Below are positions 1-64,000 of a stretch of DNA of 64,000 nt, in pieces (position 1 is the stretch's first letter; the number at the start of each line of letters is the position of its first letter). The stretch spans positions 1,848,718 to 1,912,717 of the forward strand of contig NZ_BMER01000001.1 of assembly GCF_014636865.1 (NCBI RefSeq), given 5' to 3'. This stretch comes from Parapedobacter pyrenivorans (GTDB taxonomy: Bacteria > Bacteroidota > Bacteroidia > Sphingobacteriales > Sphingobacteriaceae). Both the position numbers and the translations under genes were made by a program. A model generated the notes under the pieces. It searched no databases, was not told where the DNA came from, and worked only from the letters and a program-made list of their open reading frames with translations.

Positions 1-17
1 ACTTTAGAAACGAAAGT

Positions 18-3000
18 ATGTCTTACAAAAAGGATAACAAGATAAAAAGCAACTTCACCTCCATTACCATCAGCTTGGCGTCTCCCGAGACCATTCTCGA
101 GCGCTCCAGCGGTGAAGTCGTGAAACCGGAAACAATCAACTACCGGACATACAAACCGGAGCGTGATGGTTTGTTCTGCGAACGTATTTTTGGTCCAGTA
201 AAGGACTATGAATGCCATTGCGGTAAGTACAAACGCATCCGGTACAAAGGCATTGTATGCGATCGCTGCGGCGTGGAGGTAACGGAAAAGAAGGTGCGCC
301 GTGAGCGTATGGGCCATATCAGCTTGGTTGTGCCCGTAGCACATATTTGGTACTTCCGTTCGTTGCCAAACAAGATTGGCTACTTGCTGGGCTTGCCCAC
401 CAAAAAGCTCGATATGATCATCTATTACGAACGGTATGCGGTGATCCAAGCTGGCGTGAAGGAAGAAGACGGCATCCAATACATGGACTTCCTGACGGAA
501 GAGGAGTACTTGGATATTCTGGATACCCTGCCGAAAGAAAATCAGTTCCTTGATGATACCGATCCGCAGAAATTCATCGCCAAGATGGGTGCGGAGGCGT
601 TGGAGGAGCTATTGAAACGTCTCAATTTGGATCAACTTTCTTATGATCTGCGCCACCAAGCTGCCAACGAAACATCGCAGCAGCGGAAGAATGAAGCCCT
701 GAAACGGTTGCAGGTAGTGGAGGCGTTCCGTGGTTCCCGGGATCGGATCGAGAACCGTCCAGAATGGATGGTTGTGAAAATCGTGCCGATTATCCCGCCT
801 GAATTGCGGCCATTGGTGCCCTTAGAGGGCGGACGTTTTGCCACTTCGGACTTAAATGATTTGTATCGCCGTGTGATCATCCGCAACAACCGGTTGAAAC
901 GCTTGATGGAAATCAAGGCGCCAGAAGTGATTCTCCGCAATGAAAAACGGATGTTGCAGGAAGCGGTAGATTCCCTTTTTGATAACTCCCGGAAGGTGAA
1001 TGCTGTGAAAACAGAAGGTAACCGGGCATTGAAATCGCTTTCGGATATCCTGAAGGGCAAGCAAGGCCGTTTCCGCCAAAACCTATTGGGTAAACGGGTA
1101 GACTACTCCGCGCGCTCGGTCATTGTGGTTGGCCCTAACTTGAAATTACATGAATGCGGCCTACCGAAAGATATGGCGGCCGAATTGTATAAGCCGTTTA
1201 TCATCCGCAAGATGATTGAGCGAGGGATTGTGAAAACGGTAAAGTCCGCAAAAAAGATAGTGGACCGCAAAGACCCCGTTGTATGGGATATCCTTGAAAA
1301 TGTGCTGAAGGGGCATCCGGTGTTACTTAACCGTGCACCTACGCTGCACCGTTTGGGTATTCAAGCATTTCAACCGACGCTTGTGGAAGGCAAGGCTATC
1401 CAACTCCATCCGCTAGTGTGTACAGCATTCAACGCTGACTTTGACGGTGACCAAATGGCGGTGCATCTGCCTTTGGGTCATGCAGCTATTTTGGAAGCGC
1501 AGATATTGATGCTTGCCTCACACAACATCCTCAACCCGGCAAATGGAACGCCGATTACCGTTCCTTCACAAGACATGGTACTGGGTCTGTATTACATGAC
1601 CAAAGGCCGTAAGACGGATGAAACGCGGGTGATGAAAGGGGAAGGCATGACCTTCTATTCTCCCGAAGAGGTAATTATTGCGCATAACGAAAAGCAAATC
1701 GAGCTGCACTCCTTGATCAAGGTGAAAACCAAGGTGATGAGCAAGGATGGCAGTATTGAGGACCGCATCATTGAAACTACTGTAGGACGCGTGCTGTTCA
1801 ACCAGGTTGTTCCCCAAGAGATTGGCTATGTCAACGAATTGCTGACAAAGAAGTCGTTGCGGGATACGATTGGCCAGGTGGTGAAAATCACCGGTATGGC
1901 GCGGGCCGCGAAGTTCCTCGACGATATCAAAGAGCTGGGTTTTCAAATGGCATTCAAGGGCGGTCTGTCTTTCAATCTGCAAGATTTGAACATCCCGGAT
2001 GCGAAGGTTGACTTGATTGAGCAGGCTACGCGGGAAGTGGACGAGGTAATGAATAACTATAACATGGGTTTCATTACCAATAACGAACGCTATAACCAAA
2101 TCATCGACATCTGGACGCGTATCAACAACCGGTTGACCGCGAATGTGATGGAAATCCTTTCGACCGACAATCAAGGGTTCAATTCCGTTTATATGATGCT
2201 CGATTCGGGAGCGCGCGGCTCCAAGGAGCAAATTCGCCAGCTCTGTGGGATGCGGGGACTGATGGCCAAGCCACAGAAATCCGGTTCGTCAGGTGGGGAG
2301 ATCATCGAAAACCCGATCTTGTCGAACTTCAAGGAAGGGCTATCTGTATTGGAATACTTCATCTCTACGCACGGTGCACGTAAGGGTCTTGCCGATACGG
2401 CATTGAAGACAGCCGATGCAGGTTACCTGACCCGGCGTTTGCATGATGTGGCCCAGGATATGATCGTTGTGGATAGCGATTGCGGTGGATTGAGAGGCGT
2501 GTACACTACGGCGCTGAAAGATAATGAAGACATCATCGAACCGTTGTATGATCGTATACTCGGCCGCGTTTCCCTGCATGACGTTTTTGATCCGATAACC
2601 GGTGATCAGCTGGTCGCTGCCGATCAGGATATTGATGAGGAAATCGCCTCGAAAATCGAGCACTCTGCAGTAGAGGGTTTGGAAATCCGCTCGGTATTAA
2701 CCTGTGAGAGCAAGCGCGGTGTTTGTGCACTTTGCTACGGCCGTAACCTAGCAACCGGTAAGCGGGTGCAAAAAGGTGAAGCTGTGGGTGTTATTGCAGC
2801 ACAATCCATCGGTGAGCCGGGCACGCAGCTTACACTCCGTACGTTCCACGTAGGTGGTACGGCGTCTAACATTGCAGCGGAATCGCAGATATTGGCGAAG
2901 TTTGACGGTGTCGTTGAATTGGAAAATATCCGCTCGGTACCGCATGTTGGAGAAGAAGGCCCTGACCAAGTGGTTATTGGCCGCTCAGGTGAGTTCCGGA

Positions 3001-4298
3001 TTGTCGACCCGGAATCGCGGAAGGTGTTGATGACCAATAATATCCCTTATGGTTCGTACCTTTATATCAATGCCGGGGACACGGTAACCAAAGGACAGCG
3101 TATTTGTTCTTGGGATCCTTATAATGCCGTGATTATCTCCGAGTTTGGTGGTAAAGTGGAATTTGAAGCCATTATCGAAGGAGTAACATTCCGGGAGGAA
3201 TCTGACGAACAGACCGGACACCGTGAAAAGGTGATCATCGATACGCGTGATAAAACGAAGAACCCGGCTATCAAGATTGTGGATAGCAAGGGTGCTGTGA
3301 TCCGGACGTATAACATTCCCGTGGGGGCACACGTTTCGGTGAATGATGGTATTGCGGTCAAGGAAGGTGTAATCCTCGCCAAAATACCCCGTTCGACAGG
3401 CAAGACGCGAGATATCACGGGAGGTTTACCACGTGTTACAGAATTGTTTGAAGCGCGCAATCCATCTAATCCGGCGGTAGTGACGGAGATAGACGGCGTG
3501 GTGACGTTAGGTGGTGTGAAGCGTGGTAACCGCGAAATATCCATTGAATCGCGCGACGGGCAAATCAAGAAATACCTGGTTCCGTTGTCCAAGCATATCC
3601 TTGTACAGGACAATGACTTTGTAAAAGCGGGCATGCCGTTGTCTGACGGATCTATTTCCCCTGCTGATATTTTGAATATCAAGGGCCCATCTGCGGTACA
3701 GGAATATCTCGTGAACGGCATACAGGAAGTTTACCGCTTACAGGGGGTGAAGATCAACGATAAGCACTTCGAAACCATCGTACATCAAATGATGCAGAAG
3801 GTGGAAATCGAAGACCCGGGCGATACGCGGTTCTTGGAACGGGAGGCGGTAAACAGGTGGGATTTCGTAGCAGAGAACGACGATATTTTCGACAAGAAAG
3901 TGGTCGTAGAGGCCGGAGATTCCAACGAGTTGAAGCCCGGACAGATTGTTTCACTACGCAAATTGCGGGATGTAAATTCCGGTTTGAAGCGTCGTGACCT
4001 CAAATTGGTAGAAGTGCGGGATGCAATACCTGCCACATCCAGTCCGCTGTTGCAAGGGATTACCCGAGCATCGTTAGGTACCAAGTCATTTATTTCTGCG
4101 GCATCGTTCCAGGAAACGACGAAGGTGTTGAACGAAGCTGCCATAGCAGGTAAGCGAGACAATCTACTTGGTTTGAAGGAGAACGTCATCGTAGGCCACC
4201 TGATTCCTTCTGGAACGGGCTTGCGTGATTACGAGGGCATTATTGTGGGTTCTCAAGAAGAATATGATCAACTGTTGGCTTCGAAAGAGGAAGATTAG
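18..4298 (+). CDS. rpoC: DNA-directed RNA polymerase subunit beta'
   Basis: This gene encodes the catalytic beta' subunit of RNA polymerase, 1426 residues, the usual size in Bacteroidota. The N-terminal zinc site is formed by Cys66, Cys68, Cys81 and Cys84. The magnesium-binding catalytic loop NADFDGD lies at residues 472-478, with the three Asp at 474, 476 and 478. A second zinc cluster includes Cys896, Cys903 and Cys906. The reading frame is intact to the C terminus. The ATG at 18 leaves only 17 bases of upstream sequence in the window; in this phylum rpoB normally lies directly upstream and the two are co-transcribed, so the promoter is outside. A strong hairpin terminator follows 45 bases after the stop. 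No other assignment is plausible. Confidence 0.99.
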
Positions 4299-4342
4299 TT
4301 GGTGGTCGGCAAGCTGTAATAGGTTGCTGATAAAATAGGTTA

Positions 4343-4376
4343 AACCGCCAGGTATTTCTGCCTGGCGGTTTTTTTA
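4343..4376 (+). terminator. Rho-independent terminator after rpoC
   Basis: A perfect 10-bp stem AACCGCCAGG / CCTGGCGGTT encloses an 8-base loop and runs straight into a T tract. It ends the rpoC transcript just before the promoter of the next gene. Confidence 0.93.
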
Positions 4377-4403
4377 TTGATGTTCGCTTCTCTAAGTTTG
4401 TTG

Positions 4404-4411
4404 TATCTTTG
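4404..4411 (+). promoter_or_regulatory. -7 box TATCTTTG of the radical SAM gene
   Basis: This matches TAnnTTTG, the -7 element known for the Bacteroidota primary sigma factor. The predicted start site lies only a few bases before the ATG at 4419, which implies a very short or absent leader and decides the start codon. Confidence 0.7.
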
Positions 4412-4418
4412 CACCACT

Positions 4419-5381
4419 ATGGGTACCCTCTTGGACATCGGACAAAAGCCTTATAATCATTACGGCGCTTACCTGCGTGCTAAATACGAAGGTAAGCGTG
4501 TATTCAAGATCATTGTAGATGGCAACTTTACCTGCCCCAACCGTGATGGTAGTAAGGGGTTCGGTGGATGTTCATATTGCAACGTTGATTCGTTTACCCC
4601 CGACTCCGCCCGTAGGCAACCGGATATCCGGGAGCAGGTAGAAGAAGGCATCAAGCGTGCCGTAAACGGGTATGGAGCTGAGAAATTCGTGATTTATTTC
4701 CAACCTAATACCAATACGTACGCGCCTGCCCATTACCTCAAAGCACTTTATGATGAGGCGCTAAGCGTCGCCCCCGAGCACGTAGTCGGATTGTCAGTCG
4801 GCACTAGGCCCGATTGCATCGATGCGGAGAAGGTGGCTTTACTGGAGAGCTATGCTGATCGTTATGATGTCGACTTAGAGATGGGGATGGAATCCATTTA
4901 TAACGACACACTCAATCGGATAAATCGGGGTTGCTCGCACGAAGAATTGGTAAATGCCCTTGGACTGGTGGCCGATAGTCCGCTGGATATCTGCGTGCAT
5001 ACCATATTTGGATTTCCTTGGGAAACCAAAGATATGATGCTACGATATGCCGATGAAATCAACCGTTTCCCACAGATCAAATTCGTCAAACTGCACCATC
5101 TCCATATCGTTGAAGGCTCCATTATGGGAGTCCAATACAAGCGGGAGCCGTTTCATGTGTTCAGTTTGGAAGAGTACACAGATTTCCTCTGCGAGTTTAT
5201 CCCGTTGCTGCGCACTGATATCGTGATCCAGCGACTTTTTGGACTGGCGGACCAAGAGTTGTTAATTGCTCCCAATTGGGGTAAGGGAAAGTCAGCAATC
5301 CAGACCTATATTGATAAAGAATTGGAACGGCGGGAAGCTTATCAGGGGAGTAAGATTCCGTTCAGATCTGCTGGTGAATAA
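4419..5381 (+). CDS. TIGR01212-family radical SAM protein (YhcC-like)
   Basis: A 320-residue radical SAM enzyme of the YhcC/TIGR01212 family, whose substrate is not firmly established; it resembles Elp3-type radical SAM domains. The cluster-binding cysteines are Cys39, Cys51 and Cys54, giving C-x11-C-x2-C, the spacing of this family rather than the classical CxxxCxxC. The TIM-barrel strands with VGLSVGTRPDCI and LEMGMESI follow, and no extra N-terminal domain is present. An in-frame ATG exists at 4377, but it lies upstream of the -7 box, so I start at 4419 with MGTLLDIGQKPYN, which also fits the family. The last 40 bases overlap the 3' end of the convergent MazG-like gene. The family call is firm; the reaction is unknown. 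Confidence 0.9.
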   Translation: MGTLLDIGQKPYNHYGAYLRAKYEGKRVFKIIVDGNFTCPNRDGSKGFGGCSYCNVDSFTPDSARRQPDIREQVEEGIKRAVNGYGAEKFVIYFQPNTNTYAPAHYLKALYDEALSVAPEHVVGLSVGTRPDCIDAEKVALLESYADRYDVDLEMGMESIYNDTLNRINRGCSHEELVNALGLVADSPLDICVHTIFGFPWETKDMMLRYADEINRFPQIKFVKLHHLHIVEGSIMGVQYKREPFHVFSLEEYTDFLCEFIPLLRTDIVIQRLFGLADQELLIAPNWGKGKSAIQTYIDKELERREAYQGSKIPFRSAGE

Positions 5382-5809
5382 AAGACAGATTTAAGTGTTT
5401 TCCGATCCTCCGTACGGAACACCAAATAATGGCCGTCGGCCTCCTCATAAAAACAGGGAACTCCCTTCTGCTGGTAGTGAGCAACGGTTGCGTCGGCTTC
5501 TTCAATGGTTTTGCATGCTTTGCTCATATTGGAACGTTGCACCTCGTCGAAAAGCTGTGCAAATTTGTCCGCCAATCCGAATTCCAGCACAGCACCGGAT
5601 AAAACGTATTGCAGATCGCATAATGCATCAGCAATTTCCGTAATGTCGTTGTCTTTTATCGCTTCTTCGAGCTCTTTGAGTTCTTCAGCCAGCAAAGCCA
5701 CCCGTAACCGACAGCGCTTCTCGTCGGGTATTGACGGATGCTGTAGGATGGGATGTTTAAATGTTTTGTGAAACTCGGCGACAGCCGTCAACGTTTTGGG
5801 ATCCGTCAT
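5342..5809 (-). CDS. MazG-like / phosphoribosyl-ATP pyrophosphohydrolase-fold protein
   Basis: A 155-residue all-alpha NTP pyrophosphohydrolase-type protein. The metal-binding signature is visible as Glu42/Glu43, Glu46 and Glu49 on one helix and Glu58, Asp61 and Asp65 (EIADALCDLQ) on the next, the ExxE-ExxD arrangement of the MazG/PRA-PH superfamily. Such enzymes hydrolyse nucleoside triphosphates or related compounds to monophosphate and pyrophosphate, either in house-cleaning or in metabolism. It is not the HisE/HisI fusion and no his genes are near, so a nucleotide clean-up role is the better inference. It lies 30 bases downstream of the pseudouridine synthase gene and is probably co-transcribed with it. 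Its 3' end overlaps the convergent radical SAM gene by 40 bases. Confidence 0.8.
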   Translation of the reverse strand: MTDPKTLTAVAEFHKTFKHPILQHPSIPDEKRCRLRVALLAEELKELEEAIKDNDITEIADALCDLQYVLSGAVLEFGLADKFAQLFDEVQRSNMSKACKTIEEADATVAHYQQKGVPCFYEEADGHYLVFRTEDRKTLKSVFYSPADLNGILLP

Positions 5810-5839
5810 TTTATGATATTGAAAAGCTAAAAGTAAAAA

Positions 5840-6925
5840 CTATTTGATAAAATGCTTGAGTTGGATGATTTCCTTTTCCTCCAGGTAACGCCAGCGCCCA
5901 CGGGTAAGGTCCTTTTTGGTCAGGTTTGCATAGACTACCCGATCCAATTTAACGACATCGTAGCCCAGATGCTCAAAGATACGCCGTACAATGCGGTTTT
6001 TCCCGCTATGGATTTGAATGCCGATTTCGCGTTTACTTCCACCTTGCACATAACTTAATGTGTCGGGTTTCACAAACCCATCTTCCAACTCCAATCCGAA
6101 GGTAATCTTATTAAAGTCACCTTGTGTTAGATTTTTGTCCAACTCTACATTGTATATCTTGACTACGTTATTGCGTGGATGGGATAGCCTTTCGGCAAGA
6201 TTGCCGTCATTCGTTAGTAACAGCAATCCGGTGGTGTTGCGGTCAAGCCTGCCCACGGGGTAAATCCGTTCCCTAGTAGCTTTGGTCACCAACTGCATGA
6301 CTGTACGTCTTTCCTGGGGGTCGTCTGTGGTTGTGATGTAATCTTTCGGCTTATTTAATAGTACATATACCATCTTTTCGCGCTTCAAACGCTCGCCGTT
6401 GTAACGGACTTCATCCTTAGCGGGATCTACTTTTACACCCAATTCGGTGATGACCTGACCATTTACGGTAACGACGCCCGCTTCGATCAATTCATCGGCC
6501 TTGCGTCTTGAACAGACACCGGCATTGGCTATGTATCTGTTGAGCCGAATGAGCCCATCATCCTGTGGTGTATTCCAAGTGGCTGGTTTAGGGCGGATAT
6601 CGGTACGCTCCCGTCGTTTCTTTGTTGGATCAAAAGGCTTGCCGCCGAACCCGCGATTCTCTCTGCTGTATGGTTTATCTTTGCCGTAGGGAGGTTTTTG
6701 ACCGCTTCTTTTGTGGGCACTATCCCGGTCGGGGTTACTGGATTGTTCGGAACCTCGGCGCTTTTCGCCGAAATTGCCTGATTTGGTATTAGGTTGTCGC
6801 TTGTCGTTACCCGGTGTGTCATGGCTACGAAACTTGCCTTCCTTGGGATTTGAAAAGCTGGAGGTTGATTTTCGTGTGCGTCTGGATTTGTCGTCGCGAC
6901 TGTTCCTTTTGTTACTAAATGGCAT
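5840..6925 (-). CDS. RsuA/RluB-family rRNA pseudouridine synthase with long basic N-terminal extension
   Basis: A 361-residue pseudouridine synthase that isomerises a uridine in rRNA; homology to RluB suggests 23S rRNA, but the site cannot be read from sequence. Residues 1-115 or so are a low-complexity extension rich in Arg, Lys, Ser, Gly and Pro, probably disordered and RNA-binding. An S4 RNA-binding domain follows at about 121-180 (RLNRYIANAGVCSRRKADEL). The catalytic domain then carries GRLDRNTTG with catalytic Asp228 and ends with the RRIFEHLGY motif. The extension roughly doubles the usual non-catalytic part, which is frequent in Bacteroidota. A -7 box lies just upstream of the ATG, and the MazG-like gene follows 30 bases downstream. 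Confidence 0.93.
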   Translation of the reverse strand: MPFSNKRNSRDDKSRRTRKSTSSFSNPKEGKFRSHDTPGNDKRQPNTKSGNFGEKRRGSEQSSNPDRDSAHKRSGQKPPYGKDKPYSRENRGFGGKPFDPTKKRRERTDIRPKPATWNTPQDDGLIRLNRYIANAGVCSRRKADELIEAGVVTVNGQVITELGVKVDPAKDEVRYNGERLKREKMVYVLLNKPKDYITTTDDPQERRTVMQLVTKATRERIYPVGRLDRNTTGLLLLTNDGNLAERLSHPRNNVVKIYNVELDKNLTQGDFNKITFGLELEDGFVKPDTLSYVQGGSKREIGIQIHSGKNRIVRRIFEHLGYDVVKLDRVVYANLTKKDLTRGRWRYLEEKEIIQLKHFIK

Positions 6926-6953
6926 GATTTTTTACCGTAAGAAATATGAGTTG

Positions 6954-6961
6954 CAAAGGTA
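6954..6961 (-). promoter_or_regulatory. -7 box TACCTTTG of the pseudouridine synthase gene
   Basis: Perfect TAnnTTTG on the minus strand, 28 bases upstream of the ATG at 6925, in the 244-base divergent intergenic region shared with the lytic transglycosylase gene. Confidence 0.7.
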
Positions 6962-7090
6962 GTCAAAAATACGGGTTAATTGGTTGCAGCATTGGTTTTT
7001 TACATAAAGATAACCGAAAAAGGTACGTTAAATAATGTTAAAAATCAAGCGTCATTTGTGTAACTATTTGTGAATTAACAATATAATTTT

Positions 7091-7098
7091 TACTTTTG
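7091..7098 (+). promoter_or_regulatory. -7 box TACTTTTG of the lytic transglycosylase gene
   Basis: TAnnTTTG match with a TTTG -33-like element at 7067-7070, 20 bases upstream, which is correct spacing. The predicted leader is about 68 bases. Confidence 0.7.
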
Positions 7099-7169
7099 TC
7101 GCCAGCTTTTTGGATCAAGCAATTGTGGTGTACTTTTTAATAGCCCATACATTGCAGAAAAGGGTTTAA

Positions 7170-7976
7170 ATGATAAAAAAACAACTGCTCTGTTGTAGTG
7201 CGGTTTTATTACTGGTGTTGCTTTCAAAGCTGTACACGTATCACGTGTCGGCCAGTGGGGTACCAGCTTATGCAGAGGCACATGATACCCTATCCCAAGG
7301 GGGGCCGATGCGAGCAGATATAAGCGATATCCGCAACACTCCGTATTTTGCGTCTTTGAGTTTTGCTGACGAGAACTTGCCTTTGGGCGATCGGCAAATC
7401 GAGCTTAAGATGATGCGCTACCTCCGAGAATACTCATACGCCAAACGGCGTTCGCATTTATTGCATCGCAAAGCATTGAATGCTTTACCTAAGGTGGCGG
7501 CCATCTTGCGCGCCCATGGGATTCCTGAAGACTTCAAGTACATTCCGTTGGTTGAAAGCGGCTTTACCAGTGGCACCACTTCGCATCGGGGCGCATCGGG
7601 TTATTGGCAATTTATGCCAAGTACAGCAATGGCTTTTGGACTACGGGTAGACGGGGTTGTAGATGAACGTCAGCATATTGAAAAGTCGACGGTGGCTGCA
7701 GCGAAATACATCAAGGCATTGTATAGGGAGTTTAATAGTTGGACTCTGGTTGCTGCCGCGTTTAACATTGGCGAAGGCAATCTTCAACGAGCCATTAACA
7801 GGCAGCGTGAAGATAACTACTTCAGGCTGAAACTCAACAAAGAGACCGGGAGCTACGTCTATAAGCTTATCTCCGTCAAGGAAATCATCGAACATCCCAA
7901 TTTGCACGGTTATCGTAGGAGCCAGGAACTTCTGGCGGATGCGGGAACCACCGAATCCCAGACGAATAGGTTATAG
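7170..7976 (+). CDS. Lytic transglycosylase (SLT domain, MltD-like)
   Basis: A 268-residue exported murein lytic transglycosylase that cleaves glycan strands of peptidoglycan to 1,6-anhydromuropeptides. Residues 5-20 form a hydrophobic signal or anchor (SAVLLLVLLS). The SLT domain spans about 105-225; the catalytic Glu is Glu129 in PLVESGF, followed by the family signatures ASGYWQFMPSTA and AAFNIGEGN. No LysM repeats follow, so it is a short MltD-type protein. It has its own promoter and is divergent from the pseudouridine synthase gene. Its stop is 26 bases from the 3' end of the convergent lolA gene. Family assignment is secure; the cellular role (growth, recycling or envelope assembly) cannot be told. 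Confidence 0.92.
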   Translation: MIKKQLLCCSAVLLLVLLSKLYTYHVSASGVPAYAEAHDTLSQGGPMRADISDIRNTPYFASLSFADENLPLGDRQIELKMMRYLREYSYAKRRSHLLHRKALNALPKVAAILRAHGIPEDFKYIPLVESGFTSGTTSHRGASGYWQFMPSTAMAFGLRVDGVVDERQHIEKSTVAAAKYIKALYREFNSWTLVAAAFNIGEGNLQRAINRQREDNYFRLKLNKETGSYVYKLISVKEIIEHPNLHGYRRSQELLADAGTTESQTNRL

Positions 7977-8002
7977 TTATCTCATTATATCCTGTAGCGA
8001 CC

Positions 8003-8662
8003 TTACCGAAGGTCAACGATCTCCATTCCGGGATAGTTGGCTTGTTTGAATACGAATTTGTCGCCGGCAATTTGGGGATTGGTTTTCGTATTCTTGATAG
8101 CATAAACGTATTTATTTCCACCCTTGTCAAAAATCGTCACGTCATTTATCAGGAGGGTACGTTCATTAACACGTAGCTTGATTTTGAAATATGGGGCACG
8201 GGTGTTTTCTGGAGTAAGCTCTACTACCTGTAATTGATTATTGCCAACCCGTTCGTTGGGAGCCGCGACATATTTATAGCCTTTATTATAAAACGAAAAG
8301 ATATTGACCGGAGAGATGGCGTCTGAAGATTGGTCTGCTTCGGTTACTTGCACTTCTCCCTCTTCTTTGAGAACCATCCATTGCGTTTTTCCATCGCTGA
8401 TCAGATCCTGACTGTTCATCGTAATGTGATATTTACCAGCTGATGTCGCCATATAAATCGTGCCGGATTCCGTATGGTCTGTTTGCTGTGGTTGCTGGAT
8501 GGTGATGGTAAAGTCAGCTTGAACGGTTTTATAACCTTCATACGTCTCACTAACCTTATCGAGCAGTGATTTAGCGGCCGGATCGGTTTGCGCACGTCCT
8601 TGCAATGAAAAGCCCAATAGGATCGGGAGCAGTAGTTGGACAATGTATATGGACTTAATCAT
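8003..8662 (-). CDS. lolA: Outer-membrane lipoprotein carrier protein LolA-like
   Basis: A 219-residue periplasmic LolA-type chaperone. It takes mature lipoproteins from the LolCDE exporter and ferries them towards the outer membrane. A signal peptide is present at about residues 1-24 (LLLPILLGFSLQGRAQ). The rest is the beta-rich half-barrel with the conserved opening around TYEGYKTVQADFT. It lies 6 bases downstream of ftsK on the same strand, an arrangement common in Bacteroidota, so the two are almost certainly co-transcribed. No LolB is nearby, as expected for the phylum. The LolA call is good on length, signal peptide and context, but LolA-like proteins are divergent. Confidence 0.87.
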   Translation of the reverse strand: MIKSIYIVQLLLPILLGFSLQGRAQTDPAAKSLLDKVSETYEGYKTVQADFTITIQQPQQTDHTESGTIYMATSAGKYHITMNSQDLISDGKTQWMVLKEEGEVQVTEADQSSDAISPVNIFSFYNKGYKYVAAPNERVGNNQLQVVELTPENTRAPYFKIKLRVNERTLLINDVTIFDKGGNKYVYAIKNTKTNPQIAGDKFVFKQANYPGMEIVDLR

Positions 8663-8668
8663 TTTTTA

Positions 8669-11212
8669 TCAGTCTTTCTTCAATCCATCCAAAAACTGTT
8701 CCAATGAATATTCGTCGGGAAACAATACCTCACGTGCTTTGCTGCCTTCAAATGGCCCGACAACGCCAGCGGCCTCCAATTGGTCGATAATCCTGCCGGC
8801 TCGATTATATCCAAGCTTAAGTTTGCGCTGGATGAGCGATGTTGATCCCTGTTGATGGAGGACCACCAAGCGGGCGGCATCCTCAAACATCGAATCCCGG
8901 TCACTCATGTCAAAATCTCCAATGCCCCCTTCACCATCTTCACCCACATATTCGGGCAGGAGAAAAGCGGATGGATATCCACGTTGATTGCCGATAAAAT
9001 CGGATATTTCCTCCACTTCCGGCGTATCCACGAAGGCACATTGTATTCGTATTAAATCACTTCCTGTGGCCAGCAACATATCCCCTCGGCCGATTAATTG
9101 ATCCGCACCTCCAGAGTCGAGGATGGTGCGCGAGTCTACCTTGGAAAGCACCCGGAATGCGAGGCGGGCAGGGAAATTGGCTTTTATGGTACCGGTAATG
9201 ATGTTTACCGAGGGACGTTGTGTCGCGATGACCAAGTGGATGCCCACAGCACGGGCCAACTGTGCTAGCCGGGCAATAGGCGTTTCCACTTCTTTGCCGG
9301 CTGTCATCATGAGATCGGCAAACTCGTCTACGATGAGTACGATAAAAGGAAGATACCGATGGCCTTCCTCCGGATTGAGCCTTCGATTGACGAATTTGAC
9401 GTTATATTCCTTAAGGTTGCGTACCTGTGCGTTTTTCAACAGGTCATAACGCGCATCCATCTCTATACACAGGGAATTGAGCGTGTTGATGACTTTTTTG
9501 GTATCCGTAATGATGGCATCTTCCTCACCGGGCAGTTTGGCGAGGAAATGCCGTTCTACCTTCTTGAATAAGGAGAGCTCTACTTTTTTTGGATCGACCA
9601 GTACGAACTTCAGTTCTGCTGGGTGCTTCTTATAAAGCAGGGAAGTGAGAATAGCATTAATGCCGACCGATTTACCCTGCCCGGTAGCACCAGCCACCAG
9701 TAAATGCGGCATTTTGGCCAAATCCGCGATATATACCTCATTTGATATGGTCCGGCCCAATGCGATAGGTAAATCCATATCGGTGTGCTGGAATTTCTCC
9801 GTTGCCAACACCGATCGCATAGATACCATCTCAGGATGGCTATTGGGTACTTCGATACCAATTGTACCCTTACCCGGCATGGGCGCAATGATACGGATAC
9901 CTAAAGCTGCCAAACTCAGGGCTATATCATCTTCCAGGTTCTTGATTTTGGAAATACGGACGCCGGGCTTCGGAATAATTTCATAGAGGGTGACCGTTGG
10001 CCCGATAGTGGCCTTTATTTTGGCTATTTCGATATTGTAATTACCCAGGGTGTCTACAATTTTATCCTTATTTGCTTCGAGCTCATGGTTATTAACTGTT
10101 ATTTTTCCCGAACCGTAATCACGAAGTAGGTCAAGCGGGGGATATTGGTAACCCGATAAATCCAGTTTGGGATCATACCGCCCTATTTTTTCGACCAGTT
10201 CGTCTGCCGTACTGGGTTTTTCCTCTTTGATGGCAGAAACAGTCAGCTGAGGCGCGGCTTTCAGCTCGTTTTTTACATCGGGTTTTTCGGGTAGCGCTTC
10301 TACCGTAAAATCAGGGGCCTGCGCATCTTCTTCCTTAGGCTGAGATTTGGTAATGCTGATGTTTTGCTGCAATTTCTCGTCGCGCTGCTCGGCTTCCTTT
10401 ACACTGTTGAGACTGAATTCAACGGGGTCTATACGATATTCTGACTCACGTGTATACCGTTCTTCATTGCGTAACGTGTTTGCTGTTGAATCTGCCGCTG
10501 TAAGGGAATCACCGTCCTTGCTACGACGTGGGGTAAATTTGAAATCCAGGTTGTAGACCACAATCAGGATCGTAAGTATCGTGAAGATCAATAAGCCCGC
10601 TACCCCGGGTGTGCCGATTTGTGCTTGAAGTAGCTGGTTAGACCAAAAGCCGAATTCACCTTCCAGGAAGTGAGGGTAGTCACTGATGAATCCATGTATG
10701 AAGCCCAGTGTGACCGATACGAAAATTAGGGAAAATAAGGTGTATCCCAGTGCCTTCCAAGTGGAAATGATTTTTATTTTGAATAATAACCTATAGCCGA
10801 TAACAAAGAAGATACCCACGAAAAGAAATGAGGCAATCCCGAACCATTTGTAGATGAATTGATGCGCAAGTAATGCACCAAACTTACCCATCCAATTCTG
10901 AACGACCGGGGGGTCGATTCCAGCCAACTCCAGCTCCTCGCGTGTTTTGAAGAGGGTGTGCCAACCACCATTGGCGGCGGATACATAGCTTTGATCTTCT
11001 GTCCAGGTGAATAAATACGAGATGAAGGCGATTAGGAAATATACGGATAATATAAGCAGAAACAGCCCTGCAATTTTTATTAATTTGCTGCCCAACGCAC
11101 GACCGGATGGGTTTGCTGATGTTGATTTCCGTTCGCTTTTTTTTCGTAGGGAGGGTTTGCCTTCCGTATCATTTCGAACATTTCTTCTGAATGAATTCCC
11201 TTTTCCAGACAT
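8669..11212 (-). CDS. ftsK: DNA translocase FtsK/SpoIIIE family
   Basis: An 847-residue FtsK-type motor that pumps chromosomal DNA through the closing septum and helps resolve chromosome dimers. A basic N terminus is followed by four or so membrane segments between about residues 45 and 225. An acidic linker follows at about 230-345, shorter than the E. coli linker. The RecA-like motor has Walker A GATGQGKS at about 508-516 and Walker B LIVDEFADLM. A C-terminal winged-helix gamma domain at about 775-840 (GSTSLIQRKLKLGYNRAGRI) would read polar guide sequences. It is the first gene of the ftsK-lolA operon and has a -7 box 26 bases upstream of the ATG. Confidence 0.97.
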   Translation of the reverse strand: MSGKGNSFRRNVRNDTEGKPSLRKKSERKSTSANPSGRALGSKLIKIAGLFLLILSVYFLIAFISYLFTWTEDQSYVSAANGGWHTLFKTREELELAGIDPPVVQNWMGKFGALLAHQFIYKWFGIASFLFVGIFFVIGYRLLFKIKIISTWKALGYTLFSLIFVSVTLGFIHGFISDYPHFLEGEFGFWSNQLLQAQIGTPGVAGLLIFTILTILIVVYNLDFKFTPRRSKDGDSLTAADSTANTLRNEERYTRESEYRIDPVEFSLNSVKEAEQRDEKLQQNISITKSQPKEEDAQAPDFTVEALPEKPDVKNELKAAPQLTVSAIKEEKPSTADELVEKIGRYDPKLDLSGYQYPPLDLLRDYGSGKITVNNHELEANKDKIVDTLGNYNIEIAKIKATIGPTVTLYEIIPKPGVRISKIKNLEDDIALSLAALGIRIIAPMPGKGTIGIEVPNSHPEMVSMRSVLATEKFQHTDMDLPIALGRTISNEVYIADLAKMPHLLVAGATGQGKSVGINAILTSLLYKKHPAELKFVLVDPKKVELSLFKKVERHFLAKLPGEEDAIITDTKKVINTLNSLCIEMDARYDLLKNAQVRNLKEYNVKFVNRRLNPEEGHRYLPFIVLIVDEFADLMMTAGKEVETPIARLAQLARAVGIHLVIATQRPSVNIITGTIKANFPARLAFRVLSKVDSRTILDSGGADQLIGRGDMLLATGSDLIRIQCAFVDTPEVEEISDFIGNQRGYPSAFLLPEYVGEDGEGGIGDFDMSDRDSMFEDAARLVVLHQQGSTSLIQRKLKLGYNRAGRIIDQLEAAGVVGPFEGSKAREVLFPDEYSLEQFLDGLKKD

Positions 11213-11238
11213 TTAAAGCACACGTTTTGTTTGAGACA

Positions 11239-11246
11239 AACTTACG
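11239..11246 (-). promoter_or_regulatory. -7 box TAAGTTTG of ftsK-lolA
   Basis: Perfect TAnnTTTG on the minus strand, giving a leader of roughly 22 bases before the ftsK ATG at 11212. Confidence 0.7.
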
Positions 11247-11427
11247 GATTTTTTATAGATTATTGATTCCCACGGACAGCTGACGGATTTTAATGGTTAT
11301 TTTTTTGTATAGATGTAGCATTCTGCTTGCGACGGTCGTTATCTTCAGCAAAACGGGTAGAGACCAGTTTTTTCGGAAGTGTGTGCTGGGGATTATTATC
11401 AAAAATGATTGGAACGATTTGGGAAAA

Positions 11428-12147
11428 ATGAAAAGGGGTAGTTGGATTTTCGCAGTAGTGGCCATGGGGGCAGGTATGATGACTTTAAGTGGATGCCTGA
11501 AGGATGATGATAATGCCGGATACCAGATTTCGGCGGTCCGTGCGTTGAACGCCGTGCCGGGATCCGAATCGCTTGATATTGGTTTGGATGAGAATAAGCT
11601 CAATTTTGACAATGTGACCGGAGAAAGTGAAGAATTTGCCTATACCGATACATTACCTTATAAGAATGCCTGGCCAGGAAATCGGTTAGTCAGGGCGCTA
11701 GATCCGGCAGACTATCCCAACGCCAAGCCTTTGGCCCAGGGAACCGTTAATTTCATTCCGGGCCAGTTTTATTCGCTGTATATCGTAGGGTATGAGAAAA
11801 TTGAATTGGTCGTAACAACGGACGACTTATCACCGCCTTCCGAAGGGAAGGCTAAGATTCGGTTTATTCACCTGAGCCCAGACGCACCGTCATTGGATTT
11901 CGGTGTTGATGGTGTGGATACGCTTATTGCGAGTGATAAGGCATTTAAGGAAGCTGCTGGATTTGCTACAATCGATGTGGGCGAGACGTATACGTTTAAT
12001 GTCATTGAACACAGCAGCGGTGATGTATTACATACTTTTGAGTTTGCTCCGGAACGTGATATGATTTATACCATATGGATCAAAGGGTTGCTGGAGAACA
12101 CGGGTGATGCAGCATTGGATTTTGGCCACGGTGTTATTACCCATTAG
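11428..12147 (+). CDS. DUF4397-domain lipoprotein
   Basis: A 239-residue predicted lipoprotein of unknown function. The signal peptide ends in the lipobox LSGC with Cys23 as lipidation site, and the following KDDD acidic residues are typical of Bacteroidota lipoproteins, including surface-exposed ones. The body contains a DUF4397 beta-sandwich recognisable by VRALNAVPGSESLDI and IRFIHLSPDAPSLDFGVDG, apparently two related halves. An in-frame ATG at 11293 would add 45 residues that destroy the signal peptide, so I start at 11428. It is divergent from ftsK and followed by a strong terminator. I did not find a convincing -7 box. The function is unknown. Confidence 0.82.
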   Translation: MKRGSWIFAVVAMGAGMMTLSGCLKDDDNAGYQISAVRALNAVPGSESLDIGLDENKLNFDNVTGESEEFAYTDTLPYKNAWPGNRLVRALDPADYPNAKPLAQGTVNFIPGQFYSLYIVGYEKIELVVTTDDLSPPSEGKAKIRFIHLSPDAPSLDFGVDGVDTLIASDKAFKEAAGFATIDVGETYTFNVIEHSSGDVLHTFEFAPERDMIYTIWIKGLLENTGDAALDFGHGVITH

Positions 12148-12202
12148 CAATACGATTTTCTCCATAAAGTTTAGGTTGATTGAATCCGTTGAGAGACGGA
12201 TG

Positions 12203-12230
12203 CCGCTCCCTCCCCGGGAGCGGTTTTTTT
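12203..12230 (+). terminator. Rho-independent terminator after the DUF4397 gene
   Basis: An 8-bp GC stem CCGCTCCC / GGGAGCGG with a 5-base loop is followed by seven T. It separates this gene from the convergent tyrS. Confidence 0.92.
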
Positions 12231-12258
12231 ATGTTTTTTCAGCCCTTGGCCATCGGTA

Positions 12259-13542
12259 TCACGAGAAGGTGAGCAAGAAATAGTTCTTTTTTCCGCGCTG
12301 AACAATCAGGTATCGATCATTGATCAAATCATCCTGACGGAACAGCTGATCGGCATCACTGATTTTGATTTTATTGATGGATACCCCGCCTCCCTGAATC
12401 ATTTTGCGAGCCTCCCCCTTTGACGGGAATACCGACGAGCATGCCGCTAGGAGATCAATTACATTGATGCCTGCTGACAATTGATCCCTGGTAATCTGAA
12501 ACTGCGGTAAGCCGTCAAAAACATCCAGTACTGCTGTGTGGTCCATTTCATTAAGAAAATCCAGCGATCCATTGCCAAACAGGAATTCAGAGGTCTTTAC
12601 TGCCGTTTCGTAGTCCGATTCAGTATGGGTACGGATGGTTATATCTTTGGCCAGCGCCTTTTGAACGACCCGAAGATGCGGTGCCGTGTCGTGTTCGGCG
12701 ATAAGTGCGGCTATCTCTTCTTTGGACTTTAACGTGAATATCTTGATCCAGTTTTTGGCATCCTCGTCACTTGCATTAAGCCAAAACTGATAATACCGAT
12801 AAGGGGATGTCTTGTGGGGATCCAGCCAAACTGCGCCACTCTCGGTTTTTCCGAATTTATTGCCATCCGCCTTTTTTATAAGCTGCGTAGTGAGCGCGTG
12901 CGCGGTACCACCGTCTTTACGGCGGATAAATTCCGTGCCGGTGACGATATTGCCCCATTGGTCGGATCCGCCCATTTGAAGGGCACAGCCATGATTTTTC
13001 CATAAGTAGTAAAAATCATAGCCTTGGATCAACTGGTAGGAAAATTCGGTAAATGAAAGGCCATTTTCTCCTTCAAGTCTCTTTTTTACCGAGTCTTTGG
13101 CCATCATATAGTTGACGGTGATGTGCTTGCCAACATCGCGTATAAAATCCAGGAATCGAAAATCTTTGAACCAGTCGTAATTGTTGACCATGATGGCACC
13201 GTGTGCATCATCTGAAAAATCAAGGAATTTTGCCAGTTGGTTTTTTAGGCAGGTGATGTTGTGTTGTAAAGTTTTTTCATCCAGTAGATTACGCTCACTG
13301 GACTTTCCCGAGGGGTCACCTACCATACCGGTTGCACCACCTATTAAAGCAACGGGCCGGTGGCCCGCATTTTGGAAATGGATAAGCGTCATTATTTGGG
13401 TTAGGTGCCCAACGTGCAGCGAATCGCCGGTAGGATCAAAACCAATATATCCCGCTGTTTTCTCTTTGAGTAATTGTTCTTCGGTACCGGGCATCATGTC
13501 ATGCAGCATGCCCCGCCAACGTAATTCTTCAACAAAACCCAT
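12259..13542 (-). CDS. tyrS: Tyrosyl-tRNA synthetase
   Basis: A 427-residue class I aminoacyl-tRNA synthetase that charges tRNA-Tyr. The HIGH motif appears as HVGH at residues 43-46. The KMSKS counterpart is KFGKT near residue 230, the TyrS variant. A C-terminal S4-like domain ([11 protein letters not shown]) binds the tRNA. I choose [15 protein letters not shown] at 13542; a longer in-frame start at 13599 would lie upstream of the predicted transcription start. The gene is divergent from the AcpH-like gene with overlapping promoter regions. No T-box-like leader is seen; the predicted leader is only about 35 bases. Confidence 0.97.
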
Positions 13543-13580
13543 CGTTATTTTACTATTCAAATTTGTGATTAATCTGAGGG

Positions 13581-13588
13581 CAAAGATA
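13581..13588 (-). promoter_or_regulatory. -7 box TATCTTTG of tyrS
   Basis: Perfect TAnnTTTG on the minus strand, 38 bases from the chosen ATG. Its position rules out the longer tyrS start. Confidence 0.7.
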
Positions 13589-13622
13589 GCAGAATGCACC
13601 GTAAATTGTCAGTTAAATTCAT

Positions 13623-13630
13623 TACCTTGG
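13623..13630 (+). promoter_or_regulatory. -7-like box TACCTTGG of the AcpH-like gene
   Basis: One mismatch to TAnnTTTG, 35 bases upstream of the ATG at 13666. The divergent tyrS box lies 35 bases away, so the two promoters face apart within a very short region. Confidence 0.5.
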
Positions 13631-13665
13631 CACAATAAGTGTTGAACGATTGAAAAGCGTGGCGC

Positions 13666-14340
13666 ATGAATTTCCTTTCGCATTATTATTTTGAACGGTA
13701 TAGCCGTAACCCGGAGTTGGTATTGGGGTGCGTGTTGCCTGATTTGTTTAAAAATGCGGATAGGGATACCAATGTCTTTCCGCAGAAACATGAGGGTCTT
13801 TTTGGCAATAATCCGAAAATCCAAAGTATTTACCACGGTTGGGTGCGGCATATGGAAACGGATCGTTACTTTCACAACTCCTCTTTTTTTTATGGCCATA
13901 CGCATGAACTGAAAGTATTGCTTACACCCGCTATAGCAGGTACGTTAATCAGGCCTTCCTTTCTGTCGCACATTGCGCTTGAGTTGCTGCTGGATCATTT
14001 GCTTCTTGAGAACAAATTGGTGCACGAATCGGATTTTTATGAGTGCCTGGCCGCAGCCGACCGGGTGATGACGGATCGGTTTCTTAGGCTATGCGGCGTA
14101 TCGGATACCGCGTTCTTTTTTACATATTTTAATAGTTTCATGCGGGCTCACTATATAGGCAGCTACCGACTATTTGACCAGCTAACCTCAGCCATGATTA
14201 ATATCTGCCGCCGACTTTGGGATGTGCAATTGAGTAGCGAGCAACTGGATCAAATAACGGCGATAATCACCCGTTATGCGTCGGAGCTAGATGGGAATTT
14301 CCTGCCGATTTTTGATGATATCCAATCCCATCTTTCGTGA
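13666..14340 (+). CDS. AcpH-like (acyl carrier protein phosphodiesterase family) protein
   Basis: A 224-residue cytosolic protein that starts MNFLSHYYF, the hallmark of the AcpH/DUF479 family. Family members belong to the HD-like phosphodiesterases; E. coli AcpH removes 4'-phosphopantetheine from holo-ACP. His and Asp residues compatible with a metal site occur in the first 60 residues (H6, D26, H55-H61 region) and at SHIALELLLDH near 107-117. It stands alone between divergent tyrS and the downstream permease. Many Bacteroidota homologues have not been tested, and the ACP activity is an inference from family membership. Confidence 0.65.
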   Translation: MNFLSHYYFERYSRNPELVLGCVLPDLFKNADRDTNVFPQKHEGLFGNNPKIQSIYHGWVRHMETDRYFHNSSFFYGHTHELKVLLTPAIAGTLIRPSFLSHIALELLLDHLLLENKLVHESDFYECLAAADRVMTDRFLRLCGVSDTAFFFTYFNSFMRAHYIGSYRLFDQLTSAMINICRRLWDVQLSSEQLDQITAIITRYASELDGNFLPIFDDIQSHLS

Positions 14341-14399
14341 CACCGCCCGTTGGGTTACAAATTAATCCCCCTGGAATCCGCACCATCAAATTTTTTTTA

Positions 14400-14407
14400 T
14401 AAGTTTG
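14400..14407 (+). promoter_or_regulatory. -7 box TAAGTTTG of the permease gene
   Basis: Perfect TAnnTTTG, 40 bases upstream of the ATG at 14447. I see no clear -33 TTTG at the usual distance. Confidence 0.6.
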
Positions 14408-14446
14408 ACCGATTGACAATCAATCGAACCCCATAGTTATCGGTGT

Positions 14447-16135
14447 ATGGCAAACAGACTTTTTCGGAAAAAGACCGTAGAACAGATTATAAGTGCATCA
14501 ACTAAGACAGCTGGGCTTGCGAAGGTTTTGGGGGTACGCGACTTGGTTTCGTTGGGCGTGGCCGCAATCGTGGGGGCGGGGATTTTCAGTACCATCGGAC
14601 TGGCCAGTTTCAACGGAGGTCCAGCAGTTTCCCTGTTGTTTGTTTTCGTGGCCGTTGCATGTGTTTTTACTGCATTGTCCTACGCGCAGTTTGCCAGTAC
14701 CGTGCCAGTTTCCGGCAGTGCATATACCTATGCTTATGTAGCGTTTGGAGAGCTGTTCGCATGGATTATCGGTTGGGCACTAATCCTGGAGTATGCGGTA
14801 TCCAATATGGTCGTTGCCATTTCATGGTCGCAATACTTCGTGAGCATGCTCGGTGGGTTTGGTATTCAACTGCCAGGATGGCTTACGATGGCACCAGCCT
14901 ACGCATCTGAAGCTTATGTGAAATTGCAGGAGCAAGGACTGGAATCGTTGTCGAAGGCGGACCAAGTTGCCGCGATGGCTTACGAACACGCTCCTCGGTT
15001 GGGCGATATCCCAATCATCTTTGACTTGCCGGCTGGCCTGATTACGTTTTTGGTTACCTGGCTGGTTTATATTGGCATAAAAGAGTCCCGGACGGCAAGT
15101 AACATCATGGTGGCGATCAAAATCGGTGTTATTTTATTTGTAATTTTTGGCGGAATTTTTTTTGTAAAGCCCGAGAATTGGACGCCATTTGCACCAAATG
15201 GAGTCGAAGGCGTACTTAGCGGAGTAGCGGCTGTCTTCTTCGCATTCATCGGATTTGACTCGATATCTACAACAGCAGAAGAGTGTAGAAACCCGCAAAG
15301 GGATCTGCCCAGAGCGATGATTATTTGCTTGTTGGTCTGTGCGGTACTATATATCCTGATTACGTTGGTGCTGACCGGTATGGTCAACTATACCGAGCTG
15401 AATGTAAAAGACCCGTTGGCCTTCGTGTTCGAATACGTAGGCGTCGATTATATGGCTGGGATCGTATCGGTCACCTCGGTGGTGGCGATTACCAGTGCGT
15501 TGCTTGTTTTCCAGCTTGCTCAACCCCGGATCTGGATGACGATGAGCCGGGATGGCCTGCTGTGGAAGCGGTTTGCCACCATACATCCCAAGCATAAAAC
15601 GCCTTCGTTTGCGACGATCGTTACCGGGTTTATGGTTGCCGTGCCTGCTTTGTTTTTCAAGATGGATTTTTTTGTTGATCTGACGAGTGTTGGTACTTTT
15701 TTCGCCTTTATATTGGTGTGTGCCGGCGTGTTATATATGGACTATTCAGGTATTTCCAAACAATCCAAATTTAAGGTGCCCTATATCAATGGACGGTACC
15801 TGATTACGATAGGGCTATTAGTAGCCGTATGGGGCATTTACCGCTACGGACAGGAGGCCATCATGGAATGGCGTCATTTGTCGATACCGGAAATCATTGA
15901 ACACAAACTCCTTATCATTATCTTCTGGTTAGTATGGATTGTGTTGTGTATTATGGGATATATCTACCGTTTTTCGTTGTTGCCTGTTGCGGGGATTCTC
16001 GTAAACTTGTATTTGATGTCGCAGCTCGGTGCAAGCAATTGGTTTATTTTCCTGGTTTGGTTGGCTATTGGGTTAGTGGTTTATTTTGGTTATGGTTATA
16101 GGCACTCTAAGCTCAATAAGGCAGATGCCCCATAA
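14447..16135 (+). CDS. APC-family amino acid permease (cationic amino acid transporter type)
   Basis: A 562-residue inner-membrane transporter of the amino acid-polyamine-organocation superfamily, CAT-like. About 12-14 hydrophobic segments are visible. TM1 carries VSLGVAAIVGAGIFSTIG, the unwound substrate-binding helix with the G-A-G-I-F signature. TM6 carries FFAFIGFDSISTTAEE, followed by the conserved RNPQRDLPRAM loop. Between TM4 and TM5, at about residues 148-185, there is a hydrophilic insert of roughly 40 residues that is longer than in compact APC members. Substrate cannot be told from sequence; cationic amino acids are only a family-level guess. Single-gene unit with its own promoter. 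Confidence 0.9.
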   Translation: MANRLFRKKTVEQIISASTKTAGLAKVLGVRDLVSLGVAAIVGAGIFSTIGLASFNGGPAVSLLFVFVAVACVFTALSYAQFASTVPVSGSAYTYAYVAFGELFAWIIGWALILEYAVSNMVVAISWSQYFVSMLGGFGIQLPGWLTMAPAYASEAYVKLQEQGLESLSKADQVAAMAYEHAPRLGDIPIIFDLPAGLITFLVTWLVYIGIKESRTASNIMVAIKIGVILFVIFGGIFFVKPENWTPFAPNGVEGVLSGVAAVFFAFIGFDSISTTAEECRNPQRDLPRAMIICLLVCAVLYILITLVLTGMVNYTELNVKDPLAFVFEYVGVDYMAGIVSVTSVVAITSALLVFQLAQPRIWMTMSRDGLLWKRFATIHPKHKTPSFATIVTGFMVAVPALFFKMDFFVDLTSVGTFFAFILVCAGVLYMDYSGISKQSKFKVPYINGRYLITIGLLVAVWGIYRYGQEAIMEWRHLSIPEIIEHKLLIIIFWLVWIVLCIMGYIYRFSLLPVAGILVNLYLMSQLGASNWFIFLVWLAIGLVVYFGYGYRHSKLNKADAP

Positions 16136-16142
16136 GTGTCAT

Positions 16143-16203
16143 CGTCGTGTTAATAGGGCATTTGAAAGATACGCCAAGGCGATGCAACACGACGTAACGT
16201 TAC
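16143..16203. repeat. Inverted repeat and adjacent palindrome downstream of the permease
   Basis: CGTCGTGTT (16143-16151) and AACACGACG (16186-16194) form 9-bp arms around a 34-base spacer, and a 10-bp palindrome GTAACGTTAC (16194-16203) abuts the second arm. There is no T tract, so this is not a standard terminator. Confidence 0.5.
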
Positions 16204-16239
16204 AACCTGTTAAAAATTGTTAAATTAATGAAAAAATTA

Positions 16240-16247
16240 TACTTTTG
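16240..16247 (+). promoter_or_regulatory. Upstream -7 box TACTTTTG of the T9SS protein gene
   Basis: TAnnTTTG match, about 110 bases upstream of the ATG at 16357. It is the first of two tandem boxes. Confidence 0.5.
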
Positions 16248-16272
16248 TATAGGTGCATTTCGCACTTTATTC

Positions 16273-16280
16273 TACCTTTG
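16273..16280 (+). promoter_or_regulatory. Downstream -7 box TACCTTTG of the T9SS protein gene
   Basis: Perfect TAnnTTTG, 33 bases after the first box. It would give a leader of about 72 bases. Confidence 0.6.
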
Positions 16281-16356
16281 TAAGAGGCGCGGGTATAGGA
16301 TGGCTTTAAAAGCTTGAGTTGATACGCGACAATGCCACAGTCGAACTAAATAATAT

Positions 16357-16860
16357 ATGAGGAAGTTTTTACACCACACCATTATAGCATTGACAATTAG
16401 TACCGTGATATTCGTGGGCGGTGCTGATGCTGCGCTATCTTCGGTAGCCATGGCGGATACCAGTGGTGTGGTGAAGGTCAGTGAAGCTCAATCAAGCGCA
16501 TTGCAAATTTCCGCTTCAGAAAAACGGGCTCAGCGCTCTTTATTCTCATCATTTAGGAATTTTCTCCCGTTTCGTGCAAATAACACAGATAGTGATAAGC
16601 TGTTGAGCAGTGTGAAGGTTTTCCCCAATCCAATTGTCGATCAAATTAGTCTTTCCTATCGGCTTGGCAAGCAGAGTTCGGTTTCCATCAAGGTAATGGA
16701 CGCTCTGGGAAACGAGGTAATGACGTTGCTTAATCAAGAACTGGATGCTGGACCTCAAAGCCACGTCTTCGAGACAAGTAATAAGCTGACAAACGGGTTT
16801 TACTTTATTCGGGTATCTGCGGGTACAGAAACTGTAGTGAAGCGGATTTCGGTATTGTAA
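16357..16860 (+). CDS. Small T9SS type A sorting-domain protein
   Basis: A 167-residue exported protein. A signal peptide covers about residues 1-25. Residues 26-85 are low complexity, rich in Ser and Ala, with no recognised domain. From about 86 to the end there is a type IX secretion C-terminal sorting domain: VFPNP at 88-92, then beta strands VSIKVMDALGNEV and NGFYFIRVSAG, ending VVKRISVL. This domain normally directs large enzymes or adhesins through the outer membrane. Here almost nothing but the domain is present, so the cargo is the short linker or the protein is a remnant or decoy. It has two tandem promoter boxes, and its stop codon abuts that of ispG with no spacer. Confidence 0.85.
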   Translation: MRKFLHHTIIALTISTVIFVGGADAALSSVAMADTSGVVKVSEAQSSALQISASEKRAQRSLFSSFRNFLPFRANNTDSDKLLSSVKVFPNPIVDQISLSYRLGKQSSVSIKVMDALGNEVMTLLNQELDAGPQSHVFETSNKLTNGFYFIRVSAGTETVVKRISVL

Positions 16861-18858
16861 TTATTCGGGGTCTATCCAACGCCCATCTTCCCTTATGATT
16901 TCGATGAGTTCATCCAACGCCTTGGTAGAACTAACATTGCGTTTGACCACTTCTTTACCGCGGTATAAGGTGATTTTATCAGGCCCGGCACCTACGTATC
17001 CATAATCTGCATCTGCCATTTCTCCTGGTCCATTCACAATACATCCCATTATCCCGATTTTAAGTCCCTTGAGGTGATTGGTACGCGCCCGTATCATTTG
17101 GGTGGTCACTTGCAAATCAAATAGTGTGCGGCCACAACTGGGGCAAGAGATGTATTCCGTCTTTGAAATGCGTGATCGCGTAGCCTGTAAAATCCCGAAC
17201 GCAGCAGACACCAATTTGTCCGCAGGAGTTGCGGGTGAATCTATCCATATTCCATTTCCCATCCCGTCGACAAGCAATCCACCCATATCGGTGGCTGCAT
17301 ACAGTTGGAGTTTTGACAATGGTTCTTCAGGATCCATCAGATTGCCTTCGGGGCCGGAGAATTCCGCTACGGGATAGTGTCGTCGAATAATAACGGGATT
17401 GTCAAGGCCTAACTCCAAGAGGGCTGAAAAAAACTGACGTTGATCTGCCATTCCATGTGATTCGTCGGTTTCTAACACGAATACGATGGTACGATCGAGC
17501 GGCAATGCTTCAAAAAGGGTTGTGCATAAATCCGCGTTTCGAATCCGTATTAAATTCATGCTCGGGTCGCGTAAGCGGCTCTCCACGAACTCACGTAGTG
17601 TATATAAGGGGTGGATGTTGGCTTTATCCTGGATGCCGAGCCATGTGTGATAATTGTACAGCTGTTTGAGGTTGCCCGGCATGGTGAATGAAGGTAGTTT
17701 ATCGGCCAAATACACGAAATCCACAGATTGTTCGCCCATGTGGTATTTATCGAGCCAAGGGTCGTATTTATACCCCACCTCGGTGAGTATATTGGGGTCC
17801 TTCAGATTTTTGCACGAGATATCCACCACCACGCGTGGCACCAGTGAACCGCCGATGAACGTGTTTACCTCTTTGGTGGGATAAGCGGCTGGCTTTGGAT
17901 GGACGGTGCCTGCTATAGGAATAGCCGATTCCTTCGGCGATTCGGCACCTCGGGCCTGATACCGATTTACCAGGGCAATAGCTACAGGCGCTTCAAATTC
18001 GGGTTCTTCCGTAAGGGACACACGGACCGTATCACCCAACCCATCTTCGAGTAACGTACCAATACCCACGGCCGATTTGATGCGCCCATCTTCCCCGTCA
18101 CCAGCCTCCGTAACGCCAAGATGCAGCGGATAGTTCATCCCTTCGGCTACCATTTTTTCCACCAATAGTCGATAAGCGCGCACCATCACCTGAGGGTTGC
18201 TGGATTTCATGGAAACAACAATGCTGTAGTATTGGAGGTCTTCACAAATGCGGATGAATTCCATGGCTGATTCGACCATGCCCTCCGGCGTGTCACCATA
18301 ATGACTCATGATGCGGTCTGAAAGTGAGCCGTGGTTCGTGCCGATTCGCATCGCGGTACCATATTCTTTACAGATCTTGACCAGGGGTGCAAACTTGGTG
18401 TAAATGCGTTCCAATTCGGCCTGATAGGCCGATTCCGTATAATTAAGCTGATCGAATTTTTTCTTGTCAGCATAATTCCCCGGATTGATCCGTACTTTTT
18501 CGACGATACGTGCGGCCGCCTCTGCGGCATTTGGCGTGAAATGGATATCGGCAACCAGGGGTACGTCGTATCCTCGCCTACGTAACTCTTTTTTGATTTC
18601 GGCTAAGTTGTTTGCTTCCTTGATGCTTGGGGCCGTAATGCGTACATATTCACAACCAGCCTCCACCATACGGATGGTCTGTTCAACGGAGCCAATGGTA
18701 TCCATCGTATCCACGGTGGTCATGCTTTGGATGCGGATGGGGTTATCGCCGCCCATGGGCACGTTGCCGATGGCCACTTCACGTGTATGCCACCTTGAAT
18801 ATTCCATCAGCGAATTGCAATAACCACCTGGTAATGAGTTTCCGACTTTAGCATCCAT
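16861..18858 (-). CDS. ispG: 4-hydroxy-3-methylbut-2-enyl diphosphate synthase, long form
   Basis: A 665-residue IspG (GcpE) of the MEP isoprenoid pathway. It reductively converts 2-C-methylerythritol-2,4-cyclodiphosphate to HMBPP. The TIM barrel occupies the N-terminal part (NPIRIQSMTTVDT, VADIHFTPNAA). A large insert domain at about 290-530, shared with plant and Bacteroidota enzymes, makes it far longer than E. coli IspG. The C-terminal [4Fe-4S] domain shows CPSC near 570-573 and GCIVNGPGE near 604, a C-x2-C-x30-C pattern. I keep the ATG at 18858 because residues YCNSLMEYSR match the family; an alternative ATG is at 18807. With 18858 the transcript is almost leaderless. Confidence 0.97.
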   Translation of the reverse strand: MDAKVGNSLPGGYCNSLMEYSRWHTREVAIGNVPMGGDNPIRIQSMTTVDTMDTIGSVEQTIRMVEAGCEYVRITAPSIKEANNLAEIKKELRRRGYDVPLVADIHFTPNAAEAAARIVEKVRINPGNYADKKKFDQLNYTESAYQAELERIYTKFAPLVKICKEYGTAMRIGTNHGSLSDRIMSHYGDTPEGMVESAMEFIRICEDLQYYSIVVSMKSSNPQVMVRAYRLLVEKMVAEGMNYPLHLGVTEAGDGEDGRIKSAVGIGTLLEDGLGDTVRVSLTEEPEFEAPVAIALVNRYQARGAESPKESAIPIAGTVHPKPAAYPTKEVNTFIGGSLVPRVVVDISCKNLKDPNILTEVGYKYDPWLDKYHMGEQSVDFVYLADKLPSFTMPGNLKQLYNYHTWLGIQDKANIHPLYTLREFVESRLRDPSMNLIRIRNADLCTTLFEALPLDRTIVFVLETDESHGMADQRQFFSALLELGLDNPVIIRRHYPVAEFSGPEGNLMDPEEPLSKLQLYAATDMGGLLVDGMGNGIWIDSPATPADKLVSAAFGILQATRSRISKTEYISCPSCGRTLFDLQVTTQMIRARTNHLKGLKIGIMGCIVNGPGEMADADYGYVGAGPDKITLYRGKEVVKRNVSSTKALDELIEIIREDGRWIDPE

Positions 18859-18866
18859 ATCCGATG

Positions 18867-18874
18867 CAAAGTTA
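18867..18874 (-). promoter_or_regulatory. -7 box TAACTTTG of ispG
   Basis: Perfect TAnnTTTG on the minus strand, ending 8 bases before the ispG ATG at 18858. The predicted leader is about 5 bases, or about 55 bases if ATG 18807 is used. Confidence 0.65.
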
Positions 18875-18924
18875 GGGATAATGATTAATATATTGGCTGT
18901 TGGAAATGTATAGCAAGTTACTTT

Positions 18925-19545
18925 TTAAACTAGTCTATCCTTAACGACCAATGTGCCGGCAATCTTATCGTGAAGGCATTGTTGGCGGCGGTCGAAAAAC
19001 CCTGTGAAAAACCCAATGCCTAGTGTAAGGACACCTATCAACTTCCCGATGTTTCGTAAGAAAGCCTTTCCATAACCGATCGGCCTGCCTTGTTCATCAG
19101 TCACTTTCACACCGATAAGCATTTTGCCAATGGAAGCGTGTTTTTTCGAACCCTCAGCGATCACGCAGAGGATAAACTTAAAAACGGGGACAAACACCAG
19201 GCCCACGAGCAGTGTCGGCGTGCTTCCCTGGACATCGGTTGTCCCGCCAAGATACACCGCAACCAATACCGCATACATACAGAAAGCGACGAAATAGTCA
19301 ATGGCTGTGGAGAGCAGACGCATATCCAGTGAAGCGAAGTATTGGGGTGGTGTGATCTCGTGTTTTACATTCAAGAGTGTGCTTAATCCGGCTATTTCCC
19401 GGAGTTCCTTAAACTCGGGATGGCCTACGGGCTTTACAAAGTCCGTAGGCTGGAGGTTCATGCCCTGCAGTTCATCCAAGGTGAACGGCCCTTGCGGTTT
19501 CCCTTGGATGACCACCTCATACCGGTCAGCGGAACTGTTTGCCAC
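18925..19545 (-). CDS. GYF_2-like / RDD-family membrane protein
   Basis: A 206-residue protein. Residues 8-55 resemble a GYF_2 domain (YEVVIQGKPQGPFTLDELQ). An RDD domain with three or so membrane segments follows from about residue 70 (ASLDMRLLSTAIDYFVAF, ASIGKMLIGVKVTDEQGRPI). RDD proteins are mostly uncharacterised; a few are proposed to be Na+/H+ antiporters. The start codon is GTG at 19545, immediately after the TAA of the upstream LiaF-like gene, which implies translational coupling. It is the last gene of the SDR-PspC-LiaF-RDD operon, a context that points to envelope stress. Function is unknown. Confidence 0.75.
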   Translation of the reverse strand: MANSSADRYEVVIQGKPQGPFTLDELQGMNLQPTDFVKPVGHPEFKELREIAGLSTLLNVKHEITPPQYFASLDMRLLSTAIDYFVAFCMYAVLVAVYLGGTTDVQGSTPTLLVGLVFVPVFKFILCVIAEGSKKHASIGKMLIGVKVTDEQGRPIGYGKAFLRNIGKLIGVLTLGIGFFTGFFDRRQQCLHDKIAGTLVVKDRLV

Positions 19546-20499
19546 TTAGTCATAACGTTTTACGGTGAACGAACTCAATCCGCCTTGGAGATTGACCGTA
19601 AACCGGTTGCCGGCGTTTTCATAGCCATCGGTGATGTAAGAACCATCGCTTTGTTTAGTAAAACCTGGAAAGTCCTTGGATGAAAGCCCTGACTTAACGA
19701 TAATCTTACAAGCAGCGGCACGTGGTATTTCGATTTCTACGCTGGCCACTCCTGATTCGGCTGTGATGGTGGTTTCTTCCAACGGCATGCCGAGCTTCGC
19801 CTCGAATGATGCGGCACCACCGTTGAAATGGAGACTGGCAACTTTGTATTCCGTCAGGTCAAACTCGGCCGAGCCGGCTCCCATATCCAAGGAGATGTGC
19901 CAAGTAGGATTTTGATTGAGGCTAATCTTAGCCCAGTTCTCATCACCATTTACGTTCCAGTTGCCCTTTTTGGAATCCCTCATCCTAAAGGTAAGATCGG
20001 CATTGGAACCTGTGGTTGTGGTTTCCAGGTGGTGTAGACCGATGGTGCTCGTGGCTTCCGCATTGAACAGCTTATCGGTGTGGCCTTCAATCTCATATTC
20101 AACAGCGCCGCCTTTTATGTGTAGGTGGGCCGTAGTGATGGAACTATCGTATTCATGGGAAAATGTTCCACTGGATTTTTCGGTGCGTTTTTCATTATCA
20201 TCGGAAAACCGGCGCTCTGTATCCCAGCTTTTGTTGTTGAATACCCACCAATTGCTGCGGGGCGGGAATGTGCCCCGATAGGCAAGGAAAGCCAAAGCGG
20301 CGAGCGTAACCACAATCGAAACCGCATTGCCGATTCCACGTCGCGGTACCAATAGGTTTACACCGATGACAATGAGAATGACCGGCCACATGCTGAATAC
20401 GGACCGCCAGTAAAAATTGATAACGTCAAGGTTATCCAATAATAAGACGCCGCCTACAAACAGTAGGATGAGTCCCCAACTCAATTTTTCTTTGTTCAT
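19546..20499 (-). CDS. LiaF-like membrane protein with beta-rich C-terminal domain
   Basis: A 317-residue protein. The N-terminal 90 residues contain a LiaI/LiaF-type membrane module (GLILLFVGGVLLLDNLDV, then a WPVILIVIGVNLL helix and a third helix). Residues 110-317 are beta-rich and repetitive (VEYEIEGHTDKLF, AEFDLTEYKVASLHFNGG, GVASVEIEIP), like the cell-wall-active-antibiotic-response or DUF4097 type of domain. In Firmicutes LiaF restrains an envelope-stress two-component system; no such kinase is adjacent here. The same membrane motif appears in the C-terminal half of the PspC protein encoded just upstream. It is 11 bases downstream of that gene. Confidence 0.75.
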   Translation of the reverse strand: MNKEKLSWGLILLFVGGVLLLDNLDVINFYWRSVFSMWPVILIVIGVNLLVPRRGIGNAVSIVVTLAALAFLAYRGTFPPRSNWWVFNNKSWDTERRFSDDNEKRTEKSSGTFSHEYDSSITTAHLHIKGGAVEYEIEGHTDKLFNAEATSTIGLHHLETTTTGSNADLTFRMRDSKKGNWNVNGDENWAKISLNQNPTWHISLDMGAGSAEFDLTEYKVASLHFNGGAASFEAKLGMPLEETTITAESGVASVEIEIPRAAACKIIVKSGLSSKDFPGFTKQSDGSYITDGYENAGNRFTVNLQGGLSSFTVKRYD

Positions 20500-20510
20500 G
20501 ACACATTTGC

Positions 20511-21110
20511 TTATTTCGTGTAAGAATGCGGTTCTCCGTCGTCATCAGCCGGCTGATCGGGGCCGGGCTCCATCGTCTTTTCTTCTACATCTTCAGTAGG
20601 AAATGCCGACCGTTTCCGGCTATTAAAGGCACCGAAAACAGTAGCCAACCCAATGATGATAATTAATACGGGCCAATAGCGGGCGAAATCGCGCCAATAG
20701 AACACGTCCAACTGATGCAACAGGAAGAATAAACCCACCGCCAATAGGATCAGCCCTGCAATATACCGGTCTTTTGACGCGCTAGGTGCAGGTCGGTTTG
20801 GCTTCGCCGCTGCGTCCCAAGCGTAGGGGTTATATCCTTCAAAAGCTGCGGAAGGCTGGCCCTCCTTTGTACGGTAGTCTACATTAAATGGATCATGGGG
20901 TAGCGCAAATGATTTTATCGGTAGCACGATCCATAGTACGATGTAAACGATTGGGCCCAATAGTCCAATGCCCATATATCCCGAAAAAAAGACACTGATG
21001 ATAAAGGCAAGCCGCACCCAGGTCTTGTCTACACCAAAATATACCCCCAGGCCCGCACAGACACCTGCTACGGCGCCTTCGTGTGGTATGCGTTGAAGTT
21101 TCTTTTCCAT
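20511..21110 (-). CDS. PspC-domain protein with LiaF-type transmembrane module
   Basis: A 199-residue inner-membrane protein. Residues 1-60 are a PspC domain (LQRIPHEGAVAGVCAGLGVYFGVD, then a hydrophobic helix), known from phage-shock envelope stress. A soluble linker of about 50 residues follows. Residues 125-175 then hold a LiaI/LiaF-like pair of helices (GLILLAVGLFFLLHQLDVFYW, YWPVLIIIIGLATV). The tail is acidic. Its neighbours encode a second protein with the same membrane module and an RDD protein, so the group looks like one envelope-sensing set. No PspA or PspB is in the window. Confidence 0.8.
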   Translation of the reverse strand: MEKKLQRIPHEGAVAGVCAGLGVYFGVDKTWVRLAFIISVFFSGYMGIGLLGPIVYIVLWIVLPIKSFALPHDPFNVDYRTKEGQPSAAFEGYNPYAWDAAAKPNRPAPSASKDRYIAGLILLAVGLFFLLHQLDVFYWRDFARYWPVLIIIIGLATVFGAFNSRKRSAFPTEDVEEKTMEPGPDQPADDDGEPHSYTK

Positions 21111-21121
21111 GATCTATCTAT

Positions 21122-21841
21122 TTAACTATTACCATATTTGGGTTTTATCACCATTTCATCCACACTGGCACCCTCACTCATTTGCAGGCAGGCGATGATT
21201 GCTGCTGCGATATCTGCCGGCAGTATGAACTGGTCGGCAGGGATGGTGGTGCCCTCCCATGAGGACGTCAACGTCGAACCGGGGATGATTTCGGTTACTT
21301 TAACATCAAACGGCCGTAATTCATCCCGCAATACCTGAGTTAGACCCCTCACCGCATATTTTGTTACAGTATAGGTACCTGCCGATGATACAGGTATTCT
21401 ACTGGCGATAGAGCTGATGTTAAAGATATGACCGCGACGATTCTTGCGCATGTTGCGGCCTACCGCGCGCGACAGGATATGGGGTGTATAATAATTGATG
21501 CGCATTTGCAGCTCAAAATCTGCAGTCGATTCATCCAGTATGGAAACGGGCTTGAATATCCCCACATTGTTGACGAGAATATCCAAATGGGATGCGATAC
21601 GTTCAACCCATTGTATCAGCTGCTCGAGTTGATCGCCTTCGGAAAAATCGCATGCAAAATAACGCACACTGATTGCAGGGTTATGCGCTTCCAATTCCAT
21701 TTTGAGGGCTTCAAGGGCGTCGTCGTTGCGGGCGGAAAGCAATAAGTTGCAGCCGTTCTGGCTAAGTTTTTCGGCGATGGCACGGCCCATTCCTTTGGTG
21801 GCGCCAGTAATTAAGGCTGTTTGATTGGTAAGCATTGACAT
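21122..21841 (-). CDS. Short-chain dehydrogenase/reductase
   Basis: A 239-residue classical SDR, a cytosolic NAD(P)H-dependent oxidoreductase. The dinucleotide motif TGATKGMG lies at residues 13-20, NNVG near 90, and the catalytic Ser-Tyr-Lys set appears as ISSIAS and YTVTK. The sequence resembles 3-oxoacyl-ACP reductase-like SDRs, but the substrate cannot be inferred. It is the first gene of the operon that continues 11 bases later with the PspC gene. A perfect -7 box lies 20 bases before the ATG. Confidence 0.88.
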   Translation of the reverse strand: MSMLTNQTALITGATKGMGRAIAEKLSQNGCNLLLSARNDDALEALKMELEAHNPAISVRYFACDFSEGDQLEQLIQWVERIASHLDILVNNVGIFKPVSILDESTADFELQMRINYYTPHILSRAVGRNMRKNRRGHIFNISSIASRIPVSSAGTYTVTKYAVRGLTQVLRDELRPFDVKVTEIIPGSTLTSSWEGTTIPADQFILPADIAAAIIACLQMSEGASVDEMVIKPKYGNS

Positions 21842-21860
21842 AACTATCTTCTTTGGCTAT

Positions 21861-21868
21861 CAAAGTTA
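21861..21868 (-). promoter_or_regulatory. -7 box TAACTTTG of the SDR-PspC-LiaF-RDD operon
   Basis: Perfect TAnnTTTG on the minus strand, giving a leader of about 16 bases. No other such box is seen inside the operon. Confidence 0.65.
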
Positions 21869-21935
21869 GGAAGTTTATCGGCAGGATGGTCAAACAATAC
21901 AACGCTTATTTTCGTTCATATTCTTTAAAAACCCG

Positions 21936-21943
21936 TATCTTTA
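21936..21943 (+). promoter_or_regulatory. -7-like box TATCTTTA of mlaE-mlaF
   Basis: One mismatch to TAnnTTTG, 45 bases upstream of the ATG at 21988. Confidence 0.5.
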
Positions 21944-21987
21944 ACCAGTGCATTGCACGCGCTATTGTGTACGTATTCGATTAATAT

Positions 21988-22722
21988 ATGTTTTTCACCT
22001 ACTTCGGACAATACCTCTTGTTATTGAAATCGGTCTTCCGGCGACCGGAGAAATGGAAAATCTACCGAAAGGAAATCATCCATGAAATGAATGAAATAGG
22101 TGTCGGTTCATTGGGGTTGATTGCTATTATTTCTACATTTATCGGTGCGGTAATGACCATGCAAATCGCGTTTCAATTGGTTTCTGACTTGATTCCGACG
22201 TCTGTAATTGGACAAATAAATCGGGATTCGAGCATTTTGGAGCTTAGTCCTACCATTACCGCTTTGGTGCTAGCCGGTAAAGTGGGTTCTTCCATATCTT
22301 CCCAAATCGGTTCCATGCGGGTGACCGAGCAAATCGATGCGCTTGAAATTATGGGAATCAATGCCCCGGGATACCTTATCCTTCCCAAAATTCTGGCGGG
22401 CATTACGATGATTCCGGCATTGGTGATCATGTCCATTTTCCTTGCTTTAACTGGTGGGCTTTTTGGTGGTGCGATTTCCGGTGCTGTTACTCCTGCCGAT
22501 TATATCAACGGTATCACCGATGGCTTCATCGGTTATACCGTAGCGGTAGCTTTGGTCAAGGCATTTGTTTTCGGATTTATCATCACCTCAGTCTCCGCCT
22601 TCAAGGGCTTCTATGTGCGGGGTGGAGCCTTGGAAGTGGGGCAGGCCGGCACGCGCGGGGTGGTCATCAGTTGCATCGCTATTTTGGTCGCGGATTATAT
22701 TATCACGGCGCTGATGCTTTAG
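21988..22722 (+). CDS. mlaE: MlaE-family ABC transporter permease
   Basis: A 244-residue integral membrane permease of the MlaE/YrbE family. These are the membrane subunits of the MCE-dependent phospholipid transport system that keeps the outer membrane asymmetric. Four to five membrane helices are visible, with the conserved EIxxxGIxSLGLIAIIS and QIGSMRVTEQIDALEIMGI regions, the coupling helix to the ATPase. It is 22 bases upstream of mlaF. The MCE subunit MlaD is not adjacent in this window, whereas it follows directly in Proteobacteria. Confidence 0.93.
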   Translation: MFFTYFGQYLLLLKSVFRRPEKWKIYRKEIIHEMNEIGVGSLGLIAIISTFIGAVMTMQIAFQLVSDLIPTSVIGQINRDSSILELSPTITALVLAGKVGSSISSQIGSMRVTEQIDALEIMGINAPGYLILPKILAGITMIPALVIMSIFLALTGGLFGGAISGAVTPADYINGITDGFIGYTVAVALVKAFVFGFIITSVSAFKGFYVRGGALEVGQAGTRGVVISCIAILVADYIITALML

Positions 22723-22744
22723 CTATTTTACCAGCTGTAACTAT

Positions 22745-23497
22745 ATGATTGAAGTTCAAAATATCCATAAGTCTTTTGGTGATAACCATGTGTTGCGAGG
22801 CATCGACGCCAAGTTTGAAGCCGGGAAAATAAGCCTAATAATCGGTGGATCGGGATCTGGGAAAAGTACATTGCTGAAATGCATGGTGGGTTTGCATACG
22901 CCCGAAAAAGGCAAAGTGCTATATCAGGACGAAGATTTCACGCGGATGGACTTTGAGGATCGTATTCCTATCCGGAAGGAAATTGGCATGCTGTTCCAGA
23001 ATTCGGCGTTGTTTGACTCGATGACCGTTGAACAAAACATCATCTTCCCCTTGGAGATGTTTACCGATATGAGCCGGAGCGAAAAAATCGACCGGGCTAA
23101 CTTTTGTCTGGAGCGCGTGAATCTTGCGGGTAGGAACAAGCTGTATCCAGCGGAACTTTCCGGTGGGATGAAAAAGCGTGTGGGTATTGCCCGCGCCATC
23201 AGCATGAGCCCGAAGTACCTTTTTGTAGATGAACCCAATTCTGGCCTTGATCCCGAAACTGCCATTCTCATCGATGAATTGATTTCGGAGCTCACTGAAG
23301 AATACCAATGCACTACTGTCGTGGTGACGCACGATATGAATTCGGTAATGGGTATTGGAGACTATATCATCTTTTTGTATAAGGGCCAAAAATGGTGGGA
23401 AGGCTCGAATAAAGAAATTGCCCATTCGGATGTCGAAGAGCTGAATAATTTTGTGTTTGCCAGTCCGTTTATGAAAGTAGCAAAGGGGCAGTTTTAA
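22745..23497 (+). CDS. mlaF: MlaF-family ABC transporter ATP-binding protein
   Basis: A 250-residue ABC ATPase that energises the MlaE permease. Walker A is GGSGSGKST at residues 34-42, the signature is LSGGMKKR near 139-146, and Walker B is YLFVDEPNSGLDP. The C-terminal tail ends in FVFASPFMKVAKGQF. It forms one operon with mlaE. The methyltransferase gene starts 32 bases later but has its own -7 box. Confidence 0.94.
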   Translation: MIEVQNIHKSFGDNHVLRGIDAKFEAGKISLIIGGSGSGKSTLLKCMVGLHTPEKGKVLYQDEDFTRMDFEDRIPIRKEIGMLFQNSALFDSMTVEQNIIFPLEMFTDMSRSEKIDRANFCLERVNLAGRNKLYPAELSGGMKKRVGIARAISMSPKYLFVDEPNSGLDPETAILIDELISELTEEYQCTTVVVTHDMNSVMGIGDYIIFLYKGQKWWEGSNKEIAHSDVEELNNFVFASPFMKVAKGQF

Positions 23498-23502
23498 ATA
23501 CC

Positions 23503-23510
23503 TATCTTTG
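23503..23510 (+). promoter_or_regulatory. -7 box TATCTTTG of the methyltransferase gene
   Basis: Perfect TAnnTTTG in the 32-base gap after mlaF, about 20 bases upstream of the TTG start at 23530. Confidence 0.65.
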
Positions 23511-23529
23511 CCCAAAAATTAGATAAATC

Positions 23530-24423
23530 TTGGCAAATAGTATCCAACTTCTTACTCCCCGGCATTGGACCGATTATGAACTCATTGATTGTGGTGGTTT
23601 CGAAAAGCTAGAACGCTTTGGTAATGTAATACTGATCCGCCCTGAGCCGCAGGCCGTATGGCCGAAGGGATTGCCCGAGTCGGAATGGACCAAACGGCAC
23701 GATATCCGTTTCCGGGGGCGATCGGCTACTAGCGGTGAGTGGATAAAAAAGAACCTCAAATTGCCAGACCGCTGGCATGTAGGGTACCGCAATCCGGAGG
23801 TCGCCATCAAACTCCGCCTCGCACTTACTTCATTCAAACACGTCGGCGTTTTTCCAGAGCAAGCGGTCAATTGGGATTACATTTCGGATACGGTAAAATC
23901 ATTCTCCACTGGCCGACCCAAGGTTTTGAATCTTTTTGCTTATACGGGGGGGGCTTCGTTAATCGCGCGGGCGGCAGGTGCAGATGTGACACATGTCGAT
24001 TCCATCAAACAGGTGGTCACCTGGGCCAATGAGAACCAGGAGCTATCGGAGCTTTCAGATATCCGTTGGGTGGTGGAAGATGCACTGAAGTTCGTGAAAC
24101 GCGAGTTGAAGCGGGGTAATAGCTATCATGGCATTATCCTTGATCCGCCCGCCTATGGACATGGGCCGAAAGGGGAGAAATGGAAATTGGAAGACCACAT
24201 TGCCGAAATGATGCGCGACGTGGTACAGTTACTGGATCCACACGAGCATTTCTTGATTTTGAACACCTATTCACTTGGTTTTTCATCGGTTATTGTCGAA
24301 AATCTGATCAGAGCAGCATTGCCCGGTGCCCAACAGCTCGAAACGGGTGAATTATCCCTACAGGCTACCGCAGGAAGCAAACTACCATTGGGGGTATTTG
24401 GTAAATTTAGAAAAATGAATTAA
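23530..24423 (+). CDS. RlmI/RlmK-like class I SAM-dependent methyltransferase
   Basis: A 297-residue methyltransferase resembling the catalytic part of RlmI-type 23S rRNA m5C enzymes, without the PUA domain. The SAM-binding motif I is LNLFAYTGGASLIARAAGA, and the acidic loop DATHVD-like strand follows (ADVTHVDSIKQ). The catalytic motif IV is DPPAYGHGPKG. The substrate, RNA or otherwise, is not certain. The only possible start near the promoter is TTG at 23530; no ATG or GTG occurs in frame between the box and it, and the next Met is past residue 200. It converges on purU with a 5-base gap. Confidence 0.85.
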   Translation: MANSIQLLTPRHWTDYELIDCGGFEKLERFGNVILIRPEPQAVWPKGLPESEWTKRHDIRFRGRSATSGEWIKKNLKLPDRWHVGYRNPEVAIKLRLALTSFKHVGVFPEQAVNWDYISDTVKSFSTGRPKVLNLFAYTGGASLIARAAGADVTHVDSIKQVVTWANENQELSELSDIRWVVEDALKFVKRELKRGNSYHGIILDPPAYGHGPKGEKWKLEDHIAEMMRDVVQLLDPHEHFLILNTYSLGFSSVIVENLIRAALPGAQQLETGELSLQATAGSKLPLGVFGKFRKMN

Positions 24424-24428
24424 TACCG

Positions 24429-25271
24429 TTATTCAAACACCACCGTTTTATTTCCGGTGATGATTACGCGATCTTCGATTACCAACCGGATCGCTTTGCT
24501 CAGCACCGATTTTTCAATTTCCTTTCCGGCACGTACCATATCTCTGACGGTATAGCTGTGATTTACCGGCCTGATGTCCTGTGCAATAATTGGCCCCTCA
24601 TCGAGGTCGCCCGTTACGAAATGAGCGGTAGCCCCGATAAGCTTGACGCCCCTGGCATGGGCCTGCTTATATGGGCTGGCACCAACGAATGCGGGGAGAA
24701 AGGAGTGATGGATGTTGATAATCCGGTCGCGGTATCGGTCGACAAAATCGGACGAGAGTATTCGCATAAATTTGGCCAAGATCAGGTAATCCGGCTGATG
24801 GGATTCCAGGATATCAGCAATTTCGGTTTCGAAATCCGCTTTGGATTTTCCTTCGTGGTCTGCATAGTGGAAGGGGATATCGAAGCGTTCGGTGAATGCC
24901 CTTAATTCATCGTAATTGCCTATCACACAGCATACCTCGGCTCCCAACGTATTAAAGAAATAGCGAACAATGATATCGCCCAGGCAGTGATGTTCCTTAG
25001 TCACCAGGATAGCCAACCGCTTTTGTTGTGGCGGGTTTACGGTCACCGTTGCCCCACTGGGCAATGCCGCGATAAGGTCGTCCGTCAGCTGCTCGTTATT
25101 TTCGGCTTTCCCAGCACATACGATACGGACGTAGAAGCGATTAGCCACTTCATCGACGTATTCACGCATGGTCACGATGTTGAGGGTGTGGCGTGCAACG
25201 GTATTGGCTATCCGTGCCACCAAGCCTACGGCATCGTCGCATTGGATGAGAATGAGGGTTTGGTTCGTCAT
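24429..25271 (-). CDS. purU: Formyltetrahydrofolate deformylase
   Basis: A 280-residue enzyme that hydrolyses 10-formyltetrahydrofolate to formate and tetrahydrofolate, balancing one-carbon pools for purine synthesis. An ACT domain (LIQCDDAVGLVARIANTVARH) occupies about residues 5-80. The formyltransferase-fold domain follows, with the catalytic Asn-His-Asp set visible in INIHHSFLPAF and ATAHFVTGDLDEGPII. It lies 9 bases downstream of parE on the same strand, so the two are probably one transcript. Confidence 0.95.
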   Translation of the reverse strand: MTNQTLILIQCDDAVGLVARIANTVARHTLNIVTMREYVDEVANRFYVRIVCAGKAENNEQLTDDLIAALPSGATVTVNPPQQKRLAILVTKEHHCLGDIIVRYFFNTLGAEVCCVIGNYDELRAFTERFDIPFHYADHEGKSKADFETEIADILESHQPDYLILAKFMRILSSDFVDRYRDRIINIHHSFLPAFVGASPYKQAHARGVKLIGATAHFVTGDLDEGPIIAQDIRPVNHSYTVRDMVRAGKEIEKSVLSKAIRLVIEDRVIITGNKTVVFE

Positions 25272-25280
25272 GATTCGTTA

Positions 25281-27146
25281 TCAGGCCACTAGTTCTTCTG
25301 CCACTGGTTTTGATTCTTGCGCGATGTCGACTTCGACACGCAGGTTATTGACGATATGCTTTTGCCTATCGGGTGTGTTTTTGCCCATATAATATTCGAG
25401 CAGCTGGATGATTTTCTGTTCCTTGGAAAGGATTACCGGATCCAGCCGTATATCTTCGCCGATAAACAATCCAAATTCCTCCGGGGAAATTTCCCCCAAG
25501 CCCTTGAAGCGCGTAATTTCCGGTTTACCCCCTAATTTCTGGATGGCACGTTGGCGCTCTTCATCGCTGTAGCAGTAGATGGTTTCTTTCTTGTTGCGTA
25601 CGCGAAATAACGGCGTTTGTAAAATAGATACGTGGCCGGCCTTGACAAGATCGGGGAAGAATTGAAGAAAAAAGGTCATCAACAATAGCCTAATGTGCAT
25701 GCCGTCTACATCGGCATCTGTGGCGACGACGATGTTGTTGTAACGCAGTCCATCGAGCCCGTCTTCGATATTGAGGGCATGTTGTAACAGGTTAAATTCT
25801 TCATTTTCATAAACCACCTTCTTGGTTAGTCCAAACGCATTGAGCGGTTTGCCCTTGAGGCTGAATACCGCTTGTGTATGTACATTTCGCGATTTGGTAA
25901 TCGAGCCGCTTGCCGAGTCGCCTTCGGTGATAAAAAGGGTAGTTTCCTGAGCCAGTTCGTGTTTATCTCCATAGTGGACTTTGCAGTCGCGCAGTTTGCG
26001 GTTGTGTAGCGAAGCCTTCTTGGCACGTTCGTTGGCCAGTTTTTTGATGCCGGCGATATCCTTGCGCTCACGTTCAGATTGGAGGATGCGCTTCAGCAGG
26101 GCATCCGCTGTTTCTCCGTGCTTGTGAAGGTAATCGTCGAGCGCCTTTTTAATAAAGTCATTGATGAACGTCCGTACAGTAGGCCCTTCTGGGCCTACGT
26201 TCTGTGAGCCCAGTTTGGTCTTCGTTTGCGATTCAAAGACCGGTTCCTGAACCTTGATGGCTACCGCACCAATGATGGACGACCGGATGTCGGAAGCATC
26301 AAAATCCTTTTTGTAAAACTCACGGACGGTTTTTGCTAATGCTTCACGAAAGGCTGCCTGGTGTGTACCGCCCTGTGTGGTATGCTGGCCGTTTACAAAC
26401 GAATAATATTCTTCGCCGTATTGCTGGCCGTGGGTAATAGCAATCTCGATATCATCCCCTTTAAGGTGGATGATGGGATATCGCATTGATTCGGCATCGA
26501 TGTTGCGTTCGAGCAGGTCTTTAAGTCCATTTTCCGAAATAAATTTCTGACCATTGAAATTAATGGTCAGTCCTGAATTGAGGAAGACATAATTCCAGAT
26601 CATGTTTTCCACGAATTCGGCACGGTAATGGTAATTCCGGAAAATGCTATCGTCGGGATAGAACGTTACCGCTGTTCCGTTGCGTTGGGTGGTGGTTTTC
26701 TCGTCGTTTTTTAATAGCTCCCCTTTGCTGAATTCAGCAATCCGCGTCTTTCCATCGCGGTAAGATTGCACGGTAAAAGAAGCGGAAAGTGCGTTGACGG
26801 CTTTGGTGCCCACACCATTCAGACCGACCGACTTCTGGAAGGCCTTGCTATCGTACTTGCCACCTGTATTGATTTTAGATACCACGTCTACGACTGAACC
26901 CAACGGAATACCCCGGCCGTAGTCGCGCACGGAGATTTTCTGCTCATTCATCGTAATGTCTATCGTCCTTCCGGCTCCCATCACAAACTCATCAATAGAG
27001 TTATCTACCACCTCCTTGAGCAGTACATAGATACCGTCATCGTATGCCGAGCCATCCCCTAGTTTGCCTATATACATCCCTGGACGCAACCGGATGTGCT
27101 CTTTCCAGTCGAGCGAACGTATACTATCTTCGTTGTATGTTGTCAT
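25281..27146 (-). CDS. parE: DNA topoisomerase IV subunit B
   Basis: A 621-residue ATPase subunit of a type IIA topoisomerase, which decatenates daughter chromosomes. The GHKL ATPase contains [10 protein letters not shown] and GRGIPLGSV. The transducer domain includes the QTKTKLGS switch loop. The TOPRIM domain has TEGDSASGS and [10 protein letters not shown], the metal-binding residues. The N-terminal sequence [23 protein letters not shown] is of ParE rather than GyrB type. No parC is adjacent in the window. A -7-like box TATCATTG lies at 27181-27188 on the minus strand. Confidence 0.93.
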
Positions 27147-27180
27147 TTCTTAGCTGTTAGACATTAATTCCAAAGCCATG

Positions 27181-27188
27181 CAATGATA
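27181..27188 (-). promoter_or_regulatory. -7-like box TATCATTG of parE-purU
   Basis: One mismatch to TAnnTTTG, 35 bases upstream of the parE ATG, in the 91-base gap after the alpha-2-macroglobulin gene. Confidence 0.4.
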
Positions 27189-27237
27189 CGGAATTTTGAT
27201 GATTTTACATCGCCAATCTCCCTGCCGCTCGTTCTTC

Positions 27238-30200
27238 TCACTCCACCTTCACTCGTATCCCCTCGCTATGACTACTGAATTCAGGTGCATACATGCTTTG
27301 AATGGTGCTAATGCCGTTGGAGAATTCACCCGCTTGTGATACGAATACCGGGTATTCAAATACGTAGGTGCCTTTGCGTAGGTAATCGAAGAAAAAGTTG
27401 GTCGCTACGTCGCGTGTACTTTCGTAGTAACCCAGCCCGCCTTGGTAACGGTAGCCACTCAGCACATTCGTTGGCTCGAAACAGGCGGCACGCATGTCTT
27501 TGAGGTGCACGTATTCCATGTCGCGGTCTACACGGAGCTCGATACGTACCGTTACCTTGTCGCCGACCTTTAACGGATTGCCGGGTGTGATTTCTTCTAG
27601 CGCCGGGCCGCGGTCTGTATTGCGTTCGATGTAGAGCTGCTTGCGCAAGCTGAGTGGTGTTTCTGCAGCGGTAATCTTATCGAGTTCTTCAAAATACTGC
27701 CAGTATACGGCACCCCAGGCCACCCCTTCGTTCGTGGCTTTGTCTACCTGCACGGAGATATTTCCCATATCAGGCGTTACGGTGTCACCGTTGTAGCGTT
27801 TCTTGAAGTAGCCGGTTCCAGCTTCGGTCTGCTCCGTAGTGGACTGAATGGTTTCCTGTCCTACGTTGATGGTTACCGTTGGCTCGTTAATCAGCCAATC
27901 GCTTCCTTGCAACAACAGGGCGTATATGGCATCGGCTGTAGCCTTGGTGGTCGTCCAGTATTGAGTTTGTTTCTGTTTGAGCAGCCATACTTTTAGGTCA
28001 TCCACCGCTTTGGTATCCATGGCTACCTCGGCAAAAGCCTCAACGAGCAGGGCCTGTGCTTCGATGGGTGCTTCGTACCACCAATAGCCACGGGGCATCG
28101 TTTTCCAGTACATACCCATTTCCTCGTTTTGGATAGCGGTCTCGCGCAACGACGCCATGATTTCGTTGGCAGTCTTTACATCACCGCCACGGCTGAGCGC
28201 CAAGGCGATCTGGCCTTGGAGATACGGATTGAATTTGGGCCAGTAGCTGGCTGCTTGCGATACATAGTAGGAATAGGCCGTTTTGCTTTCTTTGGCTACA
28301 GGGCTATCCAAGAAACTGCGCAAGTAAAGGTATTGGATATGCGTATGGCCGAGCTGCTGATCTTTCAAGCTGGCTTTGCCTTTCAGTAATCCATCGTAGT
28401 CGATTTTAAGCTGCCTATCGAGATAGTTTACTGCACGATTTAATATATTGTTTGCTGTTTCACTATTTGCGGCGTCTACGCCGAGGTGTTTCAAGCGAGC
28501 GATGCCGGTAACAATGTATTGCGTGATGTAGCGGTTGCTCGTCATGCCCCTGAACCAGGGGAAACTGCCATCCGATACTTGCATTTCGGCCAATTTGGAT
28601 AGATTCTGTTGCAGGCCCTGTGCCAGCTTATGGCTCTCAAAAAGGCGTGCGATGCGGTGTTTTTGTTCGCGTTCGTCTTTAGCTTCCATCACCCAGGGAG
28701 TTTCTTCCAAGAGGGCCGACTTGAGTTCCTGGTTTTTCTCGAGGTTGGAAAGCAGGGCGGTGGTGTCGCTTGTTTTCCATCGGTCGAAGATGGCTTTCAC
28801 ACGGGGCGACTGCCCTACGATGTGGGCGGCCAGCGCATTGGAATAAAACCGGTTGAAAACCTGCTCGGCACACTCATAGGGATACTCCATCAGGTAAGGC
28901 AGCGCTTGCACGGCATACCACGCCGGGTTGCCGGTAAATTCTACGGTGAGTGCGTGGTTTATGCGGCTTCCGCTTGTCGTACTGGCCAGCTTCTCCAGTG
29001 CGAATGTCTTGGTTTCATTACCTCGAACGGGTAAGGGTAGGGTTTCCGTTACCAGCATACGGTTGGTAATGACCGGCAAGGTCGTCTCTTCACCATCGGT
29101 AAAATTGCCTGCTTTAGCCGAGATGCGTACTACCACTGGGTCGAAATGCCCATCGGGGACGGATACAAGCCAGCTGACATCCGTACTTTGGTTGTCCGCA
29201 ACCAAGAAATCTTGATCTGCCAAGCCGTTTCCGAAATTAGCAAGCGGTTGCAGGGTAGTCGCATCCAGCAAATCGATATGCGCTACGCCCTGTAACTCCC
29301 GTACGCTAATGTTGCTTATTTTCGCACTGATACGGATATCGTCGCCTTGGCGGAAGAACCGAGGGAGATTGGGTACCACCATCAGGTCTTTCTGAGTCTT
29401 TACTGCGCCTTGGAGGTAGCCAGTTTTCCAATCTGTTGTGTGGGCAAAGGCCATGAGCTTCCATTCGGTAAGTGCTTCCGGCATGGTAAATTTGACCGTA
29501 ACGTTGCCCTCAGCATCCGTTTGGAGTTGCGGCAAGAAGAAAGCGGTTTCTTGCAGATTGGTGCGTACAGGCGGGGGAGACGTGGTTTCTTCCGCTGCAT
29601 TTTCAGGTTCGGATACAGCGCCTGTTAGGCTTTGCTTTTCCTGTGTTCCATAGCCAACTACCACCACCTCTTGCACTGCGTCAGCCGCTTCCTCGCTAGG
29701 TGCAGCGGCTCGTGCAACGTTTTTTCTGCCGCGTATTTGGATGTTTGAGCCCGCATAATGTATTCGCTGTTGCAGTGTGAAATAATTTACCAATTCATCA
29801 TATCGTTTTTCATACTCGGTGGGCTCGGCGCTGTTGATTGTGTTTAGCCAAATGTTGCCAGCAATCGTTCCAAAGGTTTGGTCGGTTGTCCAATACAGCC
29901 CCAGCCAACGGGTCGGCGATAATCGGTTCCAATTCCAATGATGAGGTTTCAATGCATCCAGCGAACCATCATACAATCCCGCCAGCAACTCAGCCGTTAT
30001 AGCGTCCTTTTTATTGCCTTTGATGGTGAGCCGCCATTCCTCGGCAGCCCCCGGCTGTAATTTATCGCGGTGTGTCGCCCATTCTAGTTGGAGATCACGG
30101 TTCGACCAAGGTACATCCACCTGCTGGTTGCCTTGATATACCCGATTGTTATGTACATATAGCCATCCAAAACCAATTCCACCGCGGTCATCTTCACCGA

Positions 30201-33200
30201 TGGGCCGGTTAATCCGACGCTGTTCGGAAAAGGCGGTAAATTCGGTTTTGATGTCGGTGTTTGTTTCGAGCACATACGTACTATCAAATCCTGTTTTTAT
30301 AGTCAAGTTCAATACACCTCCAGGTTCCAGTGAGGTGCTGTCTGCCAATATCAGTAGCGGCTGCTGCGGTTTTTCTTCCGCCGCAGGTTTGGTAGCGTAG
30401 GTGTACACCTTTTCGGTGATTTCATTGCCATGGGAATCTGCCGTTTTTAACGTGATGAGGTGCCAACCCCCTGTTTTCCAGAGCGAGGCTGGAAGCTCCA
30501 CAGACTGTTGTTTTCCGGTATTGACATTGGTCGACCAACTTGCCTCAGCCGCAGGCCAGCTCAAGTAATTGGCTTCCTCGGCGTATTCGTCATCGGGGAA
30601 GAACTGCCTGAACTCTGCTTCGCTCATTGTATAGCGATCCGGTTTTTCCCACATTCGCATGCGGTATAGCTTGCCCGGGAATTTAAGTGGTGCGACGGAT
30701 ACGGCGACATCCGCCGGGATCGGTATCCCGTTTAGATTCTGTGTTGTGATGGCCAATCGGTTTTCCAAGGTGGCGTTAAGTTGTTGCGCAGCAGTGGCCG
30801 TTAGTTGCAACGAGCGATAGCCCGCTTGCACCTGTTGGTTGCCACTTTGCGTTTCACCGTTGATATCCGTCACATCTGCATATACCGTATAGCTGAATAC
30901 CGGCAAGGTTTGCGGGTCGATATGCTTATCGGGAAGGGTTGTGAATATCACTTCAAAGGTACCATCGGACTGTGTCTGCACGGTACCGCTGGTGATTTCC
31001 AGTTGTGGAGATTGCGGTTGCCCCCAGCGGTAGAATGCCCAGAAATAGGGAAAGCGCGCTTGGCGTACCACGCGGTATTTCACGACGGCACCATCGATGT
31101 TGTTGCCTGCATAAGCTAAGGCGCGGCCTTTTACTTTGATTTCTTCGTTGAGCGCGATGCTGGCTTTCAATGTGTCAAAAACGACCTGGAATTTCGGCCG
31201 CTTATACTCTTCCACCGAAAAATATACATTGCCATTTTTTGTGCCGATGTGCATTTGTCCGGTGAGTCCGCTCTCCGGCGCAGTAAATTTGCCGGAGAAT
31301 GAGCCATAAGCATTGGTAGTTAGCTGCATCGAAGTTACTTTTTGGCCGTTGGCATCAAATAAGGTTACTTCCGACTGGTGGTCCGCCAGCACACGGTTGG
31401 TTTTTCCGTCAGCGGCATTTTCAACGACAATTCCTTTGAAATGCACCGTCTGGCCGGGGCGATAAAGTGCACGGTCGGTAAACAGAAAAGTATGCTCGGT
31501 TGATTTTTTCGAGTCGGTGTCTTCGCTTTGATATGACCCGAAATAGCCATCGGTCCGTAGCGTGTCGCCATGTGATGATAGCACGATACGGCGGATGTTG
31601 TGCTGGCGCTTGTCGATACGGAGAATTGCTTTGCCGTCTTCATCTGTCCTTGTATTGCCGACAGCGTCATATCGATAGGTATCAAACGTGTCGTCCCAAC
31701 GTTCATCCAGGAAGGTTACCTGTGCGCCGCGTATGGGCATGCCCGATTTGCGGTGCAGTGCGAACAACATGCGCTGGTTTTCAAAATTGTTTGTGACAAG
31801 ACTCAATGAAGATACCTGAATGGGTACTACCGAAAGGATCGTGTTTCTCGATGAGAAATCGGCGGTTGCCGACGCGACCAGTAAATAGCGTCCGGTGGGC
31901 AGCGGATCGATTTTTATTTCTGTGCGGTGTTCGTATAGATCGTCTGCACCAGGCAGCGACGCTTCCCATGATGAAAGCGGCTTGCTGTTTATTAATTTTT
32001 TTTGCGTGGTGCTATCTAATTCGCGCTGGGGATTGGACAGCGCATTTGGCCATGGATAGATACGGAAATATGCATTGTCCAGGTTTTTATAGGTCACCAA
32101 CGCTTTATTGTTTTCATCAGGTAGCAAGACGGATTCGGTCTGCATGCCGAGTGATTTACTCAACAAGGAGTAACGCAGCTGTTCTGCATTGCGGGCACCC
32201 TCCGATTTCGGAAAGCGGGCAATGAGTGCGTCAAGTTGCTTAAGCAGGTTGCGCAAGTCTAATGAGTCCTTGCCTATGGCCTGATTATAGTCAAATTGTA
32301 ATAGCACGTAGGTTACTTGTGCCGTTGCAGGATTATCGGGATAGCCTGTGGCAAGTGCTTGCAGCGCGACACGATAAAGGCTGTCCTTATCGGGGTGCAC
32401 AGCATATTGGTACACAAACTGCAAACGCTGTAAATCGGCATCAATGAGTGCATCGGGCTGATCATCACCCAGGTGGAAGGCCAACAATTGCTGGTAGGCA
32501 TGCAGTGCACGGAAGTGCAGCGCTTCTGGCGTGGCCGGGTTTACTTTCACATCGGCGAGGCGCGCTGCCGGCTCGAACCACAGTGTGCCGTCGATTTGGA
32601 ATTGGTACGCCGGTTTGATCACATCTTTCTCGTCGTTCTGGAAAAACGTGATTGCCCTAAATGCCAGAAAGTCATATAGTGTGGGGCGCAGGTGACGTGT
32701 GTTTTTCCCTTCAAGAAGCAGGGGCGCATAACGTTCCACCGCGATGGCCTTGAGCGGTTCGCCGTCAAGGATGGATGCTTGGTATAGGTCACTGGCCTTG
32801 GCGATTAACGTGCCGGCATCCCAAGTGGCTACATCTGCTGGCGGTTCGCCAGTGATGGGGGTGCGGTTAAGGATCATCCAGCGGTTACGCTGATAGTATT
32901 GCCAATACAACTCAGCGTTGATGCTCTGCCAGATCGCCTTTTCGGCACCGTCGGTTACCGAGATCATCGAATCTGCCCGCTGGATGTTCCCTATCGCAGC
33001 ATTTTCCTGGACGGTCTCGTCTGTACCCATCAAGAACAGTTGCGCTTTGATGGTATTGGGGCCATCGTCTTTCCGCTGTGCTTCCGCTAGTATCTTGTTG
33101 GCTATCTTCGAGGCCGTTTGGGGTAGTCCCTTTTCTATGAGTGAATCGATCTGTTTCCATTCTTTCCTGAATGGGTCATCGTGATGTTGTTGTGCGATGG

Positions 33201-33249
33201 TCATCGTGATGGAAAAGACTAATAATATGGATAAGGTGCTGCGAATCAT
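27238..33249 (-). CDS. Alpha-2-macroglobulin family protein with SusC/RagA-like signature in the bait position
   Basis: A 2003-residue exported protein of the bacterial alpha-2-macroglobulin (A2M) family, proposed to trap proteases. A signal peptide ends near residue 18 with no lipobox. About 20-570 is an A2M-typical N-terminal part with a helical segment. An MG2-type domain includes LFTDRALYRPGQTVHFKG near 590. The A2M core domain starts near 1250 (FFLPQLQTDAEGNVTVKF). The thioester motif CAEQ is at residues 1460-1463, so covalent trapping looks possible. At 1195-1212 the peptide VVVVGYGTQEKQSLTGAV, the signature of SusC/RagA TonB-dependent transporters, sits in an Ala/Glu/Pro-rich stretch just before the core domain. 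No pbpC is adjacent. An inverted repeat overlaps the promoter region. Confidence 0.9.
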   Translation of the reverse strand: MIRSTLSILLVFSITMTIAQQHHDDPFRKEWKQIDSLIEKGLPQTASKIANKILAEAQRKDDGPNTIKAQLFLMGTDETVQENAAIGNIQRADSMISVTDGAEKAIWQSINAELYWQYYQRNRWMILNRTPITGEPPADVATWDAGTLIAKASDLYQASILDGEPLKAIAVERYAPLLLEGKNTRHLRPTLYDFLAFRAITFFQNDEKDVIKPAYQFQIDGTLWFEPAARLADVKVNPATPEALHFRALHAYQQLLAFHLGDDQPDALIDADLQRLQFVYQYAVHPDKDSLYRVALQALATGYPDNPATAQVTYVLLQFDYNQAIGKDSLDLRNLLKQLDALIARFPKSEGARNAEQLRYSLLSKSLGMQTESVLLPDENNKALVTYKNLDNAYFRIYPWPNALSNPQRELDSTTQKKLINSKPLSSWEASLPGADDLYEHRTEIKIDPLPTGRYLLVASATADFSSRNTILSVVPIQVSSLSLVTNNFENQRMLFALHRKSGMPIRGAQVTFLDERWDDTFDTYRYDAVGNTRTDEDGKAILRIDKRQHNIRRIVLSSHGDTLRTDGYFGSYQSEDTDSKKSTEHTFLFTDRALYRPGQTVHFKGIVVENAADGKTNRVLADHQSEVTLFDANGQKVTSMQLTTNAYGSFSGKFTAPESGLTGQMHIGTKNGNVYFSVEEYKRPKFQVVFDTLKASIALNEEIKVKGRALAYAGNNIDGAVVKYRVVRQARFPYFWAFYRWGQPQSPQLEITSGTVQTQSDGTFEVIFTTLPDKHIDPQTLPVFSYTVYADVTDINGETQSGNQQVQAGYRSLQLTATAAQQLNATLENRLAITTQNLNGIPIPADVAVSVAPLKFPGKLYRMRMWEKPDRYTMSEAEFRQFFPDDEYAEEANYLSWPAAEASWSTNVNTGKQQSVELPASLWKTGGWHLITLKTADSHGNEITEKVYTYATKPAAEEKPQQPLLILADSTSLEPGGVLNLTIKTGFDSTYVLETNTDIKTEFTAFSEQRRINRPIGEDDRGGIGFGWLYVHNNRVYQGNQQVDVPWSNRDLQLEWATHRDKLQPGAAEEWRLTIKGNKKDAITAELLAGLYDGSLDALKPHHWNWNRLSPTRWLGLYWTTDQTFGTIAGNIWLNTINSAEPTEYEKRYDELVNYFTLQQRIHYAGSNIQIRGRKNVARAAAPSEEAADAVQEVVVVGYGTQEKQSLTGAVSEPENAAEETTSPPPVRTNLQETAFFLPQLQTDAEGNVTVKFTMPEALTEWKLMAFAHTTDWKTGYLQGAVKTQKDLMVVPNLPRFFRQGDDIRISAKISNISVRELQGVAHIDLLDATTLQPLANFGNGLADQDFLVADNQSTDVSWLVSVPDGHFDPVVVRISAKAGNFTDGEETTLPVITNRMLVTETLPLPVRGNETKTFALEKLASTTSGSRINHALTVEFTGNPAWYAVQALPYLMEYPYECAEQVFNRFYSNALAAHIVGQSPRVKAIFDRWKTSDTTALLSNLEKNQELKSALLEETPWVMEAKDEREQKHRIARLFESHKLAQGLQQNLSKLAEMQVSDGSFPWFRGMTSNRYITQYIVTGIARLKHLGVDAANSETANNILNRAVNYLDRQLKIDYDGLLKGKASLKDQQLGHTHIQYLYLRSFLDSPVAKESKTAYSYYVSQAASYWPKFNPYLQGQIALALSRGGDVKTANEIMASLRETAIQNEEMGMYWKTMPRGYWWYEAPIEAQALLVEAFAEVAMDTKAVDDLKVWLLKQKQTQYWTTTKATADAIYALLLQGSDWLINEPTVTINVGQETIQSTTEQTEAGTGYFKKRYNGDTVTPDMGNISVQVDKATNEGVAWGAVYWQYFEELDKITAAETPLSLRKQLYIERNTDRGPALEEITPGNPLKVGDKVTVRIELRVDRDMEYVHLKDMRAACFEPTNVLSGYRYQGGLGYYESTRDVATNFFFDYLRKGTYVFEYPVFVSQAGEFSNGISTIQSMYAPEFSSHSEGIRVKVE

Positions 33250-33285
33250 GGTGATTAAAAATTAACGTCTCTCAATGTATGTATG

Positions 33286-33293
33286 CAAACTTA
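33286..33293 (-). promoter_or_regulatory. -7 box TAAGTTTG of the A2M gene
   Basis: Perfect TAnnTTTG on the minus strand, 36 bases upstream of the ATG at 33249. Confidence 0.65.
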
Positions 33294-33301
33294 ACTAAAA
33301 T

Positions 33302-33330
33302 TGCGTCATATGGCGCGCTATAATGACGCA
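33302..33330. promoter_or_regulatory. Operator-like inverted repeat upstream of A2M
   Basis: Arms TGCGTCAT (33302-33309) and ATGACGCA (33323-33330) are perfect 8-bp inverted repeats with a 13-base spacer. The repeat covers the expected -33 region of the A2M promoter, which suits a repressor or activator site. The binding protein is unknown. Confidence 0.45.
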
Positions 33331-33561
33331 TTGTGGTACAGGGATGCTACAGGAAATAAAATTCCATAAAAAATATTTAGTGATTTTTTTAAGGACAAGC
33401 CGCTTTTGGCGTTGTTTGTTTTTATTGGGCCGGAAATCTTCAAAAATAGGCACTATAACGTGTGTACAAAAGATGAGCTCACTGAGAATATTTTTATTTC
33501 GCAGGATACTTGGCACGAATAATGCGGAAAATCGCTATCATTTATTTTATAATATATCACA

Positions 33562-33753
33562 ATGCAAGAAGGCGTAGTAAAATTCTTCAATGAGACCAAG
33601 GGTTTCGGATTCATCACCCCGATAAATGGTGGTGAGGATGTTTTCGTTCACGTATCCGGTCTGATCGACCAAGTTCGCGAAAAAGACGATGTGTCTTTTG
33701 AAATCGCCAAAGGAAAAAAAGGGCTGAACGCGGTGAACGTAAAGCTTATCTAA
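33562..33753 (+). CDS. Cold-shock domain protein (CspA family)
   Basis: A 63-residue single cold-shock domain protein, an OB-fold RNA chaperone that melts mRNA structure. RNP1 appears as KGFGFITP and RNP2 as VFVHVSGL. The first residues MQEGVVKFFNETKGFG are canonical. The protein is slightly short for the family but complete, and a strong terminator follows. It is a single-gene unit, divergent from the A2M gene. Whether it is cold-induced or constitutive cannot be said. Confidence 0.95.
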   Translation: MQEGVVKFFNETKGFGFITPINGGEDVFVHVSGLIDQVREKDDVSFEIAKGKKGLNAVNVKLI

Positions 33754-33782
33754 CAGAAAGTCAATTGGATTGGTTTTCATTG

Positions 33783-33808
33783 AAGCTGCCCCTTAAGGCA
33801 GCTTTTTT
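33783..33808 (+). terminator. Rho-independent terminator of the cold-shock gene
   Basis: Stem AAGCTGCC / GGCAGCTT with a 6-base loop, running into six T. Confidence 0.93.
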
Positions 33809-33922
33809 GCATTTACACTGTTTCGTAGCTACCTTCGTTTGTTTGAACCAATTCAGTCGAGATGCCCGGACATTGCCACGAAGAAGAAAAGGACCTATTG
33901 GTTCGATTTAATTTTTGTGATC

Positions 33923-33939
33923 CATTTCGTGACGAAATG
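33923..33939. promoter_or_regulatory. 17-base palindrome CATTTCGTGACGAAATG
   Basis: A palindrome with 8-bp arms around a single central base, in non-coding sequence about 240 bases upstream of the GMC operon. It resembles a dimeric regulator site; the partner is unknown. Confidence 0.35.
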
Positions 33940-34174
33940 ACAGCGCAGGCAAATGCACGTATGACACTAGAAGCAAAGCATATTTTGATAAATGTAATAA
34001 TGATATGAGGAGATTTTCATCGTTAACTGATCAAGCAGCAATGCTGGGAATGTATGCGCGGATATCAGCGTTCGATAATTAAAAGTTTCCACATAAACTA
34101 TGGTAAATGCCGGTACTTGTGATTGCACTTGTCAGTATTATTTCGTAATATTGGATTTTCAGAACACGTAATTC

Positions 34175-34699
34175 ATGAACCGCAGAGGGGCTGTACGAAC
34201 ACTATTATACATAGCGGGCGGCACATTGGTGCTGCCCGCTTGTTTCCGCCAATCCGGCGCGCCAAGTATTGCATTGCAAAAGCTATCGGTGAGCGAAGCG
34301 GAAGAACAACTCCTTGCGGAGCTTGCCGAAACACTTTTTCCAACCACTGATACACCGGGTGGTAAGGAGCTACTGTTACATCTCTTTGTACTGAAAATGG
34401 TAGACGATTGCCACGGCCCTGAAGACCAACGGGCTTTTTCCGACGGGTTATCGGCATTTATCCAGTGGTCCCACGGCAAGCTGGGGCATTCGTTTACTCT
34501 GGCTGCTCCCAACGAACAAGTCGCGCTAGTTGAGGCGATTCAGACGCGGGCGGACGACGATATTGCCAAATTTTACGCGATGTTCAAGCAAAGGGCCATC
34601 CAAGGTTACCTGAACTCCCAGTATGTAATGACCAATCTCGTCAAATACGAGCTCATCCCCGGCCGGTATAACGGATATTTCCCAGTGGAAAAAGACTAA
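34175..34699 (+). CDS. Gluconate 2-dehydrogenase subunit 3 family protein
   Basis: A 174-residue exported small subunit of a membrane-associated sugar or alcohol dehydrogenase. The N terminus has a twin-arginine pair at residues 3-4 (NRRGAVRTLLYIAGG) and a lipobox-like LPAC with Cys23, so it may be a Tat-exported lipoprotein that escorts the FAD subunit. The body shows the family motif LAETLFPTTDTPG and the C-terminal ELIPGRYNGYFPVE. It is 6 bases upstream of the GMC oxidoreductase gene and is surely co-transcribed with it. The family is known from fungal-like and bacterial gluconate dehydrogenases; the actual substrate here is unknown. Confidence 0.85.
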   Translation: MNRRGAVRTLLYIAGGTLVLPACFRQSGAPSIALQKLSVSEAEEQLLAELAETLFPTTDTPGGKELLLHLFVLKMVDDCHGPEDQRAFSDGLSAFIQWSHGKLGHSFTLAAPNEQVALVEAIQTRADDDIAKFYAMFKQRAIQGYLNSQYVMTNLVKYELIPGRYNGYFPVEKD

Positions 34700-34705
34700 C
34701 AACAT

Positions 34706-36421
34706 ATGGCAAATCTGGCAATAGACAGTATAAAAGACCGCACCTTTGATGCAATTGTGATCGGCTCCGGTGCGAGTGGCGGGTGGGCGGCAAAGGAATT
34801 TACCGAGAAAGGATTGAAAACATTAGTATTGGAGCGGGGCCGTGACGTTGTACATGTGAAGGACTACCCTACGACCAATCTGTATCCCTACGAGTTGGAC
34901 CACCGGGGGGAGGTGACCTATGAAGACAAACAATTGAATCCTATTGCGAACCGGTGTTACGCTTATAAGGAAGATACCGCACATTTTTTTGTCAAAGACG
35001 ATGAACACCCTTATATCCAGGAAAAGGAATTTGATTGGATAAGGGGGTACCAAGTAGGGGGGAAGACACTTTTATGGGCTCGGCAAACCCAACGATGGAG
35101 TGAATATGATTTTGAAGGACCGGCACGGGACGGATTTGCGGTGGACTGGCCAATCCGTTATGACGATATCGCGCCATGGTATAGCTATGTGGAACGTTTT
35201 GTCGGCATTGCCGGTAATCGCGACGGTGTGGCTACGTTGCCTGACGGCGAATTCCTGCCGGCATATCCGCTCAATGCCGCTGAAGACCATTTTAGGGAAG
35301 TGGTTAGTAAGCATTACCAGGGGCGCCATATTATCAGTGCACGATGTGCTCACTTATCGCAACCGCAGCCCATCCATATCCAACAGGGCAGGGTACAGTG
35401 CCAAAACCGCACATTGTGCCAGCGGGGATGCCCGTTTGGGGGGTACTTCAGTAGCAATGCATCTACCATTCCATGGGCCCAGAAAACAGGAAATCTGACG
35501 CTCAGGCCTTTTTCGGTAGTCCATTCCATCTTATACGATCAGGAATCTGGGAAGGCCACGGGCGTGCGAGTGGTGGATACCAATACGAAAGAAGAAATGG
35601 AGTTCTATGCCCAGGTAATCTTCGTGAATGCATCTACGCTGAACACCAATCTTATCCTGATGAATTCGCTGTCGGATCGTTTCCCCGAAGGATTGGGTAA
35701 TGATAATGGCTTATTGGGTAAATATGTCGCTTTTCATAACTATACCGCGCGGATCAGTGCGGAATACCATGGTTTGTCCCAATATAAAACCGATGGGCGG
35801 AATCCGGCCGGCGGCGGTTATATACCCAATTTTAGAAACGTACATCGACAAGAGACCGACTTTCTTCGGGGCTGGGCTGCGGCGTTTGGCGCCAGTAGGC
35901 CTGAGGTACGCGATACCGGGGGAGTAGGGGCCGATTTGAAAGAAGCCCTTCAGCTGCCAAGGCTGGGTGACTGGCGCGTACATTCCCATATGATGGCCGA
36001 AACCATACCCAAGGAAAGCAATCGCGTTTGGCTGGATACTAATAGGAGAGATGCATGGGGCGTTCCGCTACTGCATGTGTCCATCGAATACGCTGACGAC
36101 GATTGGCAGCGCCGCCAGGATTACTATGAGCAGATGACCGAGATGTATGAAGCGGCCGGCTTTACCAACATCAAGACGACGGATGATCCACGCCGACCGG
36201 GCAACGATATCCACGAAATGGGTGGTGTACGCATGGGGCACGATCCGAAAACCTCGCTATTGAATAAGTGGAACCAGCTTCATGGCTGCAATAACGTATA
36301 CGTCACCGATGGAGCTTGCATGACGTCTACGGCAACGCAGAATCCGACACTGACTTATATGGCACTCACAGCGCGCGCAGTGGATCATGCGGTGGCTGAG
36401 CTGAAAAAAGGAAACTTATAG
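34706..36421 (+). CDS. GMC-family oxidoreductase (FAD-dependent, gluconate dehydrogenase large-subunit type)
   Basis: A 571-residue FAD-dependent dehydrogenase of the glucose-methanol-choline family. The Rossmann motif GSGASGG is at residues 20-26, followed by LVLERG that ends the ADP-binding strand. A Cys-rich segment (CQNRTLCQRGCPFGGY) lies near 230. The catalytic His lies in HEMGGVRMG near 503 and the partner Asn in NPTLTYMA near 547. No signal peptide is visible; export with the Tat-bearing small subunit is the inferred route. A cytochrome c subunit, common in such complexes, is not adjacent. The substrate is probably a sugar or polyol but is not determined by sequence. Confidence 0.9.
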   Translation: MANLAIDSIKDRTFDAIVIGSGASGGWAAKEFTEKGLKTLVLERGRDVVHVKDYPTTNLYPYELDHRGEVTYEDKQLNPIANRCYAYKEDTAHFFVKDDEHPYIQEKEFDWIRGYQVGGKTLLWARQTQRWSEYDFEGPARDGFAVDWPIRYDDIAPWYSYVERFVGIAGNRDGVATLPDGEFLPAYPLNAAEDHFREVVSKHYQGRHIISARCAHLSQPQPIHIQQGRVQCQNRTLCQRGCPFGGYFSSNASTIPWAQKTGNLTLRPFSVVHSILYDQESGKATGVRVVDTNTKEEMEFYAQVIFVNASTLNTNLILMNSLSDRFPEGLGNDNGLLGKYVAFHNYTARISAEYHGLSQYKTDGRNPAGGGYIPNFRNVHRQETDFLRGWAAAFGASRPEVRDTGGVGADLKEALQLPRLGDWRVHSHMMAETIPKESNRVWLDTNRRDAWGVPLLHVSIEYADDDWQRRQDYYEQMTEMYEAAGFTNIKTTDDPRRPGNDIHEMGGVRMGHDPKTSLLNKWNQLHGCNNVYVTDGACMTSTATQNPTLTYMALTARAVDHAVAELKKGNL

Positions 36422-36431
36422 GCTACGGCGA

Positions 36432-36932
36432 CTATCGGCCGAAATCGTCCTGTACCCGTACGATGTCATCCTCATCCGATGGATTATTTGCATCGGTGTG
36501 TTGCCAGATCTCGGCCAAAACGCCCCATTCATCTAACCCTACAAGACGGTGGCGCTCTCCTTGGTTGAGTCGGATCACATCCCCTGGATTCAGGATTTGC
36601 AATTCATGCTCTTCATCGGTATCGCTGGTCACCACACCTACGATACCACGCACAACTTGCCAAATCTCTGCACGGCGATGGTGGTATTGCCAGGACAGGC
36701 GCTTTCCGGGTGCAACAACCAGAATCTTCGGACTTAGTTTGCCCGATATCTTGAGTTCCTGTACGTCGAGCCCATTAAAATAGGTGTTGGCAAACTGTTG
36801 TGCTTGCGACTCCTCGATGACAAAAAATCCACCCCATGGGCGGGTTTGATCTTGCTGTACGATCTGAAATCCTTGGCCGTCAAGAATTCCTTCTATTTCT
36901 TTAAAGAGCTCTTCCTTTGCTTGGTAAGTCAT
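36432..36932 (-). CDS. Cupin protein similar to mannose-6-phosphate isomerase type II C-terminal domain
   Basis: A 166-residue single cupin. The metal-site pattern is visible as YHHRRAEIW and GERHRLVG, supplying His, His, Glu and His. The sequence is like the isomerase domain of bifunctional type II phosphomannose isomerases but without the guanylyltransferase half, and an extra 75-residue N-terminal part is present. Sugar-phosphate isomerisation is possible but unproven. It is convergent with the GMC gene (10-base gap). A -7-like TATATTAG lies on the minus strand at 36952-36959. Confidence 0.75.
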   Translation of the reverse strand: MTYQAKEELFKEIEGILDGQGFQIVQQDQTRPWGGFFVIEESQAQQFANTYFNGLDVQELKISGKLSPKILVVAPGKRLSWQYHHRRAEIWQVVRGIVGVVTSDTDEEHELQILNPGDVIRLNQGERHRLVGLDEWGVLAEIWQHTDANNPSDEDDIVRVQDDFGR

Positions 36933-36951
36933 GGGTTATCTTTTGAACCGG

Positions 36952-36959
36952 CTAATATA
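36952..36959 (-). promoter_or_regulatory. -7-like box TATATTAG of the cupin gene
   Basis: One mismatch to TAnnTTTG, 19 bases upstream of the ATG at 36932. Confidence 0.4.
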
Positions 36960-36986
36960 ACAGAATCCGGATAGGATTTCAAAGAC

Positions 36987-37151
36987 CTATTCAGTTTTTA
37001 ATGAATTTGGTTTTCCATCAAACGCACAATTGCAACCTTTCGAGCAGCCCTTATCACCCTTGATTGATCGCTTGGTCCGCCGGGCGAGGAAAACCACCGC
37101 TGCAAAAAACAAGGTGCCGATGATGAGGTACTGGATGGTAATTGAGTCCAT
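36987..37151 (-). CDS. FeoB-associated Cys-rich membrane protein
   Basis: A 54-residue protein. A single membrane helix spans about residues 8-23 (YLIIGTLFFAAVVFLA), followed by a basic stretch and a short Cys-rich tail GCSKGCNCAF with Cys36, Cys40 and Cys42. This matches the FeoB-associated Cys-rich family, small proteins encoded next to feoB, proposed to help iron handling much as FeoC does. The ATG begins one base after the TAA of feoB, so translation is probably coupled. It is the third gene of the feoA-feoB operon. Confidence 0.85.
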   Translation of the reverse strand: MDSITIQYLIIGTLFFAAVVFLARRTKRSIKGDKGCSKGCNCAFDGKPNSLKTE

Positions 37152-37152
37152 A

Positions 37153-39237
37153 TTATTTCAGAAATTGATAAGCTAATAACGCAGCAAAATAAGCAAATCC
37201 CGTCATAAATGCCAGTTGGATAACCGTCCATCTCCAGGAATTGGTCTCTTTTCGGACAATAGCAATGGTGCTCATGCATTGCATGGCAAACGCATAAAAT
37301 AAAAGCAACGATATGCCGGACGCAAAGTTATACGATGGACGCCCCGTATTGGGGTTGATTTCGCTGGCCATACGTTCTCTGATAGTCAATTCATCATCGG
37401 TGCCCCCTAAACTATACACGGTGGCCATCGTACTGACAAATACTTCCCGTGCGGCAAAAGATGCAATGAGTCCGATGCCCATTTTCCAGTCATAGCCTAG
37501 GGGCTCGATGGCCGGTTCAATGAATCGCCCCAGTGTGCCCAATAGTGAATATTCGAGCTTTTGGGATTGAACTTCATTGTCAAAAGCTTCATCTGAGATT
37601 CCGGGGTTTTCCACGCGTACAAGTTCTTCGGCATTATTAAACCGTTCGCTCACTCCGAAAGATCCCAATACCCAGAGGATGACACTGATTGCAAGAATAA
37701 TCTTACCTGCGCCGACCACAAAACCCATGGTCTTATCCCAAACATTCAATAAAACATTCCGGATTACGGGATATTTGTAAGTGGGCATTTCCATGATGAG
37801 AAAACTTTTGTAGTTGGTTTTCATCAGCTGCTTCAGTACCCATGCACTTCCCAATGCAGCCAATACACCTAACGCATACATCCCGAAAAGAACAAGGCCT
37901 TGTAGCTCGAGTCCTAAAAACCGGTCTTGCGGAATGACAAGGCCGATGATGACGATGTAAATGGGTAACCGGGCGGAGCATGTCATAAACGGGGTAACCA
38001 ATATGGTAATGAGCCGTTCCTTATCGTTTTCAATGGTCCGGGCAGACATTACTGCCGGGATAGCGCATGCAGCGCCAGACATCAGGGGTACCGCGCTTTT
38101 CCCACTGAGCCCAAATGGTTTGAGCCAACGATCCATCAGGTAAACTACCCGGCTCATGTAACCCGATTCCTCCATGAGGGAAATAAAGATAAATAGCATG
38201 GCAATCTGGGGAATGAAAATGACGATGCCGCCAATGCCGGCAATGATGCCATCGGTGAGCAAGCCATTAATTGGTCCGGGTGGAAACCATCCACTGGCGC
38301 TTGCGGCCAACCATGCGAAAGCGGAATCGATCGCGTCCATAAAGGGGCCCGACCAGCTATAAATAGCTTGGAAAATCAATAGCAGCAAGGCAAAGAAAAT
38401 AATATAGCCCCAAAAGGAGTGGATGAGCAGCTTATCCAAACGTTCCGTAAAATTCTCACGCTTTTTAGCCGGATCTTTCACCACATTGGTGAAATGGGTG
38501 TCGAGCATGGTATGCCTCGCCATGGTCTCCTGTACCTGAAGCCGGTGGTAATTGATGTGGTGTGCTTCGCGAATCGTGCTGATTTCAGCGGATACAGCCG
38601 GATCCAGGTGTCTATTATGTTTCTGAGATAAGTAAAGCCATGCAAGATAGTCATTCCGCTCGCCAGTCCGTTCTTTGACCTGTTGTATTGCAGAAGAATA
38701 TTCGTCTGGGATAGGGAATGACGCTGTATAGGTAGTTGGTTCGAACTGCAATGCGTCCTTTAACGCCTCAATGCCTTTGTTCGAACGGGCGTCAGTCAAG
38801 ATCACTTTCGTGGACAGAGCTTTTTCCAGTTTCCCTACGTCGATAGCAACCCCCGCGCGCTCGGCTTCATCAAGCATGTTGGCCACAAAAATGGCCGGTA
38901 GTCCCATCTCCCTGATTTGCTGGTATAGCAGCACCGCCCGCTTCAGGTTGAATGGGTCGCCCACTACGACCACTAAATCGGGATGGTTGGGATTGGTTTC
39001 ATCCACCAGCACTTGATATACAACCTCCTCGTCTACTGAAGACGGATGAATGCCGTACGCTCCCGGCAAATCGATTAGGTGATATTTTATACCTTGATGG
39101 GTGAAATTGCCAGTTTTCTTTTCTATGGTCACCCCAGGATAGTTGCCCGCTTTCTGTCGCAGTCCAGTCAGTTTATTAAACAAAGTGGATTTGCCTACAT
39201 TCGGATTTCCAACCAGGGCAATTTTCAGCTCCGTCAT
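37153..39237 (-). CDS. feoB: Ferrous iron transport protein B
   Basis: A 694-residue inner-membrane Fe(II) transporter. The N-terminal G domain has GNPNVGKST at residues 10-18 (G1), LIDLPGAYG (G3) and NMLDEAERA (G4-like), followed by the helical regulatory domain. From about residue 270 the polytopic membrane part contains two Gate motifs, including the Cys of SGAACAIPAV and PFMTCSARLP. This size is normal for the family. It sits between feoA (3-base gap upstream) and the Cys-rich partner gene. Regulation by Fur-like proteins is usual but I see no clear box. Confidence 0.97.
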   Translation of the reverse strand: MTELKIALVGNPNVGKSTLFNKLTGLRQKAGNYPGVTIEKKTGNFTHQGIKYHLIDLPGAYGIHPSSVDEEVVYQVLVDETNPNHPDLVVVVGDPFNLKRAVLLYQQIREMGLPAIFVANMLDEAERAGVAIDVGKLEKALSTKVILTDARSNKGIEALKDALQFEPTTYTASFPIPDEYSSAIQQVKERTGERNDYLAWLYLSQKHNRHLDPAVSAEISTIREAHHINYHRLQVQETMARHTMLDTHFTNVVKDPAKKRENFTERLDKLLIHSFWGYIIFFALLLLIFQAIYSWSGPFMDAIDSAFAWLAASASGWFPPGPINGLLTDGIIAGIGGIVIFIPQIAMLFIFISLMEESGYMSRVVYLMDRWLKPFGLSGKSAVPLMSGAACAIPAVMSARTIENDKERLITILVTPFMTCSARLPIYIVIIGLVIPQDRFLGLELQGLVLFGMYALGVLAALGSAWVLKQLMKTNYKSFLIMEMPTYKYPVIRNVLLNVWDKTMGFVVGAGKIILAISVILWVLGSFGVSERFNNAEELVRVENPGISDEAFDNEVQSQKLEYSLLGTLGRFIEPAIEPLGYDWKMGIGLIASFAAREVFVSTMATVYSLGGTDDELTIRERMASEINPNTGRPSYNFASGISLLLFYAFAMQCMSTIAIVRKETNSWRWTVIQLAFMTGFAYFAALLAYQFLK

Positions 39238-39240
39238 AGT

Positions 39241-39498
39241 TTATGATAAGGATTCGATTAAAATAAGATCTGCTTCGGTTTTGCGTAATGCGACAAAATT
39301 GGGGTTCCCTTCAATGCCGATGCAAATCGGGCCGTTGAATGGCAATTGCTGCTTTACAGTGAAAACTACTCCCGGTAGAAGCCCCATCTCATAAACCTTT
39401 AAAGGGACCTCATTGGAAACATATCCGGTGATGGTAGCCACTTCTCCTTTTTTTAAGTGGCTAATGGATTTATTCTGGGAAATTGCACGCATAGTCAT
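39241..39498 (-). CDS. feoA: Ferrous iron transport protein A
   Basis: An 85-residue SH3-like cytosolic protein that modulates FeoB. The fold is recognisable from LKKGEVATITGYV and YEMGLLPGVVFTVKQQLPFNGPICI. Two Met codons compete, at 39498 and 39492. With either one, the transcript leader from the -7 box at 39509-39516 is about 6-12 bases. It is the first gene of the feoAB operon. Confidence 0.93.
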   Translation of the reverse strand: MTMRAISQNKSISHLKKGEVATITGYVSNEVPLKVYEMGLLPGVVFTVKQQLPFNGPICIGIEGNPNFVALRKTEADLILIESLS

Positions 39499-39508
39499 AA
39501 ATAATCCC

Positions 39509-39516
39509 CAAAGGTA
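39509..39516 (-). promoter_or_regulatory. -7 box TACCTTTG of the feo operon
   Basis: Perfect TAnnTTTG on the minus strand, ending 10 bases before the first feoA ATG, giving a very short leader. Confidence 0.7.
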
Positions 39517-39592
39517 CTAATTCCGTACTAATTTATAATAAATCTAAACGACGAAATTGGGATAGGCTATCGGCGCTTACAGAAAAATATCT

Positions 39593-39600
39593 TATTTTTG
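39593..39600 (+). promoter_or_regulatory. -7 box TATTTTTG of the Pif1-like helicase gene
   Basis: TAnnTTTG match, 50 bases upstream of the ATG at 39651. Confidence 0.5.
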
Positions 39601-39650
39601 TTGTTTATCCTGTGTTTTTTTAACATAAATAGTTAAACCTTCTCAGCATC

Positions 39651-41870
39651 ATGTCCGAATTAGACGTGCAAAACACGGCTTTCATGCAGGCGGTATCTTT
39701 TGTAAACCATACCAACCGCAACATTTTCCTTACTGGCAAAGCCGGAACGGGGAAAACCACATTCCTGAAATATATACGGCAGCACAGTTATAAGAAAATG
39801 GCTGTGGCGGCACCGACCGGCGTCGCAGCGATGAATGCAGGAGGAACCACGTTGCATGCGCTGTTTTGGTTGCCGTTTGGTCTATATATCGAGGATTACG
39901 AATTGGCTTGGAACGATGATGATAACCATATTTACAATCGCCGACGACTGTTTGGAAAAGTAAAATTAACCAAACAACGGCGTGCATTGCTGCAAGAAAT
40001 AGATTTGCTGGTCATTGACGAAGTATCCATGCTTCGGGCGGATACCCTGGATGCCATCGATGCCATTCTGAAGAATGTCCGCCGTGATGCACGCCCTTTC
40101 GGCGGAACACAGGTACTCTTTATCGGTGATATGTATCAACTGCCACCCGTCGTGAAAGATCGTGAACGGGAGATCATGGGTCAGTATTATCCCAGTCCGT
40201 TTTTCTTTGACGCCAAGGTGTTGCGCGAATATCCACCTGTTTTACTGGAACTAAAGAAAATCTATCGGCAAAGCGAGCAGACCTTTATCAACATCCTCAA
40301 CGACATTCGTAATAATTGCTGTACATTGCAGCAATTGGACTTGCTTAATGGCTATTATAAGCATGATTTCATGCCTCCTGCAGACGAGGCCTACATCACA
40401 CTTACTTCCCATAATCACCGGGCAGATACCATTAACAAACGGGAACTCGATACATTGGTCGGAAAAACAGTGGCGCTAAAGGCCAAGGTATCAAACGATT
40501 TTCCGGAAACCCTGTATCCTGCTGAGATGGAGCTTGCGTTGAAAATAGGTGCGCAGGTGATGTTTATCCGGAATGACAGTGGCGACGAACGGCGGTATTA
40601 CAATGGTAAAATCGGGCATGTAAAACACATCGATTCAGCGGGAGATAACCTGATTGTTGCATTTAAAGATGGAAGTGATTCCGTGGAAGTAAAGCGGGAA
40701 GAATGGGAGAACATCCGCTATAATTACGATAAATCACAGGATAAAATAGAGGAGGTGGTACTGGGCACCTTTGCACAATTCCCGTTGCGATTGGCTTGGG
40801 CCATTACGATCCACAAGAGTCAGGGACTAACGTTCGATCGGGCCATTATTGATGCCGGTGCTTCCTTCGCAGCGGGACAGGTATACGTGGCATTGAGCCG
40901 ATTGCGTACGTTGGATGGATTGGTACTGCACTCGCGTATTAGCCCGCATAGCATTCGAACAGACCAACAAGTGATCCGCTTTTCGAATAATGCCGTGCCG
41001 GAGGATGATGTGATTGCCTTGCTGGAGGCATCGCAGCGCAATTATATCGGGCACCTGCTCCTGCAGGCCTTTAGGTGGGACAGGGTCGTCGAAACATCGG
41101 CGATGCTCCGTACCGACTTGGCTGCCCGAAACGTCGCAGATCAGGAGGAAGCCATGAAATTCTTACAGGTTGTATGCCTCGCCTGTGAGACACTGCTGGA
41201 AGTGGCCAATAAATTCCGGAACGAACTGCATAGACTGCTCAATCAGCAAGATCATGTGGATTATCCCCGGATCCATGAACGCACATCCAAAGCCGCTGCA
41301 TGGTTCCTGCCCAAGATAGATGAACAATTGATTAAAACCATGGAGCATCACATCAACGTATGGGCGATTAAGAAACGGACAAAGAAGTACGTGGTGGAAT
41401 TGAATAGTCTATTGGTCGATTTCAAACGAAAAAGGGAGCAGTTGCGACAATGCAGTACCATTACCGAAGCACTTGCAAAGGGGGGTGCCCTGCAGGAAAT
41501 CATGGTTAGCGCGGCGGGACTGAGCGCCATTGCCATCGCACCTGCCGAGCTGCCCGATACGCCCGCCGCTCGCAGAACTACCAAAGGCGAAACGAAACGA
41601 ATCAGTTTCGAACTCTTCAAATCCGGCCAATCCATTGACGAAATTTCCACCGAACGTGGATTGACTCGTGGTACCATCATTGGTCACCTCATTGATTTCA
41701 TCGGTAGGGGAGTAGAGCCTACCCAGTTGATGGCCGCATCCAAATTGGAGGCCATTCATGAGGCATTGCGGAAAAATCCGGATAAATCTTCCTCGGCAAT
41801 CCGGTCGATATTGAACAACAACGTAGAATACTACGAAATTCGCATTGCTCAAGCGTCCATTATTCACTAA
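39651..41870 (+). CDS. Pif1-like helicase with C-terminal helix-turn-helix domain
   Basis: A 739-residue superfamily 1B DNA helicase of the Pif1/RecD2-like group. Walker A is GKAGTGKT at residues 29-36, the Pif1 motif VAAPTGVAAMNAGGTTLHALF follows, and Walker B is LLVIDEVSML. Motif VI-like sequences appear in AITIHKSQGLTFDRAIID and VYVALSRLR near 390-420. The C-terminal 100 residues contain an HTH module (ISTERGLTRGTIIGHLIDFI) of the RQC-like helicase HTH_40 type. It probably unwinds structured DNA such as G-quadruplexes or R-loops. It lies about 90 bases upstream of a SNF2 helicase gene on the same strand. The biological role in Bacteroidota is not established. Confidence 0.88.
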   Translation: MSELDVQNTAFMQAVSFVNHTNRNIFLTGKAGTGKTTFLKYIRQHSYKKMAVAAPTGVAAMNAGGTTLHALFWLPFGLYIEDYELAWNDDDNHIYNRRRLFGKVKLTKQRRALLQEIDLLVIDEVSMLRADTLDAIDAILKNVRRDARPFGGTQVLFIGDMYQLPPVVKDREREIMGQYYPSPFFFDAKVLREYPPVLLELKKIYRQSEQTFINILNDIRNNCCTLQQLDLLNGYYKHDFMPPADEAYITLTSHNHRADTINKRELDTLVGKTVALKAKVSNDFPETLYPAEMELALKIGAQVMFIRNDSGDERRYYNGKIGHVKHIDSAGDNLIVAFKDGSDSVEVKREEWENIRYNYDKSQDKIEEVVLGTFAQFPLRLAWAITIHKSQGLTFDRAIIDAGASFAAGQVYVALSRLRTLDGLVLHSRISPHSIRTDQQVIRFSNNAVPEDDVIALLEASQRNYIGHLLLQAFRWDRVVETSAMLRTDLAARNVADQEEAMKFLQVVCLACETLLEVANKFRNELHRLLNQQDHVDYPRIHERTSKAAAWFLPKIDEQLIKTMEHHINVWAIKKRTKKYVVELNSLLVDFKRKREQLRQCSTITEALAKGGALQEIMVSAAGLSAIAIAPAELPDTPAARRTTKGETKRISFELFKSGQSIDEISTERGLTRGTIIGHLIDFIGRGVEPTQLMAASKLEAIHEALRKNPDKSSSAIRSILNNNVEYYEIRIAQASIIH

Positions 41871-41877
41871 TTTCCCG

Positions 41878-41885
41878 TATCTTTA
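41878..41885 (+). promoter_or_regulatory. -7-like box TATCTTTA of the SNF2 gene
   Basis: One mismatch to TAnnTTTG, about 75 bases upstream of the ATG at 41961, in the gap after the Pif1-like gene. Confidence 0.4.
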
Positions 41886-41960
41886 GTGCCTTTATTTTTC
41901 ATCTATAAAGTAAGTCTTTAATGGCAGATGAGAGAAAGTTTTAGATACTACCGTCGTTAA

Positions 41961-44846
41961 ATGCAGCAAGTTGATACTATACAGTCCCATGAATTGGTCT
42001 ATTCTGTCTGTGAACACCCCTATCTGGGCTACCTGATAGAACCGCATGTGGTGCAGCTCAATGCCAACGGCGGACATTCATTGACCCATCGCCGCGTTTT
42101 CAGTCATACTGCGGTCGATTATGCATCGATACTGGATGATACGGATTATAAGCTCATCAAGCTGCTGGAAGAGGTTGAGCAGACTCATATTATCAAACGT
42201 TATTACAAAAAGCAGATAAGGCCTGCGGATTTCTTTTCCAAGGTCTTTGATAAAAAGCTGTTTGAATATATCCGGCCTAAAATTGAGTTACGCTTATTAC
42301 AGGCATTGGCATTGATAGGAAGTAAGCCCTTGTTCCTGATGAGTAAAGACGGCTATGCCGCCGACCAACGGATTGAAATCGCTCCGAAACCCGCGTCTAT
42401 ATTGTTCCATTTCAGGCGTGATGAAGAAGAAACCCGCTATTTCCCCACCATCAAGTACGACGGGCAGCGTATTGAGTTTATGTATAAAGATGCACAGGTA
42501 GTCGTTAATCAACAAGCCTGGCTGCTGCTCGAAAACGTACTCTACCATTTTGATCAACCCTTGGAAGGGAAAAAGCTATCGCCTTTTTTGCAAAAGCGAT
42601 ACATCTCCGTGGCCCGGGCTACCGAACGTAAATATTTCGAAACGTTTGTACGTGGATTGATTGAGAAGCATCATGTATACGCGGAAGGTTTTGATATCGA
42701 AACCTACCAACACGATGCCATACCTGTGATTAAACTGCTCTACGTGGAAAACGGGATATCGCAATTGCAGCTGAATTTTCGTTATGGTCCCTACCTGTTC
42801 TCATCGGGTAGTGAGCATAAAGTAACGGTGAGAATGCAATATGACGAGGCTACCGACAACTATACTTTCCACCGCATCAAGCGGTCGTTAAAATGGGAAG
42901 AAAGCAGGATGCACGAGTTATTGAGTATGGGCTTGCATAGAACCAGTGCGCTCTTCAGTAATCTAGAGCCTTTACCTAATGGCGTAGAAGCCGTATCGGC
43001 AATGGATTGGCTTCGCGACAAAAATGACGAGCTTCATCGTTTGGGTTACGGTATCGTACAGGACGACCCTAATAAGCGATTTTTCTTTGGCCGGACTGAA
43101 CTCGACCTTTCCGTCAAGGAAACCAACGATTGGTTTGATGTAGAGGCCATAGCACGTTTTGGAAGCTATGAGATTCCGTTTGCCCAATTGCGCAATCATA
43201 TTCTTAGTAATATCAAAGAATTTGTATTACCAAACGGCGAGGTGGCTGTGATACCTGAAGAATGGTTTGCGCGGTATAACCACCTTTTTCAACTATCGGA
43301 AGATAAAAAAAGCATCCGGCTAAGCAAGTACCATATTGGATTGCTCAACGATATCTCTGAACACGCTGCCTTGACGATGGATCGTAAAGTGGAACGGCTG
43401 GCCGGCTTTGATGCCATCGAGGAGGTATCAAAACCGAAGCGGTTTTCGGGCTCGCTGCGCCCATACCAACAAGCTGGCTATAATTGGTTCCACTTTTTGC
43501 AGAAATATCGGTTCGGTGGTTGCCTGGCAGATGATATGGGCCTCGGCAAAACCATTCAGACATTAGCGCTACTCCAAAAGCAAAAGGAAGTAGGGCCTCC
43601 GGATGACGAAACGTTGGCATCGCTCATTGTCATGCCCACATCACTGGTGTACAATTGGCAAAACGAAGCAGAGAAATTCGCACCCGACCTACGTTTATTG
43701 ATCCATACGGGGGTCGCGAGGTCAAAAGATCCCGCGGTCTTTGCAGACTATGACCTGGTGATCACCACCTACGGTATCGTACGTAGCGATGAGGATTTAT
43801 TGGGAGGGTTTTACTTTAATTATATTATCCTCGATGAGAGCCAGACCATCAAGAACCCAACATCGAAGTCATTCAAGGCTGTAAAAGGGCTTAAAAGTAA
43901 GCACCGGTTGGTGCTGAGCGGTACACCCGTCGAAAACTCCGTAGCGGACTTATGGGCGCAGATGGCTTTTCTGAATCCGGGATTGTTGGGCAGTTACCAT
44001 TATTTCCAGCAAGAATTTGTACAACCCATTGAAAAGAAAAAGGATGAGGAGAAGGCGAGGAGGTTGCAGGCCATGATCAAACCATTCGTACTTCGGCGAA
44101 CCAAGAATCAGGTGGCCACCGAACTCCCGCCCAAATCGGAACAACTATTTTACTGCACGATGGGCGAGGAGCAAGCCGAACGCTACGAGCGGGTAAAATC
44201 CGAATACCGGAATGCCATATTGGAGAATCTCGGCGACGAGAGAGCCAAAACACCGCAGATTGCCTTGTTGCAAGGACTCACGAAGCTCCGCCAGTTGGCG
44301 AATCATCCCCGGATGGTAGATAGTACCTTCGAGGGGGAATCGGGCAAATTCGAGAGCGTGATCCATACGCTCGAAAATGTGCTGCAACGGGGCAATAAAG
44401 TGCTGGTCTTTTCACAATTTGTCAAACAACTGGTCATTTTCAAGCAGTATTTCGACAGGCATAATATCGGATATGCCTACCTGGACGGCGCCACCAAAAA
44501 CCGTGATGAGGTGGTCAAGCAATTCCGGGAGGATGAGGATACCCGGCTATTTCTGATATCCATTAAGGCCGGCGGTGTTGGACTTAATTTGGTCGAGGCG
44601 GATTATGTGTTTATCCTTGATCCTTGGTGGAATCCGGCAGTAGAACAGCAGGCTATTGACCGCACGCACCGTATTGGACAGACCCGAAATGTCTTTATCT
44701 ATAAATTCATTACCAAGGATACCGTAGAGGAGAAGATACTAGCGTTGCAGAACCGCAAGAAAACCATTGCCGATACGCTTATCACCACAGAGGAGAGTTT
44801 TATCAAGTCGCTCTCACAAGATGATATTAAGGAGTTACTTGGTTAA
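41961..44846 (+). CDS. SNF2-family DEAD/DEAH-box helicase
   Basis: A 961-residue Swi2/Snf2-family ATPase that translocates on double-stranded DNA. About 470 N-terminal residues lack a recognised catalytic domain and resemble the SNF2-associated N-terminal region of bacterial homologues. The motor then has motif I DDMGLGKT near 521, motif II DESQ near 624, and the C-terminal lobe LVFSQFVKQ and LDPWWNPAVEQQAIDRTHRIGQ. The role in bacteria is uncertain; RapA-like RNA polymerase recycling or nucleoid remodelling are possibilities. Its last 20 bases overlap the 3' end of the convergent gltX. Confidence 0.92.
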   Translation: MQQVDTIQSHELVYSVCEHPYLGYLIEPHVVQLNANGGHSLTHRRVFSHTAVDYASILDDTDYKLIKLLEEVEQTHIIKRYYKKQIRPADFFSKVFDKKLFEYIRPKIELRLLQALALIGSKPLFLMSKDGYAADQRIEIAPKPASILFHFRRDEEETRYFPTIKYDGQRIEFMYKDAQVVVNQQAWLLLENVLYHFDQPLEGKKLSPFLQKRYISVARATERKYFETFVRGLIEKHHVYAEGFDIETYQHDAIPVIKLLYVENGISQLQLNFRYGPYLFSSGSEHKVTVRMQYDEATDNYTFHRIKRSLKWEESRMHELLSMGLHRTSALFSNLEPLPNGVEAVSAMDWLRDKNDELHRLGYGIVQDDPNKRFFFGRTELDLSVKETNDWFDVEAIARFGSYEIPFAQLRNHILSNIKEFVLPNGEVAVIPEEWFARYNHLFQLSEDKKSIRLSKYHIGLLNDISEHAALTMDRKVERLAGFDAIEEVSKPKRFSGSLRPYQQAGYNWFHFLQKYRFGGCLADDMGLGKTIQTLALLQKQKEVGPPDDETLASLIVMPTSLVYNWQNEAEKFAPDLRLLIHTGVARSKDPAVFADYDLVITTYGIVRSDEDLLGGFYFNYIILDESQTIKNPTSKSFKAVKGLKSKHRLVLSGTPVENSVADLWAQMAFLNPGLLGSYHYFQQEFVQPIEKKKDEEKARRLQAMIKPFVLRRTKNQVATELPPKSEQLFYCTMGEEQAERYERVKSEYRNAILENLGDERAKTPQIALLQGLTKLRQLANHPRMVDSTFEGESGKFESVIHTLENVLQRGNKVLVFSQFVKQLVIFKQYFDRHNIGYAYLDGATKNRDEVVKQFREDEDTRLFLISIKAGGVGLNLVEADYVFILDPWWNPAVEQQAIDRTHRIGQTRNVFIYKFITKDTVEEKILALQNRKKTIADTLITTEESFIKSLSQDDIKELLG

Positions 44847-46359
44847 ATACCTCCAGTGCGCCCTTCATCCGTGCCACGGTTTCGTCACGACCCAATAGCG
44901 TAGCGATATCGAATACATGTGGACCGAATTTGCCACCAACCAGCATGATGCGGAAAGGCAACATCAATTCGCCGATCTTCATGCCGGAAGCCTGGATGGC
45001 CAATTTGTAGAAATCTTCGAGTTCGGCACCGTGCCATGGTTCGAAAGTCTCAAGCCTTGTAATAATGTCTGAAAAGAAAGCGGCTTTTTCACCATTCCAT
45101 TTAGGTTGGACAGCCTGCAGGTCATAGTTTTCGGGGCGTTTGAAGAAAAATACCGCTTGTTCCCAGAAATCGGGAATGAAGGTGAGGCGTTCTTTAATCA
45201 GACCCAGTACATCCGTGAGGTACTTTTCGTCTATACCGTGAATACCCTTGCCTATCAATAGGCTATAGAGCTGCGGGATCAGCGTGGTGTCAGCGCTCCG
45301 CTTTATCCATTCATGGTTAAACCATTTCGCTTTCTCGTAATCGAATTTCGCACCCGCCTTGCTGATTCGCTCCACCGAAAATTTTTGCACCAGTTCGTCG
45401 AGGCCGAAGAGCTCTTGATCGGTGCCATCATTCCAACCCAGTAAGACAAGCATGTTGACGAATGCCTCCGGAAGGAAGCCCATTTCGCGAAAGCCTTTGG
45501 TGATTGTACCAGTCTCGGAATCCTGCCAATTCATCGCGTAAACCGGAAATCCAAGACGGTCGCCATCTCGTTTGCTCAATTTGCCATGACCATCGGGTTT
45601 AAGGATGAGTGGAAGGTGTGCCCATTGCGGCATGGTATCACGCCAACCGAGGTACTCCCACAGGAGAATATGTACCGGCGCAGATGGTAGCCACTCCTCC
45701 CCGCGAAAGACGTGGCTAATAGCCATATGGTGGTCGTCTACCACCACCGCAAGGTGGTATGTGGGCATGCCATCGGCTTTCAACAAAACCTTATCGTCTA
45801 TCAATGACGATTCGAAACTCACTATCCCGCGAATCATATCGTCAAAATGGATGGTCTCGCCCTCGGGCATCTTGATGCGAATAACGTGGGGGTGGCCCGA
45901 CGCCAAAAGCTGTTGGGTCTCGGCAGCGGTCAGGTTGAGGGAGTTGCGTAATTGCAACCGGTTTTCATAGCTGTACCTGAAATTCGGGTGTAGCTTACGT
46001 TGTGCTTCCAGGTCTTCGGTGGTATCGAAAGCATAGTAGGCATAACCATCTGCAACAAGCTGTTCTGCATAGGTGCGGTAGCTTGCCTTACGCTCACTTT
46101 GGCGGTAGGGGCCATAATCACCACCATGCGAGGGGCTTTCATCGGGCTGTATGCCACACCACCTAAGACAGTCTTGGATGTATTCTTCTGCGCCAGCAAC
46201 AAAGCGAGTCTGATCGGTATCCTCAATTCTAAGTACAAATGTGCCGCTGTGTTGTTTGGCAAACAAGTAATTGAACAATGCCGTGCGCACGCCACCCAAG
46301 TGCAACCCGCCGGTGGGACTTGGTGCGAAACGCACCCTTACCTTCCTGTCTTGATCCAT
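44827..46359 (-). CDS. gltX: Glutamyl-tRNA synthetase
   Basis: A 510-residue class I synthetase that charges tRNA-Glu. The HIGH motif is HLGG at residues 20-23 and the KMSKS motif is KLSK starting at Lys260. The anticodon-binding domain follows and is complete. Whether it also mischarges tRNA-Gln cannot be judged from the sequence. The 3' end overlaps the convergent SNF2 gene by 20 bases. A perfect -7 box ends only 4 bases before the ATG, so the mRNA should be essentially leaderless. Confidence 0.97.
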   Translation of the reverse strand: MDQDRKVRVRFAPSPTGGLHLGGVRTALFNYLFAKQHSGTFVLRIEDTDQTRFVAGAEEYIQDCLRWCGIQPDESPSHGGDYGPYRQSERKASYRTYAEQLVADGYAYYAFDTTEDLEAQRKLHPNFRYSYENRLQLRNSLNLTAAETQQLLASGHPHVIRIKMPEGETIHFDDMIRGIVSFESSLIDDKVLLKADGMPTYHLAVVVDDHHMAISHVFRGEEWLPSAPVHILLWEYLGWRDTMPQWAHLPLILKPDGHGKLSKRDGDRLGFPVYAMNWQDSETGTITKGFREMGFLPEAFVNMLVLLGWNDGTDQELFGLDELVQKFSVERISKAGAKFDYEKAKWFNHEWIKRSADTTLIPQLYSLLIGKGIHGIDEKYLTDVLGLIKERLTFIPDFWEQAVFFFKRPENYDLQAVQPKWNGEKAAFFSDIITRLETFEPWHGAELEDFYKLAIQASGMKIGELMLPFRIMLVGGKFGPHVFDIATLLGRDETVARMKGALEVFNQVTP

Positions 46360-46363
46360 GGCG

Positions 46364-46371
46364 CAAACTTA
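46364..46371 (-). promoter_or_regulatory. -7 box TAAGTTTG of gltX
   Basis: Perfect TAnnTTTG on the minus strand whose last base is 5 bases from the first base of the ATG, implying transcription starts at or next to the start codon. Confidence 0.65.
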
Positions 46372-46515
46372 GATAAATTTATCAAAATCTGTCGGTCTCT
46401 CAGCGATCTTTGACGGGCTTTTTACATCGGAAATATAAAATATACACCTACCCAAACCACCATTCAAGGAGAATTATGTATTTTGCCGGAAAATCAGTAG
46501 GCGTCGACATTGTAG

Positions 46516-47736
46516 ATGAATCCTTATCAGTATAACCAGCAGCGATGGAAATTTGCATTGCTGATATTTGCGGCGCTCATCGCGGCGGCATCGTTGCTCT
46601 ATACCAATTACCTGGTCCGGAATCTTTCGAAATCCGAGCGGACTAAGGCAGAGGTTTGGGCAATGAGCACACGGAGTATCATTACCATGCCTGATGTGGA
46701 TGATGAGATGATTACTTTCATTTACGCTGTCCGTGACAGCCTTGCGTTGCCCGCCATTATTGCTGACGCCCGGGATAGCATCATCTATTGGCGTGATCTG
46801 GATTCCACCAAAACCAATATTTTTGAAGAAGATGGTGATGAAAATCTACAATATGACCCGGCATACTTCAATCGGCAGCTGGCCATCATGAAAAAAAGCC
46901 ATCCGCCTATTGTTATCGACATTCCAAATGGGACCCGATGGTTTGTCTATTACAAAGATTCCCTGTTGTTGAATCAGTTGCGATTTTTTCCTTACGTACA
47001 ACTCACATTGATCGCGATTTTCCTGGGCATCGCATACACCGTATTCAATTCCATTCGCAAGTCGGAGCAAAACCTGGTGTGGGTGGGTATGGCCAAGGAG
47101 GCGGCACATCAATTGGGCACGCCAATATCTTCGCTCATGGCCTGGCTGGAACTGGTCCGGGCGAAGTTCGATGCCGAAAACGACCCATTGCTCATCGAAA
47201 TGGAAAGTGATGTAAAGCGCTTGGAGGTCGTTGCAGATCGCTTTTCAAAAATTGGCTCAACACCGGTGCTGAAAAGCCAAGCCGTGTATAAGGTGGTGGT
47301 CGATTTCGTTAATTATTTCAAGGTGAGGACGAGCGACAAGATTGTGTTTAACGTATCCGGTGAAACCAAGGTACAGGCCATGCTCAATGTGCCGTTGTTC
47401 GATTGGGTGCTTGAAAATTTATTGAAAAACGCGGCAAATGCCATCGAGTCAGCGGGTAGGATAGATATCGTTATCTCAGAAAACATTGCGAAAGAGCAAA
47501 TTTTTATCGATATTAGCGATACGGGAAAAGGAATACCGCGGGCCAAGTTTGAAGCTGTTTTCCAACCAGGATTCACCACCAGAAAACGTGGTTGGGGTTT
47601 GGGGTTGAGCCTTACCAAGCGGATGATCGAATACCACAAAGGGCAGATTTTTGTGAAAGAGTCGGAAATTGACAAAGGAACCACATTTAGAATTATATTA
47701 CCAAGTAGCCAAACGTATGAACCCGCTCAAATCTGA
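46516..47736 (+). CDS. Sensor histidine kinase
   Basis: A 406-residue membrane kinase. TM1 lies at about residues 12-34 and TM2 at about 158-182, enclosing a periplasmic sensor loop of about 120 residues without recognised domain. The dimerisation helix holds the phospho-acceptor His198 in EAAHQLGTPISS. The HATPase_c part shows the N box ENLLKNAANAI, the G1 box DTGKGIP and the G2 box RGWGLGLSL. No response regulator gene is adjacent, so it is an orphan kinase here. A TATTTTG-like sequence occurs about 40 bases before the gene. The DinB-like gene overlaps its end by 20 bases. Confidence 0.92.
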   Translation: MNPYQYNQQRWKFALLIFAALIAAASLLYTNYLVRNLSKSERTKAEVWAMSTRSIITMPDVDDEMITFIYAVRDSLALPAIIADARDSIIYWRDLDSTKTNIFEEDGDENLQYDPAYFNRQLAIMKKSHPPIVIDIPNGTRWFVYYKDSLLLNQLRFFPYVQLTLIAIFLGIAYTVFNSIRKSEQNLVWVGMAKEAAHQLGTPISSLMAWLELVRAKFDAENDPLLIEMESDVKRLEVVADRFSKIGSTPVLKSQAVYKVVVDFVNYFKVRTSDKIVFNVSGETKVQAMLNVPLFDWVLENLLKNAANAIESAGRIDIVISENIAKEQIFIDISDTGKGIPRAKFEAVFQPGFTTRKRGWGLGLSLTKRMIEYHKGQIFVKESEIDKGTTFRIILPSSQTYEPAQI

Positions 47737-48229
47737 CGACTATCCAGTAATTTATTCCGCCTATGTTGAAACCATCACGGGAGACGTGACGGAATTGCTC
47801 GAAGAGCAAATTTTAACATTCCCGGAATTTCTGAAACATATCCCTCCCGGCAAATCGGAATACGCCTACGCCGAAGGCAAATGGACAATTAAGGAGGTGG
47901 TAGGCCACGTCATTGATACCGAACGTGTCATGGCTTACCGGGCCTTACGCTTTGCACGTAATGATACCAAAGAACTGATTGGTTTCGAGCCCGAAGACTT
48001 CGTTGCCAATGCACGTTTCAATGAGCGGTCATTGGAGAGTTTTGCCGAGGAGTTTGTATTGGTACGAAAATCGAACCTGCTACTTTTCAAATACCTCAAT
48101 GACCATGAACTATCCCGCAAAGGGATTGCGTCCGAGCGGTTGATTAGTGTGCGGGCTTTTATGTACATCATCGCTGGTCACCTCAATCACCACCGGAATA
48201 TCATCCGGGAGCGGTACCTGGGAGAGTGA
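47717..48229 (+). CDS. DinB-family (DfsB-like) metal-dependent hydrolase-fold protein
   Basis: A 170-residue four-helix-bundle protein of the DinB superfamily. The three metal-binding His are expected in the VVGHVIDTERV segment near 60 and AGHLNHHRNIIRERY near 150-160. The function is unknown; some members are thiol-dependent transferases (bacillithiol or mycothiol S-transferases). I choose the ATG at 47717 (MNPLKSDDYP); an in-frame start at 47669 would overlap the kinase gene by 68 bases and adds residues unlike the family. The real overlap is then 20 bases, with likely translational coupling. Confidence 0.85.
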   Translation: MNPLKSDDYPVIYSAYVETITGDVTELLEEQILTFPEFLKHIPPGKSEYAYAEGKWTIKEVVGHVIDTERVMAYRALRFARNDTKELIGFEPEDFVANARFNERSLESFAEEFVLVRKSNLLLFKYLNDHELSRKGIASERLISVRAFMYIIAGHLNHHRNIIRERYLGE

Positions 48230-48371
48230 TCGGTGATTTGTGATGAGCAAGCGGTTGGTCTTTGATGAAGAAATAAAAAAAATGGAGCATAAAAAAACCT
48301 TTTTAATTCCATTTTGTAGTTATGGTATCTACGAAACCATTTCCATGGTTTTTATGATACGGTTTAGGTGT

Positions 48372-48412
48372 AGGAAATGCCCCGTCTTATTCGGGGCGTT
48401 TCCTATTTTTTT
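48372..48412 (+). terminator. Rho-independent terminator after the kinase-DinB pair
   Basis: A 12-base stem AGGAAATGCCCC / GGGGCGTTTCCT (one G-T pair) with a 9-base loop, followed by seven T. It lies 143 bases after the DinB-like stop. Confidence 0.85.
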
Positions 48413-48513
48413 GAATTAACCGACGACCGTCCCATGACCACCGTTCGCCACGCACTAAAAAGAAAACAACCGTTTGCATAATCTTTTTTGTTTCAATTGT
48501 TAATTTTATTTTA

Positions 48514-48521
48514 TAGTCTTG
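48514..48521 (+). promoter_or_regulatory. -7-like box TAGTCTTG of the sugar transporter gene
   Basis: One mismatch to TAnnTTTG, with TTTG at 48487-48490 as a possible -33 element, 28 bases upstream of the ATG at 48549. Confidence 0.4.
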
Positions 48522-48548
48522 CAATAAAACAACAACTACTGATCCAAT

Positions 48549-49823
48549 ATGAACGTAAATTCCAACACTCCTAAGTCCACAATGGGTCCCATGGTAATCA
48601 TCGGAGCCCTTTTTTTTATTTTTGGTTTCGTCACTTGGTTAAATTCGGTGCTGATACCCTATTTGAAGATTGCCTGTGAGCTCAATCATTTTCAATCCTA
48701 CTTGGTTACATTTGCCTTTTACATCGCCTATCTGCTAATGGCCCCGGTTTCCACAATTACATTGCGGTTTTTTGGGTTTAAGAACGGAATGGCCGTGGGG
48801 TTGATTGTCATGGCTGTAGGTGCGCTGTTATTTATTCCGGCGGCCATGAGCCGTACCTACTTGTTATTTCTAATCGGTTTATTTGTACAGGGTGGTGGTT
48901 TGGCAATACTGCAAACAGCCTCTAACCCTTACATCACTATTATCGGCCCGCCGGAAAGTGCCGCCCAACGTATTAGTATTATGGGCATTTGCAATAAATT
49001 TGCAGGCGGGCTGGCGCCAGTTGTATTGGGATTTTTCTTGTTGAGTGATACCGATGGACTGACCGAACGGATCGCTTCCTTATCGGCGGTTGAACGTGCA
49101 GTTGAGCTGGATGCGTTGGCGGCGAAAGTCATTGCTCCATATGTAGGGATTGTGGCGGTATTGGTTATTTTGGCATTTGTGATCTTCAAGTCGTCGTTGC
49201 CGGAGGTTGATACCGACGCGGAAGATGAAGAGGTTGCGGCTTCCAATACCGGCAAGAAGAGTATTTTTGAGTTTCCCCATGTATTGCTTGGCGTATTTAC
49301 CCTGTTTTTGTATGTCGGTGTGGAGGTTATCGCTGGCGATACGATCGTAAGCTATGCGTCTAGCCAAGGAATACCGCTTACACAAGCCAAGTTCTTTACA
49401 ACGGCAACGATGATATCGATGGTCGTTGGTTACGTGGTAGGAATCATTACGATCCCTAAGTACATTAAGCAAGAGCGCGCATTCGTTATCTGTGCGATTT
49501 TGGGATTGCTGTTTTCATTTGGGGCATTGGCCACGTCCGGTATCACGTCCGTCGCATTCATATCGTTACTCGGACTGGCAAATTCGTTAATGTGGCCCGC
49601 TATTTGGCCACTCGCGCTTGCCGGTGTAGGTCGGTTTACCAAGGCAGCCTCCTCATTGCTGATTATGGGTATTGCAGGGGGAGCCATTATTCCGTTAGCG
49701 TACGGTGCCTTGGCGGATCATTTTACGCCGCATCAAGCTTATTGGGTTACCATACCCTGTTATCTATTTATCCTTTATTACGCCGTAAGTGGTCACAAAG
49801 TAGGGAAGGCCAAATCCCGTTAA
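48549..49823 (+). CDS. Sugar MFS transporter (FucP/GlcP-like)
   Basis: A 424-residue major facilitator of the fucose/glucose/galactose:H+ symporter family. Twelve hydrophobic segments are visible. The N-terminal half carries FGFVTWLNSVLIPYLKIACEL and FYIAYLLMAPVSTI, typical for FucP-like carriers, plus QTASNPYITIIGP in TM5 with the conserved Asn-Pro. A hydrophilic loop near residues 222-240 separates the two halves. The substrate could be fucose, glucose or galactose and cannot be decided. It is a single gene, with a 20-base palindrome spanning its stop codon. Confidence 0.9.
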   Translation: MNVNSNTPKSTMGPMVIIGALFFIFGFVTWLNSVLIPYLKIACELNHFQSYLVTFAFYIAYLLMAPVSTITLRFFGFKNGMAVGLIVMAVGALLFIPAAMSRTYLLFLIGLFVQGGGLAILQTASNPYITIIGPPESAAQRISIMGICNKFAGGLAPVVLGFFLLSDTDGLTERIASLSAVERAVELDALAAKVIAPYVGIVAVLVILAFVIFKSSLPEVDTDAEDEEVAASNTGKKSIFEFPHVLLGVFTLFLYVGVEVIAGDTIVSYASSQGIPLTQAKFFTTATMISMVVGYVVGIITIPKYIKQERAFVICAILGLLFSFGALATSGITSVAFISLLGLANSLMWPAIWPLALAGVGRFTKAASSLLIMGIAGGAIIPLAYGALADHFTPHQAYWVTIPCYLFILYYAVSGHKVGKAKSR

Positions 49824-49831
49824 CGGGATTT
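49812..49831. repeat. 20-base perfect palindrome spanning the sugar transporter stop codon
   Basis: AAATCCCGTTAACGGGATTT is perfectly self-complementary and contains the TAA at 49821-49823. A second inverted repeat, TTTCCTGCACC (49841-49851) / GGTGCAGGAAA (49863-49873), follows. Neither has a T tract, so they may protect the mRNA 3' end instead of terminating transcription. Confidence 0.5.
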
Positions 49832-50000
49832 GTGCCTGATTTTCCTGCACCAATTTTACTACGGTGCAGGAAACCAGGACTTGGTGAAATAATAACCTAT
49901 TAACGCTGTGTGTATTTCATCTAGTATGCTGGAATTGTAATATTTCGGTAATGATGAGTGTTGCTTGGCGATATTTATTAAATTCGAACCTTAATAAACA

Positions 50001-50867
50001 ATGACAAGCAATATGAAGAAACCACTAGTTATTACGGCGATGATTGCCGTAGCGGTTGCCATGGGCTGGCAGCCTGCAAAAGCTCAACTGAGGTTGCCTC
50101 CGGCGAGCAGTTCGCAGACCGTTACCCAAAGTCTGGGCATCAGCACGGTGACGCTTACTTACAGCCGTCCAAATCTGAACGGTCGAAAAATATTTGGTGG
50201 GCTCGAACCCTATGACCAGGTATGGCGCACCGGAGCAAACGGGATTCCTAAGCTAACGTTTGATGGCGCCGTGACAATCGCGGGCACGAAGGTGGATGCG
50301 GGCACCTACGGGTTGCTGACCATACCGGGTACTGATAAATGGACGGTTATTTTAAGCAAAAACAGTGAGCAATGGGGTGCCTATACCTACAAGCAAGAGG
50401 AAGATTTATTCCGTTTTGAGGTAAAGCCGGAGCAGCTAGACAAACCGGTGGAGACTTTTACGATTTCTTTTTCAGATGTAAAGCCCCAAAGTGCCCGGTT
50501 GAACATCGCTTGGGAAAACACGAAAATCAGCTTCGATTTGATGGTTGATCAGGATGCGGAAATCATGGCTTCCATCGATGAAGCGATGAAGAGCGAGAAG
50601 AAACCATATTTCCAGGCGGCACAGTATTACTACAATAACGATAAAGACATCCAAAAGGCGCTTGAGTGGGCGAACGAAGCTGACCAAGCAGCGGCTAATC
50701 CGGCACCCTACATCAAGTATTGGAGGGCACGGATTCATCTGAAGGCGGGCGACAAGCGGGGGGCGATTAGAATAGCGAGACAAGGTGTTGAAATTGCCAA
50801 GCAGCAAAATAACCCCGAATACGTGAAACTGAATGGCCAAGTGATTGCCGAAGCGGCGCAGCAATAA
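50001..50867 (+). CDS. DUF2911-domain exported protein
   Basis: A 288-residue predicted periplasmic protein. A signal peptide lies at about residues 5-30, ending PAKAQ. DUF2911 covers about 30-170 (LRLPPASSSQTVTQSLG, TLTYSRPNLNGRKIFGGLEPYDQVWRTGAN). The last 100 residues are helical and TPR-like. DUF2911 is widespread in Bacteroidota and has no known function. Start 50001 is used; ATG at 50013 is also possible and would leave an intact signal peptide. A convincing -7 box is not visible. A strong hairpin lies after the stop. Confidence 0.85.
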   Translation: MTSNMKKPLVITAMIAVAVAMGWQPAKAQLRLPPASSSQTVTQSLGISTVTLTYSRPNLNGRKIFGGLEPYDQVWRTGANGIPKLTFDGAVTIAGTKVDAGTYGLLTIPGTDKWTVILSKNSEQWGAYTYKQEEDLFRFEVKPEQLDKPVETFTISFSDVKPQSARLNIAWENTKISFDLMVDQDAEIMASIDEAMKSEKKPYFQAAQYYYNNDKDIQKALEWANEADQAAANPAPYIKYWRARIHLKAGDKRGAIRIARQGVEIAKQQNNPEYVKLNGQVIAEAAQQ

Positions 50868-50886
50868 AAGACGAAGATACTATGGA

Positions 50887-50924
50887 GAATCCCTGAAAGC
50901 CCGGACCCGGGCTTTCAGGGATTC
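50887..50924. terminator. Long hairpin between the convergent DUF2911 and diadenylate cyclase genes
   Basis: A perfect 16-bp stem GAATCCCTGAAAGCCC / GGGCTTTCAGGGATTC with a 6-base loop. Only a weak T run follows on the plus strand (TTTCGTT) and none on the other, so it is terminator-like but atypical. Confidence 0.6.
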
Positions 50925-50929
50925 TTTCG

Positions 50930-51718
50930 TTATAGCGAAGCATTCAGTAATTCTTCCAATTCTTCGTGGCTGATATTCATATTCACGTTGCCGTCCTTAG
51001 CGAAAGAGATTTCTCCGGTCTCTTCGGAAACCACCACGGCGACCGCGTCACTCACTTCGGTTACGCCAATGGCAGCACGGTGGCGCAGCCCGAAATGGAG
51101 GGGCAAATCTTCACTCTCTGAAAGCGGTAGCACGCAACTGGCTGTCATGATTTTGAAATCTACGATGACCACTGCACCGTCATGAAGCGGGCTGTTTTTT
51201 TGAAAGATACTTTCAAGCAATCGTTTGGATAGGTGGGCATCCATGTATTCCCCGCTGGTTTGATAATATTCCTCATCAAAGTACTTGGCAAAGACAATCA
51301 ACGCTCCCGTTGAGGATTTGGACAGGTTCCTGCATGCATCGATGATAGGCTTGAGATGTGCGTGGTGGTCACTCTCGGCGGTCTTCTTGTTCACAAAAAC
51401 AGACCACAGGAAATTTTTGCGCCGTACAGAAATATTTTTGCCAATATGGATAAGGAAACGTCGGATCTCCTGCTGGAAGACCACAACGAGTGCTAAAGAG
51501 CCTACACTGATGAAGCCACCGAAAATTTCGGTAAGCAGATGCATGTTAAACTGCTTGACGAGCAGAAAAATGACGTAGATGAGCCCCAGTCCAATGAGAA
51601 TATTGACAGCAATGGTACCCCGTATGAGGCTGTAAACGTAGTACAGGATGACGGCTACCAAGAGGATGTCAACGATGTCCAGCAACCGGAAATTAAAATC
51701 GAAGCTCTGCAAGTCCAT
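50930..51718 (-). CDS. dacA: Diadenylate cyclase CdaA type
   Basis: A 262-residue membrane-bound cyclic di-AMP synthase. Three hydrophobic segments lie in the first 90 residues. The DAC domain shows the DGA motif at Asp180-Gly-Ala (SPLHDGAVV) and the RHR motif at Arg212-His-Arg214 (GLRHRAAIG), both needed for converting two ATP to c-di-AMP. The size matches the TIGR00159/CdaA family. c-di-AMP usually controls potassium and osmotic balance. There is no cdaR-like gene next door. It is divergent from pdxJ with only 54 bases between. Confidence 0.94.
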   Translation of the reverse strand: MDLQSFDFNFRLLDIVDILLVAVILYYVYSLIRGTIAVNILIGLGLIYVIFLLVKQFNMHLLTEIFGGFISVGSLALVVVFQQEIRRFLIHIGKNISVRRKNFLWSVFVNKKTAESDHHAHLKPIIDACRNLSKSSTGALIVFAKYFDEEYYQTSGEYMDAHLSKRLLESIFQKNSPLHDGAVVIVDFKIMTASCVLPLSESEDLPLHFGLRHRAAIGVTEVSDAVAVVVSEETGEISFAKDGNVNMNISHEELEELLNASL

Positions 51719-51742
51719 AACCTTCGCAATTTAAGAAATTTA

Positions 51743-51750
51743 TACCTTTG
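51743..51750 (+). promoter_or_regulatory. -7 box TACCTTTG of pdxJ
   Basis: Perfect TAnnTTTG, 22 bases upstream of the ATG at 51773. Confidence 0.7.
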
Positions 51751-51772
51751 TCATGTATAAAAAACGAGTGCC

Positions 51773-52489
51773 ATGGCAAGACTTTCAGTCAATATCAATA
51801 AAATCGCAACACTCCGCAATTCGCGAGGAGGCAACAATCCGGATGTACTCCAGACAGCACTAGCCTGCGAACGGTTCGGTGCACAGGGAATCACCGTACA
51901 TCCGCGACCCGATGAACGGCACATCCGGTATCAGGATGTCTATGATTTGAAGACAGCTATCAAAACTGAATTGAATATAGAGGGCAATAGCCGTGAGGAT
52001 AAATTTGTCCGTCTGGTGTTAGATACGCAGCCCGCTCAGGTTACGTTGGTACCTGACGACCCGAACCAGATTACCTCAAACCACGGTTGGGATACGGTCA
52101 AGCACCAAGCTTATCTCATGGATATATGTGCGCTTTTCAAGAGCGAAGGTATTCGGGTTTCCATATTTGTGGACCCCGATCCGAAAATGATTGAAGCAGC
52201 GGCAGGTACGGGTACCGATCGTGTAGAATTATATACGGAAGCATATGCCCGGGATTATCTTGATAGCCCAGAACTAGCGCTGGCCCCTTACCTGGAGGCG
52301 GCTAAAATAGCGCAGCAGGTAGGCCTAGGTTTGAATGCCGGGCATGACCTCGACTTGCACAACCTGCGGTATTTCAATCAACACATACCTGGATTGCTAG
52401 AGGTGAGTATTGGCCATGCGCTGATTGCTGACGCGCTTTACCTGGGTTTGGAAGAAACAATCAGGCAATATCTGGAACAGTTGGCTTAA
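51773..52489 (+). CDS. pdxJ: Pyridoxine 5'-phosphate synthase
   Basis: A 238-residue TIM-barrel enzyme of vitamin B6 synthesis. It condenses 3-amino-2-oxopropyl phosphate with 1-deoxy-D-xylulose 5-phosphate to pyridoxine 5'-phosphate. The family signatures are clear: [20 protein letters not shown] at the start, [18 protein letters not shown] with the catalytic His, and [13 protein letters not shown] near 190. It stands alone with its own promoter and converges on lepB (23-base gap). Confidence 0.96.
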
Positions 52490-52512
52490 CGTTCAGCTGT
52501 TCCCCCGACTCG

Positions 52513-53934
52513 TTAATTAATCCCCATGAAGATCCGGTTCCAGCGGATCTTATCGAAGAATGTGCCGTCTTTATCCCAGCTGAGCCATACGAACAATGCC
52601 TTACCAACGATGTGGTCTTCAGGTACGAACCCCCATGTCCGCGCATCTTCAGAATTATGGCGGTTGTCACCCATCATCCAATAATAGTTCATTTTAAACG
52701 TATAGCTATCAGCCTTGGTACCGTTGAGATAGATGCCGTCATCACGGCTCTCCAAGGTATTGCCTTCGTACACGCGGATGGCGCGTTCGTAGAGGGGCAT
52801 GGTTAAACTATCAAGGGGAACAGTCCACCCCGTTTTCGGAATAATGAGTGGGCCAAAGTTATCGATATTCCAATGATACAGCGCGGTGTTCGGAAATACG
52901 CCGGGCTCGTCGGTATCCTGGTGCCTGATATTGGGAACGATTTTAGTTACATTGGCCCAGCCCTTTACTTCTTCATAAGCCTCTTTGGTCAAGAAAAGCT
53001 GATAAGGTTCGCGTGCATACGGACTGTATTCAATACGCATATCCAGTAAACGCTGCGGATTCAGACCGGTACCATCCGTATAGACATAGTAATCCATTTG
53101 GCTATGTGGTGGTTCGAATCCTGGCTCTCCATTGACGTATAATTGAGCTCCAATCAACGAAATGGTATCGCCGGGAATGCCCACGGCACGTTTTATGTAA
53201 TTCTCGCGCTTATCTATGGGCCTGTTGAATGGCGGATCGGCCTCCATCGGATAGTTAAATACAACCACATCATTGCGTTCAATCTGCTGGAATCCCGGCA
53301 ACCGCTTATATCCGATTTTTATGCCCTCCCAATAGGCTTTGCCACCAATGAGGGGCATGGTGTGGTGTGCAAAGGGGAAGGCCACGGGGGTCATCGGCAC
53401 GCGTGGTCCGTAATTCAGCTTACTTACGAAGAGAAAGTCGCCTACGAGTAGGCTTTTTTCCATCGAGCCGGTAGGGATCATATAGGCTTCGATCAGGAAT
53501 CCCCTGATCAGTGTGGCGGCCACTACGGCAAACACGATGGCATCGGCCCATTCACGGGCTACGGTCTTCTTATAGGGGTATTTCTCTTTGAACTCGGGCG
53601 AAAAAGCTTTGCCGAGGTAAACGACTTTGGAGTCGTTTCCCCACCAGGGGAGTACGACAAAAGGCAGCAAAACGGTGGCGGTATATTCCCAAAACCGGCG
53701 CTTGCCGAAACTCTTTGCCAAATCGAGGTACAGCCCGAAGAAAATGAAAATATTGACGATGGGAATAAGCAACAACGCTATCCACCAGCCGGGATGTCCG
53801 GTTATCTTGGTCACGACGTACTCCCGATAAATCGGTATCAAGGACTCCCAGCCTTTACGACCAGCTTTTATGAAGAGTTTCCAAAGCCCAAAATGTATCA
53901 GAATGAGGATGATGGCAAAAACTAGGTATCCCAT
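52513..53934 (-). CDS. lepB: Signal peptidase I, long Bacteroidota form
   Basis: A 473-residue membrane protease that removes signal peptides from exported proteins. Several hydrophobic segments occupy the first 110 residues. The catalytic Ser157 lies in PTGSMEKSLL and the general-base Lys248 in KRAVGIPGDTIS. A long insertion lies between boxes and before the C-terminal GDNRHNSEDARTWGFVPEDHIVGKA motif, making it about twice the length of E. coli-type cores, normal in this phylum. It is the last gene of the parA-parB-DUF5683-dapB-lepB series (37 bases after dapB). Confidence 0.95.
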   Translation of the reverse strand: MGYLVFAIILILIHFGLWKLFIKAGRKGWESLIPIYREYVVTKITGHPGWWIALLLIPIVNIFIFFGLYLDLAKSFGKRRFWEYTATVLLPFVVLPWWGNDSKVVYLGKAFSPEFKEKYPYKKTVAREWADAIVFAVVAATLIRGFLIEAYMIPTGSMEKSLLVGDFLFVSKLNYGPRVPMTPVAFPFAHHTMPLIGGKAYWEGIKIGYKRLPGFQQIERNDVVVFNYPMEADPPFNRPIDKRENYIKRAVGIPGDTISLIGAQLYVNGEPGFEPPHSQMDYYVYTDGTGLNPQRLLDMRIEYSPYAREPYQLFLTKEAYEEVKGWANVTKIVPNIRHQDTDEPGVFPNTALYHWNIDNFGPLIIPKTGWTVPLDSLTMPLYERAIRVYEGNTLESRDDGIYLNGTKADSYTFKMNYYWMMGDNRHNSEDARTWGFVPEDHIVGKALFVWLSWDKDGTFFDKIRWNRIFMGIN

Positions 53935-53971
53935 AGTTAGGTTTTTCTTTTAAATTCGTTTATCTGATGTG

Positions 53972-54721
53972 CTAAATGCGCCCGCCAAAGTTAAACATTT
54001 CAGTTACTTGATAAAATCCAGTCTTTCCCTCCAGCCATTCGGCCGCTACAACTGCTCCCAACGCAAAGCCTGCACGGCTATGCGCCGTGTGCTTAAACTC
54101 GATTTGATCGACTTCAGAGCTATATAGAACGGTATGGGTGCCCGGTACCTCATCGATACGATGGCTTTCGATAAGCAATTGGTTGGTTTTAGCAATGGCT
54201 TCGTCACCCTCGCCAATGAGATTGTTTATCCATTCAGTTTTGGAATCGGTATGTCCGATGATGCCCTCCGCAATCGTAATGGCAGTGCCACTTGGTGCAT
54301 CGAGCTTTTGCGTATGGTGGATTTCCTCCACCTGTACATCATACTGTTTATACGGATTCATTGCAGCTGCCAACAATTTGTTGATGTGGAAAAACACATT
54401 CACTCCAATACTGAAATTAGAGCCATAGAGTAAGGTTTTGTTACCGTCCAGGCATCTTTTTTTTACATGGTCAAGCTGGTCATACCAACCGGTGGTACCC
54501 ACCACAAGCGGGATGTTTGCTTCAAAGCACAGGTCGATGTTGGCTACAGCGGCCTCCGGTCTGCTAAAATCGATTGCCACATTCGCTCCAGCCAAGTCCG
54601 CTGCGCTGATATCTTCGCGGTTATTTTCATCGACGACGAGCTGGATTTGATGACCGCGCTGCTGGGCAAAACGCTCGATAAGTCGCCCCATTTTGCCATA
54701 TCCAAGTAATGCTATTTTCAT
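53972..54721 (-). CDS. dapB: 4-hydroxy-tetrahydrodipicolinate reductase
   Basis: A 249-residue NAD(P)H-dependent reductase of the diaminopimelate/lysine pathway, supplying the cross-linking amino acid of peptidoglycan. The Rossmann motif is GYGKMGRLI. The substrate-binding segment includes EIHHTQKLDAPSGTA with the catalytic His-His and Lys. The start at 54721 (MKIALLGYGKMG) is better than the TTG three codons upstream. A perfect -7 box lies 22 bases ahead, so dapB-lepB can be transcribed apart from parAB. Confidence 0.96.
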   Translation of the reverse strand: MKIALLGYGKMGRLIERFAQQRGHQIQLVVDENNREDISAADLAGANVAIDFSRPEAAVANIDLCFEANIPLVVGTTGWYDQLDHVKKRCLDGNKTLLYGSNFSIGVNVFFHINKLLAAAMNPYKQYDVQVEEIHHTQKLDAPSGTAITIAEGIIGHTDSKTEWINNLIGEGDEAIAKTNQLLIESHRIDEVPGTHTVLYSSEVDQIEFKHTAHSRAGFALGAVVAAEWLEGKTGFYQVTEMFNFGGRI

Positions 54722-54742
54722 GTAAGTCAACTAGCTAGTTCG

Positions 54743-54750
54743 CAAACTTA
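54743..54750 (-). promoter_or_regulatory. -7 box TAAGTTTG of dapB-lepB
   Basis: Perfect TAnnTTTG on the minus strand, in the 88-base gap between the DUF5683 gene and dapB. Confidence 0.65.
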
Positions 54751-54809
54751 AGAAGTTAAAAGTCAAAAGCCAAAAAGTTAAAGTCCGGTACACGTCTACG
54801 ATTTCCTAT

Positions 54810-55544
54810 CTAAAAACTAAAACTCACTTTGACGCCGGCGGCATAAGGCTGGTAGGCCAACGGAGAGGCCGGATTATTCAGTAGCGTAGGGAAGACGGTT
54901 ACGCCTAATTCATCTCCAATGTCCCACCGGTTTTTGAGCATGGAATTGACATACGCTTCTACGGCTTGGAGACCCCACCAACCCAGCGTAACTAATACAG
55001 TGAGGTCCCGATTTCGACGGTAATTGTCCTTGGCTCTGATCATGTAGTCGGTTGTCGATTGATCCGCCTTTAGCCACGGATATTTCGTGTTTGGTGGGAT
55101 AGCATTATTGTTGTTGACGCGGTATTGCACTTCCTTTAAAATATCATGGTAATATCGATTATTGAACTCGAAGACCAATACAGCGCTGACAAACCCACCA
55201 TAGATTACAGGAACTTTGATCCACCACCAACCACCGTTGGTGATCTGACCCCATCCCGGTACCATCAGCGACTGTTTCCAAGGCCTGTTGGATAGGGCTT
55301 CAAGGGCCAACCTTGCGGAATCTTTGAATACCACCTGTTCCTGCTCTTTGGCTTCCTGTTCTTTTCTTTCCCGTTGTCGCCTTTCCCGTCGGGTTTCGCT
55401 AGCTGTCGTGTCAGCGGTTCCCACGGCAAGGCTATCGGCGGTTTTTTGGGTGCTATCGCGCTGGAGGCTGTCAGGCTCCTGTGCCTTCAAGGTACTTGCA
55501 GTCCCTAACGCCAACAGCAAGATGATTAGCACGCGATTCATCAC
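54810..55544 (-). CDS. DUF5683-domain exported protein
   Basis: A 244-residue predicted envelope protein. A signal peptide ends near residue 21 (LKAQ). A charged, coiled-coil-prone segment (RRERRQRERKEQEAKEQEQ) follows at about 50-75. The DUF5683 core starts near 85 with RPWKQSLMVPGWGQITNGGWWW, which holds a hydrophobic hairpin, and ends in a Phe-rich beta strand (AGVKVSFSF), as in outer-membrane-directed proteins. Its ATG overlaps the parB stop by 4 bases (ATGA), so translation is coupled. The function is unknown; the conserved link to parAB suggests an envelope role in division or growth. Confidence 0.88.
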   Translation of the reverse strand: MMNRVLIILLLALGTASTLKAQEPDSLQRDSTQKTADSLAVGTADTTASETRRERRQRERKEQEAKEQEQVVFKDSARLALEALSNRPWKQSLMVPGWGQITNGGWWWIKVPVIYGGFVSAVLVFEFNNRYYHDILKEVQYRVNNNNAIPPNTKYPWLKADQSTTDYMIRAKDNYRRNRDLTVLVTLGWWGLQAVEAYVNSMLKNRWDIGDELGVTVFPTLLNNPASPLAYQPYAAGVKVSFSF

Positions 55545-56464
55545 CAGTCTAATAATTCGAGGATTCTGTTTAAGTCGTCTTCTGAGTGGAAGGGAATCTC
55601 GATGGCACCGGTACCCTTTCTGTCGGAAACCTTTAGCCGCACCCGTGTGGCAAACTTGGATGCGAGGTCGTCCTCCACTTTTTGGTACTGGAAAGACAAG
55701 GCCGTGGGCTTATTGTTTTTTTTACCCTGTTTACCAGCCCGTTGCTGAATGTCGCGGACCAGTTCTTCTGTTTTCCGAACGGAAAGCCCGTTTTTGATAA
55801 TCTCGCGGAAAATATAAAGTTGCTTGTCTGTTTCGGGTACATTGATCAGCGCCCTGGCGTGCCCCATGCTGAGTTGGCCGTCGCGAATCGCAGCCTGTAT
55901 GACTGGGGGTAATTTAAGTAGCCGCAAGTAATTCGTCACCGTAGAGCGATTTTTACTCACGCGTTCGCCAAGCTCATCCTGCTTGAGGTTACACTCTTCG
56001 ATCATCCGTTGGAAGCTCAGGGCTACCTCGATGGCATTCAGGTTTTCGCGTTGAATGTTTTCAATAAGCGCCATTTCCAGCATCTGCTGGTCATTGGCGG
56101 TACGGATATACGCCGGTATCGTATTCAGCCCGGCCAGCTTCGCCGCGCGTAGCCGTCGCTCGCCACTGATGAGCTGATAGGTGTCGTTTTCGGCCTGCCG
56201 AACTGTGATAGGCTGTATCAGTCCCTGTAATTTTATGGAGTCCGCCAATTCGCGCAGAGCCTCTTCGTCAAAATCGGTCCGCGGTTGGAAGGGGTTGACG
56301 GCGATCTGCGAGATACGCACATCGCTCATATTGGCTGGTATTTTCTGGTCCTTTATGTCGCCTACTTCCGTGTTATCAACCGGTCGCTTGATTACCTCAT
56401 CCGAATCGTCGAGCAGTGCACTTAATCCCTTACCCAAACCTATTTTCCGTTGTTGTGCTGCCAT
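55541..56464 (-). CDS. parB: Chromosome partitioning protein ParB
   Basis: A 307-residue CTP-dependent DNA clamp that loads at parS sites. The N-terminal ParA-activating segment has GLGKGLSALL. The CTP-binding part shows NPFQPRTDF and GERRLRAAKLAG. The HTH domain (ELGERVSKNRSTVTNYLRLL) binds parS. A C-terminal dimerisation region follows. It begins 8 bases after parA and overlaps the DUF5683 start by 4 bases. I found no parS-like 16-mer near it. Confidence 0.96.
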   Translation of the reverse strand: MAAQQRKIGLGKGLSALLDDSDEVIKRPVDNTEVGDIKDQKIPANMSDVRISQIAVNPFQPRTDFDEEALRELADSIKLQGLIQPITVRQAENDTYQLISGERRLRAAKLAGLNTIPAYIRTANDQQMLEMALIENIQRENLNAIEVALSFQRMIEECNLKQDELGERVSKNRSTVTNYLRLLKLPPVIQAAIRDGQLSMGHARALINVPETDKQLYIFREIIKNGLSVRKTEELVRDIQQRAGKQGKKNNKPTALSFQYQKVEDDLASKFATRVRLKVSDRKGTGAIEIPFHSEDDLNRILELLDW

Positions 56465-56472
56465 ATTATATG

Positions 56473-57270
56473 CTATACGCCTACGTGTACTTTTTCTTCT
56501 TTATGCAGATTGTTCTTTTGGAGTATTTCCCGAGCCAGGTTGAGGTAGTTGATCGCTCCTTTGCTGTTCGCGTCGTGCATGATTACGGATATACCGAAGC
56601 TCGGGGCCTCACTGAGCCGGGTGTTACGCTGAATGATCGTATCGAAGACCAGCTCATGGAAATGTGTTCTTACTTCTTCGACCACTTGATTGGAAAGCCG
56701 AAGCCGTACATCATACATGGTCAATAGGATGCCTTCGATTTCCAACGCGGTATTAAGCCGATTTTGCACGATTTTAATGGTATTGAGGAGTTTGCCCAAT
56801 CCTTCGAGTGCAAAATATTCACATTGTACCGGAATAATGACGGAGTCGGATGCCGATAGCGCGTTGATGGTGATAAGTCCCAATGAAGGTGAGCAATCGA
56901 TAACAATGAAATCGTACTCGTCCTTCACCTGATCCAGTATGCCCCTCATTTTATATTCCCGTTCGTGCAGGTTGATCATTTCAATCTCGGCACCGACCAG
57001 GTCGATATGTGCTGGCAGCAGGTCGAGGTTTGGGGTATCGGTTCGCTGGATGGCCTCATGCGGATTGAGGTCGTTTATCAAGCATTCGTATACACTAGAT
57101 TTAATGGTACGTGGATCAAATCCGATTCCAGACGTCGAATTGGCTTGTGGGTCAGCGTCGACCAACAGGGTCTTATATTCCAACACGGCCAAACTGGCAG
57201 CGAGGTTGATGGAGGTGGTTGTTTTGCCTACTCCTCCTTTTTGATTAGCTATTGCAATGATTTTACCCAT
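56473..57270 (-). CDS. parA: Chromosome partitioning ATPase ParA (Soj)
   Basis: A 265-residue deviant Walker-type ATPase that works with ParB to segregate the origin region. The P loop KGGVGKT is at residues 11-17 with the signature Lys11. The motifs LLVDADPQANST and IIDCSPSLG follow. I start at 57270 (MGKIIAIANQKGG); an in-frame ATG at 57309 is upstream and unlike the family. A -7-like TATCTTAG is at 57335-57342. It is the first gene of the operon. Confidence 0.97.
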   Translation of the reverse strand: MGKIIAIANQKGGVGKTTTSINLAASLAVLEYKTLLVDADPQANSTSGIGFDPRTIKSSVYECLINDLNPHEAIQRTDTPNLDLLPAHIDLVGAEIEMINLHEREYKMRGILDQVKDEYDFIVIDCSPSLGLITINALSASDSVIIPVQCEYFALEGLGKLLNTIKIVQNRLNTALEIEGILLTMYDVRLRLSNQVVEEVRTHFHELVFDTIIQRNTRLSEAPSFGISVIMHDANSKGAINYLNLAREILQKNNLHKEEKVHVGV

Positions 57271-57334
57271 GGGTGATGAAAATATCCTTTTATTCGTACA
57301 TTTGGGCATTTCAGTGCATACTGAATGCGAGGGG

Positions 57335-57342
57335 CTAAGATA
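57335..57342 (-). promoter_or_regulatory. -7-like box TATCTTAG of parA-parB
   Basis: One mismatch to TAnnTTTG on the minus strand, 64 bases upstream of the parA ATG, in the 93-base divergent gap shared with the FMN reductase gene. Confidence 0.45.
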
Positions 57343-57363
57343 CGCTTTTTAATTTAATCCATC

Positions 57364-57885
57364 ATGATTACCATCATATCCGGTACAAACCGTCCATATA
57401 GTAATACGCTTAAACTTTCCAGTTATTATCAGCACAAGCTATTGGAGCGAGGGGTGGCCTCGCATATCCTTTCGCTTGCCGATTTATCAGCGGATTTTAT
57501 ATCGGCTGATATGTACAAAAGTCGCAGCGATGCTTTCCAGCCCTACCAAGATCGCATCATGGCCACGGAAAAATTTATTTTTGTCATCCCGGAATACAAT
57601 GGAAGTTTCCCTGGGATACTGAAGACGTTTGTGGATGCCTGTAAATTCCCAGATAGTTTTTTTAATAAAAAGGCGGCATTGGTAGGCCTATCCAGTGGCA
57701 AGTACGGCAATGTGCGGGGGGTGGACCATTTCACGGGTGTTTGCCATTATGTACGCCTGCATGTACTGCCTTTGCGTATACATATTCCACACATCTTCCA
57801 TGAACTTGATGCCGATGGCAATCTGTACAAAGAAGATACCCTGCGGTTTACCGGCGAGCAGATCGAAGAGTTTATCAGGTTTTAA
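57364..57885 (+). CDS. NADPH-dependent FMN reductase family protein
   Basis: A 173-residue flavodoxin-fold oxidoreductase of the NADPH-dependent FMN/quinone reductase type. The N-terminal phosphate-binding loop is ISGTNRPYSNT, and the second flavin-contacting loop is PEYNGSFPGILKTFVDA. The physiological substrate, for example quinone, azo dye or chromate, cannot be read off. It is a single gene, divergent from parA and followed by a terminator. Confidence 0.88.
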   Translation: MITIISGTNRPYSNTLKLSSYYQHKLLERGVASHILSLADLSADFISADMYKSRSDAFQPYQDRIMATEKFIFVIPEYNGSFPGILKTFVDACKFPDSFFNKKAALVGLSSGKYGNVRGVDHFTGVCHYVRLHVLPLRIHIPHIFHELDADGNLYKEDTLRFTGEQIEEFIRF

Positions 57886-57886
57886 G

Positions 57887-57913
57887 CGTACCCCGAAAAC
57901 AGGGGTACGTTTT
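57887..57913 (+). terminator. Rho-independent terminator of the FMN reductase gene
   Basis: Stem CGTACCCC / GGGGTACG with a 7-base loop and a short TTTT run; it lies between convergent genes. Confidence 0.75.
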
Positions 57914-57918
57914 AATCC

Positions 57919-59964
57919 TTATTTCAACTCGTCGGCGCTGATTTCTCCGTTGATGACCACTGCCTTGGTTACGGCTTTCAGCGGCATGGGTACCATCTTG
58001 TTGACGATGGTAATGGTTTCGGGAAGTTTAATGCCGTCGTAGATATCATATTTTTCCACGGTTGTTTCCCCCGATAATTCGCTTTCCGTTTTTAGTTTAA
58101 GGCCCGATTCAACACTGAAATAATCAACCGATGTGTTGTCGCCCTGGATCACCTTTATTTTGTAGGCATTTTCTTCGTTTACCTTGGTGATGCCGTCCAA
58201 TTCGAGCTTCGTATTGTTCGTCGCATAGTTGAGTTCAGGAAAAATAGCTAACAATGCCTGATAGGCTGTTGCTGCGTCGGCCGGTAACTCTTGGGATTGC
58301 CCCTGTGCCGTAACGGTTACGCGATCTTTTGTAATCAACACCTTCGATAATACTTGCGTACCTAATTTTGTGTTTTGCACCGCAATGCCCTTATTTTGGT
58401 CTACCAATTGTTCGATAGTGATGGTCATTCCTTGTATTTCCGCTTCGCTGACCGATTTCAGCGTTTTTACCGCGGCTAATTGTGCTCGTCCGCCGATGGC
58501 CGTTAGGTAACGATCCACAACGCTTTCGGCGGTGACATTGGCATCAGTAATCGCTACCTTTACTTCCGGATCGCCGGTGACGGTATAAAATTGTACATCA
58601 CCGAAACGAGCCATTTGCTCGGCAAAGTCATCCGTTTTGCCTACGACGGTAATCTGTAGGTTATCACCGTGCACATACTTGGCGGCAATCGCATTGATTT
58701 GGTCCAACGTGATGGCATCCAGGTTTTTCAGGTAGTTTTTGTAGTAATCCTTTGGGAGCTGTTGCAATTCGGTATTGATGGCAAAATTAGCGATGGTTGA
58801 TGGCTGCTCTAACGAACGACCGAAACTTCCGGCAAGCGAAGCTTTGGCCAAGTCGAGTTCGGTTTGCGTGATGGTTCGTTCACCCATTTTTTTCAGCTCG
58901 TGGATAAATTCCTGCGTGGCGCTGTCGGTCACGGCGTTGCGTACACTGGCACTGGTATTTAATGTAGCAACCAACTTACCGGGGTTGATATTGCCATAGG
59001 CGCCATAGGTATACCCTTTATCTTCGCGTAAATTTTGAAAGAGCCTTGATGATGCCCCGCCACCGAGGATTTCAGCGACGACCGAGACAGCAATGACATC
59101 GGGGTTATTGGGTTTCAGTTCAAAGGGATAACCTACGTTGATGACCGACTGTGCGCTTGAAGCGCGGTTTACGAGCACCACTTTATTGCCTTGCGGTGCT
59201 TGGGGAGCAGGCCATTGGTGCTTGGCAACTTCACCCTTTTGCCAACTTGCAAAGTATTGGTTTACCAAATCTTTCGCTTCGGAAACCGTAATGTCGCCTA
59301 CGATGGCTAAGTACGCGATGTTCGGCTTGAAGTAGGTGTCATAATAGTTCCTTACGTCCTCGACCTGGACGTTTTCGACCGTTTTTTCAGTCTCGGTCTC
59401 GCCGTAGGGGTGGTCTTTGCCGTACATGGCTGCATTCCGAACGACATCGGCGATGCTGTTGGGATCTTCCTTGGCTGCAGCCAAGCCCGATATGGCCTGT
59501 TTTTTTAGTTTGTCAAGCTCCGCCTGTGGAAACGCCGGGTTGAACAATACATCAGCAAACAATTCGAGCAATTGGGCATTGTATTTTTTCAGGGAGGAGG
59601 CACTTGCCGAAGTGGAAGAGGCCCCGATACGCGCCCCTATTCGGTCGATTGCCTCGTCGAGCTCGTCTTTGCTGCGACTTGCGGTACCGCCCATAAGCAT
59701 ATCACCCACAAAAGAGGTAAGGCCCGCTTTGTCGCCTTCCAAAATCGGATCGCGGTCCAACACCAGTGAATAGGTGACCCGGGGTAGTTTATGGTTTTCA
59801 ACGACGAACACCGTCAAGCCGTTAGGCAAGGTGAAGGTGGCGGGATCCCCGATATTGATCTGTGGTGCGGGTGCAGGTTCGGGGTATTTGGTGCGATCTA
59901 TTTGTGCCAAGGCGACCGTGGTGCTGCACAAAATGGCTAAGAGGAATATGCTGGTTTTCTTCAT
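57919..59964 (-). CDS. M16-family peptidase, inactive-type subunit with R/Y motif
   Basis: A 681-residue exported protein of the insulinase/M16B family. A signal peptide lies at about residues 1-20. Two M16 domains cover about 35-460. The zinc-binding HxxEH is absent: the corresponding segment reads AGLTSFVGDMLMGGTASRS. The substrate-binding Arg and Tyr pair is present in GASSRLFQNLREDKGYTYGAYG. This is the pattern of the partner subunit in M16B heterodimers. A 200-residue C-terminal domain of unclear role is appended (about 480-681). It is 30 bases downstream of the active subunit gene, so they probably form one enzyme. Confidence 0.9.
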   Translation of the reverse strand: MKKTSIFLLAILCSTTVALAQIDRTKYPEPAPAPQINIGDPATFTLPNGLTVFVVENHKLPRVTYSLVLDRDPILEGDKAGLTSFVGDMLMGGTASRSKDELDEAIDRIGARIGASSTSASASSLKKYNAQLLELFADVLFNPAFPQAELDKLKKQAISGLAAAKEDPNSIADVVRNAAMYGKDHPYGETETEKTVENVQVEDVRNYYDTYFKPNIAYLAIVGDITVSEAKDLVNQYFASWQKGEVAKHQWPAPQAPQGNKVVLVNRASSAQSVINVGYPFELKPNNPDVIAVSVVAEILGGGASSRLFQNLREDKGYTYGAYGNINPGKLVATLNTSASVRNAVTDSATQEFIHELKKMGERTITQTELDLAKASLAGSFGRSLEQPSTIANFAINTELQQLPKDYYKNYLKNLDAITLDQINAIAAKYVHGDNLQITVVGKTDDFAEQMARFGDVQFYTVTGDPEVKVAITDANVTAESVVDRYLTAIGGRAQLAAVKTLKSVSEAEIQGMTITIEQLVDQNKGIAVQNTKLGTQVLSKVLITKDRVTVTAQGQSQELPADAATAYQALLAIFPELNYATNNTKLELDGITKVNEENAYKIKVIQGDNTSVDYFSVESGLKLKTESELSGETTVEKYDIYDGIKLPETITIVNKMVPMPLKAVTKAVVINGEISADELK

Positions 59965-59994
59965 TGCTTTCTTAATTAAGTATTCACAATCGGC

Positions 59995-61332
59995 TTATTG
60001 TTGAGCTTGGGCGGATTTGGGTAAATAGTACAGGACTACGCGTCCGTTTTTGCTGAGGTATTCCTGCGCCACGCGCTGGATGTCAGCCCGGGTCACCCGG
60101 TTGTATTTGTCCATTTCCCTATTTATCTCATCGGCATCACCGAAAAAGGTTTTCGCTTCGGCAAGGCTTTCGGCTATTCCGGCCACGGAAGCGTGTCGGC
60201 TCACCACTGCATTTTCGATTTGGGCTTGGAGCTTCTGGAAATCACGCTCCGAAATTCCATTAGCAATCACCTTTTCGAGTTGTTCATCTATCGCCTGCTC
60301 TAGGGTATCGGCCGGTATCCCCATATTGGCAATTCCATAGAGTAGGAACAAGCCACCATCTTCCAGGTCTAAAGGGAATGCTGCCACGGCAACGGCTTTC
60401 TGTTGCTTGTCTACCACTTCCTTAGTAAGCAGGGAGCTATTGCCGCCGGTAAGGTAGGTGGAGAGCATACTCAACGCGTGGCTATCTTCGTGTTTTTTGG
60501 GCGGAAGGTTATATGCCTGGATGACAGCTGGCAGCTGGATGTTGTCATACACGATGTCGCGTATTTCTTCGGTACGTTTTGGTTCCTTTGCCGTTGGGCG
60601 GTTAATGGTGCCGGCACCTACCGGTATTTCTGTGAAGTATGTTCTCACCCATTTTTCCGCCTGTTCATAATCGATATCTCCGGCAATGGACAGCACCGCA
60701 TTGTTGGGTACATAGTACGTCTTATAGAACTGCATAAACTCATCCAGCGCAGCGGCATTCAGGTGATCGAGGGAGCCGATCACTGGCCAATGATATGGAT
60801 GAACCTGATGCGTGCGTTTGAATGTTTCCTGTAGGATTGTTCCATAGGGCTGATTATCTATACGTTGCCGCATTTCTTCCTTCACCACGCTGCGCTGTGT
60901 TTCTACGCCAATGGTGTCGACTTTGGCATGCAGCATCCGTTCACTTTCCATGTATAGGGCCGTTTCGAGGTAATTGGACGGTACCACCTCATGGTAGTAG
61001 GTAATGTCATTTGACGTGTAAGCGTTTAGTGTACCGCCGATGGATTCGATCTTTTTCATGTATTCGCCGCGACCGATGTTTTCGGTGCCCTCGAAAAGCA
61101 GATGCTCGAAGAAGTGCGCAAATCCGGTTCGCTCCGGGTTTTCGTTTTTGGAACCCACATGGTACATCACTGATACCGCCACGATAGGTGTGCTATTATC
61201 GCGATGCATCAGTACGGTGAGGCCATTTTCAAGCTTGAATTCCTTGAATTCAATACGGTTTTGGGCAATTGCAATAGTATTCGCGCAAAATATTGCGCCC
61301 AAAAATGCGGAAATGGTTAGGGATTTATTCAT
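59995..61332 (-). CDS. M16-family zinc peptidase, active subunit
   Basis: A 445-residue exported peptidase. The signal peptide ends near residue 23. The inverted zinc motif HFFEH is at His73, Glu76 and His77, with the further Glu ligand expected about 75 residues on. The Arg/Tyr pair is not seen, so it depends on its partner encoded downstream, as in SPH2681/SPH2682-type heterodimers known from Sphingomonas. Periplasmic degradation of peptides is the likely role. A -7-like TAAACTTG is at 61381-61388. Confidence 0.92.
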   Translation of the reverse strand: MNKSLTISAFLGAIFCANTIAIAQNRIEFKEFKLENGLTVLMHRDNSTPIVAVSVMYHVGSKNENPERTGFAHFFEHLLFEGTENIGRGEYMKKIESIGGTLNAYTSNDITYYHEVVPSNYLETALYMESERMLHAKVDTIGVETQRSVVKEEMRQRIDNQPYGTILQETFKRTHQVHPYHWPVIGSLDHLNAAALDEFMQFYKTYYVPNNAVLSIAGDIDYEQAEKWVRTYFTEIPVGAGTINRPTAKEPKRTEEIRDIVYDNIQLPAVIQAYNLPPKKHEDSHALSMLSTYLTGGNSSLLTKEVVDKQQKAVAVAAFPLDLEDGGLFLLYGIANMGIPADTLEQAIDEQLEKVIANGISERDFQKLQAQIENAVVSRHASVAGIAESLAEAKTFFGDADEINREMDKYNRVTRADIQRVAQEYLSKNGRVVLYYLPKSAQAQQ

Positions 61333-61380
61333 TGTGCTGTGATATGGTTAACAGTCTGTAAACGTTGATAAAACGTAATG

Positions 61381-61388
61381 CAAGTTTA
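61381..61388 (-). promoter_or_regulatory. -7-like box TAAACTTG of the M16 pair
   Basis: One mismatch to TAnnTTTG on the minus strand, about 48 bases upstream of the ATG at 61332. Confidence 0.4.
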
Positions 61389-61487
61389 CCATTCTTAGAT
61401 GAAAAAAGGGCGCTTATGTTACAAATTTTGCATAACTGTAAGCTTTGTGGTTGTTTTTCAGGATGTTGCTGGTGGGCTTGTGAGCGA

Positions 61488-62549
61488 TTATTGTTCCACC
61501 AGTATCAAGCCGTGGTTTTTTCCACGTCGTTGGGTGTAAATGAGTATGCGCTTTAATTCTTTTGGCTCCACATCGTTTAGTCGGAGTGACGATGGGATAC
61601 GTTGCTCGTTGAGCAGTTGCAGAGCGATGGCTAGTGCCGATGCGACAACGGTATCGTATTCGCCCAAGAGATGCTTAAAGCCCAGTTGCAGCGTTGCCGG
61701 AAATAAGGAATGGCCTAAATTGCGGTAAATGCCGTCATAGCGCGAGTCGCCGTTGAAACCCATAAATACCGCATCGATCGCGTCTGCGTCCAAACCGTTC
61801 TTTTGAAGAAATCGGCTCAGAAGAACCACGGTGTCATCGGTTTCAAGGCTGGTCTCTACGGCCGTCACTTTTCCATATGTTCGTGCTCCGGGTTGGCCCG
61901 ATACAACAAAGAACGTAGCGCCTTCGGCAGCGATTTCGCCGGGAGTGGCGGCCCCTTCGAGTGGTGTCGGGATTGTGGGAACCTCGCGCTTCAGGTAACC
62001 GGCAATGTCCCAAAATTGGGTGGTCCGCTCGCCAGCCTCATCTACTCCCCCCAATAGCATGGTGTCGTTGGGGTGTTCGGTTAAATATACCATTCCATCA
62101 AGCAGTGCGGATTCAAATGAATTAGCATTGTTGACATAAGTCATGTTGTAGCCCTTGCATTTGAGGACGAGTGCGATGGCTGCTGCAGCCATGTTGTGGG
62201 TAGACTGGATGAATGGCGTGGGGTTTAAGGATTGCCCTTCTTCGGCCAATAGGGCTTCCACAAAGCGCTCGGAATCCTTCAGGCAGCCCAATCCCGATCC
62301 CGTGATGATGGCGTCGACTGCCGTTCTATCTGCTTGCTGTAAGGCAAGCCGGGAGGCGAAGATCGCCATACGCATGCTTTTGTTCATGCGCCGGAGTTGC
62401 ATCGCGGGGATGAGCGCCTTGTAATCGGGCTCATAAGCCGGCACAGGATTTTGTGCAAAAGAAAGGATCGAATCGAAGCAATAACCCGGTTCAAAGGTGG
62501 GCTGGATGGAAATGCTGCCGCTGCCGTGGACGTAAATGGGCTTAATCAT
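61488..62549 (-). CDS. Ketoacyl-synthase-like protein without catalytic Cys (chain-length-factor-like)
   Basis: A 353-residue thiolase-fold protein related to beta-ketoacyl-ACP synthases. At the place of the catalytic Cys it reads NNANSFESALLDG, with no Cys, and no HGT motif is present (FNGDSRYDGIY instead). This is the pattern of chain length factors or ketoacyl-synthase partners in aryl-polyene and flexirubin clusters. Its start is chosen at 62549 (MIKPIYVHGSGSISIQ), overlapping the stop of the active synthase gene by 8 bases; an upstream start at 62618 lies inside that gene. It would form a heterodimer with the neighbour. The function is inferred from context. Confidence 0.82.
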   Translation of the reverse strand: MIKPIYVHGSGSISIQPTFEPGYCFDSILSFAQNPVPAYEPDYKALIPAMQLRRMNKSMRMAIFASRLALQQADRTAVDAIITGSGLGCLKDSERFVEALLAEEGQSLNPTPFIQSTHNMAAAAIALVLKCKGYNMTYVNNANSFESALLDGMVYLTEHPNDTMLLGGVDEAGERTTQFWDIAGYLKREVPTIPTPLEGAATPGEIAAEGATFFVVSGQPGARTYGKVTAVETSLETDDTVVLLSRFLQKNGLDADAIDAVFMGFNGDSRYDGIYRNLGHSLFPATLQLGFKHLLGEYDTVVASALAIALQLLNEQRIPSSLRLNDVEPKELKRILIYTQRRGKNHGLILVEQ

Positions 62550-63756
62550 GGGCGTTTGAGAATAGCAGGGTACTGCAATTACCGCCAAAGCCGAACGAGT
62601 TGGACAGCACATGGTCAATCTTTTTCGGCAATAACTGGGTTTGCGGCACGATACCCAACGTTGTGATGGGTTGCGAAAAGTTCAGGTTGGGAAAAACCAC
62701 TTGGTGCTGCAATGCCAATATGGAAATGACGGCCTCAATGGCTCCAGCCGCTGCCAAGGTGTGCCCCGTAAAAGCTTTGGTGGAGCTGAACGCCGGCACC
62801 GCCTCCACGGAGCCGTAGATGCGTAGTAATGCCTGGCCTTCCGCCAGATCATTATTGGGTGTGGCTGTTCCATGTGCATTGATGTAATCAACATCAGCGG
62901 CGTCCAGGTTTGCCACTTTCAATGCCTGTTTCATCGCCAGGTAAGCGCCTTCGCCGTCATCTGACGAGGCGGTTTGATGGAAGGCATCATTGGCATTTCC
63001 ATAGCCAGTCAGGTAAGCGATCGGCGTCTGGGTTCGCTGTTTAACCAACTCAGGCGACTCCAATACCAGATAGGCTGCCGCTTCCCCCAGATTCAATCCG
63101 TTGCGGTGCTCATCAAACGGGCGGCAATAGCTGTCGGTATAAATCATCAGTGCGTTGAAGCCGTTGATCGTGAATTTGGACAGGCAGTCCGTACCACCCA
63201 CGATGGCCCGATCCAACAGCCCAGCCTTGATCATCCGTGCTCCCAGCATAATGGCATTCGCCGCCGATGAACAAGCCGTACTGATGGTGGTCACAAATTC
63301 CGTTACCCCAATGTGGCGGGCCAATTGTTCGGTTGAATATCCACTCGGGTGCGTAGGGATGAAATGCTGATGTGATTTGGATACCAGATAGTCCTCATAA
63401 TAGGTCTCGGTTGCGTCCATACCACCCACCGTTGTAGCGGAGATTAATCCTGTTCGATACCCATCTGCCGGATCAATACCGGCGTTGACCAGGGCTTCTC
63501 TTACCGCCACTAGGGCGAGCAAAGTGCTTCGGGTATAGGCTTCATGGGCAGGGATTGCCAAACAGTCGTAGAGTGCCCCATTGTCCATACTGATTTCACC
63601 GACTAACAGGTTGCCACGATGGTGGGTTTGCACCTGCGTGATGGGTCCGATTCCAGGATTGGAACTCCGTAACGAGCTGTAATGGTTTGCCACATCGTTG
63701 CCGATGGCGGAGATGGCGCCCATTCCGGTAATGGCTATCGGGATAGGTTCCTTCAT
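62542..63756 (-). CDS. Beta-ketoacyl-ACP synthase II-type enzyme
   Basis: A 404-residue FabF-like condensing enzyme that elongates an ACP-bound chain with a malonyl unit. The active-site Cys162 lies in STACSSAANAIM, His295 in NAHGTATPNND and His332 in FTGHTLAAAGA, so the Cys-His-His triad is complete. Together with the inactive partner and the ACP it forms a polyketide-like condensing unit, as in aryl-polyene/flexirubin pigments. Its ATG overlaps the ACP stop by 4 bases (ATGA). A general fatty-acid role is less likely, given the partner gene. Confidence 0.92.
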   Translation of the reverse strand: MKEPIPIAITGMGAISAIGNDVANHYSSLRSSNPGIGPITQVQTHHRGNLLVGEISMDNGALYDCLAIPAHEAYTRSTLLALVAVREALVNAGIDPADGYRTGLISATTVGGMDATETYYEDYLVSKSHQHFIPTHPSGYSTEQLARHIGVTEFVTTISTACSSAANAIMLGARMIKAGLLDRAIVGGTDCLSKFTINGFNALMIYTDSYCRPFDEHRNGLNLGEAAAYLVLESPELVKQRTQTPIAYLTGYGNANDAFHQTASSDDGEGAYLAMKQALKVANLDAADVDYINAHGTATPNNDLAEGQALLRIYGSVEAVPAFSSTKAFTGHTLAAAGAIEAVISILALQHQVVFPNLNFSQPITTLGIVPQTQLLPKKIDHVLSNSFGFGGNCSTLLFSNAHD

Positions 63757-63998
63757 TTGCGACTTGCCTCGATGAAATCAGCCATGGTTTGGATGGTTTC
63801 AAAAACTTTCCGTCCTTCTTTAGGGTCAGCTAGCTTGATGCCATAGCTCTTGTCGAGCATCACGATGAGCTCCAGGGCATCGATGGAGTCCAAACCAAGC
63901 CCATCGCCAAAAAGGGGGGTGTCGTCTGCCAAGTCCTCTATGGCCAGGTCTTCCAGGTTCAGCTGGGTAATGATTTTAGCTTTCAGCTCTTGTGTCAA
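63753..63998 (-). CDS. Acyl carrier protein (5' end probably outside the window)
   Basis: An acyl carrier protein of at least 81 residues. The phosphopantetheine attachment Ser38 is in DGLGLDSIDALEL (counted from TTG 63998), followed by the usual helices. The only visible start is TTG at 63998, two bases from the window edge, so a real ATG may lie a few codons beyond. It overlaps the ketoacyl synthase gene by 4 bases, so it belongs to the same operon and is probably the dedicated carrier of the pathway. Confidence 0.88.
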   Translation of the reverse strand: MTQELKAKIITQLNLEDLAIEDLADDTPLFGDGLGLDSIDALELIVMLDKSYGIKLADPKEGRKVFETIQTMADFIEASRK

Positions 63999-64000
63999 TT

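Follow-up and report, generated by a model that had tools for sequence, protein, structure and literature searches.

Pieces of the TonB-dependent transporter N-terminus in the bait region of Bacteroidota alpha-2-macroglobulins

Alpha-2-macroglobulins (A2Ms) of two subfamilies in the phylum Bacteroidota have a bait region that includes sequence from the N-terminal, periplasmic end of TonB-dependent transporters (NTE/CarboxypepD, TonB box and plug). The case under study lies in a stretch of 64,000 nucleotides from Parapedobacter pyrenivorans, here called the window, whose A2M holds a short transporter-like peptide in its bait. This peptide is probably what wear has left of a larger module, composed of NTE, TonB box and plug, that is intact in relatives.

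By its domains, thioester and fold, the window protein belongs to the A2Ms (Table 1). The MG2, A2M and bMG10 domains each score above the Pfam cut-off, and the thioester motif is intact in the sequence, as the initial annotation had stated. An AlphaFold model of residues 812-2003 (37 sequences) reached a mean pLDDT of 72.6 and a pTM of 0.48, a value at which the arrangement of domains is unreliable. Foldseek on this model returned Salmonella and E. coli A2Ms as the first matches (SaA2M, 4u48, E = 1.1e-38, with a low whole-chain TM-score of 0.22). The N-terminus reads as a cleavable signal without a lipobox, both by a rule-based script and by eye. The neighbours of the gene are housekeeping genes (rpoC, ftsK, feoB, helicases and others, in the nine ORFs scanned), a parE-like ORF was recognised by eye downstream, and none of these nine neighbouring ORFs is a pbpC or another PBP gene. 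A bMG10 search found two A2Ms in the genome, which also holds 150 plug matches over 166 candidates.

Table 1. Features of the A2M gene in the window (positions are those of the window)
Feature	Residues	Position	Strand	Evidence
Thioester-type A2M gene	2003 aa	27238..33249	-	ORF; Pfam MG2, A2M, bMG10; Foldseek
Signal peptide (..TIA/QQ), without lipobox	1-19	33193..33249	-	Sequence reading; rule-based script
MG2 domain	587-671	31237..31491	-	PF01835, E = 9.6e-19
Bait region, predicted disordered	~1127-1237	29539..29871	-	AlphaFold pLDDT <50; low conservation in the genus
IQIRG, resembles the IRG motif conserved in TonB-receptor plugs; possible plug remnant before the box	1170-1174	29728..29742	-	Motif counts
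TonB box QEVVVVGYG	1193-1201	29647..29673	-	Own-genome SusC signature model, 37.4 bits; corresponds to Bt1763 DEVVVTG
Remainder of SusC signature, TQEKQSLTGAV	1202-1212	29614..29646	-	TIGR04056 match to bait segment
A2M core domain	1235-1320	29290..29547	-	PF00207, E = 2.9e-20
Thioester motif CAEQ	1460-1463	28861..28872	-	Sequence
bMG10 domain	1866-1990	27280..27654	-	PF17973, E = 1.6e-34

The bait region of the window A2M carries QEVVVVGYGTQEKQSLTGAV. The peptide VVVVGYGTQEKQSLTGAV (residues 1195-1212, positions 29614-29667), separated from the core domain by 22 residues, had been described in the initial annotation as a SusC/RagA signature peptide at the bait position. This placing was borne out by low conservation in the genus, a pLDDT below 50 and the location ahead of the PF00207 core, and a peptide buried in a fold away from the bait loop is not what AlphaFold predicts, the stretch being disordered in the model. 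The curated SusC model TIGR04056 matched residues 189-216 of the 230-residue bait segment (E = 1.5e-5; 23.6 bits, with a whole-protein cut-off of 368), and no SusC model was listed against the whole 2003-residue protein. A signature model made from SusC regions of the window's own genome, using 18 of the 20 retrieved, scored the peptide 37.4 bits. Pfam found neither an NTE (PF13715) nor a Plug (PF07715) nor any barrel family in the whole protein, and the bait domain PF07703 did not match its bait segment.

According to PMC7782687, the TonB box of the SusC protein Bt1763 is 82-DEVVVTG-88, follows the NTE (PF13715) and is disordered in the substrate-bound structure; its deletion or mutation causes a growth defect like that of a non-functional transporter. 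By comparison with Bt1763 as described there, the window peptide corresponds in sequence to a TonB box plus the beginning of the plug. The pattern 'VV.GYG' was present in 18 of 106 A2M baits (taken as the last 110 residues before the core), in 0 of 1464 other 110-residue segments of the same proteins and at a mean of 0.03 in shuffled baits. This enrichment and the TIGR04056 match rule out a chance peptide, and an assembly or frame artefact is ruled out because the frame stays open, with no internal stop, in many genomes. For a generic TonB-box pattern no enrichment was seen (3 of 106 baits, with a shuffled mean of 0.76). What had been recognised as a likeness to SusC/RagA thus stands as one of ancestry, not of chance, with the correction that the peptide is a TonB box and here a probable remnant.

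Within the genus, for which nine genomes were compared, no other long stretch of the A2M is as poorly conserved as the bait. Five of the six least conserved 30-residue windows fall in it (0.22-0.28 vs 0.65 for the whole protein), the sixth lying near residue 400. Mean pairwise identity was 0.45 over the eight box residues and 0.18-0.23 in the flanking bait. The SusC-derived signature model matched four of the nine congeners; by eye, a box of the form [ATV][VIT][VIT].GYG is recognisable in seven, so that its presence in close orthologues holds for most of them and fails for L010 and L011, which have lost it. Bait dN/dS was 0.35 (L006/L007) and 0.32 (L004/L005) and was not computable for a third pair, with 0.03-0.04 in the core. 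The window bait is therefore a partly worn module whose box is under at most weak constraint, and since the box is lost in two of nine genomes and the bait dN/dS is 0.32-0.35 in the two computed pairs, the peptide may be a relic in this genus. In the window's genus as well as in L085, L106 and L022, an IRG plug motif precedes a TonB-box-like stretch by eye, which is the reverse of the SusC order; the pieces seem to have been rearranged.

To survey relatives, A2M ORFs were taken from a search of 60 genomes (the window's own included) and from 80 named loci (the best 80 of 558). The genome search gave a match at E < 1e-80 in 29 of the 60, and a tally of 38 also counts signature matches to SusC genes. 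Left out were L001-L003 (not A2M), L030 and L032 (fragments) and L136 (missed by the core model), and, from the distinct baits, one copy each of the duplicates L024 = L041 and L019 = L056; L033, which is the L195 gene of the second subfamily, was counted nonetheless. At least one module element was found in the 340 residues before the core in 34 of 108 ORFs (NTE 25, box 22, plug 10) or 33 of 106 distinct baits, a share that is no population frequency given that the named loci are the best 80 of 558. The search of Bacteroidota A2Ms proposed in the initial annotation thus turned up transporter pieces in these 33 baits and none, by SusC-derived models, in the other 73. All three elements co-occur only in L033, L096 and L097 among the 108 ORFs. 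Outside the 340 residues there was no NTE match, no box match and two plug matches (L048 and L026). With curated models (106 segments of at most 230 residues, E <= 0.01), PF13715 matched 24 baits, PF13620 23, PF07703 14, PF07715 10, TIGR04056 33 (best E = 2.3e-72) and TIGR04057 10, and none of the 13 Pfam families matched in these segments was a barrel family.

Shorter traces reach beyond the models. The IRG motif was counted in 40 of 106 baits, where shuffling gives a mean of 1.4, and in 71 of 1464 other segments. Among the 73 model-negative baits, five hold a SusC-type box (shuffled mean 0.035) and 15 an IRG motif (shuffled mean 0.7), and some baits have plug or IRG pieces without a box. The sister A2Ms L048 (residues 883-936) and L026 (residues 9-65 of a fragment) hold a half-plug between earlier domains and a TonB box in the bait, L048 also an NTE; parts of the transporter N-terminus thus occur at two sites within one protein.

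The second A2M subfamily shares at most 30% identity with the window's core and was found in 19 of 247 genomes drawn evenly from the class, at 21 loci (L202 is the L194 gene and L222 the L193 gene). The first five of its genes (L191-L195) have an NTE in five cases, a plug in four and a box in three. SusC-derived models match 12 of the 21, and 14 are reached by counting a second plug type, with motifs such as IRGAR..ATVYYIDG, which we take to be 'Oar-type'; seven are without a module. A third kind of A2M, presumably 'YfaS-like', carried the module in none of seven cases, the paralogue in the window's genome included. In six of the seven cases the genome has a subfamily-1 A2M as well; two of these subfamily-1 A2Ms, L010 and L011, have no detectable module. 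The paralogue, L136, has an N-terminal hydrophobic stretch that looks like an anchor by eye. In the A2M tree, L020, from a genome of the window's family, groups with Pedobacter L034-L039.

One source of the pieces is indicated by the L205/L231 bait, which over 188 residues shares 75% identity (72% and 76% in other alignments) with a plug-bearing ORF of 1350 residues from its own genome. This ORF has CarboxypepD and Plug domains and, in the region matching the L205 bait, is 68% identical to its counterpart in a congener; the A2M baits of the two genomes are 47% identical to each other. Because bait and ORF are more alike (75%) than the two ORFs (68%) or the two baits (47%), that gene either donated or corrected the L205 bait. 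Only 18 of 64 fourfold sites agree between the two, which is near saturation, and the protein likeness has therefore been kept by selection and does not reflect recency alone. L229, with Pfam CarboxypepD and Plug and no barrel, is a presumed transporter. The L206 bait is 57% identical over the whole module to one SusC of its own genome, and the A2Ms of two other searched genomes were not among its matches at E <= 1e-25.

Other baits resemble SusC with less preference for their own genome. L097 is 51% identical to two own-genome SusCs vs 42% to the best A2M bait, and SusCs of other genomes score equally well, the best E belonging to one of G064 (47%), so that its likeness appears to be to SusC, not to the SusC of its own genome. 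For the L074 bait (Tenacibaculum), the 63% identity with a SusC of its contig is confined to residues 8-114, and two A2M baits score higher with 43-44% along nearly the whole length; it appears close to SusC, yet not clearly to that of its own genome. On this contig (C3 of G062), the A2M gene is some 19 and 24 kb away from the two SusC genes of the genome that most resemble the L074 bait NTE (63% and 56%). When the L035 bait was used as a query, four of five other Pedobacter A2M baits outranked every SusC among the matches listed and L036 (36%) did not; most Pedobacter baits are inherited together.

Trees allow several histories. On the subfamily-1 tree, the trait requires six changes when remnants are counted (83 rows). 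If only model matches are counted, it requires 15 (107 rows, against a shuffled mean of 28.3), of which starred branches force 11 or more. Resolution is poor in the short NTE and plug trees, which have eight and three changes with only one forced by starred branches. A single origin of the NTE pieces gave AU p = 0.077 (22 rows), and of those of Flavobacteria plus Pedobacter p = 0.247, neither rejected at 0.05. One ancient insertion inherited by all is, while not formally rejected, hard to square with L205 and L206. Capture probably took place on more than one occasion, and in at least one case the source was a gene of the bait's own genome. The likeness of L205 to an ORF of its own genome speaks for repeated capture, and the two plug types and two subfamilies add to it.

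Intact modules are probably constrained. Of eight pairs, five gave a dN/dS of 0.09-0.20, related Tenacibaculum pairs making up three of these five, and the remaining three were not computable. The core of these pairs gave 0.04-0.06, the module value being 2 to 4 times that of the core, and no dN/dS of module-less bait pairs was computable for comparison. Third-position divergence forms a mosaic along the L074 and L105 A2M genes (Tenacibaculum), with low blocks in the module and around residues 420-660, which may reflect recombination between species. The low silent divergence of the Tenacibaculum module was ruled out as special, other blocks of the gene being alike. In the AlphaFold model of L097 (31 sequences; pLDDT 71.2), a folded NTE (block means 65-83) is succeeded by a disordered stretch that contains the TonB box (model residues 279-343; 25-35) and then by a half-plug of modest confidence (60-69), in an arrangement that is unreliable at a pTM of 0.49. 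A fold comparison of this model gave A2M/complement folds among the 50 matches listed.

From the anatomy, which is read directly, we infer as the best, still tentative, mechanism that the transporter-derived bait acts as a substrate mimic. A2Ms are triggered by bait cleavage (PMC4498604 and PMC5764988), and a substrate sequence placed in a blank bait of human A2M makes it cleavable by, and a trap for, a chosen protease (PMC8267569). Proteases that cut the TonB-box linker would accordingly be trapped by a bait that copies it. In the ~150 transporters of such a cell, this linker is a flexible stretch on the periplasmic side; were a protease to reach the periplasm and attack it, the copy in the A2M bait would be cut too, the cut would trigger the thioester, and the protease would be trapped. 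Repeated capture would keep the bait like its model, and in the window's genus the module would have worn down to a short box. The fuller proposal, that the bait is a replica of the TonB box renewed from the cell's own transporter genes, a decoy that tracks its model and gains specificity by copying the protected substrate, is in our view doubtful. Counting against substrate mimicry are the folded NTE and half-plug of intact modules, which are more than a mere cleavage loop needs, the module-less baits (73 of 106, and seven of 21 in the second subfamily) and the module dN/dS of 2 to 4 times the core, as well as the possible relic state of the box in the window's genus and the AU test, which does not formally reject a single origin of the NTE pieces; we also know of no periplasmic protease that attacks transporter N-termini.

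The initial annotation had offered either a decoy or a docking strand. The bait placing, the predicted disorder and the SusC ancestry of the peptide are supported. Of the two putative roles, the decoy is slightly the better fit, given that the copies are located in the bait and that transporter genes were the source of at least some of them. Docking, in which the bait box binds TonB, is the main rival to substrate mimicry and in itself rather unlikely. TonB boxes act by strand pairing and tolerate sequence change (PMC11658791), which would suit such a role, as would the distribution of signals: by rule, a cleavable 'AQ' signal is present in 33 of 36 proteins with module or remnant vs nine of 47 module-less ones, and the module-less paralogue in the window's genome is anchor-like by eye. 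The other 38 of the 47 comprise three with a lipobox by rule and 35 unclassified, many of them anchor-like by eye. However, these classes are rule-based, signal type and module follow the same clades (Fisher p = 1.5e-11, clade-confounded), and a tree-aware test with four pairs on starred branches (six on all) was uninformative. Baits with plug or IRG pieces and no box also speak against docking, and a partner on the bait could block cleavage.

Alternatively, the bait might tolerate almost any insert, the ~150 transporter genes being the richest source, and pieces would enter, decay and be replaced with no role as mimics. Such neutral capture we consider unlikely. Low bait conservation and graded decay in the genus agree with it, as do the 150 plug matches among 166 candidates, the mosaic divergence along Tenacibaculum A2M genes and a Gly-Ser repeat bait that works in human A2M (PMC8267569); the absence of a clear own-genome source for L097 and L074, together with module dN/dS above core, takes weight from substrate mimicry and lends it to neutral capture. 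Against it, the inserts come from the transporter N-terminus, with no barrel family in 106 segments, the computable intact modules have dN/dS of 0.09-0.20, the 75% identity of L205 persists at near-saturated silent sites, and third-kind A2Ms have no module in seven cases. Neutral capture accounts for the decay, not for the constraint on intact modules.

Least probable, and by our estimate quite improbable, is a generic shuffling of periplasmic domains in which NTE and half-plug are mobile envelope domains with contacts unrelated to TonB or baiting. A Plug domain in an M56/BlaR1-like ORF of the window's genome and the half-plug elsewhere in L048 and L026 would fit, but the placing is nearly always at the bait, and several proteins keep only a box or IRG peptide and no domain. 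The ORF in question (L190:864-2417, + strand, within C1:2681500-2685500) encodes a 517-residue M56/BlaR1-like peptidase with, by eye, two half-plug copies.

A bait of transporter sequence names a candidate for what bacterial A2Ms guard. On the decoy reading, these baits would be the equivalent in nature of engineered substrate baits; on the docking reading, TonB clients would extend beyond transporters. Automated annotation might call some such A2Ms TonB receptors, as SusC and Plug models match the baits. A description of a transporter-derived bait, a variant within the known A2M family, was not found in the open-access literature searched, and domain databases may list the architecture without comment.

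The window A2M shares the MG2, A2M and bMG10 domains, the CxEQ thioester and a bait, predicted to be disordered, before the core with bacterial Type I A2Ms (E. coli ECAM and Salmonella SaA2M). It differs from them in its transporter-derived bait sequence and, as read by rule and by eye, in an N-terminus with a cleavable signal and no lipobox, ECAM being membrane-anchored. A pbpC gene, which adjoins the A2M gene in a number of bacteria, was not among the nine neighbours scanned. With SusC/RagA transporters (TIGR04056; Bt1763) it has the TonB box and signature in common, and its relatives also the NTE and plug, but the window protein has no barrel and no NTE or plug domain, only pieces of motif size. 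The M56/BlaR1-like protein L190 likewise bears a plug piece outside a transporter, but belongs to a membrane peptidase family and not to the A2Ms. Engineered human A2M with a substrate sequence in a blank bait (PMC8267569) embodies the same proposed principle, that bait sequence sets which protease is trapped; that protein is designed and human, whereas the Bacteroidota bait is natural.
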